Source of the DNA: Verrucomicrobiales bacterium
GTDB lineage: Bacteria; Verrucomicrobiota; Verrucomicrobiia; Limisphaerales; UBA9464
DNA: 32,601 nucleotides
Direction: 5' to 3'
Assembly (NCBI GenBank): GCA_005801385.1
Contig: SYEM01000191.1
Coordinates: 1 to 32,601 of the forward strand
The notes below the pieces were generated by a model. That model saw nothing but the letters and a program-made list of their open reading frames with translations. It had not been told where the DNA came from and did not search any database. Shown here piece by piece: positions 1 to 32,601 of the stretch (its first letter is position 1; each line of letters opens with the position of its first letter). The translations under genes and the position numbers were made by a program.

Positions 1-956
1 AGGGACCCCTTCCAGGGTCCGAACACCGGGGTCGACCCCGTCCGCCCCGCATACCGTGCTGGATCAGCGGCCACCACCACGAGGGCGCCCGCCTCGAGAC
101 GGAATCCGGACGGGAACACGAAGTCCACCCCGCCCGCCAGACGCCACCCGGTCATGTCCTGGAAGATATCCCCATGGTTCGCTATCTCGATGAACTCCAG
201 CTCATTGCTCCCGCCCTGGGGATGATAGTGGATCTCGGAAAGCACCAGACCGGTCCGCCGACTGGACGGCGTGGCGGACTCGCGGACCTGGACCCACTCC
301 GCCTCCGCGGTCGAGGTTGGTGCCCGAAGGCCCTCGAAACGGGCGAGCGCCGCGGTCCGCGGGGTCTGGCTGGCGACGGCGAGTCCGACCAGGACCTCCT
401 CCGGGAGTCCGAGACTCACGGAGCCGAGGCGATTCCAGGCCGTTCCATCGACCGAGGCGAAGGCCGTCACCTCGTTCCCGGAGCGCCGCAGGCGGAGCCA
501 GGTGTTGGGTGGAGCCGAAGGGTAGCCTCCGGTGACCGAGGCCCGGGAGGGCGTGCCGCTCGCGGAGGTCCGCCACTCCGCAAAGCAGCCCATGGCCCCA
601 CTCGAGGCAAACGCCGCGATGAACGGACTCGTTGGGGCGGCATCCGTCCGGAGCATCAGTCCAGCCCGCACAAACGGACTGCTGATGCCGAGATCGGTCA
701 GGCGCACCTGCAGGTCGAAGTCACCGGTCCGGGACTGGGCCGCGAAGGCGAACTGGTCGGTGCCGGCGAGGAACCCGGCCCCCTGGGAACCCACCCTCCA
801 CGAGGCGTCCCCGACCTTCTCGAGCGAACCCTGGTCACCGCCCACCAGGGACAGCGTCAGGTCCTGGGCCCGGCCCCGACCGGAGAACTCCAGCACGATC
901 AACGCGATCCAGAGCATCCGAAACGCCCACGATCCCCAACCCGTTTTGTCTTCCAT
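1..956 (-). CDS. Secreted DUF1349-like / lamin-tail-domain (LTD) protein, truncated at window edge
   Basis: Own reverse-strand reading: ATG at 956, MEDKTGWGSWAFRMLWIALIVLEFSGRGRAQ (signal peptide), then a beta-sandwich-like segment (GDFDLQVRLTDLG..RAGLMLRTDAAPTSPFIAAFA..WLRLRRSGNEVTAFASVDGTAWNRLG), then LTD motif LVLSEIHYHPQGGSNELEFIEIANHGDIFQDMTGWRLAGGVDFVFPSGFRLEAGALVVVAADPARYAG; open to window start. Not in the ORF track because it has no stop in the window. Confidence 0.8.
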   Translation of the reverse strand, partial: MEDKTGWGSWAFRMLWIALIVLEFSGRGRAQDLTLSLVGGDQGSLEKVGDASWRVGSQGAGFLAGTDQFAFAAQSRTGDFDLQVRLTDLGISSPFVRAGLMLRTDAAPTSPFIAAFASSGAMGCFAEWRTSASGTPSRASVTGGYPSAPPNTWLRLRRSGNEVTAFASVDGTAWNRLGSVSLGLPEEVLVGLAVASQTPRTAALARFEGLRAPTSTAEAEWVQVRESATPSSRRTGLVLSEIHYHPQGGSNELEFIEIANHGDIFQDMTGWRLAGGVDFVFPSGFRLEAGALVVVAADPARYAGRTGSTPVFGPWKGS

Positions 957-1141
957 GTGGTGAAGCACGAACAAAGCAGAACTCCAGCCATCCAACAACC
1001 GGAGTCTCGTTGGACCTTCCAGCCCAAGGTCAGGTTACGGATACGTCGCCCCGAGCAGGCGGCGGCCCGACCTCCGTCCCGTCACACCGGCGGGCCTTTC
1101 CGGTTGCCGGTCTGGGGGTCGAACGTACTCTGGTCGCCAAC

Positions 1142-1714
1142 ATGACATCGACCCCCAGCGCTGCCGGGACCGGGAATACTTGGTTTTATTTCACTCTCAT
1201 CACTGTGTTCTCATGGGGTGTCTATGGAATCCTGCTCCACAAGGGACAGGTCCTGATGGGTGACCCCGTCAACGGCCGCTACAAGGCCTTCCTGTTCGTC
1301 GGCATCGCCTACTTCCTCACTGCCGTCCTGGCCCCATTGGTCCTCCTGATGAGCAAGGGGGCCGCCTTCTCCGGATACACCACCCCGGGTTGGACCTGGT
1401 CGCTCGTGGCCGGGATCATGGGAGCGATCGGCGCGTTTGGAACCCTACTGGCCTTCGGCGCCAAAGGCACCCCGGCCGCGGTGATGTCAATCGTCTTCGC
1501 CGGTGCCCCGGTCGTGAACGCGCTGGTGTCGCTGTGGCTGTACCGCCACGAGATCGACTTCGGCCGCGTCAACCCGGCCTTCTACCTCGGAATCGTCATG
1601 GCCCTCGCCGGCAGCGGGCTGGTGATGAAGTTCAAGCCCAACCCGACCCCCAAGAGGCCCGGCACCGCCCACGCGGCCCCGAAGAGCCCTGTGGCAGCAC
1701 CCACCCGGGCCTGA
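1142..1714 (+). CDS. EamA/DMT-like multi-helix membrane protein
   Basis: Internal ATG at 1142 of ORF 1010..1714; hydrophobic segments YFTLITVFSWGVYGILLHKG, AFLFVGIAYFLTAVLAPLVLLM, WSLVAGIMGAIGAFGTLLAFGAKGTPAAVMSIVFAGAPVVNALVSLW, FYLGIVMALAGSGLVMKF. Confidence 0.7.
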   Translation: MTSTPSAAGTGNTWFYFTLITVFSWGVYGILLHKGQVLMGDPVNGRYKAFLFVGIAYFLTAVLAPLVLLMSKGAAFSGYTTPGWTWSLVAGIMGAIGAFGTLLAFGAKGTPAAVMSIVFAGAPVVNALVSLWLYRHEIDFGRVNPAFYLGIVMALAGSGLVMKFKPNPTPKRPGTAHAAPKSPVAAPTRA

Positions 1715-1727
1715 TCCGCAGCGTCCC

Positions 1728-2957
1728 GTGAGGCCCACCCCGCCCGACCCGTCGTGGGATCGCCTCGTGGCGCTGTGGCCCGAGGTCAGCCGGGACAACC
1801 CTTTCTACCGGGCCAAACTCGCTGGCGTGACTTCGCCCCCCGCGGACTGGAGCGAGTTCCAATCACGGGTCCCCCTGACGACCAAGGCCGAGCAGGTCGC
1901 CAACCAGCAGGCGCATCCGCCCTACGGCAGCAACCTCACGTTCCCGATCGACCGCTACACGCGGTGCCATCAGACCAGCGGGACCCACGGTGAACCCCTG
2001 CGCTGGCTGGACACCCAGGAGTCGTGGTCGGCGATGGTGGACGACTGGTGTGCCGTCTTCCGGGCCGCGGGGGTCGGACCCGGCGACCGGATCCTCTTCG
2101 CGTTCAGCTTCGGACCCTTCATCGGGTTCTGGCTGGCCTTCGAGGCCGGACAACGCCTCGGCGCCCTCTGCGTGGCGGGTGGCGGCATGAGCAGTATGCT
2201 GCGTCTGAAGGTCCTCCGGGAGAACGCCTGCACCATCCTCTGCTGCACCCCCACCTACGCCCTCCATCTGGCCGAGACGGCCGCGGCTGAGGGCATTGAC
2301 CTGTCCACGACCACGGTCCGGACCCTCGTCGTCGCCGGTGAACCAGGAGGCAGCCTGCCGTCCACCCGCAAGCTCCTGAGTGATCGCTGGGGCGGGGCAC
2401 GGGTGTTCGACCACCATGGGATGACCGAGACCGGTCCCGTGACCTACGAGCATCCCGAGCGACCGGGCACCCTTGTGGTGATTCCTGGCTCCGTGCACCC
2501 CGAGGTCATTGATCCGGAGACGGCCATGCCACTGCCAACCGGCAGTGAGGGCGAACTGGTGCTGACCACCCTGCACCGGATCGGATCCCCCCTGCTCCGC
2601 TACCGGACCGGCGATCGGGTGCGGCTCGCACGGGAGAACGGGATGTGGATCCTGCCGGGGGGGATTCTGGGGCGGATCGACGACATGGTGGTGATCCGCG
2701 GCGTGAACATCTATCCGACGGCCATCGATGAATGGGTACGCCGATCGGGGGATGTGGGGGAGTATCGGGTGACGGAGGATCGTCGTGGAGCCCTGGCGGA
2801 ACTGGGTGTCGAACTGGAGGCGGATGCGGAGACCGCCGCAAGGCTCGAGTCACGTCTGCGGGATGAACTGGCGCTGCGGGTGCCCGTGACCGCGGTGCCC
2901 CGGGGGAGCCTGCCCCGCTTCGAGCTCAAGGCCCGACGCTGGCGGCGACTGGGCTGA
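1728..2957 (+). CDS. Phenylacetate-CoA ligase-like (PaaK family) adenylate-forming enzyme
   Basis: 409 aa; HQTSGTHGEPLRW (AMP-binding P-loop-like motif), FDHHGMTETGPV, LLRYRTGDRVRL, GILGRIDDMVVIRGVNIYPTAIDE; typical PaaK signatures. Confidence 0.85.
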   Translation: MRPTPPDPSWDRLVALWPEVSRDNPFYRAKLAGVTSPPADWSEFQSRVPLTTKAEQVANQQAHPPYGSNLTFPIDRYTRCHQTSGTHGEPLRWLDTQESWSAMVDDWCAVFRAAGVGPGDRILFAFSFGPFIGFWLAFEAGQRLGALCVAGGGMSSMLRLKVLRENACTILCCTPTYALHLAETAAAEGIDLSTTTVRTLVVAGEPGGSLPSTRKLLSDRWGGARVFDHHGMTETGPVTYEHPERPGTLVVIPGSVHPEVIDPETAMPLPTGSEGELVLTTLHRIGSPLLRYRTGDRVRLARENGMWILPGGILGRIDDMVVIRGVNIYPTAIDEWVRRSGDVGEYRVTEDRRGALAELGVELEADAETAARLESRLRDELALRVPVTAVPRGSLPRFELKARRWRRLG

Positions 2958-2969
2958 GGCTCCGGAGAC

Positions 2970-3272
2970 TCAGGCGAGCACCCGTACCCGGCCGTTCTCG
3001 ACCGAGATCTGATACGACTCGACTGGCTGATCCGGACGCGAGGCGCAGGCGCCCGTCCGGGCATCGAACTCCCAGCCATGGAGCGGACAGTAGAGTTTGG
3101 TGCCATCGAGGTAGCCCGCCCCCAGTGGCACGCCCCGATGGGGACACCGGTCGCCAAGGGCATGGAATTCCCCCCCGACATTCAGGAGCGTGAAGCGCCG
3201 CCCCTGCACCTCGACGGTCCGGCATTTCCCGGGCGCCAGGGAGTCCGCCGCCGCCACATCGATCCAGGTCAT
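2970..3272 (-). CDS. Rieske [2Fe-2S] domain protein (NirD-like small ferredoxin)
   Basis: 100 aa from internal ATG at 3272; CPHRGVPLGAGYLDGTKLYCPLHGWEFD matches Rieske C-x-H ... C-x2-H; start overlaps upstream TPR gene stop (ATGA). Confidence 0.85.
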   Translation of the reverse strand: MTWIDVAAADSLAPGKCRTVEVQGRRFTLLNVGGEFHALGDRCPHRGVPLGAGYLDGTKLYCPLHGWEFDARTGACASRPDQPVESYQISVENGRVRVLA

Positions 3273-3784
3273 GACGTGGCAGGCGGCTGGGGTTTCGACG
3301 GCGGCGGAGGAGGGATCGGGGGTTTGGCCTTCTTCCACGGCATGTCGGGGAATTTTTCGGGCAGCTTGAACGCCTGGGGCTTCGGACCCGCCATCTTGAG
3401 CTCGTCCTCGGCAGCCACGGAGGTCGGGGCCGTCGGGGTGGTCCCCGCCGCAGGCGGCGCGGTCATGTCCTGCTTCCACGAGGCGATGCGGGCCTGAAGT
3501 CCATGATGCTCCGCCGTCTTCTTGTCGCCCGACTTCATGTAGAAGAGCGACAGGTTCGTGTGGACCAGCTGCTCATGGGGTCGGAGCTTCTCGGCCCGGT
3601 GCCCGTCCTCGATCGCCCGCCCGTAGTCCCCCTTGCGGTAGTGGCACATCGCAATGCCGAGCCGGGCATCGAAGTGGTCCGGCGACCGATTCAGGATTCC
3701 CTCGAGCCTCTCAATGGCCCCATCGAAGTTGCCCGTCGAGTACTCGAACATCGCGTCGTCGTAGTCTGCCTGGAACTCATCCAC
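3269..3784 (-). CDS. Tetratricopeptide-repeat protein with Pro-rich C-terminus
   Basis: GTG start at 3784; AMFEYSTGNFDGAIERLEGILNRSPDHFDARLGIAMCHYRKGDYGRAIEDGHRAEKLRPHEQLVHTNLSLFYMKSGDKKTAEHH shows TPR periodicity. Confidence 0.75.
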   Translation of the reverse strand: MDEFQADYDDAMFEYSTGNFDGAIERLEGILNRSPDHFDARLGIAMCHYRKGDYGRAIEDGHRAEKLRPHEQLVHTNLSLFYMKSGDKKTAEHHGLQARIASWKQDMTAPPAAGTTPTAPTSVAAEDELKMAGPKPQAFKLPEKFPDMPWKKAKPPIPPPPPSKPQPPATS

Positions 3785-3828
3785 GCGCCGAAGCTGGCCG
3801 CGATGCCGGGATCCGGCAAGCAGGCGAC

Positions 3829-4806
3829 TCAATGCACCGGCTTCAAAAACGGCCGTACCAACGCCGGCAGGATGTCCCGCTCGTGGGCGTGGCCCACGGT
3901 GAACACCACGAACACCCAGCGCCGCCCGTCCGCCGTCTCGACGTAGGCGGCATCGTGCCGGGTCTGGCTGGTCCAGCCCGCCTTCGACCACAGCCGGGAA
4001 CCCCGGAACGCCGAATCCCGCAGCGCGATCCCCACGAAGCCATGGGTCTGGTCCTCCGGGTCCTGGACCGGTCCGTGCACGTCCCGCTTCATCCAGTCCA
4101 GCATCTGAAGGGTCCGGGGACCCGACGCCGCCGTGCCGGTGACAATCTCGGTCAACAGCCGCGCCGTCGCCTCCGTGGTCAGGGTGTTCCGCTTCGGCTC
4201 GAATCGCTCGATGGCCTGCTTCTCCCGGCCGTAGGGTCCCTCGCACCAGGGCTTCTTGTTGGCGTTGATCCCGACATAGCCCCGCGCCTCGAAGAATCGG
4301 TTCACGGCATTCCGTCGGTCGAACCAGTCCTTCAGCTCCGGTTCCGATAGCTCCGGGCCGCTGGTGGTGCCGGTCAGGACATCGACGACCAGATGGGTCG
4401 CCTCGTTGGCGCTGTCGACGATCATGTCGCGGAGCGCCCGTTGAAGCTCAGGCGTGTCGCGGATCCGCCCCTCCTCCAGCGCCTGCTCGGCCGCCACGAG
4501 GTAGAAGAGCTTCACGACGCTGGCAGGGTAGATCGGGATCCCGCCTCGGTAGCTGCCCCACTGGGGACGGGACGGCTCCGAGAGGTCGACCACGGTCATG
4601 GCGATCTGGTCGCTCGACAGATTCCGGGGGGCGAATTCGAGCAGGGTCTGCTCCACGGCCCGTCCGACCCGGGCGTGGAGGACCGGCGAGGCCACCGCCT
4701 TGGGATGCCTGGCGAGGGTGGGAGTCGACGCGTCCTGTGCCGCGACGGTGCCGAGGATGACCAGGCCCAACACCCGACAGAGAACGATGGGCAGGCGTCG
4801 ATTCAT
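3829..4806 (-). CDS. Serine hydrolase, class A beta-lactamase-related, exported
   Basis: Signal peptide RRLPIVLCRVLGLVILGTVAAQ; SxxK motif in PASVVKLFYLVAAEQAL; SAN in DSANEATHLVVDVL; KAG in SKAGWTSQTRHDAAYVE. Confidence 0.8.
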   Translation of the reverse strand: MNRRLPIVLCRVLGLVILGTVAAQDASTPTLARHPKAVASPVLHARVGRAVEQTLLEFAPRNLSSDQIAMTVVDLSEPSRPQWGSYRGGIPIYPASVVKLFYLVAAEQALEEGRIRDTPELQRALRDMIVDSANEATHLVVDVLTGTTSGPELSEPELKDWFDRRNAVNRFFEARGYVGINANKKPWCEGPYGREKQAIERFEPKRNTLTTEATARLLTEIVTGTAASGPRTLQMLDWMKRDVHGPVQDPEDQTHGFVGIALRDSAFRGSRLWSKAGWTSQTRHDAAYVETADGRRWVFVVFTVGHAHERDILPALVRPFLKPVH

Positions 4807-5423
4807 AGGGTGGCCGAGGGCTCAGGATCGGATCCGGCCCGCGAAAGATCCGCCCGTTCCAGGAATCGGATGATGGTGTCGCCATGCCGGAGCTGTCGGC
4901 GTTCGTGCCACCGTGGGGTGAGATCCAGGGTGTCCCGCTTCGTGTGGCCCAGGACGAACAGGCCGGCGGGTTCGAGGAGCTCGGGGAGATCCGGGGCATC
5001 GAGCAGCCGCTGGGCCAACGAGTCCGATCGGCGTCCCACGTTCTTCTCGCCGTAGGGCGGGTCGGCAATGACGAGATCGAACCGACGCCCGGAGGCCCGA
5101 AGCTGGGGCAACGCCGTGAAGACATCCATCACCCGGAGTTCGATCGCCCCCGGCGGGAGTCCGGTCAGCTCGAGGTTCCTGCGATAGAAGCGGGCATGCT
5201 TCTCGGAACGCTCGACACTGACGAGCTGGCGCGCACCGCGGCTGAGGCATTCATGACCGAGGGCTCCGGTTCCCGAGAAGAGGTCCAGGACCCGCGCCTC
5301 GTCGACAAATCCACCCAGGGAATTGAAGACGGCCAGCTTGACCTTGTCGGGCATGGGCCGCACCCCGAGCCCCTCCGGCACCCGGACGATCCGTCCCGCC
5401 GCCTGTCCCCCAATGATGCGCAC
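4803..5423 (-). CDS. rsmD: 16S rRNA (guanine(966)-N(2))-methyltransferase RsmD
   Basis: RIIGGQAAGRIVRVPEGLGVRPMPDKVKLAVFNSLG, VLDLFSGTGALGHECLSRGA, DLVIADPPYG; GTG start at 5423; 4-bp overlap with downstream serine hydrolase. Confidence 0.92.
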   Translation of the reverse strand: MRIIGGQAAGRIVRVPEGLGVRPMPDKVKLAVFNSLGGFVDEARVLDLFSGTGALGHECLSRGARQLVSVERSEKHARFYRRNLELTGLPPGAIELRVMDVFTALPQLRASGRRFDLVIADPPYGEKNVGRRSDSLAQRLLDAPDLPELLEPAGLFVLGHTKRDTLDLTPRWHERRQLRHGDTIIRFLERADLSRAGSDPEPSATL

Positions 5424-5458
5424 GCCGCGAAGCTAGGCCACCCGGTGCCGTCGGGGAA
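5371..5458. repeat. 88-bp direct repeat, copy A (spans 5' end and leader of rsmD)
   Basis: ccctccggcacccggacgatccgtcccgccgcctgtcccccaatgatgcgcacgccgcgaagctaggccacccggtgccgtcggggaa; identical by eye to 6917-7004. Confidence 0.95.
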
Positions 5459-5529
5459 TCGCTTTGTACCAGACGTCGATTTATTGCGACGACTCTGCCC
5501 CCCATCTCCCTGATTCACGGGGCAGTGTT

Positions 5530-6780
5530 TCAGGCAGTGGGGGTTGCCCACAGATGCGAGATCGGCAGTCCGTGCATATTTGCCGCAAAAGGAATGACCT
5601 CGCTACCGGTGTACAGCACCACACCGCGAACCCATCTCCGACCCGCCGCGTTGGCCATCGACTGCAATCCCCGAACCTCCGAGCCGCCCAACGTCGCACC
5701 GGACTTGATTTCGATGCCGACCAATCGACCCGAGCTGTCTTCCAGGACAATGTCCACCTCCTGTCCCGAGGCTGTTCGCCAGAAATAGAATTCCGGCTGG
5801 GTTTCACTCCAGGCAGATTGTTTGCGCAATTCCATCAACACGAAGTTCTCCAGCACACCACCCGCCAGGGTGCCGTCCACATTCAACCGCTCGGGGGTCA
5901 ACCCCAGCAGATGCGCCAGCAGTCCGGTGTCGTCGAGATACACCTTCGGTGTCTGGATGACCCGCTGGCCGAGGTTGCTCGACCACGGACGCAGCAGCTG
6001 AACGAGGAACGTCGCTTCGAGCAGCGCGAAGTAGCGCTTCAGCGTGGTCTGTGGAAGCGCCAGTGAGCGCGACAGATCAGCGAAATTCAACAAGCAGCCC
6101 GCTCGAGAGGCCACCACGGACATCAGGCGCGGCACGGCCGTCACGTCGGCGACATGGGTGAGGTCGCGAATGTCGCGCTGGAGGACGGTCGTTAGGTAGG
6201 ACTGGAACCATGCCTTGCGGCGGGCCACAAGTCTTCGAGCGATCGCCGGCGGATACCCGCCTGACCGGACTTTTTCGAACAGCTCATCGCGGTCGAGGTG
6301 CATGCTTTTTCCGGATGCCCAGACCGGCTGCTTTGAAAACAGGGCGTCCACGAATCCCTCTTGGGCGCCATTGATTTCGCCCTGCGAGAACGGCCAGAGG
6401 GTCAACACCTCCAAGCGACCCGCCAACGATTCGGACAACTTTGGCAACAGCAACACATTCGCCGAGCCGGTGAGCAGAAAACGTCCCGGCTCACGCTTAC
6501 GGTCGATCGCCATCTTGATGGCCCTGAAAAGTTCTGGGACGTGCTGGACTTCATCCAGCGTCACCGGTGCGGTCAGACCCGCGATAAACCCATTGGGGTC
6601 CCGCTTCGCCGCCGCCAGAACTCCGGGGTCGTCAAAGGTCAGATAGCGACGACCTTGCTTCTCGAATTCAGGCAGCTGGGCCAAAGTGCTCTTGCCGGTC
6701 TGACGCGCACCGTTGATCAGGACGGCAGGTGTGTCCTGCAACGCCTGCAGGAGTCGCTCCGTGAGATGGCGGTGAATCAC
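5530..6780 (-). CDS. AAA (AAA_14) ATPase with DUF4143 C-terminal domain
   Basis: Walker A VLINGARQTGKST; TFDDPGVLAAAKRDP; DEVQHVPELFRAIKMAID; LLTGSANVLLLPKLSESLAGRLEVLTLWPFSQGE; C-terminal YFWRTASGQEVDIVLEDSSGRLVGIEIKSGATLGGSEVRGL. GTG at 6780 (VIHRHLTERLL) preferred over the upstream extension. Confidence 0.9.
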   Translation of the reverse strand: MIHRHLTERLLQALQDTPAVLINGARQTGKSTLAQLPEFEKQGRRYLTFDDPGVLAAAKRDPNGFIAGLTAPVTLDEVQHVPELFRAIKMAIDRKREPGRFLLTGSANVLLLPKLSESLAGRLEVLTLWPFSQGEINGAQEGFVDALFSKQPVWASGKSMHLDRDELFEKVRSGGYPPAIARRLVARRKAWFQSYLTTVLQRDIRDLTHVADVTAVPRLMSVVASRAGCLLNFADLSRSLALPQTTLKRYFALLEATFLVQLLRPWSSNLGQRVIQTPKVYLDDTGLLAHLLGLTPERLNVDGTLAGGVLENFVLMELRKQSAWSETQPEFYFWRTASGQEVDIVLEDSSGRLVGIEIKSGATLGGSEVRGLQSMANAAGRRWVRGVVLYTGSEVIPFAANMHGLPISHLWATPTA

Positions 6781-6785
6781 GAGTG

Positions 6786-6819
6786 GATTATCAACCAGTG
6801 TTTGGATGATAATCAACCA
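6786..6819. promoter_or_regulatory. Possible operator: gattatcaacca-N10-gataatcaacca
   Basis: Two 12-mers differing at one base, whose first 7 bases (gattatc/gataatc) are also reverse complements of each other, directly upstream of the AAA/DUF4143 GTG start; AT-rich island in GC-rich sequence. Confidence 0.35.
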
Positions 6820-6916
6820 CTTGTGGACTGAAAAGCCCGCTGGAGAGCCGGGCTGAAACACGATGCAAGTTCAAGGCTCGGTTCCGATGTGAGGGTCGCC
6901 ATGCACTTGTAGCGAG

Positions 6917-7004
6917 CCCTCCGGCACCCGGACGATCCGTCCCGCCGCCTGTCCCCCAATGATGCGCACGCCGCGAAGCTAGGCCACCCGGTGCCGTCGG
7001 GGAA
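6917..7004. repeat. 88-bp direct repeat, copy B (orphan rsmD 5' stub upstream of the AAA gene)
   Basis: Perfect match to 5371-5458; on minus strand it encodes VRIIGGQAAGRIVRVPEG then diverges and soon stops. Confidence 0.95.
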
Positions 7005-7028
7005 CCGGTTTGTCGTGGTGGCCTACCC

Positions 7029-7361
7029 TCAATGTCCGGCGGTGCCCGGAGCACCGTGCAGGAGGACGGCCCCCGCGATGATGAGGACGAGTCCCAGGCC
7101 CTTGGTCCAGGTGACGCTTTCCCCGAAGACCAGCACTCCGAGCACCGCGATGACGGCGGTGCCCAGTCCCGACCACAGCGCATAGGCCACCCCCACCTCC
7201 AGGGTCTTGAGGCACAGGGACAGCAGCCCGAACGCCGAGAGATAGGAGACCCCCACACCCACCACCGGCCACGGACGGGTCATCCCCTGGCTGAGCTTGA
7301 GACAGGTCGTGCCAAGGACCTCGAGCAGGATGGCGGCGATCAGGAGGAACCACGCATTCAT
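7029..7361 (-). CDS. Small multidrug resistance (SMR/EmrE-SugE-like) transporter
   Basis: 110 aa: MNAWFLLIAAILLEVLGTTCLKLSQGMTRPWPVVGVGVSYLSAFGLLSLCLKTLEVGVAYALWSGLGTAVIAVLGVLVFGESVTWTKGLGLVLIIAGAVLLHGAPG; conserved Glu in TM1 and AYALWSGLGT motif. Confidence 0.92.
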   Translation of the reverse strand: MNAWFLLIAAILLEVLGTTCLKLSQGMTRPWPVVGVGVSYLSAFGLLSLCLKTLEVGVAYALWSGLGTAVIAVLGVLVFGESVTWTKGLGLVLIIAGAVLLHGAPGTAGH

Positions 7362-7491
7362 GGGAGGCATCGTGCCGTCCGGACCTGTCGTGAACCATCC
7401 GGATCTGCCATGGCGGCCTTCAATGGGTTCAACCCGCAAGGTGCAAGGACTAACGGTTGACCCTTGTGGAGCCGGATCGCCATATTGCGGC

Positions 7492-8484
7492 ATGATCCCG
7501 GCGGCAGTCCCGAACCCTCTCCGCGCCATAATGGTGGCCGTTGTCCTCGCGGTCGGGCTCACGGGTTGCGCAACGGCCGAACCCCAACCGCGGGTCCGGG
7601 TCTACGAGACCAACGAGGTGGTCCGGGTCGACCTCGATGGCCGCCTCTTCACCCAATACCACTTCCGCGACGTCTCACGTCCGTTCCTCTATCCGATCCT
7701 GACCGCCGACAACCGGCACATGACCCGTCGCTGGCCGCAGGAGGAAATCGCCGGCGAGGAGCGGGATCACCCCCATCACAAGGGCCTCTGGTGGTCCCAT
7801 GGCGACGCGAATGGGGTGGACTTCTGGTCGGAATCCAAGGACGCCGGCCGCACCGTCCACCAGTCCTTTGCCGAGATCGCCTCGGGCAACGAGTCGGGGG
7901 GGATCACCTCGCGCAACCGGTGGATCGCAAAGGACGGCAAGATCATCGCTTCCGACGAGCGGACGATGCGCTTCCATGCGCCGAAGGGCGACCCGCGGTG
8001 GATCGACTTCACGATCACGATCTTCGCCAGCCACGGCGACCTCGTCCTCGGTGACACCAAGGAAGGCACGATGGCCCTGCGCATCGCCGAGTCCATGCGT
8101 CTGAAACAGCCCAAGGGCGTCGCCGGGCAGGGCCACATCGAGAATTCCGAGGGCGTGAAGGACGGGGCCACCTGGGGCAAGCGGGCAGCGTGGGTCGACT
8201 ACACCGGACCCGTGGACGGCAAGACGGTCGGGGTCGCGATCCTGGACCATCCCGCGAACCCGAGGTTCCCGACGTGGTGGCATGTCCGGGACTACGGCCT
8301 GTTCGCCGCGAATCCCTTCGGTGTCCACGACTTCGAGAAGAAGGACAAGGGCACCGGCAATCTGACGATTCCTGCCGGGAAGTCGGCGACGTTCCGGTAC
8401 CGCTTCATCTTCCACCCGGGCGACACGACCAGCGCCCACCTCACCGAGGCGTTCCAGAACTGGTCCGCTCCTCAGAAACCCTGA
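7492..8484 (+). CDS. PmoA-like (DUF6807) lipoprotein
   Basis: Start at 7492 (MIPAAVPNPLRAIMVAVVLAVGLTGCATA, lipobox LTGC); RDHPHHKGLWWSHGDANGVDFWSE, AAWVDYTGPVDGKTVGVAILDHPANPRFPTWWHVRDYGLFAANPFG. Confidence 0.85.
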   Translation: MIPAAVPNPLRAIMVAVVLAVGLTGCATAEPQPRVRVYETNEVVRVDLDGRLFTQYHFRDVSRPFLYPILTADNRHMTRRWPQEEIAGEERDHPHHKGLWWSHGDANGVDFWSESKDAGRTVHQSFAEIASGNESGGITSRNRWIAKDGKIIASDERTMRFHAPKGDPRWIDFTITIFASHGDLVLGDTKEGTMALRIAESMRLKQPKGVAGQGHIENSEGVKDGATWGKRAAWVDYTGPVDGKTVGVAILDHPANPRFPTWWHVRDYGLFAANPFGVHDFEKKDKGTGNLTIPAGKSATFRYRFIFHPGDTTSAHLTEAFQNWSAPQKP

Positions 8485-8520
8485 TTTCCTTCCCGCCCAC
8501 AGCCTCCAACCCCGAACACC

Positions 8521-9993
8521 ATGAACCTCCGTCGTCGTGACTTCCTCCGCACCACCGCCCTGGCCGGCACCGGTGCAGCCCTGTCCTCCTCCGTCTGGGG
8601 CGCGTCCCCCGGATCCGTGCTCGGGGCCAACGGCGACATCCGGGTCGCCGTGGTTGGCTTCAACAGCCGGGGCAAGGACCACATCGCCGGGTTCCAGAAG
8701 ATCAAGGGCGTCCGCCTCGTGGCCCTCTGCGACGTCGACAAGAACGTGCTCGATGCCGAGGTGAAGCGTCAGGCCGACACCGGCAACAAGGTCGCGGGAT
8801 ACACCGACGTCCGGAAACTGCTCGAGAACAAGGACGTCGACGTCATCTCCACCGCCACGCCAAACCATTGGCATGCGCTGATCGGCATCTGGAGCTGCCA
8901 GGCGGGCAAGGACGTCTACGTCGAGAAGCCGGTCTCCCACAATGTCCACGAGGGACGGATGCTCGTGACCGCCGCCCGGAAACACCATCGGATCGTCCAG
9001 ACCGGCACCCAGTGCCGGTCGAATCCAGGTCTGCAGGAGGCCATCGCCTGGATCCAGAAGGGCGGGCTCGGGAAGATCCAGCAGGTCAACGGTCTCTGCT
9101 ACAAGCCCCGACAGAGCATCGGCAAGGTGTCGGCACCGACGCCGATCCCGTCCGGCATCGACTACGATCTCTGGTGTGGTCCGACCCCGAACAAGCCGCT
9201 GATGCGGGAGAAGCTCCACTACGACTGGCACTGGGTGTTCGACACCGGCAACGGGGATCTGGGCAACCAGGGCATCCACCAGATGGACATCGGCCGCTGG
9301 ATCCTGGGTGAGCATGCACTGAGTCCGATGGTGGTCAGTGTGGGCGGTCGCCTCGGGTACGTGGACGACGGCAACACGCCGAACACCCAGATCATCTACC
9401 ACGCCTACCACCGCGCCCCACTGATCTTCGAGGTCCGCGGATTGCCCAAGGCCAAGGAGTTCCAGCAGCCGAAGGCCTGGGGTGGTAACATGGATGATTT
9501 CCACGGCGCCAAGGTGGGTGTCGTGGTGCTCTGTGAGAACGGGCGGATGGTCATCCCGTCGTACGACTCCGCCATCGCCTACGACAAGGACGGCAAGGAG
9601 GTGAAGCGGTTCCAGGGGAGTGCCGACCACTACGCGAACTTCATCGATGCGGTCCGGGCCCGGGATCACCGGAAACTCAACGCCGACATCCTCGAGGGGC
9701 ACCTGAGCAGCGCCCTGTGCCACACCGGCAACATCAGCCATCGACTGGGGGAGCGCCTCCCGGCGGCGGCGATCCGGGAGCGGATCCATGACGACCGGGG
9801 GATGGAGGACGCGTTCGACAGGATGGGGGCCCATCTGAAGGCGAACGAGATCGACCTCGGCAAGACCCCGCTGACCCTGGGTGCCGTGCTGCGGATGAAC
9901 CCCAGGGAGGAACACTTCACCAACAGCAAGGCGGCCAACCAGCTGCTGTCGGAGCCGGGCCGGAAGGGGTTCGAGATTCCGAAGCAGGTGTGA
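8521..9993 (+). CDS. Gfo/Idh/MocA family oxidoreductase with Tat signal
   Basis: MNLRRRDFLRTTALAGTGAAL Tat motif; IRVAVVGFNSRGKDHIAGF, VSTATPNHWHALIGIWSCQAGKDVYVEKPVSHNVHEGRMLV. Confidence 0.93.
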   Translation: MNLRRRDFLRTTALAGTGAALSSSVWGASPGSVLGANGDIRVAVVGFNSRGKDHIAGFQKIKGVRLVALCDVDKNVLDAEVKRQADTGNKVAGYTDVRKLLENKDVDVISTATPNHWHALIGIWSCQAGKDVYVEKPVSHNVHEGRMLVTAARKHHRIVQTGTQCRSNPGLQEAIAWIQKGGLGKIQQVNGLCYKPRQSIGKVSAPTPIPSGIDYDLWCGPTPNKPLMREKLHYDWHWVFDTGNGDLGNQGIHQMDIGRWILGEHALSPMVVSVGGRLGYVDDGNTPNTQIIYHAYHRAPLIFEVRGLPKAKEFQQPKAWGGNMDDFHGAKVGVVVLCENGRMVIPSYDSAIAYDKDGKEVKRFQGSADHYANFIDAVRARDHRKLNADILEGHLSSALCHTGNISHRLGERLPAAAIRERIHDDRGMEDAFDRMGAHLKANEIDLGKTPLTLGAVLRMNPREEHFTNSKAANQLLSEPGRKGFEIPKQV

Positions 9994-10126
9994 GGCGCAT
10001 CGGGCCGGATGCCGGGACGGGCAGGAGTGGGTGCGAGGGGCTGCGGGTGTTCATTCCCGGTGCACATCCGGTGCCCGAAATCCCCGGGGACTCCGGCACG
10101 GCTTCAATCCATGGGGTGCTGATCCG

Positions 10127-12292
10127 ATGAGAGATCTGTTGAGACGACTGATTCCCCGGAGCTTCGCGGCCCAGTGCGCGGCGGCCCTCGGGCTCGGCAT
10201 CCTGCTGGGCCTCGGATTCGGTCCGCGCATCGCGTTCCTCAAGCCCTTAGGTGACATCCTCGCCCGGGCCTCCCTATTGCTGGTGCTGCCCTACCTGTTG
10301 TTCGAGCTCACCGGTCTCTTTGGCAGCCTCGAAGCCCCGGCCCTTCGCGCTCTCACACGCGGCGGCGGCCTCCTCTTCGGGTTCGGACTCGTCCTCAGCG
10401 GAGCCGAGATCGTACTGCTGCCGCTGATGCTGGCCGATCTCCCCTTCTCTCCCGCGTTCGATCCCAGAATGCTCGAGACGCTCCCGACCCATTCCCTGCT
10501 GGATGCCTTCCTCCCGGAAAACATCGTCGAGGCCCTCGCGAAGGGAAACTTCACGGCCCTCGTCCTCTTCTCGGCGTGCCTGGGTCTGACGATCCAGCGG
10601 ATGGATCGTCGGGAGGAGATCCTCGCTGTGGTGCTCCCGATCCGACGGCTGTTCACCGAGTTCTTCTGCCTCGCACTCGATATCCTGACGCCGATCGGGA
10701 TCCTGGGGATTGTCGCGGTGAGCGTTGGCACACTAGATCCCGTGGACACCCAGAAACTGGTCGGCCTCCTGGCGATGTTCCTGGTGACCCTGCTGGTCAA
10801 CGGAGGAGTCCTCTACCCAGGACTGTACCTCGCGTCGACCCCATTCAGTCTATCGGCCGTGGTCCGGATTATCCGGGAGCCCGTCATCATCTCGGTGACG
10901 ACGGGCAACATCATCCTCGCCCTGCCCCTCCTCTGCAGAAACCTGGAACGGTTCATCCTCGACACCCGCGATGGGGATGAGGACGTGAAGCCCACGGTGG
11001 ATGGCCTGACCGCGGTCGCATCGCTGGCACTCCTCATCTTCTCGCTGGGGGAGCACCTGAACCTGCTCTACCTCCCGTTTGCCGCATGGTTCAAGGGCAC
11101 ACCCCTGTCGATCGATCAGACCCTTTCGCTCCTCGTAACCGCACTTCCCGCCTCGCTGGGAGCCCCCGGCGCGGCGATCAGCGAAGGACTCGGTCAGCTC
11201 GGCCTGCCGTCGGAAATGCTGAACCTCTACTTCGCGGTCTATGATTGGATCACGAGGATCGGGTGCGTCGAGACCCTCATCGCCACCACGACAGGGATCC
11301 TGATGCTGCTGGCCGCCGAGCGGCGATGCCTGCGATGGCGGATCCCCAGGGTCCTGGGCACGCTGGTGGTGGCGACCGGACTGGGACTCAGCTCCGCCCT
11401 TCTTGGGCATTCCCTGCTGTCCCGGTTCCTGGACGGTGCCGGGACCCGACCGGAAACACTCCTGGACCGTCCGTCCCTGCTTCCAAATCTACGGCCTGTC
11501 GTCATCGAGATCTCACCCCACACTGGGCTGCCCGACGCCACCCGGCAGCCCGTCGACCGGTCGCTGCGAGCCGGCATCGTCACCAACAACCCACCCTGGG
11601 TGTTCCTCAACCGCCAGGGCGAGTGGGTCGGACACGACATCGATCTCCTCAAGTACCTGGCGCGGACCCTCGACGTCCGTCTGGAGCTGCTGCCCGGGTC
11701 CCTGACACAGCTCGAGGGCCTGCTCGGCTCCAACCGCCTCGACTGTGTCGTGGGCGGCATCGTCCCGGGATCCACCGCTTCGATTCCGTTCCGAAACCAG
11801 ATCGACTGTGACGAGCTGCCGCTCGCCGTGCTAGTTCGGGACCGCGATATTTCCAACCGGGTGGCCCTGCTGGACCGGGACTCGAAACGAGAGCTCCGGA
11901 TTGCGGTGGTGCAGTCGGGTGAGGACCGGGCGACACGGCTGATCGTCCGGAACCACCTGACCCGCCCCGAGACCCGTCGACGGGTGCGGTTTGTCCCGAT
12001 CGGCAGCGTGATGGACTTCATCGGTGCCAAGGACCCTCCCGCCGACGTCCTGCTCACGACCGCCGAGGCCGGTAGCTCCCTGGCAATCCTCTATCCCAAT
12101 TATTCCATGCTGCCCATCTTCGGTGCGGAGGTCCGGGTGAAGACCCTATTGCTGATCTCCGATCCGTTTCCGGGCGGAAGCGAGGCCGCCGAGGATCTTC
12201 TGAGCCAATTGGCATCCCTCAGCGTGCAGGACCAGCTCCGGAATTATTGGTTCCAGCTTCGGGATTCCAGCGGGTCGGAGATGTCTCCCTGA
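10127..12292 (+). CDS. SDF-type (dicarboxylate/amino-acid:cation symporter) membrane domain fused to C-terminal periplasmic solute-binding (SBP_bac_3-like) domain
   Basis: N-terminal ~430 aa polytopic, e.g. LGILLGLGFGPRIAFLKPLGDILARASLLLVLPYLLFELTGLFGSL, EPVIISVTTGNIILALPLL, PASLGAPGAAISEGLGQLG. C-terminal LRAGIVTNNPPWVFLNRQGEWVGHDIDLLKYLARTLDVRLELLPGSLTQLEGLLGSNRLDCVVGGI resembles the family 3 SBP lobe I pattern. Confidence 0.75.
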   Translation: MRDLLRRLIPRSFAAQCAAALGLGILLGLGFGPRIAFLKPLGDILARASLLLVLPYLLFELTGLFGSLEAPALRALTRGGGLLFGFGLVLSGAEIVLLPLMLADLPFSPAFDPRMLETLPTHSLLDAFLPENIVEALAKGNFTALVLFSACLGLTIQRMDRREEILAVVLPIRRLFTEFFCLALDILTPIGILGIVAVSVGTLDPVDTQKLVGLLAMFLVTLLVNGGVLYPGLYLASTPFSLSAVVRIIREPVIISVTTGNIILALPLLCRNLERFILDTRDGDEDVKPTVDGLTAVASLALLIFSLGEHLNLLYLPFAAWFKGTPLSIDQTLSLLVTALPASLGAPGAAISEGLGQLGLPSEMLNLYFAVYDWITRIGCVETLIATTTGILMLLAAERRCLRWRIPRVLGTLVVATGLGLSSALLGHSLLSRFLDGAGTRPETLLDRPSLLPNLRPVVIEISPHTGLPDATRQPVDRSLRAGIVTNNPPWVFLNRQGEWVGHDIDLLKYLARTLDVRLELLPGSLTQLEGLLGSNRLDCVVGGIVPGSTASIPFRNQIDCDELPLAVLVRDRDISNRVALLDRDSKRELRIAVVQSGEDRATRLIVRNHLTRPETRRRVRFVPIGSVMDFIGAKDPPADVLLTTAEAGSSLAILYPNYSMLPIFGAEVRVKTLLLISDPFPGGSEAAEDLLSQLASLSVQDQLRNYWFQLRDSSGSEMSP

Positions 12293-12360
12293 CGCAGGGG
12301 TAAGTTCCATGACGGTTCAGGGCCGCAGGGTCAGCGTCCGCCCCAGTTCCCTGAAGGGAC

Positions 12361-15300
12361 TCACTGGCCTGGAGCCGGAAGCGTCACCACCTGGAAGAAC
12401 CGCTGCGATCCATCTCCCAGTAGTGGCCACTCGATGGTCCGGTCAACCGCCCCAGGAGCCACCTCGAGCACCGACAACCACTCGCTTCCGAGCACTTCAC
12501 AGGCCCTCAGCCGATAGGCCACCCCTGCCGCGACGTTGAACCGGAGGAGTGGAGAGCCACCCGGAATCACCATGAGATCCGGAGCCTGGAGTGGCGCGCC
12601 AGATACCGTCAGAACGAACTCGTCGACCGCCTTGAACTGCCCGTCATCCACCTCGAACCGGACGCGATACACACCCGGCAGTCCTGCGGTCACCTGGGTC
12701 TGAGGCGAGTCGATGGGCGTGAATCGCAGATCACCGGGACCCGACACCTTCGACCACTGGAACTTCGGTACCCCGGGCGGTGCGGGAAGTCCGTCGTCCG
12801 AGAACCCGCCCACAACCATCATGGATTCGCCGGACTGGACGGTCCGATCCGATCCCGCGTCCACGGAAGGCGGTCGGTTTGCTGGTTGGCGAAGTGCCGT
12901 CAGCTGAAGGTTGAAGCTGAGATCGGATGAACCGCCGCCGTTCTGATGCATCTCGACAGCAATCACATTGGCTCCCTCCCGAAGCGCCCCGCCATCGATG
13001 ACCGCCTCAAGGAGCGCGTCTTCATCGGCACCCCCGATGGCTGAAGTGGCCGGTGTCTGGAATGTGATGTCCGTCTCAGGGAGGTTGTTGCGGTAGACCT
13101 CCACACCGTTGAGATACACAACGGGCCCATCATCGCGGACAATTCCGAGGCGGAGTGACTGGATCGAGGCCAGATCCAGAACCTCGAATTGGGACCGAAA
13201 ATAGGTCGTGATGTACTTCGAGGATGCTGTCGGGCCAAAGCCCACCACCGTAGCCTCGTCACCATCGCCGTATCCAAGCTCCGCCTTTCCTCGGGGCCAC
13301 GCCGAATCATCAAAACCCACCCCCCGCCAGGCGGAGCCCTGGTCGGTCCCGGTGTCGAGGTATCGCCAGACTGAACCCAAGGGAAGCAGCGTCACGCTCT
13401 CGAGGGTGCGTGCGACCCGGATACTCATCGCATCAGACGAGGACACATCGCCGTCATCGACGGTGAATCGGATGCCGAACACGCCCGGACCAGGGACCCT
13501 CACCACCGGATTCACGGCATTGGGGGTGCTAAAGCTGACCCCGGCGGGGCCGCTGATCTGCAGCCACCGATAACGGAGGGGTCCGGGGGTAACGCCGTCA
13601 TCAAGAGCCGATCCAGTGACGGGTATTTCCAAAGGGAACAGGTCTCCCTGGACGTCCCGATCGGGACCGGCATCCACGATCGGCGGGCGGTTCGCCCCAT
13701 TGTCCTGACCGGGTGAGCCGCCCGGAAAACTGGCTCGCCACGCAGCGGGATCATCACCCGGCAGCGTCGGTGACCGGCGCAGGAACGTGATTCCCGTCGC
13801 CGTCTCGGACACGGGCCACCGCGGCGTGAAGTCATACCGGACCGAATCGACCTCAACGAAGGGGACACGCAGGACGGATTCCCCGGTGGAGTCTGGGGTC
13901 CGCTCGGGGGTTCCAGGTCGCTCAATTCGGATGCGCTCCCCTCCATCCTGCAGATTCCCCAGGAAGGGCCCAAGGACCGGGACCCCTGATGGAATCCCCC
14001 AGACGTTTCGGAAGCGCGTCGGATCACCCGCAGTGATCACAACCAGGCCCTGCGGGGGAATCACGACACCCGGTGGAAACTCGAAGTCCACGCCGGAAAG
14101 CCGCCAGCGGTGGGCAGGAATCGCTGGATCGAACAGCGGAATCGCCGCATGACTGATGTTCCTCAGCTCGACGAATTCAACCTCTCCCACCGCGGGCCTT
14201 GGACTGAACTCGTTGATGATCACCGGTCCGATCCGCGGTCCTCGGTTGGCGGAACCGAGAGTGGCTGCGGATTGCGGCACCACGAGACGCGTGCCGGATG
14301 CGGTCCAATGGAGTCCCTGGGACTCCCCGGGGGCACTTGCCGGAAACAGGAACCCATCTCCGTATCCGGTGAGGACACCCCGAGAGTCTGCGCTTGAGAG
14401 CCAGACCGAGCCTCCGAATGGATCGAGATGGACGCGCCTCGCTACCATGGCGGCGTCGAATTCGGAAGCCGTCACCACCAGGTAGCCACCGGCCGGGATG
14501 ACGCTGCCTGCTGCGAATGGGTACTTCTTCGGATCGGCTGATGAGTCACTGAGAAACCATCCAGAGATGTCCACCGGAGCCGAGGTGGGGTTGTGGATCT
14601 CAACCGCTGGAGACTGGCCAGACACAGGATTCGCAAGAACCTCGTTGACCAGGACTGGCGGGAGATCGGGAACCGGATCATCCTTTCCCGGCGATCCACC
14701 GGGTCGCGCACTCCCCCTCCAGCGCGTTGGATCTCCGGGATTGGGACTGGTCTGGAAATCGGAGGGCACGATCGAGAAGCCGCGTCCTCCGGCCATGACC
14801 GGCCATGGCAGGGACTCGGCGTATTCGAGGTCCACGATGGGATTCCCCTCGGCGTCCGCAAGCACGACGCGTTCGCCCGTGTTGGAAAGCCTTCCCTGGT
14901 AGACACCGGCGACATCGATGCCGGGATAACGGCGTCGGAACGTGACAGGATCGCTCACCAGGACGACAAAGGCCCCCGGGGCAAGCAGGGATCCCCTCGG
15001 GAACCGGAAACCAATTCCCGCGGTGAACCGCAGGCCTGCGAGGTCCAACTCGTCGGACCCCGTGTTCTTGAGCTCCACAAACTCGAAACGGTCCCCATCG
15101 AGCCCGCCCTCCCCAAGCGGGTGGTACATCAGCTCTGTGACCGCCAGCGATCGGAAGTCCTGGACGATCTGGAATTCGGCCTCGCTCAGGGCACTCCACA
15201 CCCCGTCCAGCAGCACCCTCGCCCGGACCAGGGTGCCTTCAGTCAGCCGAACTTCCCCGGGATTCGAGAGAGTCCGCGCGGCCGCTGAAACCGAGCCGCC

Positions 15301-17586
15301 GATGGATCGTGGATCGGTTCCATCCAGGGTGTAGAGGATCTGACCTGCCGACGCACCAAGGGTGAGCACAAACCCCTTTGGAAGCACCCCGGTCTTTCGG
15401 CTCAGCACGGGTGCGCCGACGGCGGGATACAGGCCCCTGGCCCGAAACTGGTTGAGGACGATCTCCGTCCTCCTCTCGAAATACGGACCCATGATCCCCG
15501 AGACGGCGTTCAGCCAGTCCTGGGGGCCCAGAGGTCTGGCCGTCTTGGCGTCTCCCCAGCGTGCGGACTCGGCGATGACCGCCTCATGGATCTGATTGGT
15601 TCGGCTTCCAAATCGGGCCCGCGACGATTCCGGTGTCAAAGCACCCCCGTTGAAGAAGTGGCGATGGACATGGTCGGCGACCCGGAGACGAAATTCCCCG
15701 TTCGCCGAAAGCTGCTGCCACAGGTACTGGGGATTGCTCTTGGCCAGGCTCCAGCTGGTTGCGGTTCCAAACGGACCGGTCCTGTTGGCGTTCACATCCA
15801 GCAGGGTGTGCTCCGCATCATGGGAGGTGAACCGGAAGCCCCCGTTCAGACCGGTGCGGTTCCGCTGGCCATACCAGTTGTTGGGTGACGTGTTCCCGAG
15901 GAAATTGGAGATCGGGGCATCCAGGTTCCCGGCGTAGAGGATCACCAGCATGTAGTCGATGAGGTTGTCGACATCGACCAGGTTCTCATAGCCGGAGTTC
16001 GGGGTCCCGTCCGCATTGCGACCCTGCAGTCGGAAATAGGCGGCATCCTCCCCCAGGCCCGCCCGCGCCGCTTCATAGAGCCGTGTCCAGGCCCCAAGGT
16101 CGCCGTCGGTGGCATTGAGGGTGTACGGCCCCGCCTCGACCTTGATCACATCCCAGTCCTCCACGGAGCCACCATAGTAGGTCGACGAGTAGGAGGCCTC
16201 GGGACGCTCGCAGGTGTTGTACAGCCCCCAGTACATGCCGTTGATGTAAAGATGAACGTAGTCCCCCCGCTCTCCCTGGTGTCCCATGTCCAACTGGGTA
16301 TCACGACTGAACTGGTCCCGGATGAACACCCCGCGACGATCCCCCTGGAAGCTCCAGGAATAGTTCTGGAATGTGCGAAGGTCGAAGGAGTCGAATTCCT
16401 CGGATCCCTCGCTGCCAAAGACGGGGTACCGGAGCTTGCCCACCCCATACTCCTCCCGGAAAAAGAACCGCAGGGCGTGTTTGGGGTTGGCCGGGTTGCG
16501 GGAGAATCCACCCCGGATCCGGATCCCTGCGCCGACCTGGAACCCCTTCGTCCCATCGGGGTGGATCAGTTCCAGTGAGATCGGCCGCTCCCATTCGCGC
16601 CCATCCTGCCCGGGATTGGCGTAGATCCCGGTCGCAGGATCGAAAAGATGGCGCTGATCGGTCACAACGGAAAAGGACGGGAGCGACCGCAGCGCAGGAA
16701 TGATCCGGTCCCGGTAGATCGGCGAGTCGACGACTTCGGGATCCATCCCGTAGTCCCGAGTGTTCGAGCCCCAGGAGGTGGGCCACCCAGGCGGCGTCGC
16801 ACCATCGGCCGCCTGCCGGATCACATCCGAAAGGAACAGGTAGGTGTGCGTGTCGATCCCGCTGGACTGGTAGCCGTCGCGGAACGCAGCGGCACGGATC
16901 ACAGTCGTCCCTCGGACCGATATCGGCCCAGTGTACTCGAACCCGTTCACGAGGCTGGGAGGGGTTCCATTGGTGGTGAAGCGGATGAGGGCATCCTGGG
17001 TCTGCGTGCCGATTACCAGATCAAAAGGCTTATCGTAGAAGCCCCGGTCGTGACTGAACTTCGTGTCGGCGACTCGGTCGATGAACCCTCCCGAGTTCGT
17101 GGCTCCCGGCGACGGAGGAGTGAAGAAGAGCCAGCGCCCCGCGAGAGTTCCAAAGGAGACGTCCGGCAGTTGTCTCGGGAAGGGTGGAATGGTCTCGAAG
17201 GTCGGATTCTTCGAGTCCGGTGGGAACAGGGCCAGGTATTCCCCATCCGATGAAAGGCTGAATCCAGTGTGCAGCGGTCGTCCAGGCAGGGAGCGGTCCT
17301 TGCCCGACGCAAAGACCACCAGAAATCCGCCCGGAGGAAGGTTGGTGGACGGAAAAACCCATTGGGTAGGCCTCGTCGGATCATCCGTCAGAGTCCACCC
17401 CTTGAGATCCACACCCTTGTAGGTCGGATTGTGAACCTCGATCCAATCCGGAAAATCCCCATCCTCGTCCGGCAACACCTCCCGGTTGCTGGCGAGGAAC
17501 TCGGTCACGGTCACCTCTGCAGCTGCCCTCCCACCCAACAACAACATCGAAATCAGGAGGTTGGGGAGCAGAGACAAGGACGGCAT
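12361..17586 (-). CDS. Large secreted multidomain protein: lamin-tail domains, CotH-kinase-like domain, PKD/Ig-like segments
   Basis: 1741 aa; signal peptide; LTD copies (VTEFLASNREVLPDEDGDFPDWIEVHNPT, VTELMYHPLG..FEFVELKNTG, INEFSPRPAVGEVEFVELRNIS, VNEVLANPVSG); CotH-like GAGIRIRGGFSRNPANPKHALRFFFREEYG and YVHLYINGMYWGLYNTCERPEASY; VDAGPDRDVQGDLFPLEIPVTGSALDDG (PKD-like). Confidence 0.88.
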   Translation of the reverse strand: MPSLSLLPNLLISMLLLGGRAAAEVTVTEFLASNREVLPDEDGDFPDWIEVHNPTYKGVDLKGWTLTDDPTRPTQWVFPSTNLPPGGFLVVFASGKDRSLPGRPLHTGFSLSSDGEYLALFPPDSKNPTFETIPPFPRQLPDVSFGTLAGRWLFFTPPSPGATNSGGFIDRVADTKFSHDRGFYDKPFDLVIGTQTQDALIRFTTNGTPPSLVNGFEYTGPISVRGTTVIRAAAFRDGYQSSGIDTHTYLFLSDVIRQAADGATPPGWPTSWGSNTRDYGMDPEVVDSPIYRDRIIPALRSLPSFSVVTDQRHLFDPATGIYANPGQDGREWERPISLELIHPDGTKGFQVGAGIRIRGGFSRNPANPKHALRFFFREEYGVGKLRYPVFGSEGSEEFDSFDLRTFQNYSWSFQGDRRGVFIRDQFSRDTQLDMGHQGERGDYVHLYINGMYWGLYNTCERPEASYSSTYYGGSVEDWDVIKVEAGPYTLNATDGDLGAWTRLYEAARAGLGEDAAYFRLQGRNADGTPNSGYENLVDVDNLIDYMLVILYAGNLDAPISNFLGNTSPNNWYGQRNRTGLNGGFRFTSHDAEHTLLDVNANRTGPFGTATSWSLAKSNPQYLWQQLSANGEFRLRVADHVHRHFFNGGALTPESSRARFGSRTNQIHEAVIAESARWGDAKTARPLGPQDWLNAVSGIMGPYFERRTEIVLNQFRARGLYPAVGAPVLSRKTGVLPKGFVLTLGASAGQILYTLDGTDPRSIGGSVSAAARTLSNPGEVRLTEGTLVRARVLLDGVWSALSEAEFQIVQDFRSLAVTELMYHPLGEGGLDGDRFEFVELKNTGSDELDLAGLRFTAGIGFRFPRGSLLAPGAFVVLVSDPVTFRRRYPGIDVAGVYQGRLSNTGERVVLADAEGNPIVDLEYAESLPWPVMAGGRGFSIVPSDFQTSPNPGDPTRWRGSARPGGSPGKDDPVPDLPPVLVNEVLANPVSGQSPAVEIHNPTSAPVDISGWFLSDSSADPKKYPFAAGSVIPAGGYLVVTASEFDAAMVARRVHLDPFGGSVWLSSADSRGVLTGYGDGFLFPASAPGESQGLHWTASGTRLVVPQSAATLGSANRGPRIGPVIINEFSPRPAVGEVEFVELRNISHAAIPLFDPAIPAHRWRLSGVDFEFPPGVVIPPQGLVVITAGDPTRFRNVWGIPSGVPVLGPFLGNLQDGGERIRIERPGTPERTPDSTGESVLRVPFVEVDSVRYDFTPRWPVSETATGITFLRRSPTLPGDDPAAWRASFPGGSPGQDNGANRPPIVDAGPDRDVQGDLFPLEIPVTGSALDDGVTPGPLRYRWLQISGPAGVSFSTPNAVNPVVRVPGPGVFGIRFTVDDGDVSSSDAMSIRVARTLESVTLLPLGSVWRYLDTGTDQGSAWRGVGFDDSAWPRGKAELGYGDGDEATVVGFGPTASSKYITTYFRSQFEVLDLASIQSLRLGIVRDDGPVVYLNGVEVYRNNLPETDITFQTPATSAIGGADEDALLEAVIDGGALREGANVIAVEMHQNGGGSSDLSFNLQLTALRQPANRPPSVDAGSDRTVQSGESMMVVGGFSDDGLPAPPGVPKFQWSKVSGPGDLRFTPIDSPQTQVTAGLPGVYRVRFEVDDGQFKAVDEFVLTVSGAPLQAPDLMVIPGGSPLLRFNVAAGVAYRLRACEVLGSEWLSVLEVAPGAVDRTIEWPLLGDGSQRFFQVVTLPAPGQ

Positions 17587-17795
17587 GCGTCAATCGTGAT
17601 GGGACTCACGTTTGCGGGGAAACCCCAAAAACAGCTCCCGAATCCTACGTGGGGAGCCTACCGTTGGACGAAGCGGCTGCCGTCGACCAACCGACCCCCG
17701 CTGCAGGATCCACTTCGCTGTAACCACCCGCAGGCCAACAAGGTCTGTCTCAGGGAATTCGCAACGCAGTCGAACCTCATATCCCAAGACAGTCC

Positions 17796-18386
17796 ATGAA
17801 TGCCTCCTCATTCCGCACCCTGTTGACCGGGGCCCTCCTCACCCTCGGTATCTGCCTCCAACCCCTCCCCGCCCAGGACGCTGCGTCCGGAAATGCCGAC
17901 CCCGGCCAGGGGCAGGGCCGAGGCCCAGGCGGTGGCGGCGGACGCCAGCGCGGGAATTTCGACCCCGAGCAGATGCGTCAGATGATGATGACCCGCTACC
18001 GTGAGCAGCTTGGCATCAAGGATGACGCCGAGTGGGGCGTCATCGAGGGCCGCATCAACAAAATCAATGAGGCCCGGCGCGGCACGATGCGCGGCCTCGG
18101 TGGCTTCGGCGGCGGCCGCGGCGGTGGTACCGGTGGACAGGGTGGACCCGGTGGAGGTTCCGGCGGTCGCGGGGGCTGGGGTGGACAGCCCAGTCCTGAG
18201 GGCGAAGCGCTTCAACGCGCCCTCGACGGCGGAGCTTCCGCCAACGATGTGCAGGCCAAGCTCGCCGCCTATCGCGCCTCCCAGAAACAGAAGGAGGCCG
18301 CCCTCGAGAAGGCCCAGGACGATCTCCGTCAGGTCCTCTCCGTGAAACAGGAGGCCACCGCCGTCCTGATGGGCCTCCTCAAATAG
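17796..18386 (+). CDS. Exported Gly-rich protein with helical N- and C-terminal segments, unknown function
   Basis: 196 aa; signal MNASSFRTLLTGALLTLGICLQPLPAQ; central Gly/Arg-rich GGFGGGRGGGTGGQGGPGGGSGGRGGWGG; helices FDPEQMRQMMMTRYREQLGIKDDAEW and KQKEAALEKAQDDLRQVLSVKQEATAVLMGLLK. Confidence 0.75.
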   Translation: MNASSFRTLLTGALLTLGICLQPLPAQDAASGNADPGQGQGRGPGGGGGRQRGNFDPEQMRQMMMTRYREQLGIKDDAEWGVIEGRINKINEARRGTMRGLGGFGGGRGGGTGGQGGPGGGSGGRGGWGGQPSPEGEALQRALDGGASANDVQAKLAAYRASQKQKEAALEKAQDDLRQVLSVKQEATAVLMGLLK

Positions 18387-18404
18387 CCCGCCGGAACGCC
18401 ACAA

Positions 18405-18439
18405 AACCCAGGGGCAGGGCCGTAACCCTCCCCTGGGTT
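18405..18439 (+). terminator. Hairpin between Gly-rich gene and gspE (terminator/attenuator-like)
   Basis: aacccaggggcaggg-ccgtaa-ccctcccctgggtt: ~14-bp stem with one bulged base; weak downstream T content (tgtcgtttc). Confidence 0.5.
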
Positions 18440-18476
18440 GTCGTTTCCCGACCGTCCCGCATCGCCCCCGATCCCC

Positions 18477-20249
18477 ATGGCCGTCACCGAACCCCTGCCC
18501 AGCGACTCGCCACTGCATCCGCTCGTGGCCGAACGGCAGCTGTCGATGACCGATGCCGCGGCGTTCCATCGCCAACGCCATGGTGGCAATGGCCATGGCA
18601 CTGCCACCCCCGCCAACGAAACGGAGGTCCTCCAGTGGCTGGCCCGGGAATACGACGTCCCGTTCGATGCCCTCGACACCCTCGAGGCCGATCGACAGGT
18701 CCTCGCCCTGTTCCCGGCCCGGATCCTCCTCAAGGAGGAGCTCCTGCCCCTGCGCCGGAACGGATCCCATGTCCAGATCGCCACCTGCCGCCTCTTCTCC
18801 ACCCGTGGACTCGACACGCTCCGGACGCTGTCGGGACTCGACCTCCAGCCGGTGCTGGCCCCCCGCGAGGCGATCCTGCGGGAGATGAAGAAGAACCTCG
18901 GCGTCGGTGCCGACACCATCGGCACGCTCGACGAGGACAAGAGCCTGCAGGTCCTCGACGAGATGGCCGAGGACAACCAGCTCGAGTCGGGCCAGGAGGA
19001 CGAGGCCTCCATCATCCGCTTCGTCAATCAGGTGCTCAAGGACGCCATCGACCTACGGGCCTCCGACATCCATCTCGAGCCCTTCGAGGATGAGTTCCGC
19101 ATCCGCTACCGCATTGACGGCGACCTCCAGGAGATCCCCGTCCCGCCCTCCCTCAAGCGCTTCCAGCCCGCCATCGTCTCGCGGGTGAAGATCCTCAGCC
19201 ATCTCAACATCGCGGAGAAGCGCCTCCCCCAGGACGGCCGCATCAAGGTCCGGATCGAGGAGGCGGAGGTCGACATCCGCGTCTCGATCATCCCGATGCT
19301 CCACGGCGAGGCGGTCGTGATGCGTCTGCTCCGACAGAATTCAACCCTCCGGAAGCTCTCCGAGATCGGGCTCGGTCCCGGCCAGCTGGCGTCCTTCCGA
19401 CGGGTCCTCGGCCTGCCCCACGGGATCATCCTCGTCACCGGACCCACCGGCAGCGGCAAGACGTCCACGCTCTACACCGCCCTCAACGAGATCAACGACA
19501 CCGTCCGCAAGATCATCACCATCGAGGACCCCGTCGAATACCAGCTCAAGGGCGTCAACCAGATCCAGGTCTCGGAGAAATCCGGCCTCACCTTCGCCCG
19601 CGGACTCCGCTCGGTGCTGCGTCACGATCCTGACGTCGTTCTGATCGGTGAGATCCGGGATCGCGAGACCGCCCAGATCGCGGTGCAGGCGTCACTCACC
19701 GGCCACCTCGTCTTCTCCACGCTGCACACCAACGACGCCCCGGGCTCGGTGACGCGTCTGGTCGACATGGGGGTCGAGCCCTACCTCGTGGCCTCGTCCC
19801 TGGAAGCCGTCCTGGCCCAGCGTCTGGTCCGGGTGCTCTGTCCCCACTGCGCCGAACCCGACACCTCCGCCCATGCAGAAGCCTTCCGACGGAAGATGGG
19901 GATCGGGGCCGACGCGCCGCTGCGGCGGGCCGTTGGATGCCGGGAGTGCCGTGGAACCGGATTCTTCGGACGCCATGCGCTGTTCGAGTGGATGGATGTC
20001 GACGAGACGATGCGGACACTGGCCCTGGAGCGCGCCTCGACCGACCAGATCCGCAACGCTGCCCGGGCCGCCGGCATGCAGACCCTGGCCGAAGATGGAT
20101 GGCGCCTCGTCGCCCGGGGCCTCACCACCGTCGAGGAGATCCTGAGCGTCACGACCAACAAGGAGACTTCCCCCCAGGCTTCGACCCCTAACACGGCCAC
20201 GGAAGAGGAAGCCGTTGGGACTGAGGCCTCCGGCACGCCGACCGCCTGA
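18477..20249 (+). CDS. gspE: Type II secretion ATPase GspE
   Basis: GIILVTGPTGSGKTSTLYTALNEIN (Walker A), IITIEDPVEYQLKGVNQIQVSEKSGLTFARGLRSVLRHDPDVVLIGEIRDRETAQIAVQASLTGHLVFSTLHTNDA, zinc-binding CPHC..CREC. Confidence 0.96.
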   Translation: MAVTEPLPSDSPLHPLVAERQLSMTDAAAFHRQRHGGNGHGTATPANETEVLQWLAREYDVPFDALDTLEADRQVLALFPARILLKEELLPLRRNGSHVQIATCRLFSTRGLDTLRTLSGLDLQPVLAPREAILREMKKNLGVGADTIGTLDEDKSLQVLDEMAEDNQLESGQEDEASIIRFVNQVLKDAIDLRASDIHLEPFEDEFRIRYRIDGDLQEIPVPPSLKRFQPAIVSRVKILSHLNIAEKRLPQDGRIKVRIEEAEVDIRVSIIPMLHGEAVVMRLLRQNSTLRKLSEIGLGPGQLASFRRVLGLPHGIILVTGPTGSGKTSTLYTALNEINDTVRKIITIEDPVEYQLKGVNQIQVSEKSGLTFARGLRSVLRHDPDVVLIGEIRDRETAQIAVQASLTGHLVFSTLHTNDAPGSVTRLVDMGVEPYLVASSLEAVLAQRLVRVLCPHCAEPDTSAHAEAFRRKMGIGADAPLRRAVGCRECRGTGFFGRHALFEWMDVDETMRTLALERASTDQIRNAARAAGMQTLAEDGWRLVARGLTTVEEILSVTTNKETSPQASTPNTATEEEAVGTEASGTPTA

Positions 20250-20257
20250 ACGTCGCC

Positions 20258-21499
20258 ATGCCGACCTTCCACTATCGAGCCCTGCAGACCGACGGCGTCC
20301 TCACCCGCGGGGAACTGGAGGCCGCGGGACGCCCGGAGGCCCTCAAGCAGATCGAGCTGCTGGGCCTGCGTCCGGTGAACCTCACGGAGAAGGGGGCGGG
20401 CGCCTCGAAATCCTCCCCAGCCGTGCCATCGAAGGGTTTCCGCCTCGCCCTTGGACCCGAGCGGGTCACCGCGGCCGACCTCGAGAACTTCACCCGCCTC
20501 CTCTCCAGCCTCCTCTCCGCCGGCGTGCCGCTTAGCCGGGCCCTCCTGATCCTCGGCAAGGAGGCCTCCACCCCCATCGCCGCCGCCAAATGGCGGGAGA
20601 TCCATGGACTGGTCGTCGACGGCATGTCGCTCGCCCAGGCGATGGCCCGGTCGCCCGACACCTTCCCGAAGGTCTACACCGCCATGGTCGAGGCCGGCGA
20701 GGCGGGCGGCTTCCTCGACGTCGTCCTGGCCCAGATCGCCGACTTCCAATCCCGCGACAAGGAACTCAAATCGAAGGTGGCTACCGCCATGATCTACCCC
20801 TGCGTCCTCCTCGGACTGGCGGTCGTCGTGCTGGCGGTCCTCCTCGTCTTCTTCATCCCGAAGTTCCAGAAGATGTTCAACAGCGTGCAGGGCTCCCTGC
20901 CGCTGCTGACCCAGGTCATCGTCGCAGCTAGCCAGATCCTGCGCTCCTACGGACTCGTGGTGCTTGCGGGCGGGGTCGGGGGCGTGCTCATGACGCGGAA
21001 CTGGCTCACGTCGGCGGAGGGCCGTCGCGTCTGGGAAGGCTGGACCCTCAAGGCCCCGGTCGTGGGTCCGCTGAGCGCCCGGTTCGCCATGGCCCGGTTC
21101 TGCCGCATGCTCGGGACCCTCATCGGTGCCGGCGTCCCCCTCATCCAGGCCCTGAACGTCGCCCGACGCTCCCTCGGCAACCAGATCCTGTCCGACGCCA
21201 TCACCCAATCCATCACCGAGGTCCAGCAGGGTGGACGCCTCGGACAGAGCCTCGCCCGATGCCCCATGCTGTTCAACGGCCCCGTCATGGAGATGATCTC
21301 CGTCGCGGAGGAGAGCGGTCGACTCGATGGTGAACTCGTCCGCATCGCCAACGTGACCGAGTCGGAACTCGACCGACAGCTCAAGACCGCAGTCGCCCTT
21401 GCCGAACCGCTCATGCTGTTCCTGATTGCCGGGTTCATCGGGATCATCTTCATCGGAATGCTCCTCCCGGTGTTCTCGCTCCAGGACTACATCAAGTGA
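20258..21499 (+). CDS. gspF: Type II secretion inner membrane platform protein GspF
   Basis: FHYRALQTDGVLTRGELEA, FTRLLSSLLSAGVPLSRALLIL, FPKVYTAMVEAGEAGGFLDVVL, MEMISVAEESGRLDGELVRIA, GFIGIIFIGMLLPVFSLQ. Confidence 0.95.
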   Translation: MPTFHYRALQTDGVLTRGELEAAGRPEALKQIELLGLRPVNLTEKGAGASKSSPAVPSKGFRLALGPERVTAADLENFTRLLSSLLSAGVPLSRALLILGKEASTPIAAAKWREIHGLVVDGMSLAQAMARSPDTFPKVYTAMVEAGEAGGFLDVVLAQIADFQSRDKELKSKVATAMIYPCVLLGLAVVVLAVLLVFFIPKFQKMFNSVQGSLPLLTQVIVAASQILRSYGLVVLAGGVGGVLMTRNWLTSAEGRRVWEGWTLKAPVVGPLSARFAMARFCRMLGTLIGAGVPLIQALNVARRSLGNQILSDAITQSITEVQQGGRLGQSLARCPMLFNGPVMEMISVAEESGRLDGELVRIANVTESELDRQLKTAVALAEPLMLFLIAGFIGIIFIGMLLPVFSLQDYIK

Positions 21500-21512
21500 C
21501 CCCTCTCATCGC

Positions 21513-21953
21513 ATGAACAGAACCCGCATCCCCTCCCCCCGATCCCCTCGGCGCACCCGTCGTGGGGCCTTCACCCTCGTCGAGATGCTCCTGGTGATCA
21601 CCATCATCGGCATCCTCGCCGCCCTCGTCGTCCCGAAGATGATGGGCCGCAGCGAGCAGGCCCGCGAGGCCGCCGCCCGGGCCGATCTCGCGGCGATCAA
21701 GACCGCGCTCGACACCTACGAGATCGACAACGGCTCCTATCCCAAGGCGCTCCAGGATCTCATCGAAGCCCCTCGCAATGCACGGTCCTGGAAGGGCCCA
21801 TATCTCGACCGTCTGCCACAGGATCCGTGGGGCAACCCGTACGTCTACGCCCAGCCCGCGCGCCGCAGCAAGGCGGGGTACGACCTGTCCTCGGTGGGAC
21901 CGGATGGCAAGGAGGGATCGGAGGATGACTTTGGGAACTGGACCCAGAACTGA
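21513..21953 (+). CDS. gspG: Major pseudopilin GspG
   Basis: RRGAFTLVEMLLVITIIGILAALVVPKMMGRSEQAREAAARADLAAIKTALDTYEIDNGSYPKALQDLIEAP; DPWGNPYVY; GPDGKEGSEDDFGNW. Confidence 0.95.
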   Translation: MNRTRIPSPRSPRRTRRGAFTLVEMLLVITIIGILAALVVPKMMGRSEQAREAAARADLAAIKTALDTYEIDNGSYPKALQDLIEAPRNARSWKGPYLDRLPQDPWGNPYVYAQPARRSKAGYDLSSVGPDGKEGSEDDFGNWTQN

Positions 21954-22512
21954 GTCGGCTGCGGGCTACCGGACCGGGTTCACGCTGCTCGAGCTCATCC
22001 TCGTCCTGGCCCTGCTCGCCATCGCCGTCGCCATCGTCACCCCGCGCCTGTCGGGATTCGCCAGCGGCCGCGCGTTCGACTCCGAGACCCGACGCCTCCT
22101 CGCCCTCACCCATGCCGCCCGTTCCCGGGCCATCGCGGAGGGACGACCCATCGTGCTCTGGATCAATACAACCGAGGGGAACTACGGGATCCGCCAGGAT
22201 GGACCCGTGGCGAACGTCGACACCAACGCGCTCGAGTTCTCCCTCGCACCAGGCATCGAGGTCGCATTCGACACACCCGACGCCCTGGTCGGGCAGACCC
22301 CCACCAGCCGACGGCCCCAGGTCCCACCCCTGCCCAACGCCGTATCGGTCGGCCCCCTCCAGATCCTCCCCGGGATCCGCATGATGCCCGACGGATCGAT
22401 CGACGACACCAGTCCGCAGTCGATCCGGATCACGAACGCCGACGGTACCTCGCTGTGGCTCGTGCAGGGTTCCGATCGTAGACACTATGAACTGCGTCAG
22501 GCCAACTTCTGA
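21925..22512 (+). CDS. gspH: Minor pseudopilin GspH-like
   Basis: TGFTLLELILVLALLAIAVAIVTPRLSGFASGRAFDSETRRLLALTHAARSRAIAEGRPIVLWIN; overlaps gspG by 29 bp. Confidence 0.85.
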   Translation: MTLGTGPRTESAAGYRTGFTLLELILVLALLAIAVAIVTPRLSGFASGRAFDSETRRLLALTHAARSRAIAEGRPIVLWINTTEGNYGIRQDGPVANVDTNALEFSLAPGIEVAFDTPDALVGQTPTSRRPQVPPLPNAVSVGPLQILPGIRMMPDGSIDDTSPQSIRITNADGTSLWLVQGSDRRHYELRQANF

Positions 22513-22882
22513 CCTCCGAGGCATCGAGGGAGGCTATACGCTGGCCGAGACGCTCGCGGCGCTGCTATTCCTCGCGATTGTGATCCCGACCGTCGTGGAG
22601 GCGCTGCACCTGGCCGGTCGGGCAGGAACCGTGGCCGAGCGACGGGCCGTCGCCGCCCGCATCGCCGAGCGCATGCTCAACGAGTCGATCGTCTTCACCA
22701 ACCAGGTCTCCGGGAACCGCTCCGGCGTCGTCAGCGAGGGCAACCACGACTACGAGTGGACCGTCACCCGACAGAACTGGCTCACCACCCCCCTGCCCCT
22801 CCTCACGGCCGAGGTGCAATTCACCGTCCAGGGCCAGCCATCCTCGGTCCAGCTGAGCACCATTGGCGCCCCGATCCCATGA
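22487..22882 (+). CDS. gspI: Minor pseudopilin GspI-like
   Basis: GGYTLAETLAALLFLAIVIPTVVEALHLAGRAGTVAERRAVAARIAERMLNE; position between gspH and gspJ. Confidence 0.82.
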   Translation: MNCVRPTSDLRGIEGGYTLAETLAALLFLAIVIPTVVEALHLAGRAGTVAERRAVAARIAERMLNESIVFTNQVSGNRSGVVSEGNHDYEWTVTRQNWLTTPLPLLTAEVQFTVQGQPSSVQLSTIGAPIP

Positions 22883-23592
22883 TCCGCCAGCGCTCCACAA
22901 CCCTGGCCGACCAACCCCATCCCCGGGCAACCCAGGCCTTCACCCTGCTGGAGCTGCTGCTGTCGATCGGCGCCGCCGCGCTCATCCTGCTGGCGATCCA
23001 GTCCACCCTTTTCACCACGCTGAGGCTCCAGGACCGCATGACCGGAGCCCTCGAGGCCGCGGTCCCGCTCGAGATGGCGTTCGATGTCCTCCGACGCGAC
23101 CTCCAATGCGTCGTCCCCCCGAAGGTCTCCGGGATCCTGTCGGGCGGGTTCCGCTGCGGGACCGTCCTGAGCACCGGCATCAGCCAGCCCGTGTCGCTCG
23201 AACTCCACACCAGCACCGGAACCCTTCTTGCCGCCGAGCCCTGGGGCGATATCCAACGCATCACCTACAGCCTGAAGCCGTCGAGCGAGGGCAACGGCAT
23301 GCAGGACCTCTATCGGGGGGTGTGCCGGAACCTCCTCACCACCTCCACCCCGGAGATCGAGGACCAGCTGCTCCTCCGGAACGTCCGGCAGCTCGACATC
23401 CAGAGCTACGATGGCCTGGCCTGGTATCCGATCTGGGACACCACCGACACCTCCACCCCCCGCACCAATCTGCCCGTCGCAGTCCGGATGATGATCCATC
23501 GCGCGGCGGACGACGACGACTCCCCGGTCCAGCTGCTGGTGCCGATCGGGACCCAGAGTCGCACCAATTCGACAACCACCGTGGGCGGATGA
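22879..23592 (+). CDS. gspJ: Minor pseudopilin GspJ-like
   Basis: TQAFTLLELLLSIGAAALILLAIQSTLFTTLRLQDRMTGALEAAVPLEMAFDVLRRDLQCVV; ATGA overlap with gspI. Confidence 0.83.
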   Translation: MIRQRSTTLADQPHPRATQAFTLLELLLSIGAAALILLAIQSTLFTTLRLQDRMTGALEAAVPLEMAFDVLRRDLQCVVPPKVSGILSGGFRCGTVLSTGISQPVSLELHTSTGTLLAAEPWGDIQRITYSLKPSSEGNGMQDLYRGVCRNLLTTSTPEIEDQLLLRNVRQLDIQSYDGLAWYPIWDTTDTSTPRTNLPVAVRMMIHRAADDDDSPVQLLVPIGTQSRTNSTTTVGG

Positions 23593-24941
23593 TCCTCAAC
23601 CCTCCAGCCACGGGCATCGCCCGGAGAAGTTCACGGTCCGCCGACGCCTCGGTGCTGATCGTGGTGATGTGGGTCACCGTCGCCATCCTGTCGGTCACCC
23701 TCTATTTCGCCGACTCGATGGGTCTGGAGATCCGGGCAACTGCCAACCGGGTCTCAGGACTGGCCGCGCAACAGGCCGCCGAGGGGGCCGTCCGATACGT
23801 CAGCTGGACCCTCTGGAACTCGGTCTCCAACGGCATCCTGCGGACCAACGCCCAGTTCCAGTGCGAGGCCGTCGCCGTGGGGGACGCACGGTTCTGGCTG
23901 ATCGGACGCAACCGGGACGAGGCCTACCGGACGGATCCATGGTTCGGTCTGGTCGACGAGGCCTCCAAGCTCAACCTCAATGTGGCCAATTCCAACGCCC
24001 TGGCCTCGCTCCCCGGCATGGGTACCGACCTGGCGTCCGCCCTCATCGACTGGCGCAGCACGAACAGCGATCTGTCCCTGCCCTACGCCACCTACGGCTA
24101 TTCCGCGAAACACGGACCCTTCGAGACGGTCGAGGAACTCCGCCTCGTCCAGGGCCTGACCCTCCTCGAGCTCTACGGGGAGGATCCGAACCTCAACGGG
24201 GTCCTGGATCTCGACGAGAACCGGTTCTCATCGTCCGCCCAGGCCGCTCCCGGACTGCTCGAGACCACCACGGTCTTCACCCGGGAGCCGAACTTCCATG
24301 CCGACGGCACCACGCTGACCAACGTCAACACCCGGGCCCAGATCCAGTCGCTTCTCGAGACCACCCTGGGCACGACCCGGGGCCGACAGGTCCTCACCCA
24401 GCTGGGCTTCACCGGGAACGCCTCTCCCACCTTCCAGAGCCTGCTCGGATTCTATGTCGCGAGCGGCCTGACCCCGGACGAGTTCGAGAAGATGGCCCCC
24501 GACCTCTGCACCTCGACCAACGCCTATGTCTACGGCCGGGTGAACATCAACACGGCCAGCGCGGAGGTGCTGACGGCCCTGTTCATGGGCCTTGGACAAT
24601 CCGAACAGGCCGCAGCCGGCGCGGCCGAGACCCTCGTCGGCTACCGACGTCAGAACCCCAGCCGACCGACCTCCATCGCATGGCTGGTCAGCGCCCTGGG
24701 AACCTCGAATCCCGTCGTAACCAGTCTGGCCCGCCGCGATCTTGTAACCACACGGAGTTTCCAATACTCGGGCGACATCGTGGCCCTCGGTCCGAACGGC
24801 CGGGGATACCACCGGGTGAAGCTCGTGTTCGATCTCAGCGATGGAGTTCCACAGGTCATCTTCCGACAGGACCTCAGCCGCCTCGGCTGGGCGCTGGGAA
24901 CCCGTACCCGGGACCTGATCGCCGCCGGCACGCTTCCATGA
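23589..24941 (+). CDS. gspK: Minor pseudopilin GspK-like
   Basis: DASVLIVVMWVTVAILSVTLYFADSMGLEIRATANRVSGLAAQQAAEGAVRY; KLNLNVANSNALASLPGMGTDLASALIDWR; GRVNINTASAEVLTALFMGLGQSEQAA. Confidence 0.88.
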   Translation: MILNPPATGIARRSSRSADASVLIVVMWVTVAILSVTLYFADSMGLEIRATANRVSGLAAQQAAEGAVRYVSWTLWNSVSNGILRTNAQFQCEAVAVGDARFWLIGRNRDEAYRTDPWFGLVDEASKLNLNVANSNALASLPGMGTDLASALIDWRSTNSDLSLPYATYGYSAKHGPFETVEELRLVQGLTLLELYGEDPNLNGVLDLDENRFSSSAQAAPGLLETTTVFTREPNFHADGTTLTNVNTRAQIQSLLETTLGTTRGRQVLTQLGFTGNASPTFQSLLGFYVASGLTPDEFEKMAPDLCTSTNAYVYGRVNINTASAEVLTALFMGLGQSEQAAAGAAETLVGYRRQNPSRPTSIAWLVSALGTSNPVVTSLARRDLVTTRSFQYSGDIVALGPNGRGYHRVKLVFDLSDGVPQVIFRQDLSRLGWALGTRTRDLIAAGTLP

Positions 24942-26368
24942 TCGACACCCAGAAACTCATCCAGCGCCTCCGACGCCCCCCGTCGTCGGTCCTCGCCCTG
25001 TCGATGGAGGGACGCCACGTCGCCGCCGCCGTCCTCCGACAGGCCAAGGGCACGATCGAGGTCGTCACGCGCCATCTTGGCCGGCTTCCCGACGAGGCGG
25101 ACCTCGCCGACGCCACAGCGGTCGGCAAGGCCCTGCGGAACCTCCTGGACGGCGCCTCCATCCGGGAGCGCCAGTGTGTCTGGGCCCTGCCCTGTTCGGA
25201 GGTGCTTACGACCCAGACTCTCGTCCCGGCGATCGACGAAGCGGATGTCGACAGCCTCCTGCAGCTCGAGGCTGAGAAGGGATTCCATGGGGACGTTTCC
25301 GCCAGCCGGGTGGCCGACTCCCGGTGTCGTCTCCCGGACGGCCAGCACTGGGTCACGCTCGCCACGATTTCCCCCGCACGTCACGAGATCCTGCGCCGGG
25401 TGATGGAGGCCGCCCGCCTGAAGTACCTCGGACTCTCCCCGGCCATCACCGACCTCGTGGCGGCCAGGACATCCGACGCCGCCGGCTGCCTCGATCTCAC
25501 CGTCTCGCCTGCCAGTGGCAGCATCCACCTCCAGGTCACAGTGAACGGCGGGATTGCGGCCCTGCGGTCCCTCGACCGCGCGATCGACACCGCCACGAGC
25601 CCGGCAACGGTTCGTCCCGAGGCGGTGGCCCGGGAGATCCGCATCACCATGGGACAGCTGCCGGAGGTGCTCGTGGGCTCAATACGGCTCCTCCGACTAC
25701 ACGGTCCGGCGGAGACGCTCCCCGCGCTGGCCACCGCACTCACCGCCCGGTTCGCGGACAGCGGCATGGCGGTCGAAAGCCTCCCGTCGCCCCAGGACTT
25801 CGTCGCCTTGGAAGCGGTGGTCGAGGCGGGACGCCGCCTCCTCGAGGGCCGACCGGCCGGGCTGGAGTTCCTGCCACCGACCCCCTCGGCGCTTGAACAG
25901 TTCCTGAGCCGGCACACCGAGGGACGCCTCCGGCTGACCTGGAGCCTCGGCACGGCCGCCGCTGCCCTCGTTGGACTCTTCTTCCTCGTCCAGCAGATCC
26001 AGCTCGGGCTGCTCGAATCCCGATGGTCGGGCATGTCCGCACGGGTCCGTCGACTGGAGACCCTCCAGCAGAAGATCCGACAGTTTCGGCCGTGGGCGCC
26101 CGAATCGCCGCGCGCCCTCCAGATCCTAGAGGGGTTGACCCAGGCCTTCCCCGAGACCGGGTCGGTGACGGCCCGCTCCATCGAGATCCGCCAGTCGGGC
26201 GAGATTGTCTGCACCGGCACCGCATCCGACAGCGCCTCGCTGCTGCGGATGCTCGAGAAGCTCCAGGCCCTGCCCTCGGTCAGCGCCCTCCACAGCGAAC
26301 AGATCCGCGGGAAGTCGCCGCTCCAGTTCCAGGTCAATTTCCGCTGGGAGGAGGCCGGACAACCATGA
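24938..26368 (+). CDS. gspL: GspL-like (PilM-PilN-like) assembly protein
   Basis: SVLALSMEGRHVAAAVLRQAKGTIEVV at N-terminus (PilM/actin-like), single TM LTWSLGTAAAALVGLFFLVQQIQLG and PilN-like periplasmic tail; ATGA overlaps on both sides. Confidence 0.8.
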   Translation: MIDTQKLIQRLRRPPSSVLALSMEGRHVAAAVLRQAKGTIEVVTRHLGRLPDEADLADATAVGKALRNLLDGASIRERQCVWALPCSEVLTTQTLVPAIDEADVDSLLQLEAEKGFHGDVSASRVADSRCRLPDGQHWVTLATISPARHEILRRVMEAARLKYLGLSPAITDLVAARTSDAAGCLDLTVSPASGSIHLQVTVNGGIAALRSLDRAIDTATSPATVRPEAVAREIRITMGQLPEVLVGSIRLLRLHGPAETLPALATALTARFADSGMAVESLPSPQDFVALEAVVEAGRRLLEGRPAGLEFLPPTPSALEQFLSRHTEGRLRLTWSLGTAAAALVGLFFLVQQIQLGLLESRWSGMSARVRRLETLQQKIRQFRPWAPESPRALQILEGLTQAFPETGSVTARSIEIRQSGEIVCTGTASDSASLLRMLEKLQALPSVSALHSEQIRGKSPLQFQVNFRWEEAGQP

Positions 26369-26898
26369 CACCGGAACGCCGCCAACGCCTGCTTGTCCTC
26401 GCCACGGCCAGCATCGCCGGCCTCTACATGGCGAACCTAATCCTCATCGAACCCCTGTACAATTGGGGCACCCGCCGCGGGCAGCAGATCGAGAAACTCC
26501 GCAAGCAGGTCCGCTCGGGGGAACAGCTGATCGGTCGGGCCGACCGGGTCCAGGAGGTCTGGGATCGGATCCGGACCCATTCCCTCCATTCGAATCCCTC
26601 CCAGGCGGAGCAGCAGCTGCTCAACACCCTCGACCAGTGGGCCCGGGAATCGGGATCCGAGATCCTTGACCGGGTTCCTCAATGGCGGGGCGATGAGGCC
26701 GACCACCAGACGTTGACCTGTCGCCTCGAGATCAACGGCTCCCTCGGCAGCCTGACCCGGTTCCTACAGCGTCTGGAGTCAGGGTCTCTCGACCTGAAGG
26801 TGGATGCGATGCAGCTCACCACCCGCGATCCCGCCGCCCAGCAGATGACCCTCGGACTCCAGCTCAACGCACTGGTCCTCACCTCCACCACCCCATGA
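26365..26898 (+). CDS. gspM: GspM/PilO-like assembly protein
   Basis: Single N-terminal TM, coiled coil GQQIEKLRKQVRSGEQLIGRADRVQEVWDRI, ferredoxin-like C-terminal LTCRLEINGSLGSLTRFLQRLESGSLDLKVDAMQLTTRDP. Confidence 0.75.
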   Translation: MTPERRQRLLVLATASIAGLYMANLILIEPLYNWGTRRGQQIEKLRKQVRSGEQLIGRADRVQEVWDRIRTHSLHSNPSQAEQQLLNTLDQWARESGSEILDRVPQWRGDEADHQTLTCRLEINGSLGSLTRFLQRLESGSLDLKVDAMQLTTRDPAAQQMTLGLQLNALVLTSTTP

Positions 26899-27575
26899 AG
26901 CGCCCCAGCACCACAGTCTGGTTCGTGATCGCGGCGGTGGTCGCCGTCGGATTCCTGCTGTGGGACCGAGGTGCCGGATCCCATACGCCGGCCCGATCCG
27001 TCGGAGGCACGCGGAACGCCACCCCAGGAAAGGGCTCGGGGACCAACGCTCCTACCACGACACTCTCCATGAACGAGTTTCGGTCCCTCGCCACCTGGGT
27101 GGCCGAGCGCAACGTCTTCGACGCCTCGCGCCAACCCCGGATCCCGGGGGCGCCACCGCGTCCCCCACCACGTCCCCGAACCGCTGACGCCCCCAGCTTC
27201 ACGCTCGTCGGTGTGCTGAAGGCCCAGAAGGGTCCCATGGCATTCTTCGACAGCGGCACCGCCGAATACCGCAAGGCACTGCCGCTGAATGGCACGATCG
27301 CCGGGTACACCGTGACCGACATCACCCCGGCAAGGGTCCGGCTCTCGATCAGCAACCAGCCGCCGCTGGAGCTGCGGGTGGGATCCCGGATGCGCCAGGA
27401 GGGCGAGGCCGGGTGGCAGCTGGCCGAGGCCGGAGGCGCGTCCTCGACGCCCGCTTCGAGCGGATCGAGCTCCGGGACGGGATCCGGAAGCAGCGCCGCG
27501 GGGTCCACCGGGAACGCCGCGGAGGATGAGATCTTGAAACGTCTGATGAAGAAACGGGAACAGGAGTCGCAATGA
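26895..27575 (+). CDS. GspC/PilP-like inner-membrane protein with homology-region-like domain
   Basis: N-terminal TM TTVWFVIAAVVAVGFLLW; WVAERNVFDASRQPRIPG; FTLVGVLKAQKGPMAFFDSGTAEYRKALPLNGTIAGYTVTDITPARVRLSISNQPPLELRVGSRM matches the HR-domain pattern. Confidence 0.7.
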   Translation: MKRPSTTVWFVIAAVVAVGFLLWDRGAGSHTPARSVGGTRNATPGKGSGTNAPTTTLSMNEFRSLATWVAERNVFDASRQPRIPGAPPRPPPRPRTADAPSFTLVGVLKAQKGPMAFFDSGTAEYRKALPLNGTIAGYTVTDITPARVRLSISNQPPLELRVGSRMRQEGEAGWQLAEAGGASSTPASSGSSSGTGSGSSAAGSTGNAAEDEILKRLMKKREQESQ

Positions 27576-28936
27576 ACAACGGCAAGAACCCACTGCTCAT
27601 GACCCTCGCCACGGCGGGATGCCTCATGCTCGCCCCGGCCCAGGATGCGGCCAGAACAGCGCCGGCCTCCTCGACACCCGCCGCCGCGGGAACGGGATCC
27701 ACAGCACCCTCAGCCGCACCCGCCGTGGCCCAGGAACCCGCGGCCCAGCCGACGCCGGCGACCCCGACTCCGTCGACCGCCCTCAACGGCAACCCCGATG
27801 AGATCCTGCTCAACTTCAAGAACGCCCCGCTCGACCTCGTGCTCGAACACCTCAGTGAGGCCGCCGGATTCGTCATCGTCCTCGAGGCCCCGGCGAAGGG
27901 CACCGTCAACATCGTGAGCCACCGCCCGGTGAACCGTGACGAGGCCGTCGACCTCCTCAACTCGATCCTCGACAAGAATGGCCTCGCGGCGATCCGGGAC
28001 GGTCGGATCCTGACCATCGTCGACCGCGCCACCGCCAAGTCGAGGAACACCGCGGTCAAGGTCGGCAACGACCCCCGGACGATCCCGCGCAACGACGAAA
28101 TCGTCACCCAGATCATCCCCCTCGTGTACGTCGAGGCCGAGCAGCTGGCCAAGGACCTCGGTTCGTTCATCTCGCCCAGCGCGACCTTCGTGGCCAACGC
28201 AGCCGGCAACTCGATCGTGATGACCGACACCCAGTCGAACATCCGTCACATCGTCGAGATCATCAAAGCCATCGACTCCAGCGCCGAGGCCGGCACCGAG
28301 ATCCGGGTCTTCCATCTCAAGCACGCCAATCCCAACGACGTGGCCACGGCGCTGTCGGGGGTCTTCCCCAGCTCGAGCGGCTCAGGGTCAGGCAACGGCA
28401 ACAACCAGGCCCCCATCCGGTTCGGCGGGGGCGGTTTTGGTGGCTTCGGAGGGTTCGCGGGCTTCGGAGGCGGGGGAGGCGGTGGAGGCGGTGGAGGCGG
28501 ACGCGGCGGTGGAGCCGGAGGGGGCGGCGGAGGCCGCTCCGGTGGCAGCTCCGCCCAGAGCGACCGTATCCGCAAGGCCAGCCAGGTCCTGGCTGTGGCG
28601 GATCTCCGGACGTCCTCGGTCGTGGTCACGGCGTCCAAAGACCTCATGGGCCAGATCGGCGATGTCATCAAGGAGCTCGATGTCCCGACCCTCCGTGACC
28701 AGCAGGTCTATGTGTTCCGCATGACCAACGCGGATCCCCAGCAGGCCGTTCAGGTCCTGCAGAACATGTTCCAGAGCCAGACCGCCAACCGCACCGGAAT
28801 GCAGAACCAGCAGAACAGCGCGCTGATGCAACGGCAGCTCAACAACAACAACACCATGGGCAGCTCCAGCAGCGCCAATGGCAGCGGCTTCGGGGGTGGC
28901 AACAACACCGGCCGAACCGGTGGACAGCTCTTCTGA
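27572..28936 (+). CDS. Secretin N-terminal subunit: signal peptide + N0/N1/N2 + first half of N3 (GspD-N)
   Basis: EILLNFKNAPLDLVLEHLSEAAGFVIVLEAPAKGTVNIVSHRPVNRDEAVDLLNSILDKNGLAAIRDGRILTI (N0); TQIIPLVYVEAEQLAKDLGSFISPSATFVANAAGNSIVMTDTQSNIRHIVEIIKAID (N1); TEIRVFHLKHANPNDVATALSGVFP..RTSSVVVTASKDLMGQIGDVIKELD (N2); QQVYVFRMTNADPQQAVQVLQNMFQ (N3 start); no barrel domain before the stop. Confidence 0.88.
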   Translation: MNNGKNPLLMTLATAGCLMLAPAQDAARTAPASSTPAAAGTGSTAPSAAPAVAQEPAAQPTPATPTPSTALNGNPDEILLNFKNAPLDLVLEHLSEAAGFVIVLEAPAKGTVNIVSHRPVNRDEAVDLLNSILDKNGLAAIRDGRILTIVDRATAKSRNTAVKVGNDPRTIPRNDEIVTQIIPLVYVEAEQLAKDLGSFISPSATFVANAAGNSIVMTDTQSNIRHIVEIIKAIDSSAEAGTEIRVFHLKHANPNDVATALSGVFPSSSGSGSGNGNNQAPIRFGGGGFGGFGGFAGFGGGGGGGGGGGGRGGGAGGGGGGRSGGSSAQSDRIRKASQVLAVADLRTSSVVVTASKDLMGQIGDVIKELDVPTLRDQQVYVFRMTNADPQQAVQVLQNMFQSQTANRTGMQNQQNSALMQRQLNNNNTMGSSSSANGSGFGGGNNTGRTGGQLF

Positions 28937-28956
28937 ACCCCAACCCTTCCCCAGCC

Positions 28957-30186
28957 ATGAAACGACATTCCTCACGCACGGGTTCTCTGGTCGGTCTCGC
29001 CGCGCTCGTCCTCGCCCTGGCCCCGGTCACCCTCGCGCAGCAACGGCAGGGCGGCGGCGGTGGTGGTGGTGGTGGTGCCGGGTTCGGCGGACAGTTCGGC
29101 GGCGCCGGAGGCGCCAGCTCCCGCAATACCGGTGCGGGCTACAACTTCAACGGCTCGGTGGGCTCCGCGCTGATCTCGGTCGACCCCCAGACCCACAACA
29201 TCGTCGTCATCACCGACGCCCAGACCAGCCTCCAGATCAGCAACGTCATCGCAAACCTCGACGCCCCCAAGCCCCAGGTTTTGATCAATGTCGTGTTCAT
29301 GGAGGTCACCCACACCGACGGATTCGAGTTCGGCGTGGAGGGCACGTACGTGAAGGGTGGCAACAACCCCAGCACCGCCGGAACCGTCTTCGGTCTCGCC
29401 GGGCTCAACAACGTGGTCACCAACTTCAACGGCCTCGGCCAGCAGGCCGGGACCGCCCTGACGCCGAACTCCACAGGAGGTGGCGCTGGTGGCCTCTACC
29501 AGATCGCCGGCTCCAACTTCCAGGCGACCCTCCGGGCGCTCGCCACCTCCGGCAAGGCCAAGGTCCTCTCCCGTCCGTCCGTCGTGGCCCGCGACGGCCA
29601 GCAGGCCCGAATCGTCGTCGGACAGAGCGTCCCGCTCCCGAACGGCGTCTCCTTCTACACCTCGGGCGGCAACACCATCCCCATCATCAACGTCAACTAC
29701 ACCGACGTCGGCATCATCATGAACGTGACCCCGTTCATCGATTCCAACGGGAAGGTCGAGATGATCGTCCAACCCCAGATCTCGTCGGTCTCCCAGACCC
29801 AGAGCCAATCCCTCTCCGCCCAGGTCAGCGCCCCGTACATCAACGTCCGCTCGGCCGACACCGTCGTGGTCACTCCCGACTCCGAGACCGTGGTCATCGG
29901 CGGCCTCATCGCGGAGGACCAGACCAAGTCGGTCCGCAAGGTCCCCTGGCTGGGCGACATCCCGTGGATCGGCAACCTGTTCCGGACCACGAGCAAGACG
30001 GGTGCGAAGACCGAGCTTCTGATCTTCCTCACACCCCGCATCATCCGAACGCCGGCCGATTTCGCAGCGATCACCGGCCAGCAGACCGGCCGCGCGGCCG
30101 CGATCACCAACTCGGTGACGGAGAAGGAGTGGAATCAGTTCCTCGACAGGTTCCCCTCCGAGAATCTGCCGGCGAAGACACAGTGA
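28957..30186 (+). CDS. Secretin C-terminal subunit: signal peptide + second half of N3 + secretin barrel (GspD-C)
   Basis: MKRHSSRTGSLVGLAALVLALAPVTLAQQ; ALISVDPQTHNIVVITDAQTSLQISNVIANLDAPKPQVLINVVFMEV; VLSRPSVVARDGQQARIVVGQSVP; DVGIIMNVTPFI; VPWLGDIPWIGNLFRTTSKTGAKTELLIFLTPRII. Confidence 0.92.
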   Translation: MKRHSSRTGSLVGLAALVLALAPVTLAQQRQGGGGGGGGGAGFGGQFGGAGGASSRNTGAGYNFNGSVGSALISVDPQTHNIVVITDAQTSLQISNVIANLDAPKPQVLINVVFMEVTHTDGFEFGVEGTYVKGGNNPSTAGTVFGLAGLNNVVTNFNGLGQQAGTALTPNSTGGGAGGLYQIAGSNFQATLRALATSGKAKVLSRPSVVARDGQQARIVVGQSVPLPNGVSFYTSGGNTIPIINVNYTDVGIIMNVTPFIDSNGKVEMIVQPQISSVSQTQSQSLSAQVSAPYINVRSADTVVVTPDSETVVIGGLIAEDQTKSVRKVPWLGDIPWIGNLFRTTSKTGAKTELLIFLTPRIIRTPADFAAITGQQTGRAAAITNSVTEKEWNQFLDRFPSENLPAKTQ

Positions 30187-30358
30187 CTGGGGAGACGGGG
30201 GCTCGACTGAGAGTCGAGGGTTGAGGGACATCGCCTGCCCGCGCATCGGACGCGCCCATGTACAGGACGATGTTCCACTCCCGACGCCCGACTCCCGCCT
30301 CGTTTTCACCAATCCAGGGATGGAATCACGCATCGGTTCCACCCAGTCTTTCCGGGTC

Positions 30359-31426
30359 ATGGTGCTTCGTCCCCTCGGCGTCCTCTCCCTCGTCGGCCTC
30401 CTGGCCCTCGGCTGTCAGAAGAAACAAGGCGGCGCCGGCGGTCCTCCTATGGGCGCCTTCGCAGTCCAGGTGATCACCGCCCCGGTGAAGACCGAGCCGG
30501 TCGTCGAGACCGTCTCGCTCGTCGGCAACGTCATGGCCAACGAGATCATCGACCTGACCTCCGAAACCGATGGGATCGTGAAGGAGATCCGGTTCGACGA
30601 GGGTACGCCGGTGAAGAAGGGCGACGTGCTGGTGGTCCTCGACGACACCAAGCTCGCTCCTCAGGTCCAGGAGGCCGAAGCCCAGCTGCAGCTGGCCCGC
30701 ACCTCCTTCGAACGGGTAAAGCTGCTGTTCCGCGACAAGCTGATCTCGCAGCAGGAATACGACACCGCGGCCGCCACCTACTCGGCCAACGAGGCCTCCG
30801 TGGACCTCAAGCGACGCATGCTCCGGGACGCCCGGATCCTGGCCCCCTTCTCCGGCATTGCCGGCGCCCGGCAGATCAGCCCCGGACAGGTCATCACCCG
30901 CTCCACCCGCATCACCCAGCTGGTGGACCTCGACACCGTGAAGGTCGAGGTCGCCGTGCCCGAGCGCTACCTCAGCCAGGTCCAGGAGGGACAGAAGGTG
31001 AGGTTCCGTGTCGCCGCATTCCCGAAGGACACCTTCGAGGGCGAGGTCTATTTCGTCTCACCCCAGCTCGATCCCGGCACCCGGACCGCCCTGGTGAAGG
31101 CCCGCATCGCGAACCCCTCCCGCAGGCTCCGAGGCGGGATGTTCGCCAACCTCGAGCTGAGCCTCCAGCTGCGCGACGCCGCCCTCGTCATCCCGGAATC
31201 CGCCGTCTTCAACAACGGTGACGCCACCCTCGTCTTCCTCGCCACCTCCACCAACACCGCGATGATCCAGCCGATCCGCACCGGACTCCGCCTCGCGGGC
31301 AAGGTCGAGGTGATCCAGGGCCTCGCCGACGGACAATCCGTTGTGACCGAGGGCCTCCAGAAGCTCCGCCCCGGGGCGCCGATCATGACCCGGAGCAACG
31401 GACCGGCCACGGCACCCAAGCCCTGA
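30359..31426 (+). CDS. RND efflux periplasmic adaptor (MFP) lipoprotein
   Basis: MVLRPLGVLSLVGLLALGC lipobox; VSLVGNVMANEIIDLTSETDGIVKEIRFDEGTPVKKGDVLVVLDD; ARILAPFSGIAGARQISPGQVI; alternative start at 30320. Confidence 0.9.
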   Translation: MVLRPLGVLSLVGLLALGCQKKQGGAGGPPMGAFAVQVITAPVKTEPVVETVSLVGNVMANEIIDLTSETDGIVKEIRFDEGTPVKKGDVLVVLDDTKLAPQVQEAEAQLQLARTSFERVKLLFRDKLISQQEYDTAAATYSANEASVDLKRRMLRDARILAPFSGIAGARQISPGQVITRSTRITQLVDLDTVKVEVAVPERYLSQVQEGQKVRFRVAAFPKDTFEGEVYFVSPQLDPGTRTALVKARIANPSRRLRGGMFANLELSLQLRDAALVIPESAVFNNGDATLVFLATSTNTAMIQPIRTGLRLAGKVEVIQGLADGQSVVTEGLQKLRPGAPIMTRSNGPATAPKP

Positions 31427-31433
31427 ACGTGCC

Positions 31434-32601
31434 ATGATCCTTCCGCGCCTCTCCATCCAGCGGCCGATCCTGGCCACGATGCTGAACCTCACGCTGATCC
31501 TGTTCGGCGTGATCGGACTCTCCCGGCTCCCAGTCCGGGAACTGCCCGACATCGATCCTCCGATCATCTCTGTCACGACGATCTATCCCGGTGCGAACGC
31601 CCAGGTAGTCGAGACCGAGATCAGCGAGCGCCTCGAGGAGGCCCTCAACAACATCAGCGGCATCAAGACCCTCCGTTCCGAGAGTCGTGAGGGTGTCAGC
31701 AACATCTCCATCGAGTTCGACCTCTCCCGGGACATCGACATCGCCGCCCAGGACGTCCGGGACCGCGTCTCCCGTGTGCGGGGCGTGCTGCCCGACGACA
31801 TCCTCGAACCCATCGTGGCCAAGCAGGACGCCGACGCGCAGCCGATCCTGTGGCTGGCGGTCAACAGCGACCGGTACTCCCCCCTCGAGCTGACCACGAT
31901 GGCCGAGCGGATTCTGAAGCCTCGGTTGCAGGGTGTGGAGGGTGTGTCGTCCATCACCGTCGGCGGTGAGAAGCGATATGCGATGCGCCTGTGGCTGGAC
32001 TCCGAGAAGATGGCGGCCCGCGGGGTCACGGTGATCGACGTCCAGAACGCCCTCCGGGCCCAGAACATCGACCTGCCGAGCGGCCGCGTGGAGAACCTCG
32101 ACCGGGAGATGACCATCCAGACCCGGGGCGAACTGGCCACGGCAACCGAGTTCAACGACCTCGTCATCCGGGCTGATGGCGCCAATCTGGTCCGGCTGCG
32201 CGACATCGGACGGGCGGAGGACGGCGTGGAGGACTACCGGACCGTCGCCCGCGCCCGTGGCAAGCCCTGCATCTTCCTCGGCATCGTGAAGCAAGCGAAG
32301 GCCAAGACGGTGGCCGTCGCGGAGAAGATCCGCGCCGAGGCCGACGCCCTCCGACCCAGCCTGCCCGAGGGCTGCGAGATGTGGGTCGCGTTCGACTCCA
32401 GCACCTTCGTCGCCAAGGCCATCACCGAGGTCTGGGAAACCCTGGCCATGGCCTGCATCCTGGTCGTGCTCATCATCTTCATGTTCCTGCGCGACGTCCG
32501 CTCCACCCTCATCCCGGCCGTCGCCATCCCGGTCTCCCTCATCGGCACCTTCGCCCTGCTCTACGTCCTCGGCTACTCGGTCAACATCCTCACCATGCTC
32601 G
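31434..32601 (+). CDS. RND efflux permease (AcrB/MexB-like), truncated at window end
   Basis: MILPRLSIQRPILATMLNLTLILFGVIGLSRLPVRELPDIDPPIISVTTIYPGANAQVVETEISERLEEALNNISGIKTLRSESREGVSNISIEF; open to window end, so absent from ORF track. Confidence 0.93.
   Translation, partial: MILPRLSIQRPILATMLNLTLILFGVIGLSRLPVRELPDIDPPIISVTTIYPGANAQVVETEISERLEEALNNISGIKTLRSESREGVSNISIEFDLSRDIDIAAQDVRDRVSRVRGVLPDDILEPIVAKQDADAQPILWLAVNSDRYSPLELTTMAERILKPRLQGVEGVSSITVGGEKRYAMRLWLDSEKMAARGVTVIDVQNALRAQNIDLPSGRVENLDREMTIQTRGELATATEFNDLVIRADGANLVRLRDIGRAEDGVEDYRTVARARGKPCIFLGIVKQAKAKTVAVAEKIRAEADALRPSLPEGCEMWVAFDSSTFVAKAITEVWETLAMACILVVLIIFMFLRDVRSTLIPAVAIPVSLIGTFALLYVLGYSVNILTML

What the first reader, a model, noticed from the sequence alone, without database searches (positions are those of the whole stretch)
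5371..7004. AAA/DUF4143 gene inserted at the rsmD 5' end and bracketed by 88-bp perfect direct repeats
The 88 bp at 5371-5458 (rsmD codons 1-18 plus 35 bp of leader) recur exactly at 6917-7004, and similarity continues a few bases more (tcgctttgt vs ccggtttgt). Between them lies only the AAA/DUF4143 gene and flanks (about 1.46 kb), with no transposase or integrase. The distal copy is an orphan rsmD start (VRIIGGQAAGRIVRVPEG then divergence and stop). Inferred ancestral state: SMR stop, ~60 bp, rsmD start. The repeat is far longer than a typical transposon target duplication, so Campbell-type integration of a circle carrying rsmD 5' homology, or duplication with insertion, is more likely. The insert preserves an intact rsmD start, as integrative elements targeting housekeeping genes often do.
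Basis: partly seen in the sequence, partly recalled or inferred. Interest (0 to 1): 0.7.

Follow-up and report, generated by a model that had tools for sequence, protein, structure and literature searches.

The report
Defence-like gene inserted with target duplication
A single ATPase-nuclease gene of a very common, untested phage-defence candidate family has inserted next to a housekeeping gene, leaving the local DNA duplicated on both sides without any transposase, and the same pattern recurs around its relatives and other defence-like genes, which suggests an unexplained way for such genes to move.

Summary
The 88 bp at 5371-5458 recur without mismatch at 6917-7004 (95/97 to 5467/7013) and bracket one AAA_14+DUF4143 gene, with no transposase or integrase between. 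A sister species (about 92-93% nucleotide identity) has the empty site: one repeat copy, no insert, collinear flanks. Both window copies share states absent from the empty site, so the duplicated DNA is the host lineage's own. No other rsmD locus examined in the family carries the gene. The protein matches PDC-S01, a widespread but untested phage-defence candidate (ATPase plus PD-(D/E)XK). [quoted passage not shown] It recurs: a PALP-gene 3' end, a metallophosphatase 3' end (three copies around two DUF4143 genes), hsdR and peptidase gene ends, and a nested cluster of three DUF4143 genes. hipBA and Fic genes also show it, so it is not specific to DUF4143. Some repeat-bracketed cases proved to be dispersed repeats; under strict counting the enrichment is marginal (p=0.05). 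Relatives conserve only the gene and a 16-bp operator, not element ends. Ku is absent, which disfavours end joining. The molecular mechanism is inferred, not shown.

The parts
4803..5423 (-). rsmD-type 16S rRNA methyltransferase gene (target, intact)
   Evidence: PF03602 E=4e-37; 97% aa identity to G002 copy
5371..5467 (.). Repeat copy R: rsmD 5' end + leader, joined to intact rsmD (88 bp exact to 5458, then 7/9)
5468..6916 (.). Inserted DNA, 1449 bp, absent from G002
   Evidence: empty site L036
5530..6861 (-). AAA_14 + DUF4143 ATPase/PD-(D/E)XK-type gene (PDC-S01); probable start GTG at 6780
   Evidence: Pfam, PADLOC PDC-S01 E=2e-160, conserved D, ExK, model pLDDT 82.8
6792..6819 (-). Operator-like element TGGTTGATTATCATCC-N6-TGGTTG upstream of the start, invariant core in relatives
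6917..7013 (.). Repeat copy R': orphan rsmD 5' end + leader, joined to the SMR flank
7029..7562 (-). SMR-family transporter ORF, flank on the far side of the insertion
   Evidence: PF00893 E=2e-25; collinear in G002

Best explanation
This is a single-gene insertion with long target duplication. Shown: in the lineage of this Verrucomicrobiota genome a 1.45-kb piece carrying one PDC-S01 gene and its promoter entered the SMR-rsmD junction, and about 88-97 bp of local DNA now stands on both sides, leaving rsmD intact. Inferred: no transposase was involved. The insert probably went in at a repaired break or stalled fork, where staggered ends were filled in, or the growing strand switched to a foreign fragment through a few matching bases and returned about 90 bp upstream. 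The gene is kept because it is selfish or useful (defence or toxin-like). Once bracketed, repeats of this kind can recombine by RecA, so cassettes could be lost, moved and stacked at the same gene end.
For: Empty site in G002 with a single repeat copy. R and R' share bases that differ from G002. No DUF4143 near rsmD in the other family loci searched. No IR pair at the insert ends, and no conserved element ends: similarity to 85%-identical relatives stops near the stop codon and about 40 bp upstream of the start. Mismatches of R/R' sit only at the two edges, with short matches CGAG and TTTGT there. Recurrence: 15/77 DUF4143 genes bracketed vs 2/91 random ORFs (p=2e-4), and 8/80 vs 4/240 in named genomes (p=0.002). 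Clear gene-end duplications at L004, L219 (three copies), L129, L147 and L413.
Against: Only one clean empty site was found. Precise excision in G002 by repeat recombination is not excluded, since SMR-rsmD linkage occurs only in these two genomes. Some bracketed cases (L006, L236, L243, L248, L250) are dispersed repeats, and with strict counting 7/77 vs 2/91 gives only p=0.05. hipA genes are bracketed as often (5/24), so nothing is DUF4143-specific. The template-switch or staggered-break step is not directly tested.
Confidence: 0.68

Rival explanations
1. RecA-dependent transfer: a circle or fragment carrying the PDC-S01 gene plus rsmD 5' homology, from a strain already bearing it there, recombined with resident rsmD (Campbell integration or homology-facilitated illegitimate recombination).
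For: Stacked arrays with different cargo at one gene end (L219 three copies; L413; homologous target with Fic in L412). L004 copies are 81% identical with third-position bias 9/9/26 and no gaps, as if two functional gene ends had met.
Against: R and R' in the window are identical and share lineage-specific bases, so the donor must be conspecific. It needs a prior insertion and does not explain the first event. Third-position bias is also expected if only R is under selection. In L265, R and R' are each other's closest relatives.
Confidence: 0.25
2. Site-specific integrative element remnant (IME/CIME-like): attL/attR are the repeats and the integrase acts in trans or was lost.
For: Gene-end targets that stay intact, long repeats and tandem accretion resemble CIMEs (own knowledge); stacking seen.
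Against: Each case uses a different gene, at a 5' or a 3' end, with repeats of 42-499 bp; no integrase in the insert; no shared att core was seen.
Confidence: 0.05
3. End-joining capture: a staggered break repaired by Ku/LigD with foreign DNA as filler.
For: Fill-in of staggered ends would give duplications of variable length and no fixed insert ends, as seen.
Against: Ku found in 2 of 50 family genomes and in none of G000-G003, G010, G057, G047; G000 is only 80% complete.
Confidence: 0.05

Closest known systems
Insertion with long target duplication of restriction-modification genes (Nobusato et al. 2000 and Furuta et al. 2010, as cited in PMC3874152, PMC3031569 and PMC1643837)
   Same: Gene(s) inserted relative to a sister genome, duplicated target of the order of 100 bp and variable, no linked transposase; [quoted passage not shown]
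   Different: Cargo is one ATPase-nuclease gene without a methyltransferase, in Verrucomicrobiota and other phyla; gene ends are reused and stacked. The original 2000 and 2010 papers were not read.
PDC-S01 phage-defence candidate (PADLOC)
   Same: HMM match E=2e-160; ATPase + PD-(D/E)XK architecture as described in PMC12988326
   Different: No mobility mode was found described in the papers searched; antiphage activity is untested
ICE/IME/CIME accretion at gene ends (own knowledge)
   Same: Target gene kept intact, repeats at both ends, tandem stacking
   Different: No integrase, no common site, insert is a bare gene
PABY2304 Walker-type ATPase of Pyrococcus abyssi (PDB 2qen)
   Same: Best fold match, E=5e-7, TMq 0.40
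   Different: 15% identity, no close solved relative by sequence

Membership tests
Insertion with long target duplication | Related genome with an empty, single-copy target | tested here: met
   L036 of G002
Insertion with long target duplication | Duplication of the order of 100 bp, variable between cases | tested here: met
   97 bp here; 42-499 bp elsewhere
Insertion with long target duplication | Cargo is a restriction-modification gene (as published) | tested here: not met
   AAA_14+DUF4143 gene only
PDC-S01 | Profile match to the PADLOC PDC-S01 models | tested here: met
   E=2.1e-160, residues 28-440
PDC-S01 | Antiphage activity | not testable with these tools
   No wet-lab assay; validation described as pending for most PDCs
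PDC-S01 | PD-(D/E)XK catalytic residues | tested here: met
   Invariant D370, E384, K386 in the 14-sequence alignment; catalysis not tested
Transposon / IS | Transposase, terminal inverted repeats, short target duplication | tested here: not met
   No second gene in the insert, no IR pair at the ends, 88-97 bp duplication
Site-specific integrative element | Integrase and a common attachment site | tested here: not met
   No integrase in the insert; targets differ between cases
NHEJ filler insertion | Ku in the genome | tested here: not met
   Ku absent in G000 and most of the family; the MAG is incomplete

The most novel reading that the evidence does not exclude
PDC-S01 genes are minimal autonomous mobile genes: the ATPase-PD-(D/E)XK protein itself makes widely spaced cuts at gene ends and drives insertion of its own gene plus operator, leaving long target duplications, so one of the commonest defence candidates in prokaryotes is a one-gene mobile element.
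Probability: 0.1. Interest if true: 0.88.

Novelty: new variant of a known kind. Interest (0 to 1): 0.58.

Why it matters
PDC-S01 is reported as the fourth most common defence candidate in prokaryotes (PMC12988326), yet its function is untested and no account of its mobility was found in the papers searched. Here it appears as a bare gene that enters genomes with long target duplication, as restriction-modification genes do, and hipBA and Fic genes in the same family show the same footprint. That links defence and addiction genes by a shared, unexplained mode of gene mobility and supplies datable insertions, an empty site and an operator that can be tested.

Tried and rejected
Counting every repeat-bracketed DUF4143 gene as a target duplication: rejected, because L006, L236, L248, L250 and the hipA locus L275 carry multi-copy dispersed or arrayed repeats and L243's flank does not fit. 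L169 dropped because its repeat is an isolated internal fragment of an ATPase gene; L131 left ambiguous. DUF4143 specificity: rejected, hipA 5/24. End joining by Ku: disfavoured. Element with fixed ends: rejected. A second empty site was sought for L243 and L219 and not found. hipBA at L265 seemed a clean recent insertion, but hipBA lies at the same locus in relatives, so it is older and its repeats may have been homogenised. Viral contigs hold no exact copy of the operator pattern used. The unbiased scan of 456 kb gave 7 local repeats, mostly within genes or between paralogues.

Full report
OBSERVATION. The repeat is as described. Bases 5371-5458 and 6917-7004 are identical over 88 bp, and 95/97 if extended to 5467/7013. 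It accounts for nearly all exact repeats of 16 bp or more in the window. The left copy is the start of rsmD with 35 bp of leader; the right copy is an orphan joined to the SMR flank. Between them lies one gene, 5530-6861(-), with AAA_14 and DUF4143. Relatives start at the equivalent of residue 28, so the start is probably GTG at 6780.

EMPTY SITE. The window lies in G000 (contig C154), an incomplete MAG. The sister species G002 has rsmD at 97% amino-acid identity. Its locus L036 matches window 3314-5467 at 93.5% and window 6913-8467 at 92.0%, and the two matches overlap in one repeat copy. G002 therefore has SMR-R-rsmD without the gene. In the leader part of the repeat both window copies carry the same bases where G002 differs, so the duplicated DNA belongs to the window's own lineage. 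Past the exact 88 bp, R differs from R' at two bases; there R' and G002 agree, and the opposite edge has a one-base offset. All differences thus sit at the edges, beside short matches (TTTGT, CGAG), as expected if junctions formed at a few matching bases; this is suggestive only. None of the other family loci searched around rsmD (L037-L049, L099-L101) holds a DUF4143 gene, which favours insertion in G000 over excision in G002, but SMR-rsmD linkage is limited to these two genomes.

THE GENE. The protein matches PADLOC PDC-S01 (E=2e-160). PMC12988326 describes PDC-S01 as the fourth most common defence across prokaryotes, an ATPase fused to a PD-(D/E)XK member, with experimental validation pending for most candidates of this kind. 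The 14-protein alignment keeps Walker residues and D370, E384, K386. The model has mean pLDDT 82.8; its best solved fold match is the Pyrococcus ATPase 2qen. No PDB sequence match was found.

RECURRENCE. G000 holds seven DUF4143 genes; three are repeat-bracketed. In the family 15 of 77 testable DUF4143 genes are bracketed, against 2 of 91 random ORFs (p=2e-4). In named genomes from many phyla it is 8 of 80 against 4 of 240 (p=0.002). A sample of 456 kb of G000 and G010 gave only 7 local repeats of suitable size, mostly inside genes or between paralogues.

A genome-wide check showed that several bracketing repeats are dispersed (L006, L236, L248, L250), and L243's flank does not fit a target duplication. 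Counting only locus-unique repeats gives 7/77 (p=0.05). Strong gene-end cases remain: L004, 3' end of a PALP-family gene, 234 bp, 81%; L219, three copies of the 3' end of a metallophosphatase gene around two different DUF4143 genes; L129, hsdR start; L147, last codons of a peptidase gene; L413, three DUF4143 genes nested in repeats of 499, 254 and 78 bp, the first being the 3' end of the neighbouring gene with a frameshifted orphan.

NOT SPECIFIC TO DUF4143. hipA genes are bracketed in 5 of 24 cases, some by dispersed repeats. L265 is a hipBA module bracketed by 276 bp of a DUF1501 gene's 3' end, although hipBA is older at that locus. L412 is a Fic gene bracketed by 314 bp, part of which is homologous to a repeat in L413 of another species. 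The footprint belongs to a class of accessory, addiction- or defence-like genes.

MECHANISM. Shown: difference by an insert relative to a sister species, local duplication, no recombinase in the insert. Shown for relatives: similarity covers the gene and about 40 bp upstream, then stops. The upstream part contains TGGTTGATTATCATCC, identical in independent loci of Verrucomicrobia, Acidobacteria and an Omnitrophota MAG while the flanks do not align. In L112 it is not in frame with the gene (read from the alignment), so it acts as DNA, probably an operator. There are no fixed ends of the kind a transposase needs. Ku is absent from G000 and 47 other genomes of the 50 searched, so classical end joining is unlikely. 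I favour capture at a staggered break or stalled fork, with fill-in or template switching; this step is inference. Stacked arrays suggest that bracketed genes then spread and accumulate by homologous recombination. Codon-position patterns (L004 9/9/26, L265 3/2/9) fit either an old duplicate or a meeting of diverged gene ends and do not decide.

COMPARISON. [quoted passage not shown] PMC3031569; PMC3874152). The structural features are met here; the restriction-modification cargo is not. In the held library DUF4143 occurs in one paper and PDC-S01 in three, so I found no earlier report of this behaviour, within the limits of that library; of the original papers the 2010 one is not held and the 2000 one was not read.

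VERDICT. A real and probably recent insertion with long target duplication, carrying a new cargo class.

Noticed in passing
window 6792-6819(-): TGGTTGATTATCATCC-N6-TGGTTG upstream of the DUF4143 start; the 16-bp core is a near-palindrome, invariant in relatives from Verrucomicrobia, Acidobacteria and Omnitrophota.
   Followed up: partly
L413 2516-9528 (G010:C28): Three different DUF4143 genes stacked in nested direct repeats at the 3' end of one gene.
   Followed up: partly
L412 629-2117 (G058:C268): Fic-family gene bracketed by 314-bp repeats resembling a Zn-ribbon gene 3' end; part of the repeat is homologous to one in L413.
   Followed up: partly
L096 5531-6867 (G002:C7): The PALP-family gene 3' end recurs beyond a pseudopilin-like gene, so that gene end seems to have received more than one insertion; the DUF4143 gene there is reduced to remnants.
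   Followed up: partly
L006 1128-1293 (G000:C292): GC-rich palindromic intergenic repeat (GTGCCGCAGTGCCCTGCGGCACTGGGTGCGACAGCACCCACC) with many copies in G000.
   Followed up: no
L033 / L031 (G001:C137 / G001:C183): Two halves of one DUF4143 gene on separate contigs, probably one gene split by assembly.
   Followed up: no
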